This document shows positions 1-56,827 of a stretch of 56,827 bases of DNA, piece by piece; position 1 is the first letter of the stretch, and every line of letters begins with the position of its first letter. The stretch comes from Clostridiaceae bacterium. Lineage in GTDB: Bacteria > Bacillota > Clostridia > Lachnospirales > Lachnospiraceae. Where the stretch lies: contig JAJQGL010000012.1 of the NCBI GenBank assembly GCA_021200535.1, forward strand, positions 1-56,827, read 5' to 3'. The translations under genes and the position numbers were made by a program. The notes under the pieces are model-generated. The model was not told where the DNA came from, did not search any database, and saw nothing but the letters and a program-made list of their open reading frames with translations.

Positions 1-871
1 CAGAAAGAGCGAACAAAAATGCTTCCAGCCAGTTTCCCTGGGTAAGCCCACTGGCAAGGAACACGACAGGCAGCAAAATTGCCATAAAACGGATCAGCAC
101 CCATGCAATAGAGCTGGAGCCTCTGTCAAACCCCTGCTTTTGCTCCAGTCTGTCTATGTCAAGGCTTCCATACACAGTATTTTTTCCAACTGCCTGCACA
201 ACACCGATTCCAGAACCGCCGGTAACAGTAGTTCCCTGAAATACAACGTTTATATAATCGCTTAGCTTTTTAGGCTTTCTCTGCGGCCTCTCTGCTTTCT
301 TTTCAAAGCTTTCACTTTCACCGGTTATAACAGATTGGGAAACAAACAAATCCTTTGCTTCAATTAACTCAATGTCAGCCGGTATGCGGTCTCCCGCTTC
401 TATACGGACAAGGTCTCCAACTACCAGCTCTTCAGATGAAACCTCCTGCCAGATATGATCCCGGCAAACGGAAACTGTGGTTTGTGCTAACTGGGTCAGA
501 CGGTCGGCAACACGCTTTGCCCGAAGCTCCTGAATAAGACGAACAACTGCGCCAAGCAATAACATAACGCTGATAATAATAACAGATGAAAAAGACTGCC
601 CGTATTTTTCTGGCAAAAGTACATCTGTAATCAGTGAAACGACCGCCAGTACAAACAGGATGATAGAAAACGGATTGATAAAGGCCCTTCGAACACAATG
701 CATGACAGTCGTCTGGCTTTTGTTTATCTGCTCATTGCTTCCATATTTCTTTCTGTAATAAATCACCTGTTCCTGAGTTAATCCGTTATTTTCCGCGCGG
801 GCTATATCTATAGAAAATCTATGTGAGTTATACTGCTCATTTGATGGTTTCGGGTGAAGAGCTTTTTTCAC
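1..871 (-). CDS. P-type cation-transporting ATPase, N-terminal part (runs off the window)
   Basis: The minus strand reads open from a GTG at 871 to the window edge, giving about 290 residues. The start has a GGAGG about 11 bases upstream, and the nearest upstream ATG hits a stop after six codons. The protein begins with a soluble N-terminal segment (KYGSNEQI region), then a hydrophobic hairpin (INPFSIILFVLAVVSLITD), then the actuator domain with VVGDLVRIEAGDRIPAD and the phosphatase loop TGES. A second membrane pair begins near the edge. The phosphorylation motif DKTGT would lie outside the window. The layout and the wording of the first membrane hairpin resemble MgtA/MgtB-type magnesium ATPases (P3B), but the ion cannot be assigned without the rest. 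A TATAAT at 947-942 (minus) and a short hairpin at 922-935 lie in its leader. Confidence 0.85.
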   Translation of the reverse strand, partial: MKKALHPKPSNEQYNSHRFSIDIARAENNGLTQEQVIYYRKKYGSNEQINKSQTTVMHCVRRAFINPFSIILFVLAVVSLITDVLLPEKYGQSFSSVIIISVMLLLGAVVRLIQELRAKRVADRLTQLAQTTVSVCRDHIWQEVSSEELVVGDLVRIEAGDRIPADIELIEAKDLFVSQSVITGESESFEKKAERPQRKPKKLSDYINVVFQGTTVTGGSGIGVVQAVGKNTVYGSLDIDRLEQKQGFDRGSSSIAWVLIRFMAILLPVVFLASGLTQGNWLEAFLFALS

Positions 872-1028
872 GAATACGTATCCTCCATGTTCTTTTTTGC
901 TGATAGGCTTTTTGCCGCAAGACACCATAAGGTGTAAATACATTATAACATAATAAGATTTGAAAAAATCTTGCAAAAATCTTGCTTTGAGTAATGACTT
1001 TATTTCCGCGAAGCAACGAGTCAAGCAG

Positions 1029-1042
1029 CCGTGCTTGCACGG
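1029..1042. repeat. Short perfect hairpin in the gap between ATPase and RhuM relic
   Basis: CCGTGCTTGCACGG is a 6-bp stem with a two-base loop. It lies 158 bases before the P-type ATPase start. The rest of 872-1053 is AT-rich with the ATPase promoter region; no gene is seen. Confidence 0.4.
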
Positions 1043-1053
1043 ATATTGACTTA

Positions 1054-1350
1054 TCATTTATCCTTTGCCTCTTTATCAATACTGGAATAATCAATGGATG
1101 TTTTGTATATATCGCAAATTTTCTGATAAAATCTTTTTTCGGAGGCCCTGATTTCACGAATCCGTTTTAATAATTCGTCAAAATAGTCCTCTCCAAACTG
1201 TTTTGGATTTTTGAGACGTTCGTCGTCCATAGCAAATCTCTTGCGGGAATATTCCTCTAATATATGGGAAGCCCAATTTCTGAAATGCATTCCAACATTG
1301 GAACGGACACGATAGCCAATGGCGGGAATCATTTTGAAATTATAATGCTT
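1054..1350 (-). pseudogene. RhuM-family protein fragment
   Basis: The minus-strand translation contains IPAIGYRVRS, HFRNWASHIL, FAMDDERLKNP and EDYFDELLKRIREIRASEKR. These match the central part of Virulence_RhuM proteins (Fic/RhuM-type, often in mobile or toxin loci). Normal members are about 330 residues. Here the N-terminal DNA-binding-like half is absent and the protein stops just after the RASEKRFYQK segment. The reading frame continues upstream to an ATG at 1467, but that stretch is lysine-rich and unlike the family. This is a relic truncated at both ends and probably not functional. Confidence 0.75.
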
Positions 1351-2240
1351 TTTCTTTCTTTTAATCTTTCTTTTTTCCTCTGTTTTTATACACATTATAC
1401 TGATTCTTACATTGTCCACTGCAAAATACCGTGTTCGCTCTGGAAGCAAGGAATACCTTGCCGCCATGCCTCTTTGATGAAACGGTTTTTGGGGAGGGAT
1501 ACAGCCTCATAAGTGATAAATTCCGGTGTGGTGGGCAGTGCAGATTCGGTTTTGTATTTTCGGCAAGTGTATATTCCTCTATATGGCTGTGTGCTTTTTC
1601 TGACACTTTCTGTTTTTGTTTATTTTATTGAGAAATACGATTGCATTGCAGTTCAGACAATTTTATTTATTTTGGTGATTTTGGGAGAAGTAGCTTTGCT
1701 TGAAATTCAACATAATATACTAAAGAAGAAATTCATAAAAAAATAGCAGCGACCTCAATTAATGATTTTTCTGTTAAAAATTCGATAATTTCAATTTGCC
1801 GGGGAAATTATTTGCAGAGTATTGTTATGTTTTAGAACGTTGGAGATGCTTATTATTCAAGCGGTTAGGAATACAAAAATGACGACTTTGACTATTGATA
1901 TTTTGGCTCAGCTTATATTAAAATATGGGCTGCAGGTTCTCAAAAAAAGAAAAATCGGTATTCAACGCTTGTTTCATTTGATGCTGATAAAAAACCGAAA
2001 GAGATTGCCGAAAGCGGCAGTTGTCGTGATGAGATTTCAATGGAAAAGGCAGCATAAAACTGAATTTCTTGTATGCTATATTGTATATACAATGTGCAGA
2101 CGATTATAGAGGGTAAGAAATGGATTGAATGAAAAGGTGAGAGAGCTGCGTGAAAGTACAGGGATGAACTTTAGTTGATATGCTTAATTGTTTAGCGGAC
2201 AGTAGAGGATTAATTATCTCAATATTGGAAGAAGGGAAAG
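1351..2240. other. Decayed region with gene relics
   Basis: No intact gene is visible over about 890 bases. Three pieces look like old coding sequence. On the minus strand (about 1400-1610), a readable segment containing FITYEAVSLPKNRFIKEAW is split by frame changes and stops. On the plus strand (about 1950-2060), a segment reading FDADKKPKEIAESG is broken by upstream stops. At 2128-2178 (plus), the words EKVRELRESTGMN resemble the start of Xre-type helix-turn-helix proteins, then hit a stop. Base composition is AT-rich. I infer leftovers of an accessory or mobile segment; no transposase or recombinase could be recognised. Confidence 0.5.
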
Positions 2241-2250
2241 GGTGAATTTG

Positions 2251-2958
2251 ATGATGAGGGTTGACAGTGTAGAAAATAATTTGTTTCTTTTTGCACCGGA
2301 TGAAAAGAGTGAAGTGTATAAAGCGAATACAGCTGTTTCTGAGGAAAGTGAACAAATATCGGTAAAAGTTTCCATTTCAGAGGAAGGAATGAAAAAATAT
2401 CAAAATAAGCTGCAGGAGAACAGCAGCGATTTAAAAGAGATCATGGAGCAAAGGGATAAATTGTTGTCTGGGGAAATTATGCCCGCAACAGATTATAGTT
2501 TTGATTTAGGTAATGCATTAGCAGCTTTGAAGGAGGATGGTGTATATCTTTCAATAGAGGAAAAAGCAGAGAATTTGTTTAAAGCATATGCAAACTTGTA
2601 TGATGATATTGTACAGGGTTATGAAAGTGGTACAAGAGAAAAGTATGTGCAAGATTCGGCGATGGAAAGCGGATATCGTAAACTTACTATGGAAGAGGAA
2701 ATAAATTCTTTGGATGCAGCCTATAAAAAATATACGGAATTTTTAGAAACACAGACACAATTGATGCCTCGAATTGTTGACGCATACAAAAAATACATGA
2801 AAAAGTTAGCAAAAATTGGTGCTGACAGAGCAGAACTGGCTAATAAGGCGAAGGATGTGTATGCGAGGTTAAAAGAAGAGTTACCGAAAAATATAAGCGA
2901 AAAAATGATCGAAGCATCAAAAGCATTTGCAAAGCAATACACGTCAAAAAAATTCTAA
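2251..2958 (+). CDS. Conserved-type hypothetical protein, helical
   Basis: The protein has about 235 residues and no signal peptide or membrane segment. The N-terminus contains a stretch ISVKVSISEEGMKKYQ, a pattern common to uncharacterised Lachnospiraceae proteins, followed by long charged helices (KKYTEFLETQTQLMPRIVDAYKKYMKKLAK) likely to form coiled coil. The start is uncertain. ATG 2251 has AAAGGG eight bases upstream, and GTG 2242 in the same frame is also possible. It stands alone between relics and the HxlR gene, in an AT-rich stretch. No function can be assigned; an extracellular, phage-like or flagellum-associated role would be a guess. Confidence 0.6.
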   Translation: MMRVDSVENNLFLFAPDEKSEVYKANTAVSEESEQISVKVSISEEGMKKYQNKLQENSSDLKEIMEQRDKLLSGEIMPATDYSFDLGNALAALKEDGVYLSIEEKAENLFKAYANLYDDIVQGYESGTREKYVQDSAMESGYRKLTMEEEINSLDAAYKKYTEFLETQTQLMPRIVDAYKKYMKKLAKIGADRAELANKAKDVYARLKEELPKNISEKMIEASKAFAKQYTSKKF

Positions 2959-3001
2959 AACAAGTTTTTTGTTTCGTATAAGTAATTGCCATAGCTGCTT
3001 T

Positions 3002-3379
3002 TTAGGAATGGTAGTCGCATTTTTTACAATGTGCCATAGTCTCGTCGGTGTTTTCTTTATAGAAAAGTCCGGACCACTTGCAGATGCTTTGCAGGATTGG
3101 AACGACGGACATGCCCTTTTCCGTGAGGGAGTATTCAACCCGCGGGGGAATCTGATCATAAGATTTACGGTCAACAATTCCTTCGGTGATGAGTTCTTTT
3201 AGGGAACCTGTGAGCACGGCATCTGTGATGTTTCCCATTTCTTTTCTGATTTTGCTATATCTAAGTGTTCCCATATCTGCAAGTACGCAAATGATTCTGG
3301 AATTCCACTTACCTCCGAAAATATTTATACCATATTCAAGCGGACAACGGATATCATCTTCTAATTTTTTCTGATACAT
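3002..3379 (-). CDS. HxlR-family winged-helix transcriptional regulator
   Basis: The protein has 125 residues, the usual size for the family. The HxlR signature is clear: CPLEYGINIFGGKWNSRII near the N-terminus, then the winged helix with RYSKIRKEMGNITDAVLTG and LKELITEGIVDRK, and the wing PPRVEYSLTEKG. The C-terminus carries several cysteines (CKWSG, HCKKC), which could sense thiol or redox state; that is inference. HxlR proteins usually control neighbouring detoxification or redox genes. Here the ferredoxin and the split-barrel flavin-type gene lie just upstream on the same strand. Its 130-base leader holds a strong nested inverted repeat. Confidence 0.9.
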   Translation of the reverse strand: MYQKKLEDDIRCPLEYGINIFGGKWNSRIICVLADMGTLRYSKIRKEMGNITDAVLTGSLKELITEGIVDRKSYDQIPPRVEYSLTEKGMSVVPILQSICKWSGLFYKENTDETMAHCKKCDYHS

Positions 3380-3408
3380 AACATTCTCCTTTGAAAATTG
3401 TTTTTTAA

Positions 3409-3463
3409 GATCATGAACTCGCGCTTTCGCGCTTTATCGCTGCCTACGCAGCTGTTCATGATC
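3409..3463 (-). promoter_or_regulatory. Nested inverted-repeat element upstream of the HxlR gene
   Basis: A perfect 10-bp inverted repeat (GATCATGAAC at 3409-3418 and its complement at 3454-3463) encloses two further hairpins. These are GCGC-TTTC-GCGC at 3421-3432 and GCTGC-CTAC-GCAGC at 3439-3452. On RNA this would fold as a three-way junction. A possible minus-strand promoter (TTTCAT, 17 bases, TATAAT at 3523-3518) would place it in the 5' leader of the HxlR gene. It could be a structured leader, an operator, or a copy of a dispersed palindromic repeat. Confidence 0.55.
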
Positions 3464-3556
3464 GTCATTCGCCGCTCGCGATGAATAGGCTCTGCCTGCT
3501 CCCGCTCGCTAACGTTCATTATATCATCATTAGATAAGAAATGAAAGTTACTGTAA

Positions 3557-3754
3557 TTATATAGTAGTAATAAAAGAAGGAGCATTTTTGTGACATAGTT
3601 TGATGCATTTTCCGCAACCTGTGCACTTTTCAGGAAAAACAAGACTCTTGAATCCAATTTGCATTTTTATGGCGTTGGAAGGACAGTTTTCAATGCAGGC
3701 GCCGCAGCCAACACATTTATCTGGATTGATAAAAGCTACCTGTGTATGATTCAT
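3557..3754 (-). CDS. Small 2x[4Fe-4S] ferredoxin-type protein
   Basis: The protein has 65 residues with two CxxCxxCxxxC motifs: CVGCGACIENCP and CTGCGKCIKLCH. Each would ligate a [4Fe-4S] cluster for low-potential electron transfer in the cytoplasm. The start is set at the ATG at 3754 because GAGGAG lies about eight bases upstream; a longer in-frame version to 3808 lacks such support. The second motif has His instead of Pro after the last Cys, a tolerated change. It follows the split-barrel gene by 77 bases on the same strand and probably shares its transcript, which suggests a redox pair. Confidence 0.88.
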   Translation of the reverse strand: MNHTQVAFINPDKCVGCGACIENCPSNAIKMQIGFKSLVFPEKCTGCGKCIKLCHKNAPSFITTI

Positions 3755-3831
3755 ATAAGTATATTCTCCTCTGGAAAAGAAAGGGGGCAGACAAAGCCTG
3801 CGCCCCATGGAAACAAATCAGTTCAAGCTGA

Positions 3832-4227
3832 TTATAATACTTTCTTGTTTTCTGCGCCCGGAGTTGTGACAATGACCTTATCAGGTGTGATGACAAGTGC
3901 TCCCTTGGCAGTTGCTGCTCCGTTAAACATTTTTTCAACCATTGCCTTGAAGGTATCAACAATTGTACCTTCTGTTATATACTCAGCAGTTCCTTTAATC
4001 TGGTAACCCTCTAAGTTTGCTGCATCATATACAGAGACTGCAAGTTTTCCGTTGTTTGCTTTGATGTTATTTAATGTAGTTTCTAGGAATACATCACCGA
4101 CAGCAAGTTTTCCGTCTTGAGTAATCATCTTAAATGCTACCGGTACAACATTTGGTTCACCATCTGCACAGGTTGCAAGGTCCCACATACTCGTTTCTAA
4201 TAATTTTGTTACGTTTTCATTCAACAT
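3832..4227 (-). CDS. Pyridoxamine 5'-phosphate oxidase-like flavin/split-barrel protein
   Basis: The protein has 131 residues. The opening (LLETSMWDLATCADGEPNVVPVAFK) and the following GKLAVGDVFLETTLNNIKANNGKLAVSVYD are typical of short PNPOx-like split-barrel proteins, which bind FMN or related cofactors as dimers. The substrate is unknown. The start at 4227 is chosen for the GGAGGG eight bases upstream; the reading frame extends further upstream through the structured leader but without a credible start. It is the first gene of a probable unit with the ferredoxin, and perhaps the HxlR gene, all on the minus strand. Confidence 0.85.
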   Translation of the reverse strand: MLNENVTKLLETSMWDLATCADGEPNVVPVAFKMITQDGKLAVGDVFLETTLNNIKANNGKLAVSVYDAANLEGYQIKGTAEYITEGTIVDTFKAMVEKMFNGAATAKGALVITPDKVIVTTPGAENKKVL

Positions 4228-4262
4228 AAGATCGCCCTCCATTGATATTAATATAACTCGCG

Positions 4263-4368
4263 TACGCAGCGAGCCAAATACAGGATTGCCTGCATTTGTC
4301 GGCTGCGTATGAGTCAAATATCCCATCTTTGTTTTGGGGTATTTGATTGCTGCAGAAATTACTTCTGC
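4263..4368 (-). promoter_or_regulatory. Three consecutive hairpins in the leader of the split-barrel gene
   Basis: Three inverted repeats lie in a row. TACGCAGC/GCTGCGTA at 4263-4309 has inner pairs CAAAT/ATTTG and CAGG/CCTG. An 11-bp stem at 4314-4324 pairs with 4336-4346 with one wobble. GCAGAA/TTCTGC spans 4352-4368. With the promoter at 4411-4383 (minus), transcription would start near 4376, so nearly the whole leader would fold. No T-run follows any stem, so this does not look like a simple attenuator. A dispersed repeat element is an alternative. Confidence 0.55.
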
Positions 4369-4382
4369 TTTACTATGCTCAC

Positions 4383-4411
4383 AGTATAGGAAAATCACAA
4401 CAGAAATACAA
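4383..4411 (-). promoter_or_regulatory. Sigma-A-type promoter for split-barrel/ferredoxin genes
   Basis: Read on the minus strand, TTGTAT (4411-4406), 17 bases, then TATACT (4388-4383). It faces the split-barrel gene and would start transcription just before the three-hairpin leader. Confidence 0.5.
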
Positions 4412-4475
4412 GATATTAACAAATTTATGAGTTACTATTAAATTTCATAGTGAATTGCATTTGATGGCATGTGGC

Positions 4476-4488
4476 GTTATAGTATAAC
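4476..4488. promoter_or_regulatory. Palindrome upstream of the mrp remnant, possible operator
   Basis: GTTATAGTATAAC is a perfect 6+1+6 palindrome. It sits between the divergent split-barrel gene and the mrp remnant, about 100 bases before the mrp start. Its size suits a dimeric winged-helix regulator such as the HxlR protein nearby; that link is inference. Confidence 0.35.
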
Positions 4489-4591
4489 CGTTATATGACG
4501 AAAATTATGAAAGAAAGTGTTTCAATGCTGCGGCCAGTGAAATGTATCGACAAATTCGAGATAAGTATTTGTATAAGGAGATGAAGCTTAA

Positions 4592-5282
4592 ATGAGTGAA
4601 GACTGTTCTCATAATTGTGAGCATTGCAGTGAAAATTGTGATGAGCGTACAAAGGAAAGGCAATAGGACTGCTGTGTTGGATGCGGACATTACAGGCCCG
4701 TCTATTCCCCAAATCTTTGGTATTCATGAACATGTTGGAGGAGAAGATGTTATAATTCCGGCAATTTCTAAAAATGGGATGAAAGTAATGTCTGTAAATC
4801 TTTTGACAGATAATGAAACGGATCCGGTTGTCTGGAGAGGTCCGATGATTGCGGGCGCAGTAAAGCAGTTTTGGACAGAGGTTCTCTGGGGAGATATAGA
4901 CTATATGTTTATTGACATGCCGCCCGGAACAGGGGATGTGCCGCTTACTGTATTCCAGTCCATTCCGGTAAATGGGATTGTAATTGTAACGTCACCGCAG
5001 GAATTGGTGGGAATGATTGTTGAAAAGGCAGTAAAAATGGCAAATATGATGAATATTCCGGTTCTTGGACTGGTAGAAAACATGAGCTATGCAGTTTGTC
5101 CTGCCTGTGGTGAAAAACTACATATTTTTGGAGAAAGTCATATTGAAGACATTGCAAAGAAATACAAAATTTCCAGCTTAGCGCAACTGCCGATTGATTC
5201 CAACCTGGCAAAGGCTTGTGATCTTGGAGAGATTGAACAGTATCAGGGTACGCTGCTTGATGAAATCTTAGAGAATCTATAA
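4592..5282 (+). pseudogene. mrp: Mrp/Nbp35-family P-loop ATPase, internal deletion and frameshift
   Basis: The gene starts well: AAGGAG precedes ATG 4592, and the first 24 codons read MSEDCSHNCEHCSENCDERT, the cysteine-rich N-terminus of Mrp proteins in clostridia. This frame then meets a stop. The rest of the protein continues in another frame from about 4655 to 5282 with AVLDADITGPSIPQ, VVWRGPMI, MPPGTGDVPLT, ENMSYAVCPACG and LAQLPIDSNLA. Between the two halves the normal segment with the Walker A loop (GGVGKS) is missing, a loss of roughly 35-45 codons. Mrp proteins carry Fe-S clusters for apoprotein assembly. This copy lacks the nucleotide-binding loop and reading frame and should be inactive. 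Confidence 0.85.
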
Positions 5283-5357
5283 AATGGTATTATTTTCTTC
5301 AAAGAATGTTTGGAAAGCCTGATTTCTGTTTTGAAATTAGGTCAAAACAATTTCATG

Positions 5358-5396
5358 AAACGTCTGCGAAGAAGGCATTCTTTTGCAGACGTTTTT
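5358..5396 (+). terminator. Rho-independent terminator after mrp remnant
   Basis: AAACGTCTGC at 5358-5367 pairs with GCAGACGTTT at 5385-5394, with further pairing towards a short loop, followed by a T-run. It ends the mrp transcript before the next gene. Confidence 0.85.
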
Positions 5397-5484
5397 GTAA
5401 ATTCCGGTGAATTTTAAGGGAAGAAAACTATGCGCCATGTTTTTTATTCCTGCTTCAAATCTTTAATCTTGCACTATGTTTGTA

Positions 5485-5496
5485 CTTCACGTGAAG
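5485..5496. promoter_or_regulatory. 12-bp palindrome at a promoter, possible operator
   Basis: CTTCACGTGAAG is a perfect palindrome that ends 17 bases before a TATAAT at 5514-5519, so it occupies the -35 position of the likely promoter of the metallo-hydrolase gene. No good -35 hexamer is seen there, which suggests an activator or repressor site. Confidence 0.4.
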
Positions 5497-5620
5497 AAAT
5501 TTTTGTGTTAGTCTATAATTAACAAAACAGGAGAGAGGCAGGAATGCCTCTGATGCGCTGGCATATGGGGAGTGTTGTGTGAATAGTACAGTATAATATT
5601 CTAAAATGGGGGGAAGCTTT

Positions 5621-6466
5621 ATGAGCCATGAGATCATCATCACCGTATTGATTGAAAATACATCAGATGGCGTGCTTGCCTGCGAACATGGGCTGAGTCT
5701 TTTTATCGAATATGCAGGAAAACAGATATTGCTGGATGCGGGAAGTACGGATGCTTTCTATGAGAATGCGGAGGCTTTGGGTGTTTCTCTGGCTGGGCTG
5801 GACGCTTATGTCCTTTCCCATGGGCATTATGACCATTCCGGAGGATTTGAGAAATTGTTTTGCTGCGTTCCGGCTGCAAAGGTATATGCACGAAAAGAAG
5901 CACTGGATGTTTATCTATCCGCTGCAGGAGGGATGCACGAGATTAGTGTACCGCAGAAGGTAGCATCTGACCGGGACAGATTCCTTCTGGCGGATGGCAT
6001 TAGAGAAATACTTCCCGGAATAATCCTTGTACCGCACAGTACAAAGGGACTTGACCAGATCGGAGAAAAATGCAGCCTGTACAAAAGGCAGGATGATCAA
6101 ATTGTCCCTGATGATTTTGCTCATGAACAGAGTTTGGTGATTGACACCTCCAATGGCCTGGTTATTTTCAATAGCTGCTCCCACGCAGGTGCTGCCAATA
6201 TCATACGGGAAGCCAAGGATGCCTGTGGGAAAAAGCGGATTTATGCATATGTCGGCGGCTTGCATATGAAGGGTAAAAAGGATGGTAAAGAAATCTGTGC
6301 TTTTTCAGATGAGGAGATCGATTCGCTTTGTGACATTTTCCGACAGGAAGGTATTGAGAAGATTTATACCGGACACTGCACTGGCACGCCGGGGTTTGAG
6401 AAGCTCCAAAGCCGGCTTGGAAACAGGATACACCGGCTTTCAACGGGTTTGCGGTTTGAACTGTAA
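5621..6466 (+). CDS. Metallo-beta-lactamase-fold hydrolase (COG1237-like)
   Basis: The protein has 281 residues. The metal-binding motif SHGHYDHSGG (HxHxDH type) follows a conserved ILLDAGSTDAFYENAEALGV. Later ligands are in CSHAGAANI, GGLHMKG and YTGHCTGT near the C-terminus. This arrangement matches the group named after 7,8-dihydropterin-6-methyl-4-(beta-D-ribofuranosyl)-aminobenzene-5'-phosphate synthase (methanopterin-type MBL proteins). In bacteria the substrate is unknown. The start at 5621 is chosen because GGGGGGA lies just before it; an ATG at 5606 is in frame but lies in that site. Members often sit beside Mrp/Nbp35 and small ferredoxins, as here, so this may be the surviving partner of the damaged mrp. 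Confidence 0.88.
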   Translation: MSHEIIITVLIENTSDGVLACEHGLSLFIEYAGKQILLDAGSTDAFYENAEALGVSLAGLDAYVLSHGHYDHSGGFEKLFCCVPAAKVYARKEALDVYLSAAGGMHEISVPQKVASDRDRFLLADGIREILPGIILVPHSTKGLDQIGEKCSLYKRQDDQIVPDDFAHEQSLVIDTSNGLVIFNSCSHAGAANIIREAKDACGKKRIYAYVGGLHMKGKKDGKEICAFSDEEIDSLCDIFRQEGIEKIYTGHCTGTPGFEKLQSRLGNRIHRLSTGLRFEL

Positions 6467-6571
6467 AACATTGCAAGGGTATCAGAAAAATAGTAAGATG
6501 TGACAGGAAAAATACATGCAGGAGCGTTACAAATAGTTTTGATGGCATTCCATCGCGTGAAACGCTCCGGA

Positions 6572-6928
6572 ATGGGGATTATTGTGAAAGAACGAAAAGA
6601 AATTTTGGACTATGGGATGACGCTGCCGGATGTGTATATGGATGCGCCGTTTCACGATACTAACTGGATTTTGCTCCGCTATAAAAAGAATAAGCGGGCT
6701 TTTGCATGGACGTATGAGCGGAATGGGATGATCTGTGTTAATGTAAAGGTAGATCCGGAGTGGAGGGATTTCTGGCGGAGTACATATGCCTCTGTCCTGC
6801 CAGGGTATCATCAGAATAAGGAGCACTGGAATACGATTATTTTAGACGGGAGTATCCCAAATGATGAAGTGAAACGGATGGTGGCGGAAAGCTATGATCT
6901 GATTGTGAAGAAAAAAGCAGGGAAGTGA
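6572..6928 (+). CDS. MmcQ/YjbR-family protein
   Basis: The protein has about 118 residues. ILDYGMTLPDVYMDAPFHD, KVDPEWRDFWR, LPGYHQNKEHWNTIIL and MVAESYDLIVKK match MmcQ/YjbR proteins, which have a double-wing fold resembling DNA-binding domains and no settled function. The start is unclear: ATG 6572 has only a weak site (CCGGA), and GTG 6584 lies downstream of GGGGA. The frame is open upstream to 6500 but not family-like there. It ends a few bases before the response regulator gene and may be co-transcribed with it. Confidence 0.85.
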   Translation: MGIIVKERKEILDYGMTLPDVYMDAPFHDTNWILLRYKKNKRAFAWTYERNGMICVNVKVDPEWRDFWRSTYASVLPGYHQNKEHWNTIILDGSIPNDEVKRMVAESYDLIVKKKAGK

Positions 6929-6936
6929 CAGCAAAA

Positions 6937-7659
6937 ATGAGAATAGCGGTGTGTGATGATGAGAAAGCAATCAGGAAGTTAATCGGGGATAAAGTCAGAA
7001 AACTTTATCCTCAGTCAGAGCTTCTTTTTTTTGAAAGCGGGGAAGAGCTTCTCGCACGGGAGTGCCAGCTGGATATTTTGTTTTTGGATATTCAGATGCC
7101 GGGCAGAAATGGGATGGAAACAGCAAGGGAGCTGCGCAGAAAAGGAAGGAATACCATACTGGTTTTTGTGACGGCAATCGAGGAATATGTATTTCAGGCA
7201 TTTGATGTGGGAGCATTCCATTATTTGGTCAAGCCGTTTACGGATGAGAAATTCCATGAGGTTATGGCAAGTGCAGTAAGCAGTGTCCGTGAAAGAGAGG
7301 ATAAAGAAGAAGCAGAGAAAAAAGAAAAATATATGATGGTCAGCTCCGGTGGCAGCCATATAAAAATTCTATTGGATGATATTGTATATGCAGAGGTGTT
7401 TAACAGGAAAATAATCATCCACAAAAGAGATAGCACAGTTGAATACTATGGAAAGCTGTCAGATTTGGAAAAGTCGCTGGGAGAAGATTTTTTTCGCCCT
7501 CACAGGGCATATTTAATTCATTTTAAATATGTTATGAAATATAATGCCACATCTATTACGATGGAAAATGGAAGTGTGATTATGGCGAAGGCAAAGTTTC
7601 CGGAGTTTGTAAAAAAATATTTACAATATAACCGGAGGAAAGGAAAAGAGATTGTTTGA
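6937..7659 (+). CDS. LytTR-family response regulator (LytR/AgrA type)
   Basis: The protein has 240 residues from ATG 6937 (a GTG at 6925 that overlaps the previous stop is also possible). The receiver domain (about 1-120) has the acidic pair in VCDDE, the phosphorylated aspartate D51 in LFLDIQMPG, and the conserved lysine in HYLVKPF. A charged linker leads to a LytTR DNA-binding domain (about 135-235), with IVYAEVFNRKIIIH and FFRPHRAYLIHFKYV. Such regulators act with GHKL sensor kinases, often in peptide signalling. The kinase gene follows with overlapping ends. Its targets are not visible here; the FlxA-like gene and the NRPS-like cluster downstream are candidates only. Confidence 0.95.
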   Translation: MRIAVCDDEKAIRKLIGDKVRKLYPQSELLFFESGEELLARECQLDILFLDIQMPGRNGMETARELRRKGRNTILVFVTAIEEYVFQAFDVGAFHYLVKPFTDEKFHEVMASAVSSVREREDKEEAEKKEKYMMVSSGGSHIKILLDDIVYAEVFNRKIIIHKRDSTVEYYGKLSDLEKSLGEDFFRPHRAYLIHFKYVMKYNATSITMENGSVIMAKAKFPEFVKKYLQYNRRKGKEIV

Positions 7660-9029
7660 GTATGGTTGCATATGCGTGGGCAATTACATCCTATAGTTCT
7701 ATTTTCGTAATCCTGTTGATTACAGGCATCTGTTTTGCCTGCTTTGTGCGTCCGTATCTGGCAGATAAAAGGACAGCATGGTATGTGGGGATTGCATATT
7801 GTGCGATGATGCTTGTGCTGTATTTAATACCATTTAGATTGAATAATTTTATGGCATATGCAGCAGGTGTATTGGCGGCATTTCTTGTTATGTATGCAAT
7901 GGACCGGCGGAATATGGAACAGAAAATATTTCTTGCGGTAACATTTTTTTCGCTGCGGTGGTTATCCATTGCAATGGCAGATAAAATAGATTCTGCATTG
8001 TCTGCGGTAATCGTAATGCAGAAAACGCTTGCGGCAAGGCCGTGGGTGCAGTATGGGATTTATCTGGCAACGAAGGTGCTTAACATAGTAATCAGCTTTC
8101 TTCTTATTGCAGCAGCGATGCATCTTTTGAACAGGGCAGTTACATACAAAAAGGGAAATATGACAAAAACAGAGCTTATTATGTTATTGATGCCGTCCTT
8201 TTCTGCCATAACAGGGTATGGCATTCTTCAGTTTTATCAAAACATATATGAGAAGGATACGGGAAAAAGCCTGACAAATGTCTATGGAATTTACGGAGCT
8301 TTCAGTTTTTTGCATTATCTTGTTTCTGTTGTTTCGATTCTTGTGATGGCGGTTATGTTTCAAAGGGTAAAAGCTGTACAGGAAGAAGCGGCGGGGCAGA
8401 AGCTGGTACAAAGCCAGGCTGCGGATATGAAAAAGCATATTGGTGAAGTTGAAAAGCTGTACCGGGACATTCGGCTGCTGCGGCATGACATGGGAAATCA
8501 CATACAGACTATAGAACATCTGATTGAATGCAACGAAAAGGAAGAGGCGGTCCGCTATACTGCCAGATTAAGGAAAGAATGGCAGGAGACAGGAAATGGC
8601 ATTCAATCGGGCAATCCTGTCACGGATGTTATTCTGATGGAAAAGAAAAAACAGGCGGAGGAGCAGAATATAAGGTTTCACTGTGATTTCCATTATCCGG
8701 AAGGGAAAGGCATTGACGCATTTGACATCAGCGTGATTTTAAACAATGCATTGGATAACAGTCTGGAAGCAGCAGGTGGAAATTCGCCCTACATCAGAAT
8801 CACATCCTACTGCAAAAACAATATATTTATGATCGTTATAAGCAACAGTTTTGAGGGCTGGCTTGTGACAGATGAAATAAATGGACTTCCGGTTTCTGGA
8901 AAAACGGATGCCGGACACGGTCTGGGGCTTTTAAATATTCGCAGAGTGGCGCAGATATATCTTGGCGACATTGCATTGGAGCAGGAAGAGGGGAAAGTTG
9001 TTTTGACTGTTATGCTGCAGTTCCAATAG
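7656..9029 (+). CDS. GHKL-type sensor histidine kinase (AgrC/VirS-like)
   Basis: The protein has up to 457 residues. The first 240 residues contain about six membrane segments. A coiled linker follows, then the phospho-acceptor motif LRHDMGNHIQT (His277) and a GHKL ATPase domain with NNALDNSLEAA (N box) and GHGLGLLNI (G box). The F and first G boxes are poor, as is usual in this group. The TTG at 7656 overlaps the regulator's stop codon by 3 bases; an ATG at 7662 is the alternative, and GGAGG lies at 7634-7638. It most likely phosphorylates the LytTR protein. No AgrB/AgrD-like peptide genes are seen next to it, so the ligand is unknown. Confidence 0.93.
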   Translation: MSMVAYAWAITSYSSIFVILLITGICFACFVRPYLADKRTAWYVGIAYCAMMLVLYLIPFRLNNFMAYAAGVLAAFLVMYAMDRRNMEQKIFLAVTFFSLRWLSIAMADKIDSALSAVIVMQKTLAARPWVQYGIYLATKVLNIVISFLLIAAAMHLLNRAVTYKKGNMTKTELIMLLMPSFSAITGYGILQFYQNIYEKDTGKSLTNVYGIYGAFSFLHYLVSVVSILVMAVMFQRVKAVQEEAAGQKLVQSQAADMKKHIGEVEKLYRDIRLLRHDMGNHIQTIEHLIECNEKEEAVRYTARLRKEWQETGNGIQSGNPVTDVILMEKKKQAEEQNIRFHCDFHYPEGKGIDAFDISVILNNALDNSLEAAGGNSPYIRITSYCKNNIFMIVISNSFEGWLVTDEINGLPVSGKTDAGHGLGLLNIRRVAQIYLGDIALEQEEGKVVLTVMLQFQ

Positions 9030-9198
9030 GAATAAACGCTTAAAATGCAAGAAAATTTTGTTTTATTATTGCCTGTTTACAACAAAAAAAGGGCGGCTCA
9101 CAACATTCTGCTTGATTGCAGGAAATGGAATACCGATAAAATGAATGTAAAAACATAAGGAAACGGACTTCAATAATAATTACAATCAGGAAAATCTT

Positions 9199-9217
9199 AT
9201 CCCCGCCCAGAGGGGAT
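9199..9217 (+). promoter_or_regulatory. Small hairpin before the FlxA-like gene
   Basis: ATCCCC at 9199-9204 pairs with GGGGAT at 9212-9217, ending about 22 bases before the start codon and just upstream of the ribosome binding site CGGAGG. The rest of the 210-base gap 9030-9239 shows nothing clear; a CCGATAA at 9133-9139 resembles a sigma-28 -10 element but lacks a good partner. Confidence 0.35.
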
Positions 9218-9239
9218 TTATTCCAGAACGGAGGTTATC

Positions 9240-9863
9240 ATGGTAATTAGTGGAAACATTGGGGCGAGCGCAAATTCACAGTCACTTTTTGGCGTTGGTC
9301 AGGCAGCCGATTCCTGCAGCAGAGCGATTCAGAAACAGATTGAAAATGTTCGCAGGCAGCTGCAGGAGTTATCATCCAACGGGGAGCTGTCGATGGAAGA
9401 GAAGATGAAAAAAAGGCAGGAGCTGCAGCAGGAAATTGCGGATCTAAACAATCAGCTTCGGGCGCATCAGATGGAAGTAAGAAGACAGGCACAGAAAAAG
9501 AGTGAAAATTCCATGGATGATATGCTGTGCGGAAACCGTCAGCCGCAGAAAGAATCAACAAAAGCCGGGACAGGTCTTTCGGCGGCGTCTATGCAGGCGG
9601 TTCTTTCTGCAGATAATTCCATGAGGCAGGTGCAGACGCAGTCGCAGGTTAAGACTGGACTAGAGGGAAGAGCCGGGGTGCTAAAGGCTGAAATCAAACA
9701 GGATGCCGGAGGAAATACCGAGGCAAAGGAGGCGGAGCTTGCGGATGTGGAAGAAAGGGCAAATAATGTGATATCCGCACAGATGAGTGCGTTGTCGGAT
9801 ATGCACAGAAGTCTTGAAAAAGTCGCAGAAGAGGACGGCAGCACCGACTCGGAACAGGAGTAA
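9240..9863 (+). CDS. FlxA-like family protein
   Basis: The protein has 207 residues. It has a low-complexity start (MVISGNIGASANSQSLF), then the FlxA-like region with a helical heptad stretch (KQIENVRRQLQELS ... MEEKMKKRQELQQEIADLNNQLR, about residues 32-80). The C-terminal half is rich in Gln, Ala and Ser with predicted helices. FlxA-like proteins are small coiled-coil proteins; in some motile bacteria their genes are under the flagellar sigma factor, and their function is unknown. GGAGG lies seven bases before the ATG. No flagellar genes are in the window. Confidence 0.75.
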   Translation: MVISGNIGASANSQSLFGVGQAADSCSRAIQKQIENVRRQLQELSSNGELSMEEKMKKRQELQQEIADLNNQLRAHQMEVRRQAQKKSENSMDDMLCGNRQPQKESTKAGTGLSAASMQAVLSADNSMRQVQTQSQVKTGLEGRAGVLKAEIKQDAGGNTEAKEAELADVEERANNVISAQMSALSDMHRSLEKVAEEDGSTDSEQE

Positions 9864-9905
9864 TCAGGAAGAGCTCCGCTTTCTTTTATCTACTTGCAGC
9901 AATCA

Positions 9906-9934
9906 TTGCATTTGCTTTCAAATTCTATTATAAT
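9906..9934 (+). promoter_or_regulatory. Promoter of the NRPS-like cluster
   Basis: TTGCAT at 9906-9911, 17 bases, TATAAT at 9929-9934. Transcription would begin near 9941, at the foot of the inverted repeat 9947-9978. The hexamers and much of the spacer recur at 15754-15784, between tetR and uvrB. Confidence 0.7.
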
Positions 9935-9946
9935 ACTTTATACAGA

Positions 9947-9978
9947 AAGGACAGTCTGGTCATTCTCTGACTGTCCTT
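9947..9978 (+). promoter_or_regulatory. 10-bp inverted repeat at the 5' end of the cluster transcript
   Basis: AAGGACAGTC at 9947-9956 and GACTGTCCTT at 9969-9978 form a perfect stem with a 12-base loop. Only CAGTTTTG follows, a weak T-run. It may be a weak terminator or attenuator, a stabilising 5' hairpin, or an operator just downstream of the promoter. Confidence 0.6.
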
Positions 9979-10009
9979 CAGTTTTGATATCATCAGGCGG
10001 TAATCCGAA

Positions 10010-10717
10010 ATGTCAATTACAAACCGAACCATAATTTATGCAGCAAATACGGCAGAACTGAAGGATGAATACTTATACCATGCATCTTATCGAAGGGTTA
10101 CGGATGAGAGGAAGAAAAAGGTGGACAGTTTATGCCTTCCAAGGGATAAAAGGCTGTCTCTTGGAGCAGAGCTTATCCTGCTTCATGGATTAAGAGCACG
10201 GAACATAAATTCTACAGAAATAAAATACAGGTATGGCGAAAAGGGCAAGCCATACCTTGTGGGAGAGAGCGGTGTGTATTTTAACCTGTCACATGCAGAT
10301 GAAATGGTTATCTGTGCAGTCTCTTTCCTGGAGATTGGCTGTGATGTGGAAAAGATTACCAATTTAAAAGGGGAAATTGCAAGGCGGTTTTTTGATGGCA
10401 GAGAATATGAATGGATCGCTGACCAAAAAACAGAGATGCTTCAGCGGGAGATGTTCTTTCGGCTGTGGACACTGAAAGAGAGCTTCATAAAAGCAACGGG
10501 CAGGGGACTGAGCCAGCCCATGAACTCCTTTTGCATTCGTTTTAACAGGGAGGGGCTTTTAGAGAATCTAAAGTATCAAAACGAGACATATTATTTTCAG
10601 GAAATTAATTTATGTGAGAATTATAAGTGCGCTGTATGCGGACTGGACAAAAATATTAGTGCAAAAAACGGCGTGCTGCTTGAGAGGCTGAATTTCCGTG
10701 ATGAGTTAAATAGTTAG
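10010..10717 (+). CDS. Sfp-type 4'-phosphopantetheinyl transferase
   Basis: The protein has 235 residues. It transfers the phosphopantetheine arm of CoA to a serine of a carrier protein. The family motifs are all present: FNLSHA (91-96), GCDVEKI (110-116, with the magnesium-binding Asp) and WTLKESFIKATGRGL (153-167). The size and the two-fold layout fit Sfp-type rather than AcpS-type enzymes, meaning those serving secondary metabolism. It is the first gene after a clear promoter and a leader hairpin. The obvious substrate is the small carrier protein encoded at 13303-13542. Confidence 0.93.
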   Translation: MSITNRTIIYAANTAELKDEYLYHASYRRVTDERKKKVDSLCLPRDKRLSLGAELILLHGLRARNINSTEIKYRYGEKGKPYLVGESGVYFNLSHADEMVICAVSFLEIGCDVEKITNLKGEIARRFFDGREYEWIADQKTEMLQREMFFRLWTLKESFIKATGRGLSQPMNSFCIRFNREGLLENLKYQNETYYFQEINLCENYKCAVCGLDKNISAKNGVLLERLNFRDELNS

Positions 10718-10783
10718 GCCGAATGGTATAAATCAGGAGAAAATCAAACATAGTTTATAGAAAAAGAGGTTAAAATATTTCGT

Positions 10784-11752
10784 ATGAAAAATAAAGAGAT
10801 TAAAATATTAGGGATGGCTTCTGCTGCGTTCAGCGTTTTTATGGTGTCCGGCTGGTCATTTTTTGAAACCATGATTCGCTGTAAAAACAAAAAAAAGCAG
10901 ACGAAAAAGCAATGGTTTCGGCTATCCCATACGACGATTAATCATCCAAGATATAAATTTGAAAAGGAGTATGAGGAAGGCAAGGCATGGTGCAGAGAGC
11001 AGTATATGCAGGATTGTTACATAAAAAGTATAGACGGCCTTTTGCTCCATGCATCATATCTGCCGGCCAAAAAGGCAAAACGCTTTGTCATACTGTGCCA
11101 CGGTTATAAGGGAAGCGGGTTTGGTGATTTTGCGTATATTGCACGTTTTTTACATGAAAATGAGTGCAATTTACTTTTTATAGACCAACGGTGCTGTGGT
11201 GAAAGCAAGGGAGAATTTATTACTTTTGGAGCAAAGGAGCAGCATGATATACGGGAATGGGCGTATTTTGTTTCCGAGAGAAACCATGCCAAGCTGCCTG
11301 TTTATCTTTATGGAGAGTCCATGGGAGCGTCATCGGTGCTAATGGCATCAGGGCATAAACTGCCAAAGGAGGTTCGGGGATTGATTGCCGACTGCGGATT
11401 TAGTTCCATGAAAGCGCAGCTCAGGGATATTGCCGCTAACTGGTTTCACTTAAATTTTGTTGAATTGCTTTTGTTCCGCGTAGATTTGTTCTGCCGGTTT
11501 TTTGGCGGATTTGCCATGAAAGAGGCAGATGCTGCAGCAGGCCTAAAGAGAAATAAAAGGCCGGTTTTATTTTTTCATGGAGAAAAGGATACATATGTTG
11601 TCCCAAAAAACACAAAATATAATTATACGTTATGTACAGCCCCAAAGGAGATTTTGATTATACCGGAGGCAAGGCATCTTTGCAGTGCATACGAAGCGCC
11701 GGAATTATATAGGAAAAAACTGTTGGAATTTTTTAACAGGTATGACGGATAA
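10784..11752 (+). CDS. Membrane-anchored alpha/beta hydrolase
   Basis: The protein has 322 residues. A hydrophobic N-terminal segment (about 7-30) probably anchors it. The hydrolase core follows with the oxyanion region LCHGYKGSGFGD and the nucleophile elbow GESMG (Ser179). The catalytic acid is in HGEKDTYV (Asp269) and the base in EARHLC (His298). The family includes BAAT/acyl-CoA thioester N-terminal-like and cell-surface esterases. The substrate is unknown. It lies 66 bases after the Sfp-type gene in the same direction, so it may process or release the product of the carrier-protein system. Confidence 0.88.
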   Translation: MKNKEIKILGMASAAFSVFMVSGWSFFETMIRCKNKKKQTKKQWFRLSHTTINHPRYKFEKEYEEGKAWCREQYMQDCYIKSIDGLLLHASYLPAKKAKRFVILCHGYKGSGFGDFAYIARFLHENECNLLFIDQRCCGESKGEFITFGAKEQHDIREWAYFVSERNHAKLPVYLYGESMGASSVLMASGHKLPKEVRGLIADCGFSSMKAQLRDIAANWFHLNFVELLLFRVDLFCRFFGGFAMKEADAAAGLKRNKRPVLFFHGEKDTYVVPKNTKYNYTLCTAPKEILIIPEARHLCSAYEAPELYRKKLLEFFNRYDG

Positions 11753-11856
11753 GTCTCGGTCAAATTGAAGTTAAATGTTTGTTAACTCCTTTAGGGGGTA
11801 GAAATAAAAAATAAAGTGTGATAGTTTTTTAGGAGGAAAAAATAAGGAGGTAATCC

Positions 11857-13242
11857 ATGAAAGAGTATTATCCTTTAACAGCAGCGCAGAAAATGCATTA
11901 TGACTGGATTAAGAAATACGGTACGCAGCAGGTGTCAGGTGTCAGTGTTGTGGCAGCTTTGAAATCTGCTCTTGATTTTGGGCTTCTAAAGAAATGTATT
12001 CAGTTGGAATTTGAGCGTTACGGCTGTATGAGAATTCGCTTTACAAAGGCAGATGAAAAGGGAGAGATAAAGCAGTATATTGTTAAAAAAGACACAAGAG
12101 ATATTCCCTTAAAGGATTTATCGGGGATGAGCCTTGATCAGGCAGACAATCTTATGCAGCAGTGGGCATATGAAACCTTTGAGGGAGATGACATACCGCT
12201 GTGTGACGTTGCGATGGTAAAGCTTCCCGAGGGTTATAATGGTTTCTTTATCCATATGGATCACAGACTTATTGATTCCTGTGGACTGGTTGTTATGATT
12301 AACGACCTGATGCAGTTATATACACATTACAGATTTAAAGCAGCCTATCCGGATGATCTGGCAGATTTTGAGGAAACGCTGGTAAAAGATCTGAAAAGGG
12401 CAAATAATGAAAAGCGTTTTGCAAAGGATAAGAAGTTTTGGGACGAGCAGCTTGATACCCTGGGAGAGCCTCTCTATTCTGACATTCAGGGGCCTGCGGT
12501 CCTTGAAAAATCAAGAAAGCTTCACAATGATAAAAATCTCAGGGCTGCGGATATAGAAATGAATCAATTATTTGTTGAGGTAAAGGATTATTATCTGGAG
12601 CCTGAGCCAACGAAAAATTTGCTTGATTTTTGTATGAACCATCAACTTTCCATGACGAATCTTTTGCTTCTTGGAATCCGAACCTATCTGTCAAAGGTAA
12701 ATAACGGACAGGAAGATATTACGATTGAGAATTTTATCTCCAGGCGTTCCACTCATGATGAATGGACATCAGGAGGGAGCAGGACGATCATGTTTCCATG
12801 CAGAACCGTAATTCCTGCAGAGACAGAATTTCTGGCAGCAGCTTATGAAATCCAGAATGTACAGAACAAAATTTATATGCATAGCAATTACGATCCTGCA
12901 CTAATCCGGGAAGAAATGAGAAAACGATACCATACTCCGCGCAATACGGCGTATGAAAGCTGTTATCTCACATACCAGCCAATGCCTGTCAAGATGGATA
13001 ATCCGCATCTTGAGGATATTCCGCAGCATTCCAAATGGTTTGCAAACGGTGCGGCTACCAAAAAAATGTATTTAACGGTATCCCACACGGGAAATGGCGG
13101 AATGAATTTTTCTTACCATTATCAGACGGCTCAATTACAGGAACATGACATGGAGCTTTTATATTATTATATGATGCGTATCCTTTTTAAGGGGATAGCG
13201 GAGCCTGATATGACGATCGGTGAAATCATAGAACAGGTTTAA
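11857..13242 (+). CDS. Stand-alone NRPS condensation-like domain protein
   Basis: The protein has 461 residues, one condensation (C) domain and nothing else. It opens with YPLTAAQKMHYDW, a typical C-domain start. The active-site motif reads DHRLIDS (135-141), a variant of HHxxxDG that keeps the second histidine (His136) and the aspartate (Asp140). C domains join a carrier-bound acyl or aminoacyl group to an amine or alcohol acceptor. Being free-standing, it must work in trans with the carrier protein 60 bases downstream. A strong AAGGAGG precedes the ATG. The acceptor and product are unknown. Confidence 0.85.
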   Translation: MKEYYPLTAAQKMHYDWIKKYGTQQVSGVSVVAALKSALDFGLLKKCIQLEFERYGCMRIRFTKADEKGEIKQYIVKKDTRDIPLKDLSGMSLDQADNLMQQWAYETFEGDDIPLCDVAMVKLPEGYNGFFIHMDHRLIDSCGLVVMINDLMQLYTHYRFKAAYPDDLADFEETLVKDLKRANNEKRFAKDKKFWDEQLDTLGEPLYSDIQGPAVLEKSRKLHNDKNLRAADIEMNQLFVEVKDYYLEPEPTKNLLDFCMNHQLSMTNLLLLGIRTYLSKVNNGQEDITIENFISRRSTHDEWTSGGSRTIMFPCRTVIPAETEFLAAAYEIQNVQNKIYMHSNYDPALIREEMRKRYHTPRNTAYESCYLTYQPMPVKMDNPHLEDIPQHSKWFANGAATKKMYLTVSHTGNGGMNFSYHYQTAQLQEHDMELLYYYMMRILFKGIAEPDMTIGEIIEQV

Positions 13243-13302
13243 GATTCGGCAGCAAATAAAATTACAAAATAAAACATGAAATCATTTATTATGGAGGGAA
13301 AA

Positions 13303-13542
13303 ATGACACAGGAGATGCAGTTTAAGAAAATAGTAGCACAGTATTGCGAGACAGCAGCAGAGGATATTACAGATGACATGAGATTTCGGGAGGATTTGGG
13401 ATTTTCTTCTCTTGGATTTATGTCCTTTTTGGGAGAACTGGAGGATACCTTTGACGTAGAGCTTGATGAGGAGGATGCCTTACAGGTTGTTACTATTTCC
13501 GAGGCGTTTGAATTGTTGAAGAAATTGCAGCAGGAGAGTTAG
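13303..13542 (+). CDS. Acyl/peptidyl carrier protein
   Basis: The protein has 79 residues, one carrier domain. The attachment region reads DLGFSSLGFMSF, so Ser36 would carry the phosphopantetheine. The usual Asp before this Ser is replaced by Ser35. The remaining acidic helix (ELEDTFDVELDEEDA) is typical of carrier proteins recognised by partner enzymes. The start at 13303 is chosen because GGAGG ends five bases before it; an in-frame ATG at 13276 has none. It is placed between the condensation protein and the ligase, so it is probably loaded by the ligase and unloaded by the condensation protein. Confidence 0.92.
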   Translation: MTQEMQFKKIVAQYCETAAEDITDDMRFREDLGFSSLGFMSFLGELEDTFDVELDEEDALQVVTISEAFELLKKLQQES

Positions 13543-13604
13543 TGTGCAGATTCTTTTTTGGCGGCTGAAATTTTGCAGATATGGGAAAGGACATGGTAAT
13601 TCGT

Positions 13605-15167
13605 ATGGAAAAACTGATTCGGGATATATTAGAAGAAAGTGAAAAAAGTTATTCGGACATAACGGCAGTAAAATGGCTGTGGAAAAAGGAAATTCAGGAG
13701 GAAAGCTACGCCACACTGATGGAACATGCCGTCCAGCTGAGAAAGGGATTGCTGGCAGAAGGCTTTCAGGGGAAACATATTGCCCTTATTGGAACCAGCT
13801 CTGTAGAATGGATTGAATGCTATCTTGCAATTATTACCGGAAAAACAGTTGCAGTGCCGCTTGATGCAGGACTTCCGGATGACGATTTAATTGACCTGAT
13901 CAACCGTTCCGACTCGGAAGGACTTTTTTTAAGTCCGAAAAATAAAGCGCTCCTTGAAGCGATTCTCACACAATGCCCGAAAATCAGAAAGGTCTGGCTG
14001 CTTCAGGAGGAAGAAGCAAATGCTGAAAATGAGAAGGCAGAGTCCCTTTCTAAATTAAAGGCGGCTTCTCAAAATGGGGCGATGGATTCAGACAGACCAG
14101 CTCCGGAAGATATAGCAACCATTATTTTTACTTCAGGAACAACAGGAAAAAGCAAAGGGGTTATGCTGACGCAGAACAATCTGGCGACAAACGTTAGCTC
14201 TGTGGATTACTGGTCAGAGCCGGGCACTGTCTTGCTGAGCGTTTTGCCTATTCACCATGCTTTCTGCCTGGTTATGGACTGGCTAAAGGGATTTTCTTTA
14301 GGCACTACGATATGTATCAATGATTCCTTACTTCATATGGTGAGAAATATGAGTGTATTTAAACCAGAGGTAATGCTTATGGTGCCGCTTATGATTGAGA
14401 CCATTTACAAGAGGCTCACAGCAGCGGATCCTGCTATTCCGAAAAATATTTTGGCAGAGAAAGTTTTTGGAGGAAACCTTAAAATCATATTTACCGGAGG
14501 AGCGCATCTTGATCCGTATTATATAGATCAGTTTGCTGAATATGGTGTAGATGTATTAGAGGGATATGGCATGTCAGAGTGTTCGCCGGTTATCAGCTCA
14601 AATACGCCGAAAGATCATAAGGCAGGTTCGATCGGAAAGCCGCTCTCAAACGTTGAGGTTGCGTTTGAGGATGGAGAAATTCTTGTAAAAGGCACCAGTG
14701 TTATGAAGGGCTATTACAAGATGCCGGAAGAAACAGCACAGACGCTTAAGGACGGATGGCTTCATACGGGAGATAAGGGCTACATGGATGAAGACGGTTT
14801 CCTGTTTATAAATGGACGTGTCAAGAATCTGATTATTCTTTCAAACGGGGAAAATATTTCTCCGGAGGAAATTGAAAATAAGATTGCCTTAGGAGAACTT
14901 GTAGGTGAGGTAATTGTAACGGGTGAGAACAATGGACTTACTGCAAGAATTTATCCGGAGCAGGAGGCTGTGGCTGCGAAAGGACTGGATGAGGAAGCCG
15001 TGAGAAAGGAATTGCAGGAATTTTTGGATCAATACAACAAAAATCAGCCTACGTACCGTCAGATCACGGGATTGGTTGTAAGAAAAAATCCGTTTATCAG
15101 AAGTTCAACAAAGAAAATCAAGAGACAGGAAGCCATGATTGACGAGGCGGTGCTTCCTACGACATAA
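13605..15167 (+). CDS. AMP-dependent acyl ligase (adenylate-forming enzyme)
   Basis: The protein has about 520 residues. ANL-superfamily motifs are clear: FTSGTTGKSKG (about 175-185), LPIHHAF, YGMSECSPV, GWLHTGDKGYMDEDGF, and INGRVKNLI with ENISPEEIE. Near the C-terminus IRSSTKKIKR supplies the catalytic lysine. The overall look is that of long-chain acyl-CoA/acyl-ACP ligases more than NRPS A domains, so the substrate may be a fatty or other carboxylic acid. The start is uncertain among ATGs at 13581, 13593 and 13605. The 3' end overlaps the convergent tetR gene by 11 bases. It likely loads the carrier protein encoded upstream. Confidence 0.92.
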   Translation: MEKLIRDILEESEKSYSDITAVKWLWKKEIQEESYATLMEHAVQLRKGLLAEGFQGKHIALIGTSSVEWIECYLAIITGKTVAVPLDAGLPDDDLIDLINRSDSEGLFLSPKNKALLEAILTQCPKIRKVWLLQEEEANAENEKAESLSKLKAASQNGAMDSDRPAPEDIATIIFTSGTTGKSKGVMLTQNNLATNVSSVDYWSEPGTVLLSVLPIHHAFCLVMDWLKGFSLGTTICINDSLLHMVRNMSVFKPEVMLMVPLMIETIYKRLTAADPAIPKNILAEKVFGGNLKIIFTGGAHLDPYYIDQFAEYGVDVLEGYGMSECSPVISSNTPKDHKAGSIGKPLSNVEVAFEDGEILVKGTSVMKGYYKMPEETAQTLKDGWLHTGDKGYMDEDGFLFINGRVKNLIILSNGENISPEEIENKIALGELVGEVIVTGENNGLTARIYPEQEAVAAKGLDEEAVRKELQEFLDQYNKNQPTYRQITGLVVRKNPFIRSSTKKIKRQEAMIDEAVLPTT

Positions 15168-15735
15168 AAGGGAGCATGCCATCCGTAAATGCCTGCGTAA
15201 GAATTTCTGCGATAACCTCTGGGGGAGTCTGAAATTTTTCCCTGGTCCATTTGTGAAGTACGCCAAGCACGCTGCCAATGGTACAGGCGATCATATAAGA
15301 AAATTCGTCTTTACTATGGTTGGAAGGGGTTGTGGTTTTCGTAACATTGGATACATAGTGGTGAAATAAAGTCATCAGTTTTTCGAAAAAGGTATCGCCT
15401 CTGGGGCTGCCGAGAAGGGTAGCCAAAAATACATTTGTCATGGTGTACTGGCAGATTGTTAAAAAATAAGACTTACACATATCACGGTCATCCTTGGGAT
15501 GAAAGGTTTCCATGAGGGCAAATATATCATTAATTGTTCTATCTTCAATAACAGATACAAGAGCCGAAATATTTTCGTAGTGGTTATAAAAAGTGCTTCG
15601 AACGATTCCGGCTCTTTTTATTACATCAGATACGGTTATTTTGTCTAAAGCTTTTTCCTTCAGCACTAAAAAAAATGCATCATATATGGCTTCGTCAACT
15701 ACATTGTATCTTTCATCCGTTATGGTATCAGACAT
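15157..15735 (-). CDS. TetR-family transcriptional regulator
   Basis: The protein has 192 residues. The N-terminal helix-turn-helix is clear (ITVSDVIKRAGIVRSTFYNHYENISAL, about 38-64). The C-terminal ligand and dimer domain is variable and contains TreR/DUF-like helices common in clostridial TetR proteins. The start at 15735 is chosen for the GGAGG six bases before it; an in-frame ATG at 15759 lacks one. It is convergent with the ligase gene and divergent from uvrB. A promoter-like segment in the tetR-uvrB gap is nearly identical to that of the Sfp cluster, so it may repress that cluster and itself; this is inference. Confidence 0.92.
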   Translation of the reverse strand: MSDTITDERYNVVDEAIYDAFFLVLKEKALDKITVSDVIKRAGIVRSTFYNHYENISALVSVIEDRTINDIFALMETFHPKDDRDMCKSYFLTICQYTMTNVFLATLLGSPRGDTFFEKLMTLFHHYVSNVTKTTTPSNHSKDEFSYMIACTIGSVLGVLHKWTREKFQTPPEVIAEILTQAFTDGMLPFMS

Positions 15736-15753
15736 ATCCGCCTCCTTTTTGGA

Positions 15754-15782
15754 TTGCATTTGCTTTCGGATTTCATTATAAT
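15754..15782 (+). promoter_or_regulatory. Promoter of uvrB, similar to the NRPS-like cluster promoter
   Basis: TTGCAT at 15754-15759, 17 bases, TATAAT at 15777-15782. The 31 bases 15754-15784 match 9906-9936 at 26 positions, including an unbroken TTGCATTTGCTTTC. It lies about 20 bases outside the tetR start, so a protein bound here could control both directions. Confidence 0.7.
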
Positions 15783-15849
15783 AAATTTATGAAAAAAGGG
15801 CAAGCTTCTGTTTGGAACATGCATGGTCTGCAGCAATGGAGGAATCAGT

Positions 15850-17850
15850 ATGGATCATTTTAATGAATCGGCACGATTTGTTTTACATTCGGAATACAAA
15901 CCAACCGGAGATCAGCCGGAAGCCATCAAAGCTCTTGTAAATGGTTTCCGGGAGGGCAATCAATTCCAAACCCTTCTCGGTGTTACCGGTTCCGGAAAAA
16001 CTTTTACGATGGCGAATGTCATTGAGCAGTTAAACAGGCCTACCCTGGTTATTGCCCATAACAAAACACTGGCGGCACAGCTGTATGGTGAGTTTAAGGA
16101 ATTTTTCCCGGAGAATGCAGTGGAATATTTTGTGTCCTACTATGATTATTATCAGCCGGAGGCATACGTGCCTTCTTCGGATACTTATATCGAAAAAGAT
16201 TCTTCCGTAAACGATGAGATTGATAAGCTGCGCCATTCGGCAACGGCAGCGCTGACTGAGCGCAGGGATGTGATTATTGTGGCAAGCGTGTCCTGCATAT
16301 ATGGGTTAGGCAGCCCGATTGATTACCAGAATATGACAGTAAATCTGCGGCCGGGGATGGTAAAGGACCGGGATGATGTGATCAGGCGTCTGGTGGAAAT
16401 ACAGTATACGCGCAATGATATGGATTTTAAGAGAGGAACGTTTCGTGTCAGGGGGGATGTTCTGGAAATTTTTCCGGTTAACCAGTCAGATAAAGCAGTT
16501 CGGGTTGAATTTTTTGGGGATGAAGTGGACCGGATTACAGAAATAGACGTGCTGACCGGGCAGGTTAAAACAGAATTAGAGCATATTGTTGTTTTTCCGG
16601 CGTCACATTATGTAGTAGAGGCAGAAGCCATGGAGCGCGCGATTCGGGACATTGAGCTTGAATTGGAAGAGCGGGTGCGTGAATTTCAGAGTGAAGGGAA
16701 GCTGTTGGAGGCACAGCGGATTTCAGAGAGGACAAATTTTGATATTGAAATGATGCGGGAGACAGGCTTTTGTTCCGGAATTGAAAATTATTCCAGACAT
16801 TTGGCCGGCTTAAAGCCGGGAGAAACACCGAATACGCTGATGAATTATTTTTCGGATGATTTTTTGATTTTGATTGATGAGTCCCATATTACCATACCGC
16901 AGATCCGTGGAATGTATGCCGGTGACCGCTCGAGAAAGGAAACACTGGTGGAGTATGGCTTCCGGCTCCCTTCTGCGCTTGATAACAGACCGCTTAACTT
17001 TCAGGAATTTGAAGGATTTATAAATCAGATGCTTTTCGTTTCGGCAACGCCAAATGTATATGAAGATCAGCATGAGCTTGCCAGAGTGGAGCAGATTATC
17101 CGGCCTACCGGTCTGTTGGATCCGGAGATTGCTGTTCGTCCGGTGGAGGGGCAGATTGATGATCTGATCGGTGAGATCGGCAGAACGACAGAGGCGGGAA
17201 ACAAGGTAATGGTTTGTACCCTGACGAAAAAAATGGCAGAGGATTTGACCGATTATATGAAGGAAGTGGGGATTCGTGTGAAATATCTTCATTCTGACAT
17301 TGATACATTAGAACGTTCGGAGATCATTCGTGATATGCGCATGGATTTGTTTGATGTTTTGGTGGGAATCAATCTGCTTCGAGAGGGGCTGGATATTCCG
17401 GAAATTGCGCTGGTTGCAATATTGGATGCGGACAAGGAAGGATTTTTGCGCTCGGAAATTTCATTGATACAGACGGTGGGACGTGCGGCAAGGAATGCGG
17501 AAGGTCATGTTATCATGTATGCAGATACGATTACAGATTCCATGCGCAATGCGATTGAGGAAACAAACCGGCGCCGCGCCATTCAGATGAAGTACAACGA
17601 AGAGCATGGCATCACTCCGCAGACCATTAAAAAGGCTGTTCGGGAGGTAATGCGTATCTCGAAGAAGGTAGATGCGAAGGAATTTGATCTGGATAAAGAC
17701 CTGGAATCCATGAACCGGAAAGAGCTTGGCGTTGTATTGAAAAGCATACAGAAAAAGATGAATGCAGCAGCGGCAGATTTAAATTTTGAAGAGGCGGCTG
17801 TACTTCGCGACCAGATGATTGAGATAAAAAAACAGATGCAAAAGCTTTGA
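15850..17850 (+). CDS. uvrB: Excinuclease ABC subunit B
   Basis: The protein has 666 residues, the normal UvrB length. It receives damaged DNA from UvrA and, with UvrC, makes the incisions in nucleotide excision repair. Visible features are [11 protein letters not shown], the Walker A loop GVTGSGKTF, the beta-hairpin region [12 protein letters not shown], the Walker B DESH, helicase motifs SATPN and [10 protein letters not shown], and the C-terminal UVR domain ([20 protein letters not shown]) that binds UvrC. The start at 15850 has GGAGG seven bases before it; the in-frame ATG at 15823 does not. uvrA and uvrC are not next to it. Confidence 0.98.
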
Positions 17851-17886
17851 GTGCAATATTTTTTGTTTTACAGGAAGGGAAAGACG

Positions 17887-19899
17887 ATGAAGATAGGTGT
17901 TGACTATTATCCGGAGCAATGGGATGAGAAGCTTTGGGAAGAGGATGCAGACAAAATGAAAGAAGCGGGAATTGGGATTGTCCGCATGGCAGAGTTTGCG
18001 TGGAGCCGTCTGGAGCCGGAAGAGGGAGAGTATGATTTTAGCTGGCTTGACCGGGCGGTTCGTTTGTTTGAGGACAGAAAAATCGAAGTTTTTTTGTGTA
18101 CGCCTACAAATTGCCCTCCGCAGTGGATGTTTGAACGGTATCCGGAAATTATTCAGGTGGATAAAACCGGAAAGAGAATACCGATTGGCATCCGTGGGCA
18201 CCGCTGCCTGAACAGCCCGGTTTATCGGTCTTTCTGTCAGAAAATGATTGTAGAAATGGTATCCCGTTATAAGGACTATAAAGCAGTTATCGGTTATCAG
18301 ATTGACAATGAGCTGGAGGCGAACCACTGCTGCTGTCCGGTTTGTGCAGACAAATTCAGGAGCTATATTCAGGCGAAATATAAAACAATACATGCGGTGA
18401 ATCAGGCATATGGCAACACGGTATGGAGTGGGGAATATTCTGATTTTTCGCAGATTACTCCTCCCTTTGGCAAATTTCAGACATGGCTGAATCCTTCATA
18501 TATGCTTGATTTTCACCGCTATGCATCCGAGAGTACGGCTGACTATGTGAATTTTCAGCGGCAGTGTATCCATTCTATTGATCCGGATGCCTTGATTACA
18601 ACAAATAACTGGCTTTGTGAGAATATGCCGGATTTTTATGATCTGTTTGAACCGCTAGATTTTGTATCTTATGATAATTACCCGGCGGCGGTGCTGCCGG
18701 ATAACCCGGAAACCTTGTATTCGCATGCGTTTCATTTGGATTTAATGCGCGGAATTAAAAAAAAGAACTTTTGGATTATGGAGCAGCTCAGCGGAGGACT
18801 TGGAAGCTGGATGCCTATGTCGCCAATGCCAAAGCCGGGGATGATCAAAGGGTATTCTTTGCAGGCAATTGCGCATGGTGCGGATGCGGTCATACATTTT
18901 CGCTGGAGAACGGCGGTGTCTGGTGCAGAGATGTTTTGGCATGGTCTGTTGGATCATAGTAATGTGCCGGGGAGAAGATATCAGGAGTTTTGTGATTTGT
19001 GCCGGGAGGTGGAACAGCTTCAGGAGCTGTCTGGTTCCGTAGTTCAAAATAGCGTTGCGATTTTGTATTCTTCAGAGCAGGAATATGCGTTTAAAATACA
19101 GCCGCAGGTAGAGGGAATGGATTATTTTACACAGCTCAGGGCGTACCATGACGCATTTACTGCGCTGGGTATCGGCGTTGATATTGTGGACTGGCATAGC
19201 ACATTGGCAGAATACCGTGTTGTGGTTGCGCCAACTCTGCTGGTTACCGATTCGCAGATTATTTCACAGCTTCACAATTTTGTCCGTGAGGGCGGGCGGC
19301 TTATTCTGACAAATCGCAGCGGCGTAAAGGATATATACAATAAATGTATTATGGATCCGCTTCCAACCGTTTTTTCGGATTTGACGGGGGTAACCGTGAA
19401 GGAGTACAACCCGATTGGCACGCAGAAGCAGAAGATTGTGGCAGGGGAGCAGGGCGGATTTTTTGACAGGGAATCCGAATCCGGGGAAACTTTTTTTTGC
19501 ACGCTGTGGTGTGATATTTTAGATGCTGCAGATGCCAGTGTGCTGGCGCGATATGGGGAGGACTATTATAAGGGGGAGGCGGCGATTACAGAGCATGCCT
19601 GTGGGAAGGGTATGGTCTATTACGTCGGAACGGTATTAAACCGAAGCGGGATGCGTTCGCTTGCCGGGCATATAGCCCGACAGGCAGGGCTTTCGGTAAA
19701 AGAGGGGCTTCCGTTCGGTGTGGAACGGACGGTCCGCCAAAAGGATGGCAGGAAGTGGATTTTTTATTTTAACAATACCGACGCTGTAAAGCGCTTTTGT
19801 GTGGAGGAAAAGGGCACTTTACTGTTTGATGAAGAGCTTCCTGCAGATGGTGAGTTACTGACATTCCGGCCATTTGAAATGAAAATTATCCGGTCGTAG
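17887..19899 (+). CDS. GH42 beta-galactosidase
   Basis: The protein has 670 residues, the usual length of GH42 enzymes, which remove terminal beta-linked galactose in the cytoplasm. The start MKIGVDYYPEQWDEKLWEED is characteristic. The acid/base glutamate is E142 in GYQIDNELE and the nucleophile is E299 in FWIMEQLSGG. The cysteine cluster CCCPVC just after the acid/base suggests the structural zinc site of many GH42 proteins. No signal peptide. It starts 36 bases after uvrB with AGGAAGGG upstream. No galactoside transporter lies beside it; the sugar ABC genes at 36-40 kb are far away. Confidence 0.95.
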   Translation: MKIGVDYYPEQWDEKLWEEDADKMKEAGIGIVRMAEFAWSRLEPEEGEYDFSWLDRAVRLFEDRKIEVFLCTPTNCPPQWMFERYPEIIQVDKTGKRIPIGIRGHRCLNSPVYRSFCQKMIVEMVSRYKDYKAVIGYQIDNELEANHCCCPVCADKFRSYIQAKYKTIHAVNQAYGNTVWSGEYSDFSQITPPFGKFQTWLNPSYMLDFHRYASESTADYVNFQRQCIHSIDPDALITTNNWLCENMPDFYDLFEPLDFVSYDNYPAAVLPDNPETLYSHAFHLDLMRGIKKKNFWIMEQLSGGLGSWMPMSPMPKPGMIKGYSLQAIAHGADAVIHFRWRTAVSGAEMFWHGLLDHSNVPGRRYQEFCDLCREVEQLQELSGSVVQNSVAILYSSEQEYAFKIQPQVEGMDYFTQLRAYHDAFTALGIGVDIVDWHSTLAEYRVVVAPTLLVTDSQIISQLHNFVREGGRLILTNRSGVKDIYNKCIMDPLPTVFSDLTGVTVKEYNPIGTQKQKIVAGEQGGFFDRESESGETFFCTLWCDILDAADASVLARYGEDYYKGEAAITEHACGKGMVYYVGTVLNRSGMRSLAGHIARQAGLSVKEGLPFGVERTVRQKDGRKWIFYFNNTDAVKRFCVEEKGTLLFDEELPADGELLTFRPFEMKIIRS

Positions 19900-19950
19900 C
19901 CGTTTTGCCCTGCCGGCCTTTGTCTAAGGCGATTTCATGTTGCAAAACGG
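19900..19950 (+). repeat. Inverted repeat after the GH42 gene
   Basis: CCGTTTTGC at 19900-19908 and GCAAAACGG at 19942-19950 form a 9-bp stem that encloses a second small stem (GCCTT/AAGGC). It starts right after the GH42 stop codon. There is no T-run, so it is a weak terminator at best or a transcript-end hairpin. Confidence 0.45.
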
Positions 19951-19992
19951 ATAGGGGAGGAGTATAATTGAAAAAAATGGAAGGTGGCGGAT

Positions 19993-20346
19993 ATGATGGT
20001 AAACAGTATTGCTAATACAGGGCAAATAAAAAATATTTATTATTATGCAAATACGCATTATAATCAGGTGCATACGTCCGCTGTCACACCGGTATCAGGC
20101 GTTTCATCGCTTTTTTCTGTGGCAGATCAGGAAGATCGCCTGCATGCAGCAGTTTTTTATCAGAATGATTCTGATAAGGCCTTTCTTCAGGACAATGCAG
20201 TTGCAGCAAAGGAAAAGGCAGAGCTGACGACAGCATATGAGGATCAGATTGTGGTCCGCTACGATCAAAGCAATCCGTATGAGGCGGCCAGAATGTCGAT
20301 GGAGGGTTCTGTGTTATCAGGGATGTATGTCGATTTACTTGCGTAG
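19993..20346 (+). CDS. Small hypothetical protein
   Basis: The protein has 117 residues and no recognised domain. The N-terminus (MMVNSIANTGQIKNIYYYANTHYNQV) is polar and rich in Asn and Tyr. The C-terminus (NPYEAARMSMEGSVLSGMYVDLLA) looks like a short amphipathic helix. AAGGTGGCGG ends just before the start; the ATGs at 19993 and 19996 are both possible. The style (Asn-rich start, no signal peptide) is like the FlxA-like and other small helical proteins of this genome, which may hint at a flagellar or export role, but that is speculative. Confidence 0.6.
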   Translation: MMVNSIANTGQIKNIYYYANTHYNQVHTSAVTPVSGVSSLFSVADQEDRLHAAVFYQNDSDKAFLQDNAVAAKEKAELTTAYEDQIVVRYDQSNPYEAARMSMEGSVLSGMYVDLLA

Positions 20347-20378
20347 CAATTTGAGATAGCACAAAAAGGATTTCAAAT

Positions 20379-20756
20379 ATGAAATGGTGGAAACGTTTAA
20401 TTTTTTCGGTCATTAGTTTAATATTGGGATTTGTTTCACTTGATTATTTAATATATGCATTTCGGCTTCTGACCGGCACACAAAATGCTGCAGGGGAGTA
20501 TCATATTGAGGAAAATGTGCTGTGGCAGCTTTTGGGGGCAGGGCTTTTTATTCTCTGGTTTGTTATATTGGCGTTTTATTATTATCTTTTAAGGAGATCG
20601 TCAAACCGTATTGACTGGATTGAACGCGATCGGAAAACAGGAGAGGAACGGGTCAGAAGAAAGTGGTTTGACATCATGTTTCAGGCAGCGCTTTTGCTTA
20701 CCGGAATTTTTCTCAGATGGTGTTATTTAATGTTTATTTATTTTCCGGAATGTTGA
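20379..20756 (+). CDS. Small integral membrane protein, unknown function
   Basis: The protein has 125 residues with three likely membrane segments (about 8-30, 49-70 and 98-121). A charged cytoplasmic loop between the second and third (SSNRIDWIERDRKTGEERVRR) puts positive charge inside. No family recognised. AAAGGA lies nine bases before the ATG. It follows the previous small gene by 32 bases and ends at a strong terminator, so the two are probably one transcript. Confidence 0.65.
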   Translation: MKWWKRLIFSVISLILGFVSLDYLIYAFRLLTGTQNAAGEYHIEENVLWQLLGAGLFILWFVILAFYYYLLRRSSNRIDWIERDRKTGEERVRRKWFDIMFQAALLLTGIFLRWCYLMFIYFPEC

Positions 20757-20778
20757 TATCAGGAAACAGGCATTGAAA

Positions 20779-20806
20779 AAGAAGCTGTGCGGACAGCTTC
20801 TTTTTT
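20779..20806 (+). terminator. Rho-independent terminator
   Basis: AAGAAGCTGT at 20779-20788 and ACAGCTTCTT at 20793-20802 form a 10-bp stem with a GCGG loop, followed by T residues. A-residues on the other side allow it to serve the convergent HD-GYP gene as well. Confidence 0.92.
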
Positions 20807-20860
20807 GGGTGGTGCGTATGTATTTTATACATGTAAAAATACACGATAAACATAAAAAGC

Positions 20861-22003
20861 TTAAATTAGAGCTTCAATATCGATGCTAAAGTCTCTGGAA
20901 AGGTCATAGGTTTTTGTGTCTGTAATTACGACTGGTCTGGAAAGCAGATTTTGGTTCAGCAAAACAACCTTTCCTTTTTCACCGTTTGAAAGAAGCACAT
21001 CTGTATTGACATATGCTTCGATTGTTCGTTTCATAAACAGGTACAGGAGACTTGGCTCATATAATTCCTGTTCTCTCTCGAAAGTAGCAATCACCTTAAA
21101 CGGACAGATGCCTTTCCGGTATATCCGGTTTGACGTCATTGCGTCATATACATCGGCGATTGCAACGACTGAAGAAAAGTTACTGATTTCCGGACCGGTC
21201 AGATGGCGCGGGTAACCGCTTCCATCATAGCGTTCATGATGCTGCAGCGCAGCCAGCTTGATTCGGTTATCTAAATCTTTGGAGCGTAGAATATCATAGC
21301 CGAGCTTTGGGTGGGAACGAATCTGTTCAAATTCAGCATCTGTTAATTTACCTGGTTTTGAAATCACTTCAGGCGGAATTTTTAATTTTCCGATGTCATG
21401 CAACAGTCCGGACAATACCAAAACATTCAATTCATCCTTTTCCAATCCAAGCCATGTTCCAATTACGCTGCAGATTAGTGCGACATTCATGGAATGCATA
21501 TAGGTCATATCGTCAAAGCCGCGCAGACATTGCAGCATATCAAAAAGATGAAGTGAATTTCTGGTTCGCGATAATATGTTATCAACATCTGTAAGCATTG
21601 AATCGATTACTTCAGTACTGTTTTTAATAACAATATCATTAAGCTGTCCTTTAAATCGTTCTACAGATGTAGTGAAATTGTTTTTAAATTCAATAAACTG
21701 TTCTGTCTGTTGGATACGTTCAAAATAAGTAGAATCATTTTGGTTTAAATCAGAGTTGGCTGTATCCTGTGTATTTGCGGCTGGCTCAGTTTCTGCAGAG
21801 GCGGTTTCAGATGCCTGCGCATCGGTTTCCTCTGGTATATAGACTTTTACTGAGCGAATGGCATAATACTTTAATTTGTCGATAATATCCGGCGTAAGTG
21901 TTGTATGGCTTTGGATTACCAAATGGTTGGTAAAGGTATAAGCTGCTTCGGATACCACCATACCAGGCTGCAAATTTGCTGTAAGAATTTTTTTAGTTTT
22001 CAT
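20861..22003 (-). CDS. HD-GYP domain protein (probable c-di-GMP phosphodiesterase)
   Basis: The protein has 380 residues. An N-terminal domain of about 60 residues (LQPGMVVSEAAYTF, the DUF3391-like start) is followed by an acidic, Gln/Thr/Ala-rich linker (61-95) and then the HD-GYP domain. The metal ligands are seen in YMHSMNVALI, LHDIGK (202-206), RSHPKLGYDIL, and HHERYDGSGYP (255-265), which includes the GYP motif. The family hydrolyses cyclic di-GMP to GMP or pGpG. There is no receiver or membrane domain, so it is probably cytoplasmic. A short C-terminal tail of about 45 residues after the HD-GYP domain resembles a beta-rich PilZ-like end but is not convincing. Confidence 0.93.
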   Translation of the reverse strand: MKTKKILTANLQPGMVVSEAAYTFTNHLVIQSHTTLTPDIIDKLKYYAIRSVKVYIPEETDAQASETASAETEPAANTQDTANSDLNQNDSTYFERIQQTEQFIEFKNNFTTSVERFKGQLNDIVIKNSTEVIDSMLTDVDNILSRTRNSLHLFDMLQCLRGFDDMTYMHSMNVALICSVIGTWLGLEKDELNVLVLSGLLHDIGKLKIPPEVISKPGKLTDAEFEQIRSHPKLGYDILRSKDLDNRIKLAALQHHERYDGSGYPRHLTGPEISNFSSVVAIADVYDAMTSNRIYRKGICPFKVIATFEREQELYEPSLLYLFMKRTIEAYVNTDVLLSNGEKGKVVLLNQNLLSRPVVITDTKTYDLSRDFSIDIEALI

Positions 22004-22071
22004 TTTGCTCTCTTCTGCTCCCTTCTGTTTTTGTATCTCGGTATAAACTGTTTTTTGATTTATTTTTGTTG

Positions 22072-22146
22072 CTATTCACAGTGATTTTGCTGTGTCGGAC
22101 AGATTGCTGGGCGTTTCCCGGCATGTCGGTGGATGATTGTGAATAG
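22072..22146. repeat. 75-bp palindromic element upstream of the HD-GYP gene
   Basis: CTATTCACA at 22072-22080 and TGTGAATAG at 22138-22146 form a perfect outer stem. Inside, GACA/TGTC and GCTGGG/CCCGGC (one wobble) form a second stem. It lies 69 bases before the HD-GYP start, which would make it part of that gene's leader or promoter region. The form suggests a dispersed palindromic repeat or a structured leader. Confidence 0.5.
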
Positions 22147-22258
22147 TAATTTATTTGTCGATTCTTCTAAAGAACATGTTTTACAATGGAGGATAATGTG
22201 AAAAATGAGCATTAGAGCATTATTGGAAATCACCCCCATAAAATACACTATACAATAT

Positions 22259-22360
22259 TTATTTTAGCACTTCATCCAGCTTCTGGCAAGCATGTTCTGT
22301 GTTCCGGTTTCTGATGCCCTCGCAGCTGTAAACAGTAACGGAAAAACACACTAATGCCAT
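22259..22360 (-). other. Short open frame, possible gene remnant
   Basis: A 33-codon minus-strand frame ends KLDEVLK and contains VYSCEGIRNRNTEHACQ, which reads more like protein than random sequence. There is no ribosome binding site and a stop lies just upstream. It lies in the 485-base gap between the HD-GYP and LacI genes and may be the C-terminal remnant of a lost gene. Confidence 0.2.
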
Positions 22361-22458
22361 TGACAAAGTGGGAATAGTGATTTACACTGAAAATTAATTA
22401 TTAACGAAACGCTGCACCAGATATATAAGGCATGCATTGGATATAAGGCATGCCTTGG
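22360..22458 (+). promoter_or_regulatory. Promoter and direct repeats before the LacI-type gene
   Basis: TTGACA at 22360-22365, 17 bases, TACACT at 22383-22388. Downstream lie two 18-bp direct repeats, 22423-22440 and 22441-22458, which differ at one base. The second contains the perfect palindrome AAGGCATGCCTT (22445-22456). The site just after the promoter suits autorepression. Confidence 0.5.
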
Positions 22459-22488
22459 ATGTGAGGGATACAGAAGGAGAGACGGGAT

Positions 22489-23574
22489 ATGTCAATTAAA
22501 AAAATTGCAGAGCAGGTGGGGGTGTCGGCAGCTACTGTTTCCAGAGTTTTGAATAACCCGGAGTATCGTTGTTCTGTTCCTGATCTGCGGGATAAAATAT
22601 GGGAGGCTGCGATAGCGCAGAATTATGTGCCGAACGAAGCAGCAAGAAATCTGAAAATGGGAATTACACCGGAAAACGGGCAGACATATTACATTAATGT
22701 TCTTATGACACGAATGGATGCATCTCAGTCAGACCCGTTTTTTACAGAAGTTTTGCGGGTGGTGGAAAGTGAAATACATAAGAAGCTTTGCATTTTATCC
22801 AAAGTATGGTATATGCCGTTTTTTTCAAATGACCGCAAATGCAGGACTATAGACCTGGATCAGAGAATCCGTGAGATGTATGAGGAGACGGGAGGCAAAA
22901 ATGATGGTTTGGTCATCATAGGGAAATGTAATCAGAAGGCCTTAAAAAAGCTGAATGCCATTTATAAAAACGTGGTTTCAATAAACCGTAATTCTACCAA
23001 TTATGAAGTGGATGAAGTCCTTTGCGATGGGAAAAAAATTGCATCCATGGCAATCGAACACTTGATTATGCTGGGGCACCGCAGGATTGGTTATGTAGGT
23101 GAAAAGCATGATGAAGCGAGGTATAACGGATATCTGGAGACGCTTGGAAAACATGAAATTAATCTGGAACCGGATTATGTTTTTGAGACAAAACAGACAG
23201 AGGCAGAAGGCTTTGAGTGCATGGAGAAATTGCTGCAGTCTGAGAATTGTCCGACAGGAATTTATTGTGCAAATGACATTACGGCGGTGGGAATGCTGAA
23301 ATGTCTGGATAAATTTAAAAGCCGGTATTATATGCCGTCCATCATTTCCAGTGATGACATTGAACAGGCACAAAATACCCGGCCTATGCTCACTACAGTG
23401 CGGCTTCCAAAGGATGAAATGGGAAAGTTTGCGATGTATCTTTTACTGGATCGCATACAGGGCGGACATAAGGGGGTAGTGAGGACGGAGATGGAGGGAA
23501 AATTGATGATACGAAACAGCTGTGCCCCGGCAGAAGAATGCATTCACCCCATCAGAGGAAAGAAGCCGCATTAA
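22489..23574 (+). CDS. LacI-family transcriptional regulator
   Basis: The protein has 361 residues. The helix-turn-helix and hinge are clear (MSIKKIAEQVGVSAATVSRVLNN; NEAARNLKMG), followed by a periplasmic-binding-protein-like sensor domain with HLIMLGHRRIGYVGEK and IYCANDITAVGML. It resembles regulators of galactoside or other sugar use in clostridia, but the effector is not visible. The nearest sugar genes in the same direction are the GH42 gene 2.6 kb upstream; a radical SAM gene follows by 87 bases. Confidence 0.93.
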   Translation: MSIKKIAEQVGVSAATVSRVLNNPEYRCSVPDLRDKIWEAAIAQNYVPNEAARNLKMGITPENGQTYYINVLMTRMDASQSDPFFTEVLRVVESEIHKKLCILSKVWYMPFFSNDRKCRTIDLDQRIREMYEETGGKNDGLVIIGKCNQKALKKLNAIYKNVVSINRNSTNYEVDEVLCDGKKIASMAIEHLIMLGHRRIGYVGEKHDEARYNGYLETLGKHEINLEPDYVFETKQTEAEGFECMEKLLQSENCPTGIYCANDITAVGMLKCLDKFKSRYYMPSIISSDDIEQAQNTRPMLTTVRLPKDEMGKFAMYLLLDRIQGGHKGVVRTEMEGKLMIRNSCAPAEECIHPIRGKKPH

Positions 23575-23661
23575 GCGGGGATGAACGCTGTGCTAGAGTA
23601 TCGGGGTGAGAAAGAGACGCGTTATGGCTAAAAAAGAAAAAGGATACAGGGAGGTTTATTT

Positions 23662-24789
23662 ATGTCTGCAGCAAGTATACTAATCAAACCAGCTTCTGCT
23701 AATTGTAATATGGATTGTAAATATTGTTTTTACAAATGTCTGAGCAGCCAGCGGACAGAATACAGCAAAGGGTTTATGTCGGAGGAAACGTTAGAAATGC
23801 TTGTAATGCAGGCGATAGATTATGCGGAAGGCTCTCTGACATTCGCCTTTCAGGGAGGAGAACCAACACTTTGCGGTATTGATTTTTATAGAAGGGCTGT
23901 TGAGCTGGAAAAGAAATATAATAAGAAAAATTTAATAATAGCCAATACATTGCAGACGAATGGTCTGCTTATCGATGAGGAATGGGCAAAGTTTTTCTCG
24001 GAAAATCATTTTTTGGTTGGGCTGTCATTGGACGGCCCGAGAAAGGTTCATGACAAATATCGGACGGGAATTGATGGCACAGGTACTTTTTATTCTATTA
24101 TGCATACAACTGAATTGTTTGACCGGTATCATGTGGATTATAATATCTTAAGCGTGGTAACGGACGAGGCGGCAAAGAGGGCTTCGTATATTTACAATTT
24201 TTTTCGAAAACGGGGATTTTCTTTCTTACAGTTTATTCCTTGCATGGATGAAAAGTCACGCTACGCACAGGGGGAGAAAACGGTCTTTTCCGTGACGCCG
24301 GAGCAGTATGGAAGCTTTTTGTGCCAGCTGTTTGATTTGTGGTATGAGGATTATTGCCAGGGGGCAGATATAGAGATCCGTATGTTTTCTAATCTAGCCC
24401 AAATGGCAGCAGGATATCCTGCAGAAGAATGCGGAATGAATGGTCGGTGTACCTGTTATTTTGTAGTAGAGGGAGATGGGAGCGTCTATCCTTGTGATTT
24501 TTATTGTACGGATACGTGGAAGCTGGGGATGGTAGAAAATTCATTCCAGACGCTGGCCCAATCTGTAAAAGCGAAGCAATTTGTGGAAGAATCACTCTGT
24601 CAGCATGAAAAATGCACGCATTGTCCTTACTTTTCTTTGTGCAGGGGCGGCTGCAGGAGATGGAGGGAGCAGTCGGACCAGGGAAAACCGGGTTTAAATG
24701 AGTTGTGTCCTGCGTATGAAATGTTTTTTGGTTATGCCGGTGACCGAATCAATAAACTGGGGGAACTGATCAAACGCCGCTATCGTTAG
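23662..24789 (+). CDS. Anaerobic sulfatase-maturase-type radical SAM/SPASM protein
   Basis: The protein has 375 residues. The radical SAM cluster motif is CNMDCKYC (C15, C19, C22). The SPASM half has cysteines in CGMNGRCTC, YPCDFYC, CTHCPYFSLC and RGGCRRW, enough for two extra [4Fe-4S] clusters. This is the anSME arrangement. Family members oxidise an active-site Ser or Cys of a sulfatase to formylglycine, and relatives modify small peptides. No sulfatase and no short precursor peptide lies next to it, so the substrate is open. GGGAGG lies nine bases before the ATG. It may share a transcript with the LacI-type gene. Confidence 0.9.
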   Translation: MSAASILIKPASANCNMDCKYCFYKCLSSQRTEYSKGFMSEETLEMLVMQAIDYAEGSLTFAFQGGEPTLCGIDFYRRAVELEKKYNKKNLIIANTLQTNGLLIDEEWAKFFSENHFLVGLSLDGPRKVHDKYRTGIDGTGTFYSIMHTTELFDRYHVDYNILSVVTDEAAKRASYIYNFFRKRGFSFLQFIPCMDEKSRYAQGEKTVFSVTPEQYGSFLCQLFDLWYEDYCQGADIEIRMFSNLAQMAAGYPAEECGMNGRCTCYFVVEGDGSVYPCDFYCTDTWKLGMVENSFQTLAQSVKAKQFVEESLCQHEKCTHCPYFSLCRGGCRRWREQSDQGKPGLNELCPAYEMFFGYAGDRINKLGELIKRRYR

Positions 24790-24824
24790 AGAAGGAATCG
24801 TAAGAGAAGGAAGGCAGAAAAAAC

Positions 24825-24853
24825 TTGACAATGTAAAAAAAACATAATATAAT
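24825..24853 (+). promoter_or_regulatory. Strong promoter of rplM-rpsI
   Basis: TTGACA at 24825-24830, 17 bases, TATAAT at 24848-24853: consensus at both hexamers, as expected for ribosomal protein genes. Confidence 0.92.
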
Positions 24854-24859
24854 CAGAAA

Positions 24860-24945
24860 ATGTGGCGTGTGAAAGCTGACCATAGCCCCGGTATAAGCAA
24901 TCAGACGCAGTTAGTTTGAAATTTATATACGATAGTAAGTTAGGA
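24860..24945 (+). ncRNA. rplM 5' leader, possible L13 autoregulatory leader
   Basis: About 90 bases of leader separate the promoter from the rplM ribosome binding site. The segment with GTGGCGTGTGAAAGCTGACC and ATAGCCCC has the place and look of the L13 leader described in Bacillota, where L13 binds its own mRNA. I could not confirm the fold by covariance. Confidence 0.4.
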
Positions 24946-24954
24946 GGTACTGGG

Positions 24955-25395
24955 ATGAAAAGTTTTATGGCTAGCCCATCCACGATTGAAAGAAAATGGT
25001 ATGTTGTTGATGCAACCGGTCATACATTAGGACGTCTTGCATCAGAAGTGGCGAATGTATTAAGAGGCAAAAACAAGCCTACTTATACACCGCATATTGA
25101 TACAGGTGATAATGTTATCATTGTAAACGCTGATAAGATTAAAGTTACTGGTAAGAAATTAGATCAGAAAATTTATTACAGTCATTCCGATTATGTTGGT
25201 GGAATGAAAGAGACAAAACTCAAAGATATGCTCGCAAAGAAGCCGGAGTATGTTATCAATCATGCAGTAAAAGGAATGCTTCCAAAGGGTCCGCTGGGAC
25301 GCCAGATGTTGAGAAAGCTTCATGTATATGCAGGCGCAGAGCATGCTCATGCAGCGCAGAAGCCGGAAGTGTTGGAAATTAAAGAAAGAGCATAA
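24955..25395 (+). CDS. rplM: Large subunit ribosomal protein L13 (uL13)
   Basis: The protein has 146 residues, the usual length. [48 protein letters not shown] and [13 protein letters not shown] are diagnostic for L13. It binds 23S rRNA early in 50S assembly. The start at 24955 is preceded by AGGAGG; an in-frame ATG at 24916 lies in the leader. rpsI follows 20 bases downstream, the standard L13-S9 operon. Confidence 0.98.
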
Positions 25396-25415
25396 GCTGA
25401 GAGGAGGAAGAAAAA

Positions 25416-25808
25416 TTGGCAAAGGCAAAGTTTTATGGGACAGGTAGAAGAAAAAGTAGCATTGCTAGAGTATATTTAGCACCGGGTACCGGTAAGATTA
25501 CAATCAATAAAAAAGATATAGAAGATTATTTTGGCCTTGAAACATTAAAGATTATTGTTCGTCAGCCGCTGGAGGCTACAAATACTACTGATAAGTATGA
25601 TGCAAAGATTACTGTTCGCGGCGGCGGTTTTACCGGACAGGCAGGTGCAATTAGACATGGTATTGCAAGAGCGCTTCTTACTGTAGATGCAGATTTCCGT
25701 CCAACGTTGAAGAAAGCAGGATATCTGACTCGTGACCCTCGTATGAAAGAGCGTAAGAAATACGGTCTCAAGAAAGCGCGTAGAGCACCACAGTTCAGCA
25801 AGAGATAA
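25416..25808 (+). CDS. rpsI: Small subunit ribosomal protein S9 (uS9)
   Basis: The protein has 130 residues with a TTG start behind [23 protein letters not shown], the [19 protein letters not shown] segment and the basic C-terminal tail [12 protein letters not shown], which reaches the ribosomal P-site tRNA, identify it. It is the second gene of the rplM operon and is followed by a strong terminator. Confidence 0.98.
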
Positions 25809-25834
25809 TTCAACCGAATATCAGAGAAAAACAA

Positions 25835-25870
25835 AAACCCCCGAAGCCAATGCGTTTTCGGGGGTTTCTT
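25835..25870. terminator. Bidirectional terminator between rpsI and the glycosyltransferase gene
   Basis: AAACCCCCGAA at 25835-25845 pairs with TTCGGGGGTTT at 25857-25867, an 11-bp stem with A- and T-rich flanks. It overlaps the last base of the convergent gene's stop region and can end both transcripts. Confidence 0.92.
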
Positions 25871-27024
25871 TATGTGCGCTTTGCGTCGCACGTTTCTATT
25901 GGGTGAAAGTCAGCAATCTGCCGTATTTTTTCTTCCATATCCCGCAATGCTGTTTCACGTTGATATGGCTGAACCTTTTGCCGGCAAACGCTGCGGTCTG
26001 GAACGACAAAATTCTGTTGTTCTATCTTTCTTAGGATTTTACGGAATCCTTCTATATCATTATACGCATAGAGATAGCCATTTTGTCCCGGTACAAGCAG
26101 CTCCGGAACTGTGCCCACCGGAGTAGAGATTACCGGAATACCTCGTCCCCATGCCTCAATCGTTGTCAGCGGACCGGTCTCGTATACGGAGGAAATGACC
26201 ATAGCATCGCTTCTTTTGGCATATTCCCATGGATTGTTCCGCCAGCCGACCCATTCTAACTGCCTGGTAATTTCCAGCTGCTGCGCTAATTGCTGCAGGG
26301 CATGCCGTTCGTCTCCATCTCCAATCAACCGCAATTTCCAATGCTTTTCTTTCTGTAAAACGTAAAACAAAAACGCTGCATTTTTCTCCTTTGCCAGCCG
26401 TCCGATAAAAAGTAGGCGGTGAAACAGGCCCTCTTTTGCAGGAAAATCGGTATCTGGGTAATCGACAGGATTATAAACCGGATAGATCGGAGACAGGCCT
26501 TTTGCCTGAAATTGGTTTTTAAGTATATTATTAATAGCAAAATGGGCATCTGCCGACATCAGCTGCTCATAGCTGCCATAACCCACTCTTTGATATTGTT
26601 CAATAGGGCAATGCAGCCAGGACACGATTTTGCCTGACAACCCCAGTGCTGTTACCACTTCTCTGGCTATTGTACACATATAGGGCCATCCGGCTGCCAG
26701 AATGACGTCCGGTTTATCCTGCCGGCTTTGCATATACTGTGCATAGCAACAGGCAAATTCTTGATAATTATGTCCGTTTCGTCCCTTTAATAATGGATAA
26801 AATTCTACGGAGGCGTCCAGCCAGGGTTCGCCTTCCCATACCAGCTGAACCACCCGGAAATGCATCCTTGGGGATTCTAATGTATCCAGCATCGTTTTAA
26901 TAATATTTTCTACACCGCCGCGTTTCGCTACCGCAATCAGAATTTCTACCACCAGGGGCTTATTGTTTTTTGCTTTCTGCTGCTGTATGTGTTTACAGGA
27001 TTTGTCCCGCTCTTTGTCATCCAT
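25870..27024 (-). CDS. Family 4-type glycosyltransferase
   Basis: The protein has 384 residues with a GT-B fold. The N-terminal half has AVAKRGGVENIIKTML (the Gly-rich start of GT4 enzymes) and VSWLHCP. The C-terminal nucleotide-sugar half has LLFIGRLAKEKN, WVGWRNNPWEY, and the EX7E-type segment SSVYETGPLTTIEAWGRGIPVIST. It is similar to enzymes that add hexose or galactose to cell-wall or surface polysaccharides. No other polysaccharide genes are adjacent, so the acceptor is unknown. GAGG lies six bases before the ATG at 27024. Confidence 0.9.
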   Translation of the reverse strand: MDDKERDKSCKHIQQQKAKNNKPLVVEILIAVAKRGGVENIIKTMLDTLESPRMHFRVVQLVWEGEPWLDASVEFYPLLKGRNGHNYQEFACCYAQYMQSRQDKPDVILAAGWPYMCTIAREVVTALGLSGKIVSWLHCPIEQYQRVGYGSYEQLMSADAHFAINNILKNQFQAKGLSPIYPVYNPVDYPDTDFPAKEGLFHRLLFIGRLAKEKNAAFLFYVLQKEKHWKLRLIGDGDERHALQQLAQQLEITRQLEWVGWRNNPWEYAKRSDAMVISSVYETGPLTTIEAWGRGIPVISTPVGTVPELLVPGQNGYLYAYNDIEGFRKILRKIEQQNFVVPDRSVCRQKVQPYQRETALRDMEEKIRQIADFHPIETCDAKRT

Positions 27025-27254
27025 TATTTGCCTCGTTTCTGCGAACTTTAGTTCGCTGCCGTTCCCTGCAAGCTGTTGTGTGTGTTTATACAGACTGATA
27101 TAATATTAAAAAAATAATATCAAAAGCAGATATGCAAATCAAGGGATTTTTTGCTGCGGATTGCTGTATTGCTGTCTGCTTTTGACCCTGGCACCATATT
27201 AAAAATGTATATTTTCTCCGCTTCTGCAAACGCTAGTAAGCAGATAGAAAGAAA

Positions 27255-27310
27255 GGAGCATAGGATAAAATTTCCTGTGCTCTGCTGACAGGTAAGTTAT
27301 ATTGCCTGTC
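27255..27310 (+). promoter_or_regulatory. Two hairpins in the PTS leader
   Basis: A 10-bp stem (27256-27265 with 27273-27282, one wobble) and a 6-bp stem GACAGG/CCTGTC (27287-27292 with 27305-27310) follow each other directly before the ribosome binding site. Glucose PTS genes in Bacillota are often controlled by an antiterminator (GlcT/LicT type) acting on such a leader. No long T-run is seen after either stem, so the mechanism is uncertain. The rest of 27025-27254 is AT-rich, with a GCGAAC/GTTCGC hairpin at 27041-27056. Confidence 0.4.
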
Positions 27311-27336
27311 TGTGTCTTGCAGAGAGGAGAAATCAG

Positions 27337-29469
27337 ATGAAAGATAAAATATTTGGAGTGTTGCAGAGAGTGGGCAGATCATTTATGCTTCCGATAGCAA
27401 TTCTTCCGGTTGCCGGTCTTTTATTGGGGATTGGCGGTTCATTTACCAACGAAACAATGTTAAAAACATATGGCTTGTTAAATATCATGGGGCCGGGGAC
27501 TGTGTTTAATGGCATTTTTCAAGTGCTGAGCGCGGCGGGAGATATTGTATTTACCAACCTACCCATTATTTTTGCACTGGGTGTCGCTGTCGGGATGGCA
27601 AAGAAAGAAAAAGCAGTGGCAGCGTTAGCTGCAACGATTGCTTTTTTTGTTATGCATGCTTCCATTAGTGCAATGCTGGAGGTAAGCGGTGACGACAGCC
27701 ACATGCTCCAGGGTGCGGTGACTTCTGTCTGCGGTATCACATCGCTCCAGATGGGGGTTTTTGGCGGAATTATTGTTGGTCTTGGCGTTGCAGCGCTGCA
27801 CAACCGTTTTTATAAAATTGAGCTGCCGCAGGTCTTGTCTTTTTTTGGAGGCACTCGGTTTGTTCCGATTATTTCTGCACTGGTCTATACACTGGTGGGC
27901 ATTTTGATGTATTTTATCTGGCCGGCCATTCAGAATGGAATTTATGCAATAGGGGATGTTGTGTTAAGCTCAGGATATGCCGGGACGTGGGTGTATGGCT
28001 TTATGGAGCGGCTGCTGATTCCATTTGGGCTGCACCATGTGTTTTACCTTCCGTTTTGGCAGACGGGTGTGGGCGGCAGCTTAGAAGTGGCAGGGAAAGT
28101 TGTCGAGGGTGCACAAAATATTTTCTTTGCACAGCTTGCAGATCCGGATACGACCAAATTTGCAGTTTCTGCAACAAGATTTATGTCGGGCAAATTTCCT
28201 CTGATGATCTTTGGACTGCCGGGAGCTGCACTTGCAATGTATAAAACGGCAAAACCGGACAAGAAAAAGAAGGTCAGCGGTCTTTTGGTTTCAGCAGCAT
28301 TGACGTCAATGCTGACGGGTATTACAGAGCCGTTGGAATTTACGTTTCTTTTCGTGGCGCCGCTGTTGTATGGCATACACTGCGTTTTTGCAGGGCTGGC
28401 ATACATGCTGATGCATGTGTTTGAAGTCGGTGTGGGAATGACCTTTTCGGGCGGATTGATTGATTTATTTTTGTTTGGTATTTTGCAGGGAAATGGAAAG
28501 ACAAACTGGATTTGGATTATTATTGTCGGTATATTTTATTTTCTTGTTTATTATTTCCTGTTTCGTTATCTGATTCAAAGACTGGATTTGCAGACGCCGG
28601 GGCGTGATGATGCAGAAGAGGTTAAATTATACCGCAGAAGTGATGTAGAGGCAAGGAAAAACGGTGAATCGGCAGAAGACAGCGCAGACAGCTCGGCAGA
28701 TAGCTTATCCAGAGAGATTTGTCTGGGACTGGGAGGCAGCAAAAATATATCTGATGTAGATTGCTGCGCTACCAGGCTGCGATGCACCGTATACCAGTCA
28801 GAGCTTGTCCGTGATGATGTACTGAAAGCGACAGGTGCGTCCGGTGTGATTCACAAGGGAAATGGTGTGCAGATTATTTATGGGCCGAGAGTGACAGTAA
28901 TCAAATCAGATCTGGAGGATTATCTGGAAAATGCATCTGGCAATGACGCAGAGCATTTGCCGGAAGAATCGAAAAGCTACTGTATCAGTAAGAGCATAAC
29001 GATTTCTTCGCCGATTACCGGATTTGCAGCAGAGATCGAGACAGCCCCGGATGAGGCATTTGCCGGCGGCATGATGGGACAGGGTGCTGCGGTCACGCCG
29101 GAGAAAGAGCTGGTAAGGGCGCCGGAGGATGGTGAAGTCACATTTGTTTTTGATACGAAGCATGCTGTCGGGTTTCAGACAGACAGCGGAATTACGCTGC
29201 TGATCCATCTTGGGATTGATACGGTTCAGCTCAATGGGGAAGGCTTTGAGGTTATGGTTGAGACAGGGCAGAAGGTGAAAAAAGGAGAGCCATTAATACA
29301 GATGAACCTGAATTATTTGAAACAGCATGCGCCTTCTATTGTTTCGCCGGTGGTCTGCACAGAATTAGACAGCGGACAGAGGGTCAGGCTGCTCCGCGAG
29401 GGTCAGATTATTGCCGGTGAGCCTTTGTTTGCGGTAGATTTTCTGGATTTAGGCACTAAAACGGAATAA
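27337..29469 (+). CDS. PTS glucose/N-acetylglucosamine-type permease, EIICBA fusion
   Basis: The protein has 710 residues. EIIC (about 1-420) has the typical start GRSFMLPIAILPVAGLLLGIG, about ten membrane segments, and GITEPLEFTFLFVAP (substrate-site GITE motif). EIIB follows, with the phosphocysteine C477 in DCCATRLR. The C-terminal EIIA has TKHAVGF and the phosphohistidine H624 in LLIHLGIDTVQLNG. It imports and phosphorylates a hexose in the glucose/GlcNAc/maltose class. The sugar cannot be fixed from sequence. An acidic Ser/Asp linker (about 445-460) joins EIIC and EIIB. The 3' end overlaps the convergent DUF1275 gene by 21 bases. Confidence 0.95.
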   Translation: MKDKIFGVLQRVGRSFMLPIAILPVAGLLLGIGGSFTNETMLKTYGLLNIMGPGTVFNGIFQVLSAAGDIVFTNLPIIFALGVAVGMAKKEKAVAALAATIAFFVMHASISAMLEVSGDDSHMLQGAVTSVCGITSLQMGVFGGIIVGLGVAALHNRFYKIELPQVLSFFGGTRFVPIISALVYTLVGILMYFIWPAIQNGIYAIGDVVLSSGYAGTWVYGFMERLLIPFGLHHVFYLPFWQTGVGGSLEVAGKVVEGAQNIFFAQLADPDTTKFAVSATRFMSGKFPLMIFGLPGAALAMYKTAKPDKKKKVSGLLVSAALTSMLTGITEPLEFTFLFVAPLLYGIHCVFAGLAYMLMHVFEVGVGMTFSGGLIDLFLFGILQGNGKTNWIWIIIVGIFYFLVYYFLFRYLIQRLDLQTPGRDDAEEVKLYRRSDVEARKNGESAEDSADSSADSLSREICLGLGGSKNISDVDCCATRLRCTVYQSELVRDDVLKATGASGVIHKGNGVQIIYGPRVTVIKSDLEDYLENASGNDAEHLPEESKSYCISKSITISSPITGFAAEIETAPDEAFAGGMMGQGAAVTPEKELVRAPEDGEVTFVFDTKHAVGFQTDSGITLLIHLGIDTVQLNGEGFEVMVETGQKVKKGEPLIQMNLNYLKQHAPSIVSPVVCTELDSGQRVRLLREGQIIAGEPLFAVDFLDLGTKTE

Positions 29470-30113
29470 GTGAACAATATCACTGTAAAAAATAAATCCG
29501 GACGCGAGAACAGCAGCAGGGATAGCACAGAGGCTGGCGTGTATGCCAAACGCATGGCAGCAGAATATAGAAGCTGCAACGCCGATGTGATACCAAAGCA
29601 GCGAGTTTGCAAAAAATTTTGCTTTTTTAAGCTGCTTTGGGTCCCGTTGTAAAAGATATTCTCCAAAAGCAAGAACGGTTTGTTTTAAATTATTGGTTGA
29701 AAAAATCGTAGAGCTGTTATATTCGTCAGTGCCATGGAATACGCACCACTGGCTTGCCATCATAAAGAAAAGCGGCAAAAGGCCGATTATGGGGTTGCAG
29801 TCTGCCGGAATTGCGCTGAGAAGAATCATGCCGGCAATATCAATCGTAATCGCATATTTTTGCATATTGCAGGCAGTTTTTCTGCTGAGGTAAACAAACA
29901 GCAAAATGGCGCCGGCATATAGAGCTAGTCCGGCAATGCGCAGAGAGAAGTCGACAAAATTTTTGCCGGTCAGGCAAAAAAGTATCTGTATCAGATTTGT
30001 AGTCTGTGCGTTGCCGAAATTTTCAGCGCGGCACAAAAGGGCGTAAGCGCCGAGAAAGCCGCCGATCACACACATAATGCTATGTAAATATAATTCCTTT
30101 TTTCTGCGTTCAT
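29449..30113 (-). pseudogene. YoaK/DUF1275 membrane protein with a start-proximal frameshift
   Basis: The main frame (30075 down to 29449) encodes about 208 residues with six membrane segments and the DUF1275 hallmark GAYALLCRAENFGNAQTTNLI. It lacks the usual N-terminal residues at ATG 30075 and has no nearby ribosome binding site there. A good start, ATG 30113 with GAGGA six bases upstream, opens MNAEK in a frame that is one base off and stops after 15 codons. The two frames join if the A6 run (T6 at 30098-30103 on the plus strand) had one more A. Either the gene is damaged, or the run slips. A sequence error in a homopolymer is also possible. Its role is unknown. Confidence 0.65.
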
Positions 30114-30280
30114 AGAAATCCTCATTTCTTCTTTTTTACACCATATTACAGCATAACTTATTTTTGAAAAAAGTCAATAGACTGCTGAAACCGAAAAATA
30201 TTGTGGGTTGCTTTTTGGTTTATAGTTATCGTATTATAGTAAAGATAGGCAGTAACCAAAGAAAGGAAGTGTGAATAACA

Positions 30281-30949
30281 ATGAAAAAAATATTTTGTGT
30301 ATTGTTGACAGCGGTATTACTGACCGTTGGCGTTACCGGGTGCGGTTCTGATACGGCACAGGACAGCTCAGAAGAACAGGTGTCATCGGAGAACGCACAG
30401 AGTACAGAAAAAACGGTAACAGATGATTCCGGGGAAAATGAAGATTTGCTGTCCGGAACGCATCATGCCCAGATTGTAGTAAAGAAGTATGGAACGATCT
30501 CGGTAGAGCTTGATGCAGATACCGCGCCGATCACAGTGACCAATTTTGTCAAATTGGCAAAGGAAGGGTTTTATGACGGCCTTACATTTCATAGGATTAT
30601 TTCGGGATTCATGATTCAGGGCGGAGATCCCCTTGGAAACGGAACTGGCGGTTCAGATGAGACAATCCAGGGGGAATTTTCTTCCAACGGCATAGAGAAT
30701 GATATTTCCCATACAAGGGGTGTTATTTCGATGGCAAGGTCGACAGACTATGACAGTGCCAGCTCACAATTTTTTATTATGCATCAGGACACACCGTCGC
30801 TGGACGGAGAGTACGCAGCATTTGGCGAGGTAACAGATGGCATGGAGATTGTTGACCAGATTTGTGAGGATACGCCGGTAGAGGATACGAATGGTACGGT
30901 GGCAGCCGAAAATCAGCCGGTCATAAAGACGATTAAAATTATAGACTGA
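30281..30949 (+). CDS. Cyclophilin-type peptidyl-prolyl isomerase lipoprotein
   Basis: The protein has 222 residues. A lipoprotein signal ends in the lipobox VTGC (Cys21), followed by a Ser/Glu-rich spacer to about residue 60. The cyclophilin domain has FVKLAKEGFYDGLTFHRII, FMIQGGDP, GVISMARS and SSQFFIMHQDTPSLDGEYAAFG, which include the catalytic Arg and the binding-pocket residues. It would help fold proteins at the outer face of the membrane. A TTGCTT-N18-TATTAT promoter (30208-30237) lies upstream. The M15 peptidase gene follows and may share the transcript. Confidence 0.93.
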   Translation: MKKIFCVLLTAVLLTVGVTGCGSDTAQDSSEEQVSSENAQSTEKTVTDDSGENEDLLSGTHHAQIVVKKYGTISVELDADTAPITVTNFVKLAKEGFYDGLTFHRIISGFMIQGGDPLGNGTGGSDETIQGEFSSNGIENDISHTRGVISMARSTDYDSASSQFFIMHQDTPSLDGEYAAFGEVTDGMEIVDQICEDTPVEDTNGTVAAENQPVIKTIKIID

Positions 30950-31006
30950 TGTATAGTGAATAGCTGTTGTGCCGGTACAGCTTGTTTTGCAGGAAAGGAT
31001 TTTTGT

Positions 31007-31831
31007 ATGAAGAGAAGATATGGGTATCTGATTTGCGGCGCAGCTTTTTGTGCGCTGTCCATATGGTCGGCAGGGCTGTTTGCGGGCAGCACTGGCCGGC
31101 AGAAATCGCTGTCTGCGCAGACAAAGCAAAATTCGCAGGAGACAGGGGCTGCTTCGGCTGCGTCCAATACGGATTTAGGAAACCTGCGCGGGCAATACGA
31201 TACTGCAAAAGCGGGAAAGACAGTTTATACAGCAGGGTATACGAAAAAAGAGCTGAAAGTCCTGTTTTACAAGACAAAAATCACCAAAAAGGTATTTCGC
31301 CGGATGAAAGGAAAATCCTACAAAAAAAACTGCACTGTGCCAAAGAGCCAGCTGCGTTATCTGCGCATGCTGTATTATGGATTTGATGGAAAGACACACA
31401 TTGGAGAGATGGTTGTAAACCGGAAAATTGCGAAGGATGTATTGGAAATTTTTTACAGGCTGTACTGCAAAAAATACCCGATTCAGAAAATGAAGCTGGT
31501 TGATGAATATAATGCAGATGATGACCGGTCGATGGCGGCAAATAACACCTCCTGTTTTAATTACCGCCCAGTCAAAGGCACCTCAAGGCTTTCCAAACAC
31601 AGCTATGGCCTCGCAATCGACATCAATCCGCTGTATAATCCGTATGTATACACATACAATGGAAAGGTAGTCTGTGAGCCAAAGGGCAGTAAAAAATACA
31701 GTAACCGGAACAAATCGTTTGCCTATAAGATCAGTCATAGCGATGTGTGCTACAAGCTTTTTTCAAAATATGGATTTTCATGGGGCGGTGACTGGAGCAC
31801 AAAAAAAGATTACCAGCATTTTGAGCGTTAG
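31007..31831 (+). CDS. M15-family D-Ala-D-Ala carboxypeptidase-like protein
   Basis: The protein has 274 residues. The N-terminus has a signal or anchor (RYGYLICGAAFCALSIWSAGLFAG). The peptidase region is at the C-terminus: SKHSYGLAIDINPLYNPY holds the zinc His and Asp (HxxGxAxD), and WGGDWSTKKDYQHFE holds the second His. It belongs to the group with L-alanyl-D-glutamate or D-Ala-D-Ala peptidase activity (Peptidase_M15_4) and would act on peptidoglycan outside the cell. The start at 31007 has AGGAAAGGA upstream. The promoter and leader of aspS begin directly after its stop. Confidence 0.88.
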   Translation: MKRRYGYLICGAAFCALSIWSAGLFAGSTGRQKSLSAQTKQNSQETGAASAASNTDLGNLRGQYDTAKAGKTVYTAGYTKKELKVLFYKTKITKKVFRRMKGKSYKKNCTVPKSQLRYLRMLYYGFDGKTHIGEMVVNRKIAKDVLEIFYRLYCKKYPIQKMKLVDEYNADDDRSMAANNTSCFNYRPVKGTSRLSKHSYGLAIDINPLYNPYVYTYNGKVVCEPKGSKKYSNRNKSFAYKISHSDVCYKLFSKYGFSWGGDWSTKKDYQHFER

Positions 31832-31844
31832 GGCAGAAAGCCCA

Positions 31845-31873
31845 TTGACATCCCCAAAATGGTGAGCTATAAT
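31845..31873 (+). promoter_or_regulatory. Promoter of aspS
   Basis: TTGACA at 31845-31850, 17 bases, TATAAT at 31868-31873. It starts 14 bases after the preceding stop codon, following a small GGGC/GCCC hairpin (31831-31843). Transcription would begin near 31880. Confidence 0.88.
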
Positions 31874-31879
31874 TTGAAG

Positions 31880-31985
31880 CATGGCAATGACGAAGAGAAG
31901 TAACATTCATTATCGTTCCCAAAGCCGGGTGGTATTGCGGACTTTTATCAGTTCGTCCTGAGCGTAAGTTTGGGGCGGACTTTTT
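31880..31985 (+). promoter_or_regulatory. Very short T-box-like leader of aspS
   Basis: The T-box core GGGTGGTATTGCGG (31927-31940) closely follows the consensus GGGTGGNACCGCG. A terminator follows: AGTTCGTCC at 31950-31958 pairs with GGGCGGACT at 31973-31981 (two wobbles), then T residues. Upstream, AATGACGAAGAGAAGTAA resembles the beginning of a T-box stem I. Normal T-box leaders have about 100 or more bases for stem I with the specifier loop; here only about 45 bases lie between the start of transcription and the T-box core. Either the leader is reduced, or it has lost its codon-reading part. Confidence 0.75.
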
Positions 31986-32039
31986 GACGTATAGCAAAAT
32001 GGAACAAAAATATATTTACGATGAGAGTGGAGGAAAAGA

Positions 32040-33791
32040 ATGGAATTATCAAACAAATATCGTGAGAGAACATTAAAGGATGTCAGCGAAAAGGATGTAT
32101 CGAAAGAGCTGAAGCTTGCCGGTTGGGTGGAGAATATCCGTGACCACGGCGGGGTATCCTTTCTTGACTTGCGGGATATGTATGGTGTAATGCAGGTGGT
32201 ATTGCGTGATACCAGCCTGCTGGAGGGTATTGTAAAGGAAGAATGCATCAGCGTGGAAGGCGTTGTGCAGATTCGTGATGAGGAAACTTACAATCCAAAG
32301 ATTCCTACCGGAACGATTGAGCTGGAAGCGCATAAAGTCGAAATTCTGGGCCGTGTATACCGCCAGCTTCCTTTTGAGATTATGACATCAAGGGAGACAA
32401 GAGAGGACGTGCGGCTCAAATACCGCTATCTGGATTTGCGGAATGCCAGAGTGCGTGATAATATTATTTTCCGTTCCAATGTGATCGCTTATCTGCGGCA
32501 GAAAATGACAGAAATGGGGTTCTTAGAGATACAGACGCCTATCCTGTGCGCATCATCCCCGGAAGGGGCGAGGGACTATATTGTTCCGTCCCGTAAATTT
32601 AAAGGGAAATTTTATGCGCTGCCGCAGGCTCCGCAGCAGTATAAGCAGCTTTTGATGGCATCCGGCTTTGACAAATATTTTCAGGTTGCACCGTGCTTCC
32701 GGGATGAAGATGCAAGGGCAGACCGTTCTCCGGGGGAGTTTTATCAGCTGGATTTTGAGATGAGCTTTGCGACACAGGAGGATGTGTTCCGGGTTGGCGA
32801 AGAGCTGCTTACTGCAGTTTTTGAAAAATTTGCGCCGGAAGGAGCCGCAGTTACGCAGGCGCCTTACCCGGTTATCAGCTATAAACAGGCAATGCTGGAA
32901 TTTGGAACGGATAAGCCGGATTTAAGGAATCCGCTGCGGATTGTGGATGTAACAGACTTCTTCCAGCGCTGTACATTCAAGCCGTTTCAGGGAAAAACGG
33001 TCCGTGCGGTCAATGTCCATGCAAAGCTTTCAAAAGGGCAGCATGAAAAGCTTCTCAAATTTGCGCAGTCCATTGGTATGGGCGGACTGGGTTATCTGGA
33101 AGTAAAGGAGGACATGAGCTACAAGGGGCCGATTGATAAATTTATTCCGGATGATCTCAAGGCAGAAATCAGGGAGCTTGCAGGGCTGGAAGCGGGAGAT
33201 ACCATTTTCTTTATCGCAGACAGGGAAGAACAGGCGGCGCTGTACGCGGGTCAGATTCGAAACGAGCTTGGAAACCGTCTGGAGCTTCTGGAGAAAAATG
33301 CATATCGTTTCTGCTACGTCAATGATTTCCCGATGTACGAATATGACAGCGAGGCAAAGCAATATGTTTTTACGCACAATCCGTTTTCTATGCCACAGGG
33401 AGGCTTAGAAGCGCTGAACAGCAAATCGCCGGATGAGATTTTGGCATTTCAGTATGACATTGTATGCAATGGCATTGAGCTGTCATCCGGCGCGGTGCGG
33501 AACCATGATATGGATGTTATGGTTAAGGCATTTGAGATTGCAGGCTATACAGAGGAAGATCTTCAGCAGAAGTTTGGGGCGCTGTACAATGCATTTCAGT
33601 ATGGAGCACCGCCGCATGCCGGCATGGCACCGGGGGTTGACCGCATGATTATGCTGCTGCGCAATGAGGAAAATATCCGTGAGATTATTCCATTTCCAAT
33701 GAATGGAAATGCGCAGGATCTGATGTGCGGGGCACCGGGCGAGGTGACCGAGCAGCAGCTGCGGGAAACGCATATCAAAATCAGGCAGTAA
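32040..33791 (+). CDS. aspS: Aspartyl-tRNA synthetase
   Basis: The protein has 583 residues, the bacterial AspRS length. The N-terminal OB fold (GWVENIRDHGGVSFLDLRD), class II motif 1 and 2 (FRDEDARADR), the bacterial GAD insertion (about 280-420) and motif 3 (GMAPGVDRMIMLL) are in order. It charges tRNA-Asp; whether it is discriminating cannot be told from this alone. GGAGG lies seven bases before the ATG. The short T-box-like leader suggests control by uncharged tRNA. Confidence 0.98.
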   Translation: MELSNKYRERTLKDVSEKDVSKELKLAGWVENIRDHGGVSFLDLRDMYGVMQVVLRDTSLLEGIVKEECISVEGVVQIRDEETYNPKIPTGTIELEAHKVEILGRVYRQLPFEIMTSRETREDVRLKYRYLDLRNARVRDNIIFRSNVIAYLRQKMTEMGFLEIQTPILCASSPEGARDYIVPSRKFKGKFYALPQAPQQYKQLLMASGFDKYFQVAPCFRDEDARADRSPGEFYQLDFEMSFATQEDVFRVGEELLTAVFEKFAPEGAAVTQAPYPVISYKQAMLEFGTDKPDLRNPLRIVDVTDFFQRCTFKPFQGKTVRAVNVHAKLSKGQHEKLLKFAQSIGMGGLGYLEVKEDMSYKGPIDKFIPDDLKAEIRELAGLEAGDTIFFIADREEQAALYAGQIRNELGNRLELLEKNAYRFCYVNDFPMYEYDSEAKQYVFTHNPFSMPQGGLEALNSKSPDEILAFQYDIVCNGIELSSGAVRNHDMDVMVKAFEIAGYTEEDLQQKFGALYNAFQYGAPPHAGMAPGVDRMIMLLRNEENIREIIPFPMNGNAQDLMCGAPGEVTEQQLRETHIKIRQ

Positions 33792-33939
33792 TCCGGTATA
33801 AAAAGAACGGTGATTGTAAAAAATGTTAGCAGAAGCAAAAGCGGAGAAGCGTCATGCCGGCAGCATTCTGTCTGCCGTTAATCCGACGCGCCGTTAATTC
33901 GGCATGCCATTATCCGGCATTGCAGAAATGAGGTGAAAT

Positions 33940-34251
33940 ATGGAAGTGTTGCATTTGACAAAGGACAACTTTGAGCGTGAAGTTATGCAGTCAGACAAGC
34001 CTGTTTTTATTGACTTCTGGGCAGCATGGTGCGGACCGTGCCAGATGGTTGCGCCGGTGATTGAAGAGCTTGCGCAGGAAGTCGCAGACGTTAAAATTGC
34101 AAAAGTGAATGTGGATGAGGAACCGGATCTTGCACAGAAATACAATGTGATGAGTATTCCGACCATGCTTTTGGTGAAAAATGGTGAGATTGTGAACACG
34201 ACGGTTGGAGCGCAGCCAAAAGCTGATATTTTGAAATTTATCCGCAGTTAA
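33940..34251 (+). CDS. trxA: Thioredoxin
   Basis: The protein has 103 residues. The active site WCGPC lies in DFWAAWCGPCQMVAPVIEEL, and the cis-proline is in SIPTMLLVKNG, the classic thioredoxin fold. It reduces disulfides in the cytoplasm. GAGG lies before the ATG. No thioredoxin reductase is next to it. The 148-base gap after aspS holds only short hairpins such as CGGCAG/CTGCCG. A terminator follows. Confidence 0.97.
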   Translation: MEVLHLTKDNFEREVMQSDKPVFIDFWAAWCGPCQMVAPVIEELAQEVADVKIAKVNVDEEPDLAQKYNVMSIPTMLLVKNGEIVNTTVGAQPKADILKFIRS

Positions 34252-34310
34252 GGGGATTGAAAAGCAGAATGGGAAAACAGGGTGAAGCGGAGCGCGGTTA
34301 TCCGTTTTGC

Positions 34311-34364
34311 AGACAGAAACAGGGTGTCGTATATGCGTCAGATATCCTGCTTCTGTCTTTTTTT
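34311..34364 (+). terminator. Rho-independent terminator after trxA
   Basis: AGACAGAA-A-CAGG at 34311-34323 pairs with CCTG-C-TTCTGTCT at 34346-34358, one mismatch, followed by a T-run. Confidence 0.85.
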
Positions 34365-34445
34365 GTTCAATAAATATGAAAACGATACACTGCATCAATA
34401 TGGATAAGAAAGAAATGCGTATACAAGAGATGTGAGATGCCCCGT

Positions 34446-34811
34446 TTATTTTAATGTGATAGAATTTTTAATTGCGCGAAAGCTTTCTTTGCTGATATCA
34501 TGTTCAATCCGGCATGCATCTTCGCTGGCTGTCTTTTCATCAACGCCGAGACTGACCAGCCATTTTGTCAGAAATTCATGGCGTTCATAAATCATTTCTG
34601 CGATTTCCCTGCCGCTGTCCGTCAGAAAAATATATCCCTGTTCCATTACGGTAATATATTTTTTTTCTTTTAGGTTTTTCATTGCAATGCTGACGCTTGG
34701 TTTTTTAAATCCCAGTTCGTTTGCGATGTCAACGGAACGCACAACCGGAAGTTTTTTGCTAAGCACCAGTATGGTTTCCAGATAATTTTCCAGTGATTCA
34801 TTTGATTTCAT
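34446..34811 (-). CDS. DtxR/MntR-family metal-dependent repressor
   Basis: The protein has 121 residues, the short form without the SH3-like domain. The winged helix has VVRSVDIANELGFKKPSVSIAMKNLKEKKYI, and the dimer and metal region has REIAEMIYERHEFLTKWL and ACRIEHDISKESF, with the His and Glu ligands typical of MntR/IdeR-type proteins. It would control iron or manganese uptake. No transporter of that kind is adjacent. A minus-strand promoter lies at 34910-34881. GGAGG lies upstream of the start. Confidence 0.9.
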   Translation of the reverse strand: MKSNESLENYLETILVLSKKLPVVRSVDIANELGFKKPSVSIAMKNLKEKKYITVMEQGYIFLTDSGREIAEMIYERHEFLTKWLVSLGVDEKTASEDACRIEHDISKESFRAIKNSITLK

Positions 34812-34880
34812 AGGGTCCTCCGTTTATTTGTTGTTTCGTAAAAAATGCGATTCGGCTCCGATACCGCAGCATACAAATAT

Positions 34881-34910
34881 AGTATACCACAGAATGATTT
34901 AAAATGTAAA
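34881..34910 (-). promoter_or_regulatory. Promoter of the DtxR-type gene
   Basis: Read on the minus strand, TTTACA (34910-34905), 18 bases, TATACT (34886-34881). Confidence 0.6.
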
Positions 34911-34927
34911 TTACTTCCCGATTATAT

Positions 34928-34943
34928 CGAAAACGATTAAGTA
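34928..34943. promoter_or_regulatory. Operator-like 16-mer, copy 1
   Basis: CGAAAACGATTAAGTA, identical to 35240-35255. It lies behind the promoter of the DtxR-type gene, 436 bases before the LacI-type gene. The GAAAACGATT core resembles LacI-family operator half-sites. Confidence 0.6.
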
Positions 34944-35066
34944 GCAGGGACGAGGGAAAGCATGCCGCTTCCAAAAAGGATGCCGAACGCGATTTTTCCT
35001 TTAAAAATGTGGCAAATCCCTTCTTATAAAAAAAGCAAAGCTTTCAAGTAGAATACAGAAAAAAAG

Positions 35067-35138
35067 ATGGGTAAAAAGCTGGAACAGAAGCAGAAAAAAG
35101 AAACAGTAAAAACAAAAGAAAAAAACAAAAAAACATGA
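35067..35138 (+). other. Lysine-rich 23-codon open frame, doubtful
   Basis: ATG to TGA reads MGKKLEQKQKKETVKTKEKN and a few more residues. It lies in the very A-rich gap 34944-35203 where such frames arise easily, and has no clear ribosome binding site. Apart from this frame, the gap shows nothing but AT-rich sequence. Confidence 0.15.
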
Positions 35139-35203
35139 TTGTGCAATTTACACAAAAAACAAGGTCGAAAAACGTTAATATTATACAAAATACAGAAAAT
35201 GGG

Positions 35204-35255
35204 TTGATTTTTTTTTGAAAAAAGAATATTATATATACACGAAAACGATTAAGTA
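35204..35255 (+). promoter_or_regulatory. Promoter of the LacI-type gene with overlapping operator copy 2
   Basis: TTGATT at 35204-35209, 17 bases, TATTAT at 35227-35232. The 16-mer CGAAAACGATTAAGTA follows at 35240-35255, where transcription should begin. Extended by AATCGT it forms a partial palindrome (ACGATT-AAGTA-AATCGT). A protein bound here would block initiation, which fits autorepression by the LacI-type protein. Confidence 0.65.
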
Positions 35256-35268
35256 AATCGTGAGCGGC

Positions 35269-35391
35269 ATGCTTTTGGATTACCCGGTCGGTTTTGTGTA
35301 CACGCTGTTTTGGGCGGCGTTTTATGACGGCTACGTTTATGGGACAACGGCAGATACCTGCAAAGAGGAGAGTGCATCATGGTTTCGTTAA
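35269..35391 (+). CDS. Possible 40-residue upstream ORF overlapping the LacI-type gene
   Basis: ATG 35269 (or GTG 35260) opens a frame that reads MLLDYPVGFVYTLFWAAFYD and goes on to CKEESASWFR, ending at 35391, 13 bases inside the LacI-type gene. The composition is protein-like and hydrophobic in the middle. The ribosome binding site (GAGCGG) is weak. It fills the leader between the promoter and the regulator gene, so it could couple translation or act as a leader peptide. It may also be chance. Confidence 0.35.
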   Translation: MLLDYPVGFVYTLFWAAFYDGYVYGTTADTCKEESASWFR

Positions 35392-36401
35392 AGGATATAG
35401 CGAGGGAGTGCAGAGTGTCGGCAGCCACTGTGAGTAAGGCGTTAAATGACCGGAAGGATATTGGGGAAGAGACAAAAGCCAGGATAAAAAAGACGGCAGA
35501 GGAAATGGGATACTTTCCGAACTCTGCAGCAAGAATCTTAAAAACAAAGCGATCCTATCATATTGGAGTTCTGTTTTTGGATGATGCGGGAAGCGGGCTG
35601 ACGCATGAATATTTTTCCGGTATGCTGAATGGAATAATGTTTGAGGCGGAAAGTCTTGGGTACGATATTACGTTTATCAATACCCACTCTCAAAAAAGAA
35701 AGATGTCTTATCTGGAACATAGCCGTTATCGTAATTTTGACGGAGTTGTTATTGTGTGCGTGGATTTTAACCATCCCGATGTACAGCAGCTGATGAATAA
35801 CAACAGAATACCGGTGGTTACGATTGATTATCTGCATCAGAATTGTACGGCGGTCAGTTCGAATAATGTAAAAGGAATAGAAAATCTGGTGCAGTATATT
35901 TATGAGAAAGGGCACCGGAGGATTGCTTATATCCATGGGCAGAGTTATTCCTATGTAACAAAGGAACGTCTGGCGGGCTTTCATCGGGCCGTGGAAAAGC
36001 TTGGGCTGGAAATCCCGGAGGAATATATCCGGGAGGCAAAGTATCTTGAAACAGAAGATACGGTAAAGCAGACAAAAGAGCTGTTAAAATTAAAGAACAG
36101 GCCGACATGTATTATGTATCCGGACGATACCTCCCTGATTGGCGGGTTAAACGTGATAAACAGAGAGGGGCTTCGCATACCGGAAGATATTTCGGTTGCG
36201 GGATACGATGGGACAAAAGTTTCGCAGCTGCTGCGGCCAAGGCTGACAACGATTTGCCAGAATACGGCGCAGATTGGGAAGGAAGCGGCCAACCGGCTGA
36301 TATCCCAGATTGAAAAACCGAAAACGGCTCTTGTTGAAAGAGTTGTTATAGATGGGGAGCTTTTAATGGGAGAATCCGTTGGAAGTGTAACCGGACAGTA
36401 A
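35379..36401 (+). CDS. LacI-family regulator of the ABC sugar operon
   Basis: The protein has 340 residues. The DNA-binding part has LKDIARECRVSAATVSKALND, FPNSAARILKTKRSYHIG. The sensor domain has GVVIVCVDF, YIYEKGHRRIAYIHGQ, CIMYPDDTSLIGGLNVI and ISVAGYDGTKVSQLLRPRLTT, which are typical. GAGGAG lies eight bases before the ATG. The ABC binding protein follows after 29 bases, so this is the local regulator, probably binding the 16-mer repeats upstream. The inducer sugar is unknown. Confidence 0.95.
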   Translation: MVSLKDIARECRVSAATVSKALNDRKDIGEETKARIKKTAEEMGYFPNSAARILKTKRSYHIGVLFLDDAGSGLTHEYFSGMLNGIMFEAESLGYDITFINTHSQKRKMSYLEHSRYRNFDGVVIVCVDFNHPDVQQLMNNNRIPVVTIDYLHQNCTAVSSNNVKGIENLVQYIYEKGHRRIAYIHGQSYSYVTKERLAGFHRAVEKLGLEIPEEYIREAKYLETEDTVKQTKELLKLKNRPTCIMYPDDTSLIGGLNVINREGLRIPEDISVAGYDGTKVSQLLRPRLTTICQNTAQIGKEAANRLISQIEKPKTALVERVVIDGELLMGESVGSVTGQ

Positions 36402-36430
36402 TTATATTTCATTTTAAAGGAGGAAGGGAA

Positions 36431-37783
36431 ATGAGAAAAAAATTATTAAGCACTGTTTTGTGCTTCAGCATGGTAGCAGCCATGATGGTAGGATGTGGTT
36501 CTGATTCATCGACATCAGACAGCGCCGGCGAGGCATCGTCCAGTGATGAGGGGAAAGTATTAAATATTTATTGCTGGAATGAGGAATTTAAAACACGTAT
36601 TACAGATCACTATTCTGACTATGAGGAAGTTGATTCAACAACAGGAAAGATTGGTGATGTAACGGTACAGTGGAATATTACACCGAGCGATGACAATGCA
36701 TACCAGAATAATCTGGATGAAACATTGCTGAAGCAGGAAGACGCTGATGCAGATGATAAGATCGATATCTTCCTGGTAGAAGCTGACTATGCATTAAAGT
36801 ATGTAGACACAGATTACACAATGTCAGTAGCTGATCTGGGCATCACGGATTCTGATCTGGCAAACCAGTATCAGTATACAAAGGATATTGTTACAGATTC
36901 TGACGGCGTATTAAAGGGTGTTTCATGGCAGGCATGCCCGGGCGTTCTGTTCTATAATCGCGATGCGGCAAAGGAAGTGCTTGGCACGGACGATCCGGAA
37001 GAGGTTCAGGAGTATGTAAAGGATTGGGATACCTTCAATGAAACTGCAGCAACATTAAAAGATGCAGGATATACGATTATGTCTTCTGTAAACGACAGCT
37101 ATCGTGTATATTCCAACAATGTAACCTCTAAGTGGGTAGAAGATGGAAAGATCAACATTGATGACAATATCCTGAAGTGGGTAGATGATTCCAAGGCGCT
37201 TGTAGATGCAGGATATACCAATACATATGAGCTGTGGGGTGATGACTGGTCGAAGGGCTTCTATCCGGATGGAAATGTATTTTGCTATTTCGGACCGGCA
37301 TGGCTTGTAAACTTTAGTATGGCAGCAGATACGGAAGGCAGCATCGGATATGAAGGCGGCTGGGGCGCTACAGAAGGACCTCAGGGCTTCTTCTGGGGTG
37401 GAACATGGATCTGCGCCGCAACCGGTACTGACAACCAGAGCCTGATCAAAGACATCATGCTCCAGCTGACGACAGATGAAGACACGATGCTTGAAATTGT
37501 AGAAGCAGATGATGATTTTGTAAACAATAAATCCGCTATGGAAACAATGGCTGCAAGCGACAGCTATTCCAGCGACATATTAGGCGGACAGAATCCGTTG
37601 AGTATTTACTGTGAAAACGTAGACAGCCTTGACCTGAGCAACCTGTCATCTTATGACCAGGGCTGCAACGAGGAATTCCAAAATGCAATGAAGGATTATT
37701 TTGAGGGAAATGCAACATTGGATGAAGCTAAGGAACAATTCTACAAAGCGGTAGTTGAAAAGTATCCGGAACTGACATATTAG
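36431..37783 (+). CDS. ABC sugar transporter, solute-binding lipoprotein
   Basis: The protein has 450 residues. The signal ends in the lipobox MVGC (about Cys22), followed by a Ser/Asp-rich spacer. The mature part is a family 1 extracellular binding protein, with IYCWNEEFKTRI at the start, GVSWQACPGVLFYNRDAAKEVLGTDDPEE in the middle and WGGTWICAATG near the ligand cleft. It would catch an oligosaccharide outside the cell and pass it to the two permeases downstream. AAGGAGG lies before the ATG. A strong hairpin follows the gene, which would raise its level over the permeases. Confidence 0.94.
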   Translation: MRKKLLSTVLCFSMVAAMMVGCGSDSSTSDSAGEASSSDEGKVLNIYCWNEEFKTRITDHYSDYEEVDSTTGKIGDVTVQWNITPSDDNAYQNNLDETLLKQEDADADDKIDIFLVEADYALKYVDTDYTMSVADLGITDSDLANQYQYTKDIVTDSDGVLKGVSWQACPGVLFYNRDAAKEVLGTDDPEEVQEYVKDWDTFNETAATLKDAGYTIMSSVNDSYRVYSNNVTSKWVEDGKINIDDNILKWVDDSKALVDAGYTNTYELWGDDWSKGFYPDGNVFCYFGPAWLVNFSMAADTEGSIGYEGGWGATEGPQGFFWGGTWICAATGTDNQSLIKDIMLQLTTDEDTMLEIVEADDDFVNNKSAMETMAASDSYSSDILGGQNPLSIYCENVDSLDLSNLSSYDQGCNEEFQNAMKDYFEGNATLDEAKEQFYKAVVEKYPELTY

Positions 37784-37816
37784 TCTGTAAGTTTTCGGGT
37801 GATTGCCGAAAGAAAG

Positions 37817-37863
37817 GTCATGCCTGCCGAGATGGAAAAAGGGGCGGGCATGACTTGTTTTTT
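37817..37863 (+). terminator. Hairpin with T-run between binding protein and permease genes
   Basis: A 12-bp stem, GTCATGCCTGCC at 37817-37828 with 37843-37854 (one wobble), is followed by TTGTTTTTT. It probably ends part of the transcripts, giving more binding protein than permease. Confidence 0.8.
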
Positions 37864-37957
37864 GGAAATGTATAGTGTTAACTGCAGATTTTCAGATGGT
37901 GTCTGGAGGTTTGTAGTGAGCACTGTACAAGGGAGGAAAGAAAAGGAGGTTTCTTTA

Positions 37958-38869
37958 ATGAAAAAAAAGTCAAAGGCAGTCAGATATAATAAATGGGGTT
38001 ACATATTTTTATTGCCGTTTATTATTGTATTTGTCGTTTTTCAGCTGATACCGATGATAACAACGATTTATAACAGTTTTTATGAAAATTACAGATCGGG
38101 GTTGACGCAGGTTGGGCCTAACTTTGTGGGATTGGAAAATTACAAAACGCTGTTTTCCAGCGGAGATATCTGGATATATGCCAAAAATACCATGATCATG
38201 TGGATTATGTGTTTTGTTCCGCAGATACTGCTTTCTCTGCTCCTGGGGGCATGGTTTTCAAATATGCGGCTGCGGCTGAAGGGCCAGCGCTTTTTTAAGA
38301 CGGTTATCTATCTGCCAAACCTGATCATGGCGTCCGCGTTTTCTATGTTATTCTTTACTCTTTTTTCAGACAACGGGCCAATTAATTCACTGCTTATGCA
38401 GATTGGGTTTATTGATACGCCATATAAATTTCTTTCAAATGTATGGAGCACTAGGGGTCTGATTGCTTTTATGAACTGCCTGATGTGGTTTGGAAACACA
38501 ACGATTCTTTTGATGGCAGGAATGATGGGAATTGATCCGTCGCTCTTTGAGGCGGCGGAGGTAGACGGCGCAACATCCGGGCAGGTATTCTTCCGGATTA
38601 CGCTTCCGCTGCTTCGTCCTATTTTGATTTATGTAATGGTTACGTCGCTGATTGGTGGTTTGCAGATGTTTGATGTTCCGCAGATATTGACGAATGGAAC
38701 CGGAAGTCCGATGCGGTCATCCATGACATTGATCATGTTCCTGAATAAGCATTTATATAGCAAAAACTATGGCATGGCAGGCGCTTTGTCCGTGATTCTG
38801 CTCATTATTACCGGCGTACTCAGCTATATTGTATTTAAGGTGACCGGCAATGATAAGAGGAAGGGGTGA
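37958..38869 (+). CDS. ABC sugar transporter permease (MalF/UgpA type)
   Basis: The protein has 303 residues with six membrane segments. The start WGYIFLLPFIIVFVVFQLIPM and the EAA loop (EAAEVDGATSGQVFFRITLPLLRP), which contacts the ATPase, identify a carbohydrate permease of the CUT1 group. The start at 37958 is chosen for the AAAGGAGG just upstream; the longer frame back to 37799 runs through the hairpin region. The second permease follows after 5 bases. Confidence 0.95.
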   Translation: MKKKSKAVRYNKWGYIFLLPFIIVFVVFQLIPMITTIYNSFYENYRSGLTQVGPNFVGLENYKTLFSSGDIWIYAKNTMIMWIMCFVPQILLSLLLGAWFSNMRLRLKGQRFFKTVIYLPNLIMASAFSMLFFTLFSDNGPINSLLMQIGFIDTPYKFLSNVWSTRGLIAFMNCLMWFGNTTILLMAGMMGIDPSLFEAAEVDGATSGQVFFRITLPLLRPILIYVMVTSLIGGLQMFDVPQILTNGTGSPMRSSMTLIMFLNKHLYSKNYGMAGALSVILLIITGVLSYIVFKVTGNDKRKG

Positions 38870-38874
38870 TTTAT

Positions 38875-39756
38875 ATGGACAAAAAGAAGCAAGAATATAA
38901 AACAAGTAAGGGATTAAGTACCGGGTTAGGGATTCATGCAAGAAGAACAATTTCCTATGTTGTGCTTATTATAGTATCATTTTTCTGTCTGTTCTGGTTT
39001 TATATATTATTTATCAATGCAACCAGATCGAACGGGGAACTTCAGGCTGGCTTTACACTGCTTCCAGGAACGCATTTTCTGGAAAACTGGAACAGTCTGC
39101 TGCATGGCACACTGCCAATATGGTCAGGATTGTTGAACAGTTTGATTGTGTCTGTCTGCAGTGCGGCGCTGTGTGTATATTTTTCTACAATGACAGCGTA
39201 TGCAATCCATGCATATGACTTTAAATTAAAAAAATTTATTTATCCGTTTATATTGATGATTATGATGGTTCCTACCCAGGTTACGGCACTTGGATTTGTG
39301 CAGCTGGTTACAAATATGGGGCTGGATGATACGCTTGTCCCGCTGATTGTGCCGTCTATTGCGGCTCCGATTACCTTCTTCTATATGAAGCAGTATATGG
39401 AAAATTCTCTGCCGCTGTCGCTGATTGAGGCAGCCCGCATTGATGGTTCAGGAGAATTTCGGACGTTTAATCATATTGTACTGCCGCTGGTAAAGCCTGC
39501 TATCGCAGTACAGGCGATCTTTACCTTTGTCAGCAGCTGGAACAATTATTTTGTGCCGGCATTGATTCTTCACACAGACAGCAAGAAAACGCTGCCGATT
39601 CTTATTGCACAGCTTCGTTCTGCTGACTGGCTGAAATTTGATATGGGGCAGGTATATATGATGATTGCATTTTCTATTTTCCCAGTTATTATTGTGTATC
39701 TGATTTTATCAAAACACATTGTACAGGGAGTTGCGCTGGGAAGCGTAAAGGAATAG
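38875..39756 (+). CDS. ABC sugar transporter permease (MalG/UgpE type)
   Basis: The protein has 293 residues with six membrane segments. The EAA loop reads EAARIDGSGEFRTFNHIVLPLVKP. Together with the first permease it forms the membrane channel of a CUT1-type importer. AGGAAGGGG lies eight bases before ATG 38875; a GTG at 38866 that overlaps the previous stop is the alternative. No ATPase gene is in this operon; such systems usually share an MsmK-type ATPase encoded elsewhere. A terminator follows. Confidence 0.95.
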   Translation: MDKKKQEYKTSKGLSTGLGIHARRTISYVVLIIVSFFCLFWFYILFINATRSNGELQAGFTLLPGTHFLENWNSLLHGTLPIWSGLLNSLIVSVCSAALCVYFSTMTAYAIHAYDFKLKKFIYPFILMIMMVPTQVTALGFVQLVTNMGLDDTLVPLIVPSIAAPITFFYMKQYMENSLPLSLIEAARIDGSGEFRTFNHIVLPLVKPAIAVQAIFTFVSSWNNYFVPALILHTDSKKTLPILIAQLRSADWLKFDMGQVYMMIAFSIFPVIIVYLILSKHIVQGVALGSVKE

Positions 39757-39781
39757 AAAACATTGCTGTATATGGTTACAG

Positions 39782-39820
39782 AAACCGTTCTCTGTCTGAC
39801 AGGACAGGGAGCGGTTTTTT
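39782..39820 (+). terminator. Rho-independent terminator of the ABC operon
   Basis: A 15-bp stem (AAACCGTTCTCTGTC at 39782-39796 with 39803-39817, two wobbles) is followed by a T-run. Confidence 0.92.
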
Positions 39821-39912
39821 GTATGTATACATTTTTATGGATTTGTGTTACAATGCTAATTGGTTTAAACTGACTTTTTCGTGAAAAGTATATATAAGGA
39901 GGTATCCAGAAT

Positions 39913-42063
39913 ATGGATTCTGTATCCCAGACAGTAGGTCAAACACAGATAAATTTAGCAGATATTCCGGAGGATCTGGTATTTGGACTGGATATCGGCA
40001 CTAGAAGCATTGTGGGAACAGTTGGCTTTAAGAGAAACACCCGTGGATTTGTGGTAGTGGCACAGGTGGCGATGGAGCATGAGACCAGGGCAATGATGGA
40101 TGGGCAAATCCATGATATTGGCCAGGTAGCAGAAACGATTGGCAAAGTCAAAGCCCAGCTTGAGGAGATGACAGGGCGCAGTCTGAAAGAGGTTTGTATT
40201 GCTGCGGCAGGGCGTGTGTTAAAAACAGTGGAATCGGAGGCACAGATACATTTCAATTCCGAAACGGTGGTTACAAGTGAACATATCTATTCATTGGATA
40301 TGCTGGGCGTAGAAAAGGCATATGATACTTTGCGGCAGGAGCTGCAGTCTGATGATGTGAAGTTTTACTGTGTTGGCTATTCGATTAAGCAGTATTATCA
40401 GAATGATTATCCGATTTCCAATCTGGAAGGGCATAAATGTACCGATTTAAAGACAGAGCTGATTGCTACATTTTTGCCGGATGAAGTGGTGGATGGCTTG
40501 TATGCAGCTGTCGAGAGAGCGGGGCTGTATGTTGCAAATCTGACGCTGGAGCCGATTGCTGCTATTAATGTTGCGATTCCGGAGAAGTTTCGGCTGCTGA
40601 ATCTGGCGCTGGTTGATGTAGGGGCCGGCACGTCAGATATTTCGATTACAAGGGATGGCAGCATTATTGCCTATGGCATGATTCCATATGCGGGTGATGA
40701 GATTACAGAGTGCGTTGCCAGACGGTATCTGACGGATTTTACGGAAGCAGACAGGATGAAGTGTATGAGTACCGGACAGGAAGAGGTAACCTATCATGAC
40801 ATCATGGGGCTGGAGCAGAAAATACCGTCTTCGGATTTGGTTGAGGCGGTTTCGGATACGGTACATACCATCACGAAAAATATTTCAGATAAAATTATCG
40901 AATTAAACGGGGGAAAGCCGGTCAGCGCTGTTTTCGTTGTGGGAGGCGGCGGCAAGGTCGGCGGTTTTGTGGAGAGTATTGCGGAATATCAGGGTCTGGT
41001 TAAGGAGAGAGTTGCGCTGCGCGGTTCGGAAGTGCTTGGCAATGTAAAATTTTTACAGGATGATGTTCAGGTTGATTCTCTTCTGGTTACACCGATTGGT
41101 ATTTGCTTAAACTACTATGAACAGAAGAACAATTTTATTTTTGTAACGGTAAATGGGGAAAGAATAAAATTATATGATAATAATAAACTGACGGTTATGG
41201 ATGCCGCCATGCAGGTCGGATATCCCAATGAAGACCTGTTTCCAAAGAGAGGAGATGCGATTCACTATACCATCGCCGGAGAGAAGAGAATGCTTCGCGG
41301 TGAGCCTGGCGAAGCTGCTGTTGTGCGTGTTAATGGCAAAGAGACAGGGATTAATGCACCGATCGAATCCAATGACAAAATTGAGATTACTGCGTCTACG
41401 AAGGGAAAGCCTGCGGAGCTGGTGGTTGGAAAGCTTCCGGAGTATAAATCGTCTTTGGGCTTCTTTTTCAATAACAGAAAAATTAACTGTTCCAGGTTTG
41501 TTTTGCTAAATGGTGAGCTTGTGTCGGAATTTCATGCCATTCAGGATGAGGATTGCGTCGAAATATTGGATTACTATACGCTGAAGCAGGTTTTGGATTT
41601 TATGGATATTATGGAATATCAGAATGTTATGGTCAATAATGTTCCTGCAGATGAAAATACTAAAGTATATGAAAATTTTGCAGTGCTCTGTGATCTCGAG
41701 GAACAGACACCGGCTCAGACAAACTATGCGGAGCAGGAACAGAGCAGTCAGGACAGCCCGGCAGAGCCGATGATGCATAATCAGGACAGCCCGGCAGAGC
41801 CGATGATGCACAACCAGGACAGTCCGGCGGAAGGAGCAAAGCAGCAGGGTATCGTTGATGTGGCGATTACGGTTAATGGGGATCCGGTGGTTTTGAAAAA
41901 TAAAAAAGAATATATATTAGTGGATGTTCTTGATTTTTATCCGATTGATACTTCGATTGCTCACGGTGACCATCTGGAGACTTTAGTTAACGGTGTGGAT
42001 TGCGATTTTACCAAACCGATTGCATCCGGAGATCAGGTACAGATTCAGTGGGTGGACAACTGA
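39913..42063 (+). CDS. FtsA-like ASKHA ATPase with C-terminal extension
   Basis: The protein has 716 residues, against about 410-430 for FtsA. The first 370 residues are the FtsA/PilM-type actin-fold: FGLDIGTRSIVG (phosphate 1), an SHS2-like 1C insert, LVDVGAGTSDISI (phosphate 2) and VFVVGGGGKVGGF (adenosine). The extension holds ubiquitin-like or S4-like beta regions (NGERIKLYDNNKLTVMDA; VTVNGE-type turns), a repeat linker, and a last domain with ITVNGDPVVLKNKKEY. No membrane segment is seen. Proteins of this kind are conserved in Lachnospiraceae beside YycJ and are annotated as FtsA-like; their role in division or pilus assembly is not settled. AAGGAGG precedes the ATG. Confidence 0.85.
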   Translation: MDSVSQTVGQTQINLADIPEDLVFGLDIGTRSIVGTVGFKRNTRGFVVVAQVAMEHETRAMMDGQIHDIGQVAETIGKVKAQLEEMTGRSLKEVCIAAAGRVLKTVESEAQIHFNSETVVTSEHIYSLDMLGVEKAYDTLRQELQSDDVKFYCVGYSIKQYYQNDYPISNLEGHKCTDLKTELIATFLPDEVVDGLYAAVERAGLYVANLTLEPIAAINVAIPEKFRLLNLALVDVGAGTSDISITRDGSIIAYGMIPYAGDEITECVARRYLTDFTEADRMKCMSTGQEEVTYHDIMGLEQKIPSSDLVEAVSDTVHTITKNISDKIIELNGGKPVSAVFVVGGGGKVGGFVESIAEYQGLVKERVALRGSEVLGNVKFLQDDVQVDSLLVTPIGICLNYYEQKNNFIFVTVNGERIKLYDNNKLTVMDAAMQVGYPNEDLFPKRGDAIHYTIAGEKRMLRGEPGEAAVVRVNGKETGINAPIESNDKIEITASTKGKPAELVVGKLPEYKSSLGFFFNNRKINCSRFVLLNGELVSEFHAIQDEDCVEILDYYTLKQVLDFMDIMEYQNVMVNNVPADENTKVYENFAVLCDLEEQTPAQTNYAEQEQSSQDSPAEPMMHNQDSPAEPMMHNQDSPAEGAKQQGIVDVAITVNGDPVVLKNKKEYILVDVLDFYPIDTSIAHGDHLETLVNGVDCDFTKPIASGDQVQIQWVDN
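41749..41835 (+). repeat. 33-bp tandem repeat inside the FtsA-like gene
   Basis: Units start at 41749, 41782 and 41815 (the last is partial, with changes). Each encodes QDSPAEPMMHN in frame, an 11-residue linker repeat. The first two copies differ at two silent third-codon positions (AAT/AAC), and the DNA identity shows a recent duplication. The number of copies can change without shifting the frame. Confidence 0.9.
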
Positions 42064-42114
42064 TTTTGTCTGAAAAGCCGGCTGCAGAAAAAATGTGAAA
42101 GAGATGGAAAGTTT

Positions 42115-42909
42115 ATGAAAGTTTGCAGTATTGCGAGTGGGAGCAGTGGAAACTGTACCTATATTAGCGATGGGAAGCATCACCTTCTGATTGATGCCGG
42201 CGTCAGCCGGAAACGGATTGTGGAGGGACTGCGTGAAATTGGAGTAGAACCGGAACAGCTGGATGCAATTTTTGTGACACATGAGCACATTGACCACATC
42301 AGCGGTATCCCGATGATGGTAAAAATGTTTGGAACACCAGTATATGCAACAGGCGGTACTTTGGATGGCATTTGCCGGAAGGACAAAAAAAAGGAGATCG
42401 GAACCGATAAGCTGTATCAGCTGTATGCCGATCGTCCGGTTGCAGTGGGGGATATGCGCATTATGCCGTTCCGGATATCCCATGACGCAGCGGAGCCGGT
42501 TTGTTATTGCGTAGAAGCAGATGGGTGTAAGTTTGGCATGGCAACTGATTTGGGCATGTATGACGATTATACGCTCGGGCATCTTGCAGGGAGCGATATC
42601 CTTCTTTTGGAAGCGAACCATGATATCAGTATGCTGGAGGCAGGCAAGTATCCGTATTCCTTAAAATGCCGTATTCTTGGAGAAAAAGGGCATCTTTCCA
42701 ATGAGGCATCGGGAAAGCTTTTGTGTAATCTGATTCAAAACAGGCTGCAGCATGTGATGCTGGCGCATTTATCTAATGAAAATAATTATCCAGAGCTTGC
42801 CTATCAGGCAGTTAAGTGTCAGATATGGGAAGAAATGGGCATAAATGTACTGCCGTTTGAAATGATGGTGGCAAAGAAGGATGTACCTTCCAGCTTAATT
42901 GCTTTGTAA
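42115..42909 (+). CDS. YycJ/WalJ-type MBL-fold hydrolase
   Basis: The protein has 264 residues. The start MKVCSIASGSSGNCTYI and the metal motif THEHIDHISG are diagnostic for YycJ-type MBL proteins, which are 5'-3' exonuclease-like and, in Bacillus, linked to the WalRK operon and DNA mismatch repair. Later ligands are in ISHDA, MATDLG and LLEANHD. Residues AHLSNENN near the end complete the site. The WalRK genes are not here. It follows the FtsA-like gene by 51 bases. Confidence 0.93.
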   Translation: MKVCSIASGSSGNCTYISDGKHHLLIDAGVSRKRIVEGLREIGVEPEQLDAIFVTHEHIDHISGIPMMVKMFGTPVYATGGTLDGICRKDKKKEIGTDKLYQLYADRPVAVGDMRIMPFRISHDAAEPVCYCVEADGCKFGMATDLGMYDDYTLGHLAGSDILLLEANHDISMLEAGKYPYSLKCRILGEKGHLSNEASGKLLCNLIQNRLQHVMLAHLSNENNYPELAYQAVKCQIWEEMGINVLPFEMMVAKKDVPSSLIAL

Positions 42910-43016
42910 AGGATGACAACAGATTCGTGATATTATCTGGCAATGTTTGTGCCTGCGCTGCGGCGCAAAACATTGCAGTGTGCAAAAGTGCGGCGCAGAA
43001 ATGGGGATAATCAACA

Positions 43017-43289
43017 ATGAAGAAAACAGTAGTTACCGTAGTGGGAAAAGACAGTGTGGGAATTATTGCAAGAATCTGTACTTATCTGGCAGATAATGAG
43101 ATTAATATTTTAGATATTTCTCAAACGATTGTAGATGGCTTTTTTAACATGATGATGATTGTGGATATTGCCAGATGCAGCAGGGAATTTGGCGATATGG
43201 CAGATGATCTGGAGCGTATCGGTATGGAAATGTCATGTATTGTAAAGACGCAGCGGGAGGATATTTTTGACCAGATGCACCGTATTTAA
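43017..43289 (+). CDS. ACT-domain protein (UPF0237 family)
   Basis: The protein has 90 residues, a single ACT domain (VVTVVGKDSVGIIARICTYLADNEINILDISQTIVDGFFNMMMI). Such proteins may bind an amino acid as dimers. In most clostridia and streptococci it is encoded just before a DUF711 protein, as here, which shows a linked but unknown function. The 107-base gap before it contains a twice-repeated GTGCGGCGCA-like word and no clear promoter. Confidence 0.93.
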   Translation: MKKTVVTVVGKDSVGIIARICTYLADNEINILDISQTIVDGFFNMMMIVDIARCSREFGDMADDLERIGMEMSCIVKTQREDIFDQMHRI

Positions 43290-43290
43290 G

Positions 43291-43428
43291 GTGTACACCG
43301 TGTTTGAGAAGGGCATCGTGTTTGAGAAGGGCATCGTGTTTGAGCTGCTTCGGCGTATTGGGAAAATAGCGTTGCGCAAGATGCGTGTTTTTGGATATGC
43401 TTTGCCGGAAATGGAGGATTGCAAATGA
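43291..43428 (+). other. Repeat-bearing small open frame coupled to the DUF711 gene
   Basis: A GTG two bases after the ACT gene stop opens a 45-codon frame that ends in an ATGA overlap with the DUF711 start at 43425. It begins [18 protein letters not shown], encoded by an 18-bp tandem repeat at 43299-43344 (about 2.6 copies, in frame). No ribosome binding site is seen for the GTG. The frame may be translated by read-on from the ACT gene, or may be chance. Confidence 0.35.
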
Positions 43429-44789
43429 TTAATATACATGAGGTCCTTGAGACCAATGAGATGATTGAAAAGGAAAATCTTGACGTCAGGACGATTACGC
43501 TGGGAATTAGTTTATTGAATTGTATTGATAGCGATATTGACCGTCTGTGCGACAAGATATATGACAGGATTACAACAACAGCTAAGGATTTGGTGGCAAC
43601 CGGAAAGGCGATTGAGAGAGAGTATGGAATTCCTATTGTAAATAAGCGGATTTCCGTGACGCCGGCTGCACTGGTGGGCGGCTCTGCCTGTAAAAAGCCG
43701 GAGGATTACGTTAAGATTGCAAAGACGCTTGACCGTGCGGCAAAGACAACAGGGGTTAATTTTATCGGCGGGTTTAGCGCGCTGGTTTCTAAGGGGATGA
43801 CACAGAGCGATGCACTTTTGATCCGCTCTATACCGGAGGCGCTGGCAAGTACCGAATTTGTCTGCAGCTCGGTTAATCTGGGCGCAACCAAGACCGGACT
43901 AAATATGGATGCTGTTAAAATGATGGGCGAGGTGATTCGTGAAACCGCTGAAAATACAGAAAAGCAGGGGAGCATTGGCTGTGCAAAGCTTGTCGTGTTC
44001 TGCAATGCACCGGATGATAATCCGTTTATGGCGGGGGCATTTCATGGCGTGACCGAGGCGGATGAGATTATCAATGTTGGCGTCAGCGGTCCGGGGGTCA
44101 TGCGAAAAGCACTGGAATCTGTGCGAGGGACAGATTTTGGAACGCTTTGTGAGACAGTGAAAAAAACAGCGTTTAAAATAACGCGTGTTGGCCAGCTGGT
44201 TGCCAGAGAAGCATCCAGACGTCTGGACATTCCGTTTGGCATCATCGATCTTTCTCTGGCGCCAACACCTGCAGTGGGAGACAGTATTGCTGATATTTTT
44301 GAGGAAATGGGGCTGGAGCGCGCAGGTGCGCCGGGAACAACGGCTGCGCTGGCTCTTTTGAATGATCAGGTAAAAAAAGGCGGCGTTATGGCTTCTTCTT
44401 ATGTCGGCGGCTTAAGCGGTGCGTTTATTCCGGTCAGTGAAGATCAGGGCATGATTAAGGCAGTGACAGATGGTGCGCTGACATTGGAAAAGCTTGAGGC
44501 AATGACTTGTGTTTGTTCGGTTGGTCTGGATATGATTGCGATTCCTGGAGATACTAAGGCTACAACAATTTCCGGTGTGATTGCAGACGAGATGGCGATT
44601 GGAATGGTCAATCAAAAGACGACGGCAGTGCGAATTATTCCGGCAATCGGGAAAAAGGTTGGAGATATGGTAGAATTTGGAGGCCTGTTGGGATATGCTC
44701 CGGTCATGCCGGTAAACCAGTTTGACTGCAGTGCATTTATCAACCGCGGCGGCAGGATTCCGGCTCCGATTCACAGCTTTAAAAATTAA
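43425..44789 (+). CDS. DUF711 (UPF0210/PFL) family protein
   Basis: The protein has 454 residues, the normal length. [23 protein letters not shown] at the start, [26 protein letters not shown], and [16 protein letters not shown] are conserved in this family, which is related in fold to pyruvate formate-lyase-like barrels but lacks the glycyl radical. The function is unknown. It is nearly always beside the UPF0237 ACT protein. The ATG at 43425 follows TGGAGG with good spacing. Confidence 0.95.
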
Positions 44790-44862
44790 GCATCGTGTTT
44801 TTCAAATTTAAATAACGCTATATTAAGGTTGTAATGCCTGTAAAAGGGCAGAAAGGAAAGAG

Positions 44863-46305
44863 ATGGAAAAGGCATTATTCGAATATGATTTTTTCAAATA
44901 CTTTCAAGAGATAAGCAGTGTGCCAAGAGGTTCTGGAAACAATCAGGGGATCAGTGATTATCTGGTGGATTTTGCCGGAGCGCATGGTCTTTGGTGCCAT
45001 CAGGACCAGGCGTTGAATGTGATTATTCGCCGTGAGGCGGCAGCTGGGAAGGAAACGCTTCCGGGAGTGATTTTACAGGGACATATGGATATGGTCTGTG
45101 AAAAAGAGAGCGGCGTGAAACATGATTTTACCGCGCAGGGGCTGGATTTAAAGACAGACGGAGATTTTCTGTATGCAGAGGGGACGACGCTGGGCGGTGA
45201 TGACGGCATTGCGCTGGCGTATGGATTGGCAGTGCTTGCAGATACGGAAAAAGATTATCCGATGCTTGAGCTGATTGTCACAACAGATGAAGAAACGGGA
45301 ATGGGAGGCGCCAAGGCGTTAGATATGAGCCTTGTCAAAGGCAGTTATGTCATTAATCTGGACACAGAGGAAGAGGGTTCGCTTCTCGCAGGTTGTGCCG
45401 GCGGGCTGCGCGGAAATCTTCGACTGCCGCTCGAATATGCTGAGACGACAGGAGTAGTATGTAAAATCTGCATTTCCGGGCTTCAAGGAGGACATTCCGG
45501 CGTAGAAATTGACAAAAACCGCACTAATGCAGTGCTGCTTTTAGCACGTTTGCTTTATGAGCTTCCATCTGACTGGTTTTCTATTGTTTCCATGCAGGGA
45601 GGACAAAAAGACAATGCGATTCCACGGGAAGCGCAGGCAGAATTAGTCTGGAAAGAGGAGACAGCTGTAGAAGGAATGGCACAGGCAGAAAAGCTTCTGG
45701 CGGGCTGCCGGGAGGAGCTTGCCGGTTTTGAACCGGAGTTGAAGTATCAATGCAGCGCTTGTGGTGTGCAGCAAAGGAGAGCCTTAACCGCCGCATCCCA
45801 GAAAAAGGTATTGTTTTATCTGAATACTGCGCCGAATGGAGTGCAGGCGGTCAGCGGTGAAGTGGACGGGTTGGTCGAAACTTCATTGAATCTGGGTATA
45901 TTTACATTGCAGGAGGAGATGAAAGCAAGCTATGCCATTCGAAGCTCCAGATTGGGCGCGAAAGAATATGTCAGCAGTAAGCTTGGCAGTTATGCAGAGT
46001 TTCTAGGAGGGGCTTATCAGGAGAGTGATGCTTATCCGGCATGGGTTTTCCGGAAAGATTCGAAGCTGCGGGAGAAGATGGTGAAGGTATACCAGGAGCA
46101 GTTTGGCAGGCCGCCAAAGGTAGAAGTGATTCATGCCGGGTTGGAATGTGGTATCTTTTGTGAAAAGCGCCCGGATCTTGATATTGTTGCAATGGGGCCG
46201 GATATTCTGGATATTCATACACCGAAGGAGAGGATGAGTATTTCTTCTGCTGTCCGGATGTATCAATATCTGGAGCGGGTGCTGAATTCACTGGGAGCGG
46301 ATTAA
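44863..46305 (+). CDS. pepD: Aminoacyl-histidine dipeptidase (M20 family)
   Basis: The protein has 480 residues, the PepD length. YFQEISSVPRGSGNNQGISDYL at the start, and the metal ligands in LQGHMDMVCEK, LGGDDGIALAYGL, TTDEETGMGGA and VIHAGLECGIF, identify the family. The LQGGHSGVEIDKNR segment belongs to the lid and dimer domain. It cleaves Xaa-His dipeptides such as carnosine and other dipeptides in the cytoplasm. AGGAAAG precedes the ATG. Confidence 0.95.
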   Translation: MEKALFEYDFFKYFQEISSVPRGSGNNQGISDYLVDFAGAHGLWCHQDQALNVIIRREAAAGKETLPGVILQGHMDMVCEKESGVKHDFTAQGLDLKTDGDFLYAEGTTLGGDDGIALAYGLAVLADTEKDYPMLELIVTTDEETGMGGAKALDMSLVKGSYVINLDTEEEGSLLAGCAGGLRGNLRLPLEYAETTGVVCKICISGLQGGHSGVEIDKNRTNAVLLLARLLYELPSDWFSIVSMQGGQKDNAIPREAQAELVWKEETAVEGMAQAEKLLAGCREELAGFEPELKYQCSACGVQQRRALTAASQKKVLFYLNTAPNGVQAVSGEVDGLVETSLNLGIFTLQEEMKASYAIRSSRLGAKEYVSSKLGSYAEFLGGAYQESDAYPAWVFRKDSKLREKMVKVYQEQFGRPPKVEVIHAGLECGIFCEKRPDLDIVAMGPDILDIHTPKERMSISSAVRMYQYLERVLNSLGAD

Positions 46306-46340
46306 GTGTATTTTGGTTTTCGCTCCAAAGGGAGGGAATT

Positions 46341-46541
46341 ATGTGGTTTTTGAGTTTCGCTCACAGGGAGAAGATTAAGCGGTTTTGGGTTACTGGTCGA
46401 TACAACGAGAAAGGACGGCTATATGGAGGAACAGCAAAAGAAACGGCGTATTCCGATTTGGGGGAAGATTCTTATTGCGCTTGTTATTGTGTTAGGATTG
46501 GGCGGCGTTGGCGTTTATGCAGCGGTGGATTATTATTATAA
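46341..46541 (+). other. Open frame with a strong RBS overlapping the LCP gene
   Basis: ATG 46341 is preceded by GGGAGG at ideal distance and opens a 66-codon frame (MWFLSFAHREKIKRFW at the start) that runs out of frame through the first 119 bases of the LCP gene. Two imperfect repeats of a TTTCGCTC-AAGGGAG word (about 46314-46335 and 46344-46370) surround its start. The C-terminal part is probably just the shifted LCP frame. It could be a small upstream ORF that sets LCP translation. Confidence 0.25.
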
Positions 46542-47523
46542 TCAGATGAACATTGAGACAGATGAAACAGAGGTTGAGCAAAGCGAGGAATATTTTGATA
46601 CGGATGAAAATACGAACAACCTCAGTGAAGTGGATCCGGACAGCATTCAGCTGGATAGTGCCGTACAGGCAAAAGAGAGCGAAGAGGTAATTAATATCCT
46701 GATCTGCGGAGAAGAAGCGATCAATGATGACCGCGGGCGGACGGACAGCATTATGATTGCAACCATCAATCAGAAGGATAATCAGTTAAGCCTGACGTCA
46801 ATCATGAGAGATACCTATGTCTCTATTCCGGGTTTTAGTGACAATAAGATTAATGCCGCCTATCACAATGGCGGGATGAAAACGCTGGTTGCCACAATAA
46901 AAGAAAATTTTGGGATATCGGTGGATGGATATGTTTTGGTAAATTTTGATTCCTTTCAGGAGATTATTGACGCCATTGGCGGTATTGATATTGAGCTTTC
47001 CCAGGAAGAGGTTACGTATTTGAACAGCACGAATTACATTTCGGAAAGCGCAAACCGTAATCTGACGGTAGGCGTGAACCATATGAATGGTAATCAGGCA
47101 TTGGGATATGCGCGTGTGCGTTATGTGGGAAAGGACGGCGTGGTAGGTGATTTCGCCAGAACCCTGCGCCACCGTACAGTTATGAAAGCAATTTATAAAC
47201 GAATGATGGATAAATCCACGCTGGAGCTGGTGGCTATGATTCCCGACATTTTACCGCTGCTTACGACAAATATGAAAAAATCGGAGATTATCAACTGTCT
47301 CACGGCAGGGGTAGCAGTCAGGAATACCAATAAAAAGCTAAAGACATTAAATGTCCCGATAGAAGGCTGCTATAAGATTACGCGCGTCAGGGGAATGTCA
47401 GTCGTACTTGCGAGTCCTCTGGATGAAAATGTTAAGGAGATGCATGAATTTATTTATGGCAGCGCACTGGAAAGTGATGAGGATTCCAAGAGCCAGAATG
47501 CCAATATTACAACTGGTCAATAA
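46423..47523 (+). CDS. LytR-CpsA-Psr (LCP) family enzyme
   Basis: The protein has 366 residues. A single N-terminal membrane segment (about 12-33) is followed by an acidic stalk. The LCP domain starts at about residue 85 with NILICGEE, then the conserved DRGRTDSIMIATIN, SLTSIMRDTYVSIPG (the Arg that holds the phosphate) and GNQALGYARVRYVGKDGVVGDFARTLRHRTV. These enzymes move polymers such as teichoic acid or capsule from lipid carriers to peptidoglycan, on the outer side of the membrane. No glycopolymer genes are nearby. The 117-base gap before it holds repeats and a short open frame. Confidence 0.93.
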   Translation: MEEQQKKRRIPIWGKILIALVIVLGLGGVGVYAAVDYYYNQMNIETDETEVEQSEEYFDTDENTNNLSEVDPDSIQLDSAVQAKESEEVINILICGEEAINDDRGRTDSIMIATINQKDNQLSLTSIMRDTYVSIPGFSDNKINAAYHNGGMKTLVATIKENFGISVDGYVLVNFDSFQEIIDAIGGIDIELSQEEVTYLNSTNYISESANRNLTVGVNHMNGNQALGYARVRYVGKDGVVGDFARTLRHRTVMKAIYKRMMDKSTLELVAMIPDILPLLTTNMKKSEIINCLTAGVAVRNTNKKLKTLNVPIEGCYKITRVRGMSVVLASPLDENVKEMHEFIYGSALESDEDSKSQNANITTGQ

Positions 47524-47537
47524 ATAAAGGATACATT

Positions 47538-48722
47538 TCAGCTTTTGACAGGCCGCATATACAGCTTAGTTTTTTTCTTGTTGTAGAGACATCCGTTTTT
47601 CGATGAAAAACGGGTGTTTTTTTCGGATACCGAAATGGATGCCAGCTTTTTCATCCCCGTTTTGGAGAAAGAAGTTTGCGTTTTATTTCCATTGGTAAAA
47701 TATTGAAAATTCTTTCCCAGAGAGACTGATTTGACGCGGCTGCAGTTGACAAATGAGCGGGCTGCGATCTGTTTCATTTTATTTGGGGCACAAAATTCTT
47801 TTAATTTAGAGCAGTTTTCAAATGCACCGTAGCGAACCGTGAGATCACTGTGGTATTTTTTGACAAAACAATCCAGTGAAGTACACGCAGATTGCTTATC
47901 AAAAATCACTTTTTTCAGGCTCTTACAGCTGTAGAATGCTCCGCCTGCAATCGACTTTATTTTCTTGGGAATTGTTGCGGAAGGAGCTTTGCTGAAAGCA
48001 AATGCACCGCTTTCGATTGTTTGTGCCGCAGCCGGCAGCGTAATGCTTTTTGTCAGTGATGCAGGATAAGCATATATTGTTGTTTTATCCAGGCTGCACA
48101 GCGCATTATTTGCAATCGTAAAGTATGAATTGGCAGGATCGATGGTTATTTCAGCCAGAGAGGCAGTATTCCAGAGCGCGAGTGTTCCAAAAGATTCCAT
48201 TTTTTCACCAAAATGAATGCTTGTTAAGCTTTTACAGCCCGCAAACGCTTCTGCCCCAATAGAAGTCACATTGTCCGGCAGCGTAATGGATTCGAGCGAA
48301 GTGCAGCCATAAAATGCATAGTCGCCAATGGATGTTACTGTCGCAGGAAGATGGATTGAAACCAGATTTGGCAGATTGGAAAAGGTTCCGGCGGGAATCG
48401 CAGTAATTCCTTCGCCGACTGTGACAGACGTAATCTGTGCAGCCTCTTCCTCTGTGCCGGCCCAGGGCCTTGTAACCTCAAATTTGTTATTCCCTGTTCC
48501 ATCGGCAATGGTAATCGCTGTCATAGCTCCATTTCCGGTGATTGTCAGACAACTGGTATCCGTGTCAATATAATATGAAAATCCGTCGCGGATCACGTCA
48601 TCCTCTGCGTCAACGTTTTCTGCGATAACCGTTTTTTTCGTGAAAAACGGAAGGGCAAGAGCGCAAAGACATATTATAAAAAAAAGCATGCCCAGTCTGC
48701 TTATCATTTTACCATGTTTCAT
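47538..48722 (-). CDS. BspA-type leucine-rich-repeat (LRR_5) surface protein
   Basis: The protein has 394 residues. The start at 48722 follows GAGGG; the longer frame to 48848 is unsupported. A signal or anchor (ISRLGMLFFIICLCALALPFF) is followed by about eight LRR_5 units in the pattern ITLPDNVTSIGAEAFAGCKSL or IHLPATVTSIGDYAFYGCTSL. The tail (KKTKLYMRPVKS) has no sorting motif, so attachment is unclear. Such proteins bind host or bacterial surfaces. It is convergent with the LCP gene, 14 bases apart, with no clear terminator between them. Confidence 0.9.
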   Translation of the reverse strand: MKHGKMISRLGMLFFIICLCALALPFFTKKTVIAENVDAEDDVIRDGFSYYIDTDTSCLTITGNGAMTAITIADGTGNNKFEVTRPWAGTEEEAAQITSVTVGEGITAIPAGTFSNLPNLVSIHLPATVTSIGDYAFYGCTSLESITLPDNVTSIGAEAFAGCKSLTSIHFGEKMESFGTLALWNTASLAEITIDPANSYFTIANNALCSLDKTTIYAYPASLTKSITLPAAAQTIESGAFAFSKAPSATIPKKIKSIAGGAFYSCKSLKKVIFDKQSACTSLDCFVKKYHSDLTVRYGAFENCSKLKEFCAPNKMKQIAARSFVNCSRVKSVSLGKNFQYFTNGNKTQTSFSKTGMKKLASISVSEKNTRFSSKNGCLYNKKKTKLYMRPVKS

Positions 48723-48855
48723 TATAATCCCTCGATTTCTGATTTTGTGTTTTCGATTTATTATACCTGATTCCAAGGGGTAATGCAAATGGGGCATGGG
48801 TATTCCCTTTTGAAAAAGTCCTGAATCCATCAAAGATATTGTATACAATTATACA

Positions 48856-48885
48856 TTGACACACGTGTGCTGTCTGTGGTATAAA
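48856..48885 (+). promoter_or_regulatory. Promoter of the aminotransferase gene with a palindrome in the spacer
   Basis: TTGACA at 48856-48861, 18 bases, TATAAA at 48880-48885. The perfect palindrome CACACGTGTG (48860-48869) overlaps the -35 end and spacer, a position where a bound protein would block the polymerase. Confidence 0.6.
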
Positions 48886-48991
48886 ATAGAAGTATATTGT
48901 AAAAAGTAGTAAAAAGCTGCCCGTAAGGGTGCTTTGTTGGTTCAAAAAATGACAGAATATCCGTCAGACAGCCAGGAAAGGAGCAAATGAT

Positions 48992-50191
48992 ATGTCGTTG
49001 GAATTATCGAAGAAAGCTGCAGCAGTAAAACCATCTTCTACGCTTGCGATTACAGCAAAGGCAAAGGAGCTTAAGGCACAGGGAAAGGACGTTGTCGGTT
49101 TTGGTGCAGGGGAGCCGGATTTTAACACACCGGAGAATATATGTAATGCTGCGATAGCCGCCATCCATGATGGCTTCACAAAATATACGCCGGCTTCCGG
49201 TATCAATGAATTAAAGAGTGCTATCTGCAATAAATTTAAAAGCTTTAACCATCTGGAATATACGCCAGATCAGATTGTGATCAGTAATGGTGGGAAGCAC
49301 TCTCTGACCAATATTTTTACAGCGCTGATCAATCCGGGAGACGAGGTGATTATCCCAGCGCCGTTTTGGCTGAGCTATCCGGAAATCGTGAAGCTTGCAG
49401 GAGGCGTTCCGGTGATTGTGACGACGACAAAAGAGCAGGAGTATAAACTGACGGCCCAGGCTCTGACCGATGCAATTACAGATAAGACAAAGGCATTGAT
49501 CATTAATACGCCGAACAATCCGACCGGGATGCTGTATACCGAAGAGGAGCTTCGTGCGATTGCGGCAGTTGTTGTGGAAAAAGATATTTATGTGGTTGCA
49601 GATGAAATGTACGAAAATCTGGTTTATGGAGAGCAAAAGCATATTAGCATTGCGTCTTTCGGCAAAGAAATTTATGACAGAACAATTACCTGCAGTGGTC
49701 TGGCAAAAAGTTATGCAATGACGGGCTGGAGAATTGGCTATACCGGTTCTTCTAAGGAAATTGCAAAGATGATGGGCAGTGTCCAAAGCCATCAGACTTC
49801 CAATCCAAATTCCATTGCGCAGATGGCGGCAGTGGAGGCGTTAAATGGCCCGCAGGATTCCGTAAAGAAAATGCATACGGAATTTGACAAACGCCGCAGG
49901 TATATGTATGAGCGTATTTGCAAAATGCCTTTGATCAGCACCGTTGAGCCGATGGGCGCTTTTTATGTTTTTGTGGATGCGTCGCAGGTTCTGGGGAAAT
50001 CATATCATGGAGAAACGGTAGAAAGCGTCGCAAAAATGGCGGATATATTGATCAATGATTTCCAGACAGCCGTTGTTCCTTGCGGAGATTTTGGATTTGA
50101 CGACCATATGCGCCTGTCTTATGCGATTTCGATTGAGCAGATTGAAAAGGGGCTGGACAGGATTGAACGCTTTTTGAATGAATTGCAGTGA
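48992..50191 (+). CDS. Class I/II aminotransferase, aspartate aminotransferase type
   Basis: The protein has 399 residues. The fold type I PLP signatures are GAGEPDFNTPENI, ISNGGKHSL, NTPNNPTGMLY, VVADEMYENLVYG and SGLAKSYAMTGWRIGY (Lys ~238 binds PLP). It fits the Ib group of aspartate/prephenate aminotransferases, which use aspartate or glutamate and 2-oxoglutarate. Substrate range cannot be told from sequence. AAAGGAG precedes the ATG. A terminator follows. Confidence 0.93.
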   Translation: MSLELSKKAAAVKPSSTLAITAKAKELKAQGKDVVGFGAGEPDFNTPENICNAAIAAIHDGFTKYTPASGINELKSAICNKFKSFNHLEYTPDQIVISNGGKHSLTNIFTALINPGDEVIIPAPFWLSYPEIVKLAGGVPVIVTTTKEQEYKLTAQALTDAITDKTKALIINTPNNPTGMLYTEEELRAIAAVVVEKDIYVVADEMYENLVYGEQKHISIASFGKEIYDRTITCSGLAKSYAMTGWRIGYTGSSKEIAKMMGSVQSHQTSNPNSIAQMAAVEALNGPQDSVKKMHTEFDKRRRYMYERICKMPLISTVEPMGAFYVFVDASQVLGKSYHGETVESVAKMADILINDFQTAVVPCGDFGFDDHMRLSYAISIEQIEKGLDRIERFLNELQ

Positions 50192-50241
50192 GGAGAAAAT
50201 ACCTTTTGCACCGTATAGCAACAGAATAGAAAGCATACGTT

Positions 50242-50289
50242 AAAGCTGTCATTTTAATGTTTTCTGTCATTGGAGTGGCAGCTTTTTTG
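50242..50289 (+). terminator. Rho-independent terminator after the aminotransferase gene
   Basis: AAAGCTGTCATT at 50242-50253 pairs with AGTGGCAGCTTT at 50274-50285 with wobbles, followed by T residues. The rest of the gap 50290-50537 is AT-rich, with an AGTTT...AAACT inverted pair near 50478-50497 and no clear gene. Confidence 0.8.
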
Positions 50290-50549
50290 TGAAAAAATAC
50301 AGCGGGTGAAAGAGTATTGTTTTCTCTTTTTAGCGCATATGATTCACATAGTAGTGTATAATGATTCACCTATATTTTTAGTATATATATTGTCCTAGCG
50401 GGGAATATATGATACCATCTATTCAATGCAGCCTGCTTACAGCAAAATTGAACTAGCACAGCAAAAATTAAGTTTTGGATAGTTTGACGCAAGTTAAACT
50501 GCCAATTACTTAATATTCGCTGTACTGGGAAAGGCGAATGGTGGATGGG

Positions 50550-50771
50550 ATGAATAAGAAGGAGGTTGATGCAAGAGCATTGCAGCTGCTTGCATCAGAG
50601 AAAGAATATACAAAAAATGAAATGAAAGTGTTATATGCCAGTCTTTTGTCCAAAGACCAGATTGACAGGGTGTATTACCGATACCGCTATCTGCTCGGAC
50701 AGCGCAAAGCTGCTCGGACAGTGCAAATCTCCTCAGACAGCGTAAAGAAGCAATCATTAAGGAAAAAATAA
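50550..50771 (+). CDS. Small conserved-type protein with a repeat-shifted C-terminus
   Basis: The protein has 73 residues from ATG 50550 (GGTGGATGGG upstream; an ATG at 50538 is also in frame). The first 47 residues (NKKEVDARALQLLASEKEYTKNEMK...) are helical and charged. The C-terminus crosses three copies of a 19-bp repeat (50691-50747), each of which shifts the frame. With a single copy the frame would read LLRQRKEAIIKEKIR and stop at 50776. The present frame stops at 50771. The intact form may be a small DNA-binding or RecX-like helical protein, but that is a guess. Confidence 0.55.
   Translation: MNKKEVDARALQLLASEKEYTKNEMKVLYASLLSKDQIDRVYYRYRYLLGQRKAARTVQISSDSVKKQSLRKK
50691..50747 (+). 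repeat. 19-bp tandem repeat, three copies, in a coding frame
   Basis: Copies are at 50691-50709, 50710-50728 and 50729-50747, based on CTGCTCGGACAGCGCAAAG with two to four changes. Because 19 is not a multiple of three, each gain or loss changes the downstream frame. Confidence 0.9.
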
Positions 50772-50853
50772 GGTGAGAAAAAATATTTTATGCTAAAATG
50801 GTAAGCGGTAGGCTTATACGGTAAAGAGCAAATAAAGAATGGGGGATTTGTGT

Positions 50854-52023
50854 ATGAGAGATATCAGACGGCCGGATTTTATGAAAGAGGCCATGAATAC
50901 AAAGGGGCATACAATATTTTTGGAGTTGTTGCTTGCGGCAGCAGTTTTTTTTGTCGGGAGCTTAGTGGTGAGCGTGCTTCAGTTTCCTTTTATGATGCTG
51001 TATATGTTTACCAACGAGGAGTATTTGGCCATGCTGCAGAGTGCGTCCATTGATATGGAAACCATCATGCGGATTGCGACAAATCTTCCGATGTGGTTAT
51101 ATGCAGTGTCTCTCATTGCAGAGATTGGATGGATTGCAGTAGTTCTTTTATACTGCCGTTTCATAGAGAAGCGGAGCCTGCGCACGCTGGGATTTTCTAA
51201 AAAGAAATGCATTTTGCGGTATCTGGCAGGGGCAGGGCTGGGATTTGCAGGCTTTGTGCTGGTATATGGCATTTTACTGTTGACAGGAAGTGTGAAATTA
51301 ACGGCTTCACCGGAAAATGAAATGACACTGCTGTACGGCATTTTATTTTTCATTGGGTTTATGATTCAGGGAATGGCAGAGGAGCTTTTTTGCAGAGGGT
51401 ATCTTCTGGTATCCCTTTCCAGGCGGTACACGGTAACTGGCAGTGTAGTTATGAGCTCTCTTCTGTTTACTGCCCTGCATGGGACAAATCAGGGATTTTC
51501 TTTGCTGGCATCCCTGAACTTATTTTTGTTCGGAATTTTATTGTCCCTGCTGTTTCTCCGCTTTGAAAATATATGGCTGGTTGCGGCGCTGCACAGCATT
51601 TGGAATTTTGTACAGGGAAATATATTTGGTGTATCGGTTAGTGGTTCAGCGGTTCTGCCGAGTGTGTTTGGTACGTCCAACACTGCGGGACGGGACTGGC
51701 TTAACGGAGGTTCGTTTGGTGCAGAGGGCGGGTTAGCAGTCACTGTGATACTTGCGGCAGCGATTGTTGTTTTGCTGCGGCTTATGAGAAAACAGGGATA
51801 TTTTGAGCAGATTGAGCCGGTTCCAAATATGTATTCGGCGCAGGGAAATGCCTGGAATCCGCAAAATGGGAAACAGCCAGCCGGAAATCCTGCGCCGCAG
51901 AGAAAATATGAAAATATGGAAAGCTCTCCGGAAGAGACGCCATGGCGTTACCAGCAGGAGAGGGAACAGGCACAAAATCAGGTATCTGGTTTTGACCAGT
52001 CGTACTTTAAGGATGATAAATAA
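50854..52023 (+). CDS. CPBP-family intramembrane metalloprotease
   Basis: The protein has 389 residues with about eight membrane segments. The CPBP (Abi) motifs are GMAEELFCRGYLLVSLSRR (EExxxR), TALHGTNQGFS (with the second-motif His) and LHSIWNF. The family includes CAAX-prenyl-type proteases and bacteriocin-immunity-like proteins. The last 75 residues are a Pro/Gln/Asn-rich soluble tail (ENMESSPEETPWRYQQ), unusual for the family. GGGGGA lies upstream of ATG 50854; ATG 50839 sits inside it. The substrate is unknown. Confidence 0.9.
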   Translation: MRDIRRPDFMKEAMNTKGHTIFLELLLAAAVFFVGSLVVSVLQFPFMMLYMFTNEEYLAMLQSASIDMETIMRIATNLPMWLYAVSLIAEIGWIAVVLLYCRFIEKRSLRTLGFSKKKCILRYLAGAGLGFAGFVLVYGILLLTGSVKLTASPENEMTLLYGILFFIGFMIQGMAEELFCRGYLLVSLSRRYTVTGSVVMSSLLFTALHGTNQGFSLLASLNLFLFGILLSLLFLRFENIWLVAALHSIWNFVQGNIFGVSVSGSAVLPSVFGTSNTAGRDWLNGGSFGAEGGLAVTVILAAAIVVLLRLMRKQGYFEQIEPVPNMYSAQGNAWNPQNGKQPAGNPAPQRKYENMESSPEETPWRYQQEREQAQNQVSGFDQSYFKDDK

Positions 52024-52039
52024 TTATTTTGGATGCACC

Positions 52040-55000
52040 CTACATATTTTTTACAGCCGTAGCCAGCATCAGCTTGATTCGGTTTAACTGATTTACCTCG
52101 CTTGCACCCGGGTCATAGTCTACTGCTACGATATTGGTATCCTTGTACTGCCGGCGCAGTTCCTTGATAACACCCTTGCCGACGACGTGATTTGGCAGGC
52201 AGCCAAACGGCTGTGCGCAGACAATGTTTGGCACGCCAGAGTGAATCAGCTCAATCATCTCGCCAGTCAGGAACCAGCCCTCACCGGTCTGGTTTCCGCA
52301 GGAGACAATCGGAGAGGCGTATTCTGCCAGTGTCTTAATCGGAACCGTAGGAGAGAAACGGCTGCTTGCTGCGAGCGCATCGTTGGAAACCCTGCGGTAT
52401 CGTTCCAGCAGACGGATCGCTAGGTTATTTATTACTGCACTGCTCTTTTTCTTGCCAAGGTATTCTGCCTTGAAGTTTGCATTGTACAAAGAGTACATAA
52501 AGAAATCCAGCAAATCCGGGCAGACTGCTTCTGCGCCTTCTGCTTCCAGCAGATCGACCAGATAATTATTTGCCAGCGGCAGGAATTTTACCAGAATTTC
52601 ACCGACAATTCCTACACGCGGCTTTTTGATATCCTTTAACGGCAGCTCATCAAAATCTTTGATAATTCCCTGCACATTTTTCTTAAATTCAGACGATTTA
52701 TTGGTCAAAATGGCTTTTTTTACAATGCGCAGCCATTTTTCGTGCAATGCGTTAGCAGAGCCAGGAACAGCTTCGTAAGGCCGTGTCTTATAGAGAACGC
52801 GCATAAATACATCCCCGTAAATCAATGCCTGAATCGCCTTGATCAGCATTTTCGGGTTAATGTGCAGGCCGGGATTCTTTTCGATACCCGCACTCATTGA
52901 GATAACCGGTATCTGTGACATTCCTGCTTTTTCCAGTGCACGCCGTATAAAACCAATGTAATTTGTTGCGCGGCATCCCCCGCCTGTCTGTGTAATAATC
53001 AGGGCAACCTTATTTAAGTCATATTTTCCGGACAGCAGTGCCTCCATAAATTGCCCGATTACCAGAAGCGAAGGATAGCAGGCATCATTGTTTACATATT
53101 TCAGCCCATAGTCAATACATTTCTCCGTACTTGGCAGTATTTCAATATGATAACCGCAGGATTCCAGCGCCGGTTCCAGAATATCAAAATGGATAGGCGA
53201 CATCTGCGGAACCAGGATGGTGTATTCTTTGCGCATTTCTTCTGTAAAGATAACGCGGTGATGCGCAGTATCTGCTTTCTGCGGCAGTATATTCTTCCTT
53301 TCCCGTTCTTTGACAGCTGCCAGCAGAGAGCGTATCCGGATTCTCGCTGCGCCCAGGCTGTTTACTTCGTCAATCTTTAATACCGTATAAATCTTATTCT
53401 GCTTTGTCAGAATATCGCTGACCTGATCGGTTGTCACGGCATCCAGGCCGCAGCCAAAGGAATTGAGCTGCACCAGATCCAGGTCAGCCCGTGTGCTGAC
53501 AAAAGAGGCGGCTTTATAGAGACGGGAATGATACATCCACTGATCCATTACAATGGTCGGCCGGTCAACCGTTCCCAGTTCCGAAATACTATCCTCAGTC
53601 AGTACGGCGACGCCAAAGGAATTGATCATTTCCGGAATGCCGTGGTTAATCTCCGGATCAATGTGATATGGCCTGCCGGACAATACAATGCCGTGACAGT
53701 TATTTTTTTCCATATAGTCCAACACTTCTTTTCCCTTTTGGGATATATCGCTGCGGACAGCCATCATCTCTTTCCATGCGGCGGAGGCGGCTGCCTTGAT
53801 CTCTTTTACCGGAATGCCGTTTTCCTGCGAAAAGATCTTACAAAGGCGTTTTGTAATAATACTTTCGTTTTCAAACGAAAGAAAAGGATTTTGATATCGA
53901 ATCTGGCCGTTGCGAAGCTCTTCGACGTTATTTTTAATATTTTCACCATAGGATGTCACAATCGGACAGTTATAGTGGTTGCCGCTTTCTTCTGTCTCCT
54001 TTCGTTCGTAAGGAACACATGGATAGAAGATATAGTCAAGACCCTGGCGGATCAGCCACGAAATATGGCCATGCGCAAGCTTCGCCGGATAGCATTCGGA
54101 TTCACTCGGAATGGACTCAATTCCAAGTTCATAGATTTTGCGGCTGGATTCCGGTGAAAGAACAACGCGGTATCCAAGCTTTGTGAAAAAAGTGAACCAG
54201 AACGGATAATTTTCATACAGATTCAGCACTCTTGGGATGCCGACCTTACCGCGCGGTGCATCTTTTTCCTCCAGCGGAACATAATGGGCAAACAGACGCT
54301 TATTTTTGTAGTCAAACAGGTTTGGTACTTTTTTGGCGTTTTTCTCTTTGCCAATACCACGTTCACAGCGGTTTCCTGAGATAAACTGCCTTCCCCCGGT
54401 AAAGCGGTTGATGGTCAGGAGGCAGTGGTTTGTACAGCCCTTGCAGCGCGTCATGGAGGTTTCAAATCGCAGATCATTAATCTGTTCAATCGAGAGCATG
54501 GTTGTCTTTTGACCGGTATAGTGATCTCTTGCGATCAATGCCGCACCAAAGGCACCCATAATACCTGCAATGTCCGGGCGCACGGCGCTGCAGCCGGAGA
54601 TCCTTTCAAAGCTCCGCAAAACGGCATCGTTATAGAAGGTTCCGCCCTGTACGACAACCTTTTCACCTAAATCTTTCGGGTCTGTCAGCTTAATTACCTT
54701 TAACAGGGCATTTTTGATGACAGAATATGCCAGCCCTGCAGAGATATCTGCAACACTTGCGCCTTCCTTCTGCGCCTGCTTTACTTTGGAATTCATAAAT
54801 ACCGTACAGCGCGAGCCAAGATCAATCGGATTTTCTGCATATAAGGCTACTTTGGCAAAATCGGCGACTTCATAATTCAGTGATTTGGCAAAGGTTTCGA
54901 TAAACGAGCCGCATCCGGAGGAACAGGCTTCGTTGAGCTGTACTTTATCAACGGATTGATTTTTTATCTTAATGCATTTCATATCCTGTCCGCCGATGTC

Positions 55001-56257
55001 GAGAATGCAGTCGACATCCGGTTCAAAAAACGCAGCGGCATTGTAATGGGCTACCGTTTCCACCTCGCCTTCATCCAGCATCAGCGCCGCTTTAATTAAC
55101 GCTTCGCCGTAGCCGGTCGAGCAGGAGCGGACAATTCTGGCACCCTCCGGCATTTTGGAGTAAATTTCTTTGATTGCTTTTAAAGAGGTTTTAAGAGGGC
55201 TTCCGTTGTTGCTGTTATAAAAAGAATACAAAAGAGAACCGTCCTCGCCGATCAGGGCAACCTTTGTCGTTGTGGAACCGGCGTCAATTCCCAGAAACAA
55301 ATCCCCTTTGTAGGTTGAAAAATCTCCTTTTTTTACATCCTTTTTGGAGTGATCGGCAAGGAAAGCCTGATATTCCGTTTCATTTTTAAACAGAGGCTCC
55401 ATGCGGGTAACTTCAAAATCCATATGTATCTCTTCCGAAAGCTTTCGGGTGAGATTGGCAAGTGAAGTCTGGCATTCCTCTTTTGCGTTCATTGCCGCAC
55501 CGGATGCGGCAAACAGATGGGAATGTTCTGGGGCAATGATCTGTTCCTCTGTCAGGTGCAGTGTCTGGATAAATGCCTGCCGCAGCTCAGTCAAAAAGTG
55601 CAGGGGACCGCCCAAAAAGGCAACGTTTCCCCGGATTGGCTTGCCACATGCAAGGCCGCTGATTGTCTGGTTTACTACTGCCTGGAAAATAGAGGCAGAA
55701 AGGTCTTCCTTTGTTGCCCCCTCATTGATCAAAGGCTGAATATCTGATTTGGCAAAGACGCCGCATCTTGCAGCAATCGGATAGATTGCTTCATAATTTT
55801 TAGCATATTCATTTAGACCTGCCGCGTCTGTCTTTAAAAGAGTGGCCATCTGGTCAATAAAAGATCCGGTACCGCCCGCGCAGATACCATTCATACGCTG
55901 GTCGATTCCGCCGGTAAAATAAATGATTTTTGCATCTTCGCCGCCCAGTTCGATTGCGACGTCCGTCTGCGGGGCAAAATCCTTTAAAGAGGTGGCAACG
56001 GCCACTACCTCCTGCACAAAGGGAATGTCTAAGTGCTTTGACAGCGTCAGGCCGCCGGAACCCGTAATCATCGGTGCAACCGGAAGGTCGCCGAGTTTTT
56101 CGCAGGCATCTTTTATGATAGATGCCAGTGTTTCCTGAATGTTTGCGTAATGTCTCTGATAATCAGAAAAAATAATGTCTCCGTTGGTATTTAATACGGC
56201 TATCTTCACTGTAGTGGAACCAATATCGATTCCAAGTGTATTGTAATTTAACTTCAT
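52040..56257 (-). CDS. Large 2-hydroxyacyl-CoA dehydratase activase-related protein (double BadF/BcrA ATPase, DUF2229)
   Basis: The protein has 1405 residues, as is usual for this group. It has two ASKHA ATPase domains. The first starts at residue 8 with [14 protein letters not shown], followed by [12 protein letters not shown]. The second is at about 319 with [14 protein letters not shown], then [12 protein letters not shown], the [4Fe-4S] cysteine region. A cysteine cluster [13 protein letters not shown] is at about 605, then the DUF2229 part with [19 protein letters not shown], and a C-terminal dehydratase-like part with [13 protein letters not shown] and [16 protein letters not shown]. 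The known relatives use ATP to push low-potential electrons to a dehydratase or reductase. The substrate of this fused form is not established. It stands alone. Confidence 0.92.
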
Positions 56258-56284
56258 GATAGAAACTCCAATCTTGTGTATGGA

Positions 56285-56322
56285 TTATGTATTGTGATGC
56301 TTTTGCACATCACAATACATAA
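56285..56322. promoter_or_regulatory. 15-bp inverted repeat between the activase and LysM genes
   Basis: TTATGTATTGTGATG at 56285-56299 and its complement at 56308-56322 form a perfect stem with an 8-base loop. It begins 27 bases outside the activase start. No T-run follows on either side. It could be an operator, a 5' leader hairpin of the activase gene, or a barrier between the divergent genes. Confidence 0.6.
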
Positions 56323-56474
56323 ATATGATTCACGAGCCATTATAAATTATCTTTTTTTGGAATGCAAGCCACAGATCAGATTTGCAGAAGGTAACTTGTG
56401 GAATTTCTCTTTTTTGCAATAGTGGCATTTTGTATGAGAGGGAATATATTAATAAAAAAAGGAAATAGATCAGG

Positions 56475-56827
56475 ATGAACTACGATTATTGCAATGGGAT
56501 TACTTATACGATAAAAAAAGGCGATTCTCTTTATGAAATCAGTCGCAGACATAATATTGCGCTGGGACTTTTATTGCGTGCAAATCCTTATGTAGACGTG
56601 TTTAATCTACAGGTGGGTGATACTATATGCATCCCGAAGAAAGAGCAGCAGGCAATGCCGTTTTCCAATGCTGGAAACGGCGCGGCCGGTATGGAAATGA
56701 TGCCGGACGGCCAAAGCGGAAACGGCACGGCCGGTATGGAAATGATGCCGGGCGGCCAAAGCGGAAACGGCGCGGCCGGTATGGAAATGATGCCGGGCGG
56801 CCAAAGCGGAAACGGCGCGGCCGGTAT
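56475..56827 (+). CDS. LysM-domain protein with methionine/glycine-rich repeats (partial)
   Basis: The frame starts at ATG 56475 with AGGAAA upstream and runs off the window after 117 codons. Residues 9-55 are a LysM domain (YTIKKGDSLYEISRRHNIALGLLLRANP...VGDTICIPKK), which binds peptidoglycan or chitin-like sugars. There is no signal peptide before it, as in SafA/spore-type LysM proteins. After a short linker come 15-residue repeats GNGAAGMEMMPGGQS, three full copies plus the start of a fourth. A spore-coat or cell-surface role is plausible. The full length and end are not visible. Confidence 0.85.
   Translation, partial: MNYDYCNGITYTIKKGDSLYEISRRHNIALGLLLRANPYVDVFNLQVGDTICIPKKEQQAMPFSNAGNGAAGMEMMPDGQSGNGTAGMEMMPGGQSGNGAAGMEMMPGGQSGNGAAG
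56673..56827 (+). repeat. 45-bp tandem repeat in the LysM gene (continues past the window)
   Basis: Units start at 56673, 56718, 56763 and 56808 and are nearly identical at DNA level (copy one has GAC for GGC and copy two ACG for GCG). Each encodes 15 residues in frame. GC content is much higher than the flanks. Confidence 0.95.

Follow-up and report, generated by a model that had tools for sequence, protein, structure and literature searches.

A probable fatty acid amide gene cluster with a hydrolase partner and a conserved promoter/operator element in an uncultured Lachnospiraceae bacterium

Organization of the locus

The window, the whole stretch of 56,827 nucleotides analysed here, comprises a compact NRPS-like cluster with the following genes and features:

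10010..10717, + strand: Sfp-type 4'-phosphopantetheinyl transferase (PPTase), accessory; Pfam ACPS (64.7 bits) and AASDHPPT_N
10784..11752, + strand: alpha/beta hydrolase (S33/Hydrolase_4) with one N-terminal membrane anchor; Pfam Hydrolase_4 (59.5 bits)
11728..11828, + strand: conserved promoter/operator element; model R1 (63.0 bits, E 2.1e-17)
11799..11804, + strand: -35-like hexamer TAGAAA inside the conserved element, separated by a 17-bp spacer from the -10-like hexamer
11822..11827, + strand: extended -10-like hexamer TAGTTT in TGnTAnnnT, inside the conserved element
11857..13242, + strand: free-standing fatty acid amide (FAA) condensation (C) enzyme, relative of OaaC; one Pfam domain (118 bits) spanning the protein, PDB 12KH_A and tree placement
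13276..13542, + strand: acyl carrier protein (ACP); PP-binding (47.5 bits)
13581..15167, + strand: acyl ligase with a putative OaaA-like role; AMP-binding (217 bits)
15157..15759, - strand: TetR-family regulator (TetR_C_8); Pfam, and NCBIfam DhaS (42.4 bits, below cut-off)

All six genes are open reading frames, each above its cut-off in the Pfam profile search, and all lie where the original prediction had placed them; the stretch it delimited, 10010..15735, is right as to the gene positions but ends too early, with the TetR gene running 24 bases further, to 15759. The promoter/operator at 11728-11828 is a feature absent from that first reading. The intergenic gaps from the PPTase through the ligase measure 66, 104, 33 and 38 bp, the last two separating the C, ACP and ligase genes on the same strand, an arrangement that suggests their co-transcription. 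The convergent TetR gene overlaps the 3' end of the ligase gene by 11 bp at its own 3' end.

C enzyme, carrier and ligase are proteins of their own, each spanned by a single Pfam part, and fused C-A-PCP modules are absent, as first described for this locus. The source genome (91% complete) contains a single condensation-domain match, with no second C domain seen; among the six genes, Pfam disclosed neither an acceptor carrier nor a fused thioesterase. One C domain, one carrier and one ligase, with the thioesterase domain absent, could also be expected of a fragment or decayed module of a canonical NRPS rather than a complete pathway; such an origin is most improbable, given that the frames and active-site residues are intact, that the gene order is kept in scores of loci, and that FAA systems function with just a C enzyme, a carrier and a ligase (PMC13142362).

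The C-ACP-ligase order is repeated in scores of other Lachnospiraceae loci, and the layout is therefore not due to chance. Among the window-type relatives, 75-89% identical and termed group A, the ligase lies downstream of C in all 69 loci with enough DNA and the ACP in 74 of 77, two of the three misses (L051 and L057) stemming from an over-extended ORF start. The original prediction had made its case depend on a gene order conserved past close strains, and this conservation is what the Lachnospiraceae loci display. Many record titles of group A name ruminant, deer or mouse samples.

The condensation enzyme

Over its whole length the C protein shares 57% identity with Coprococcus eutactus OaaC (PDB code, 12KH), the only biochemically studied relative placed in the comparison. 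The match to 12KH_A in the PDB profile search spans residues 2-459 of 461 (E 9.6e-192), and the alignment is gap-free around the OaaC 214-224 helix; the C domains of PvdL and tyrocidine match at only E 1e-4 to 7e-3. A quick tree of 65 rows, with canonical NRPS C domains left out, places OaaC beside 36 other clade I rows (SH-aLRT 98). Residues 135-141 read DHRLIDS, a noncanonical DHxxxDS motif instead of the HHxxxDG of canonical modular NRPSs; (D/H)HxxxDS, or (D/H)HxxxD plus S or A, in place of HHxxxDG is the motif described for FAA enzymes (PMC13142362). Given this motif and the identity to OaaC, the locus is assigned to the fatty acid amide (FAA, "CTA") clusters. The published cut-off for CTA homologues is 70% identity or more to a catalogued protein of the Chang et al. 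set, for C as well as for the ligase (PMC13060934); the 57% identity to OaaC, the sole reference compared, lies below it.

FAA systems are attributed to Chang et al. 2021, and oleoyl-aminovaleric acid is named among their products (PMC13142362). The earlier statement that no named product is known for this layout is thus incorrect, the nearest solved protein, OaaC, belonging to these systems. Together with OaaA and OaaACP, OaaC makes amides in vitro, not from oleoyl-CoA, and its acceptors are the omega-amino acids aminovaleric acid and GABA (PMC13142362). This relationship supports the prediction that a ligase, a carrier and a C enzyme, one of each, form one amide from a fatty acyl donor; the accompanying suggestion of an N-acyl amino acid comes close as regards the acceptors of OaaC, but the FAA class excludes proteinogenic and nonproteinogenic amino acids (PMC13142362).

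Comparison with the described systems highlights both common and distinct elements. The OAA cluster of C. eutactus shares with the window the free-standing C enzyme, the ACP, the adenylating ligase and the DHxxxDS motif, but is described as three proteins, in a main text without the words hydrolase, TetR or promoter (PMC13142362); relative to this description, the window adds the hydrolase, the Sfp-type PPTase, the TetR regulator and the control element. In Blautia wexlerae and other Lachnospiraceae, the CTA operons have the C-T-A order in common with the window and are described as three genes, again in a main text without hydrolase, TetR or promoter (PMC13060934). The same preprint reports the C-T-A operon in 36 Lachnospiraceae species and more acyl amines in cultures of CTA-positive Blautia and Coprococcus (PMC13060934). 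The loci of clade II, a distant sister clade (30 among L112-L153), share the hydrolase-C-ACP-ligase order, but differ from the window in (i) a C protein 34-38% identical to that of the window, with a motif that is mostly DHxxxDA; (ii) the absence of the control element; and (iii) the absence of a TetR of the window family downstream in 27 of 27 loci, a weak TetR-like gene lying upstream and pointing away in 22 of 27.

Three residues of the C protein bear on the acceptor. R137, R187 and K403 are invariant in clade I (94 rows, 91 distinct, OaaC included) and occur in 3, 1 and 0, respectively, of 33 clade IIa rows, a pattern in keeping with some of them binding the carboxylate of an acceptor. By analogy with OaaC, the acceptor could be an omega-amino acid, e.g., 5-aminovalerate or GABA, an assignment about evenly balanced and countered in part by the presence of R137 and K403 in all three IIs proteins. 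That the same FAA cluster instead uses a neutral or aromatic amine, such as dopamine, tyramine, tryptamine or ethanolamine, seems rather unlikely in the face of residues that are invariant in clade I and mostly lost in its sister clade IIa, yet a C protein with only 57% identity to OaaC leaves room for it. Other FAA systems, those of Chang et al. 2021, reportedly use amines of this kind. Acyl ethanolamines and oleoyl dopamine are further described in CTA-positive Blautia (PMC13060934), and N-acyl tryptamines are ascribed to Chang et al. 2021 in PMC11500036.

Carrier, ligase and phosphopantetheinyl transferase

The phosphopantetheine serine of the carrier, S45 in DLGFSSL, is among the positions at least 97% conserved (140 rows, 120 distinct), and the TSGTTGKxKG and K512-I-x-R motifs of the ligase are conserved to the same level (105 rows). 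The best NCBIfam model for the ligase is a long-chain fatty-acid CoA ligase subfamily, at 261 bits and under its cut-off of 476, in line with the resemblance to fatty-acid ligases, and the fatty-acyl donor, originally proposed.

The Sfp gene, at first listed as part of the layout, proved not to be a constant one: of the loci with enough upstream DNA, 2 of 60 in group A and 1 of 27 in clade II have it near C, counts that are lower bounds from a profile built from three rows, and of nine same-genus loci, that of the window included, four have it beside the hydrolase. The source genome holds two PF01648 matches, namely the cluster PPTase and an AcpS-size protein on another contig. Such matches occur in 43 of 44 genomes, comprising 30 of 31 with the C protein and 13 of 13 without it; the profile search of G395, which has the C protein, gave none, and the same-genus G192, which has the cluster, carries only a PF01648-type frame of 126 amino acids. 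Because of this rare linkage and distribution, an Sfp enzyme as obligate partner of the cluster was rejected.

The alpha/beta hydrolase

S179, D269 and H298 of the hydrolase, conserved in 102 of 102 rows (93 distinct), form a putative catalytic triad. The window protein displays one N-terminal hydrophobic segment, in agreement with the membrane anchor first proposed, as do 83 of the 102 rows overall; in 68 of these 83 the positive charge lies mostly C-terminal to the segment and in 8 N-terminal to it, and the catalytic domain is predicted to be cytoplasmic. Among loci with enough DNA, 53 of 63 in group A, 29 of 29 in clade II and none of the four OaaC-like ones have the hydrolase near C; since 10 group A and all four OaaC-like loci do not, amide formation in those loci cannot need a linked hydrolase. 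The AU test returned p 0.158 for the group I and group II hydrolases as one clade, a value that neither establishes nor rejects such a clade, and group I groups with unlinked paralogs. Two independent recruitments of the hydrolase to the pathway are conceivable.

As to its role, we tentatively propose that the membrane-anchored hydrolase frees glycerolipid fatty acids for the ligase at the inner membrane face. The PDB profile matches are mostly esterases, cinnamoyl/feruloyl esterases and monoglyceride lipases, and the Pfam matches include no thioesterase family; both observations argue against a remover, which would cleave the fatty acid amide or clear mis-loaded carrier in a make-and-break cycle. 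This second role, which we rate slightly below the first, draws on the NCBIfam UilS N-acyl-homoserine lactonase model, matched by 36 of 40 hydrolase members (for the window hydrolase it ranks second, with 23 bits vs a cut-off of 400), and on the co-encoding of the hydrolase, whose gene shares 4 bp with the C gene in half of the clade II loci (14 of 28), with ORFs as called.

The control element and the TetR-family regulator

The element, of about 100 bp, overlaps the last hydrolase codons and the gap upstream of the C gene. Model R1, from whose training set the window was excluded, found it in 79 of 81 group A sources, including 39 of 41 outside model building, and in none of 34 more distant loci, clade II included. 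Six of 200 family genomes contain it, with one match per genome, each beside a C gene. In alignment A3 (40 rows), T79 is invariant and G81 nearly so in the -35 region, and T99, T102, A103 and T107 are invariant and G100 nearly so in the -10 region, whose columns lay outside the pattern that selected the rows. The alignment gave TnG, 17 bp and TGnTAnnnT, and two earlier interpretations, an RNA leader and a sigma-B-like promoter, were dropped. A search of 9700-16000 against Rfam, with E values up to 1 allowed, returned no match; the element is thus not explained by a known RNA family.

Other searches were negative. A generic promoter and terminator scan performed like shuffled sequence (16 vs 14.5 and 4 vs 4.5, respectively), missed the boxes of the element and was disregarded as evidence; exact dyads upstream of the hydrolase, C and TetR genes recurred in no more than two loci. 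With up to three mismatches allowed, a 16-mer of the element matched its own genome 27 times and the reversed control 47 times; a wider regulon is therefore not apparent at this stringency.

The convergent TetR gene, on the minus strand, closes the cluster as originally described; of the 58 group A loci with enough DNA, 55 have it. The element accompanies the linked TetR gene: among group A loci whose downstream flank is complete, L071 alone has no TetR, and it is also missing the element. From this co-occurrence among related loci we infer contact between the TetR protein and the element; the linked TetR protein likely controls the C-ACP-ligase genes via 11728-11828, perhaps in response to a fatty acyl ligand. 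The sole curated TetR match is the transcriptional activator DhaS (TIGR02366), at 42.4 bits below the cut-off of 129. In the open-licence literature, we found no paper on the regulation of FAA/CTA clusters.

Proposed pathway and significance

Judged from sequence, the locus is very probably an FAA/CTA-type NRPS-like cluster of an uncultured Lachnospiraceae, in which a ligase-loaded acyl-carrier and a free amine would yield an N-acyl amide. The ligase would activate a fatty acid, probably from diet or host, with ATP and load it onto the phosphopantetheinylated carrier; with the acyl-carrier serving as donor, the C enzyme would then acylate a freely diffusing amine, the acceptor, and release the N-acyl amide without a thioesterase. 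More speculatively, the cluster might constitute a lipid-responsive FAA system, with the anchored hydrolase, possibly recruited twice, feeding membrane or diet fatty acids to the ligase, and the TetR protein acting as an activator at an operator just upstream of the -35 region, which would switch on C-ACP-ligase upon build-up of an acyl ligand and convert toxic fatty acids into amides.

The frequent hydrolase partner, the conserved element and the non-core Sfp-type transferase go beyond the accounts given in PMC13142362 and PMC13060934. Gut-bacterial FAAs are reported to act on host GPCRs (PMC13142362), and a preprint links the pathway to fatty acid detoxification (PMC13060934). The cluster described here probably joins a fatty acid and a small amine into lipids that resemble host signalling molecules; the hydrolase partner and the cluster-specific operator offer handles on the origin of the fatty acid and the timing of amide synthesis, and group A, at 75-89% identity, enlarges the set of likely FAA producers.

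Identity of the locus

The six genes of the original prediction are all confirmed at 10010-15759, in a genome (91% complete) that contains one condensation domain and two phosphopantetheinyl transferases (PPTases), the Sfp-type enzyme of the locus and a second one of AcpS size. The closest PDB match of the condensation (C) protein is 12KH_A (phmmer, 465 aa, E 9.6e-192, aligned residues 2-459), followed by canonical NRPS proteins at E 1e-4 or worse. According to PMC13142362, 12KH is OaaC from Coprococcus eutactus, and fatty acid amide (FAA) systems, the discovery of which it attributes to Chang et al. 2021, comprise C, carrier (ACP) and A components as separate proteins with a noncanonical DHxxxDS motif. 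For the OaaC system, the paper shows that amides are made in vitro from aminovaleric acid and from GABA. The window displays the same separation of components, the motif DHRLIDS and a C protein 57% identical to OaaC, the single characterised relative placed. In addition, PMC13060934 describes C-T-A operons (C, carrier and ligase) in 36 Lachnospiraceae species and finds acyl amines to be more abundant in strains that carry the operon. The OaaC match, the 57% identity, the motif and the published operons thus identify the locus as an already known FAA type, and the original view of a layout without a named product gives way, since both the layout and the product class are described in these papers (PMC13142362, PMC13060934). 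On sequence grounds, the window holds a real, widely conserved FAA cluster that is apparently complete.

Conservation of the gene order

A match to the C protein occurs in 76 of 397 family genomes, falling by identity into (i) clade I (57% and up), (ii) the sister clade II (about 34-40%), and (iii) a few at 26-28%; the remaining weak matches lie mostly within long frames resembling large NRPSs. Counting only loci with enough flanking DNA, group A, the best 80 of 151 relatives from the contig scan (75-89% identical to the window), preserves the ligase in 69/69, the ACP in 74/77 and the convergent TetR in 55/58, so that the C-ACP-ligase order recurs in other Lachnospiraceae. Over-extended ORF starts account for two of the three ACP misses. 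The third locus (L020:8001-9985) retains the hydrolase, C, control element and TetR, but its C and TetR genes enclose neither ACP nor ligase, reflecting either a deletion or an assembly error. The TetR gene is moved in L052 and L073 and missing from L071; L073 has an altered order but has lost none of hydrolase, TetR, C, ACP and ligase. The OaaC-like loci (n=6, 56-74% identical to the window) comprise the ligase in 5/5 and the convergent TetR in 3/5, and clade II (n=30) the ligase in 27/27 and the ACP in 29/30.

Among outlying loci, OaaC-related C proteins 38-40% identical to the window with the motif DHRIMDS occur at L140:7941-9329, L141:8072-9475 and L142:8104-9501. The genomes concerned measure 5.7-6.9 Mb, and the DNA stretch examined around each C gene gave neither an ACP nor a ligase match. 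Directly upstream of C are a LacI-type gene in L140 and an S33 hydrolase in L142, and an AbiH-type gene lies on the opposite side of C in L141, whose genome carries an additional clade II cluster (L121). A distant free-standing C protein (L131:8057-12017, 27% identical, NHMIQDS) is followed by ligase, carrier and PPTase in a different order. L164, from the genus of the window, has a hydrolase and a C protein of clade II type, 32% and 36% identical to those of the window, so two FAA types seem to exist within one genus. Elsewhere in the window, a LacI-type regulator (35379-36401) is immediately followed by a 450-aa open frame (36431-37783) that gives no Pfam match at E 0.001.

The hydrolase and the PPTase

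Among loci with enough flanking DNA, those of group A as defined above have the hydrolase within 2.5 kb upstream of C in 49/63, and at some place up to 8 kb from C in 53/63. In clade II it is directly upstream of C in 28/29 loci and near it in 29/29; in 14 of the 28 the two reading frames, as called, share 4 bp. None of four OaaC-like loci carries it; a linked hydrolase is absent from part of the family. Residues S179, D269 and H298 are invariant in 102/102 rows (93 distinct). A strong N-terminal hydrophobic segment is present in 83 of the 102; positive charge is greater after this segment in 68 of the 83 and greater before it in 8, a distribution that suggests a catalytic domain in the cytoplasm. 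Esterases and monoglyceride lipases make up most of the PDB profile matches, and every NCBIfam match of the window hydrolase is far under cut-off. In a tree including unlinked paralogs, a single clade of group I and II hydrolases is neither supported nor rejected (AU p 0.158), and one unlinked protein is placed within group II.

A PPTase near C is found in 2/60 group A, 0/4 OaaC-like and 1/27 clade II loci with enough DNA, counts that are lower bounds from a profile built on three rows. Within the genus of the window, it adjoins the hydrolase in 4/9 loci with a close hydrolase, window included. Genomes of the family commonly encode an Sfp-size PPTase, whether or not they have a C protein, and in two that have a C protein (G192 and G395) none was detected. 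A possible terminator or attenuator precedes the PPTase start: the 9-bp inverted repeat AGGACAGTC / GACTGTCCT (9948-9977), which follows a TATAAT-like box at 9929.

The control element

A block of ~100 bp upstream of C is common to group A sequences, in the window comprising:

11728-11828, control element, -35-like TAGAAA and extended -10 TAGTTT with 17 bp between

The pattern GTCA, TGT, TTA selected 55 of 79 upstream sequences, of which 40 were aligned (110 columns, gap-free); five of the 15 omitted carry a single-base gap in an earlier alignment. These motifs are invariant in the alignment because its rows were chosen by them. Row selection does not explain the invariance of T79, T99, T102, A103 and T107, which belong to the -35 box (its T) and to TGnTAnnnT. 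The inverted repeat TATCAAACA/TGTTTGATA, degenerate in the window itself, is present in many loci.

A sequence-only model, trained on 40 of 81 sources (window and L002-L081) and matching 39 of the 41 others, places the element upstream of C in 79/81, including L052, with its moved TetR (24 bits). The two without a match are L041, whose contig starts inside C, and L071, which has full flank and no TetR. OaaC-like loci give weak matches in L134 (25.7 bits), L135 (19.0) and L138 (14.3) and none in L136, L137 and L139; further weak matches come from the inverted repeat read on the reverse strand and from one site in L061 (14.3 bits). In the 34 loci of clade II, of IIs and at greater distance, the same model gives no match. 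Under strict filters it occurs in 6/200 family genomes, in single copy and each time adjoining the C gene, and of 15 relatives, 5 contain an exact core pattern, one copy each, and the other 10 lack it.

The proposed link between TetR and the element rests on co-occurrence within related loci. Conserved blocks immediately upstream of a -35 box occupy the usual binding place of activators; this position, together with the only curated match of the TetR protein, the activator DhaS, far under cut-off, leads to the guess that TetR is an activator. Since the group A hydrolase and PPTase lie upstream of the element promoter, they must be expressed from another one.

The amine acceptor

Comparison of polar columns between clade I (94 rows including OaaC, 91 of them distinct) and clade IIa (33 rows) discloses three positively charged separating columns invariant in clade I: (i) R137, within the active-site motif (clade IIa: M22, L6, R3, K1, F1); (ii) R187 (A31, S1, R1); and (iii) K403 (A21, G6, T3 and others, never K). 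The IIs rows keep all three residues as well (3/3), and K243 is present in 91/94 clade I rows. Some of R137, R187 and K403 may hold the acceptor carboxylate. Because OaaC takes omega-amino acids and the positive residues are invariant in clade I, we infer that the window enzyme would use a similar acceptor. Reportedly, five of the six FAAs of Chang 2021 have aryl-ethylamine acceptors and one has aminovaleric acid. Within this known FAA type, the parts worth following are the partnership with the hydrolase and the dedicated control element.
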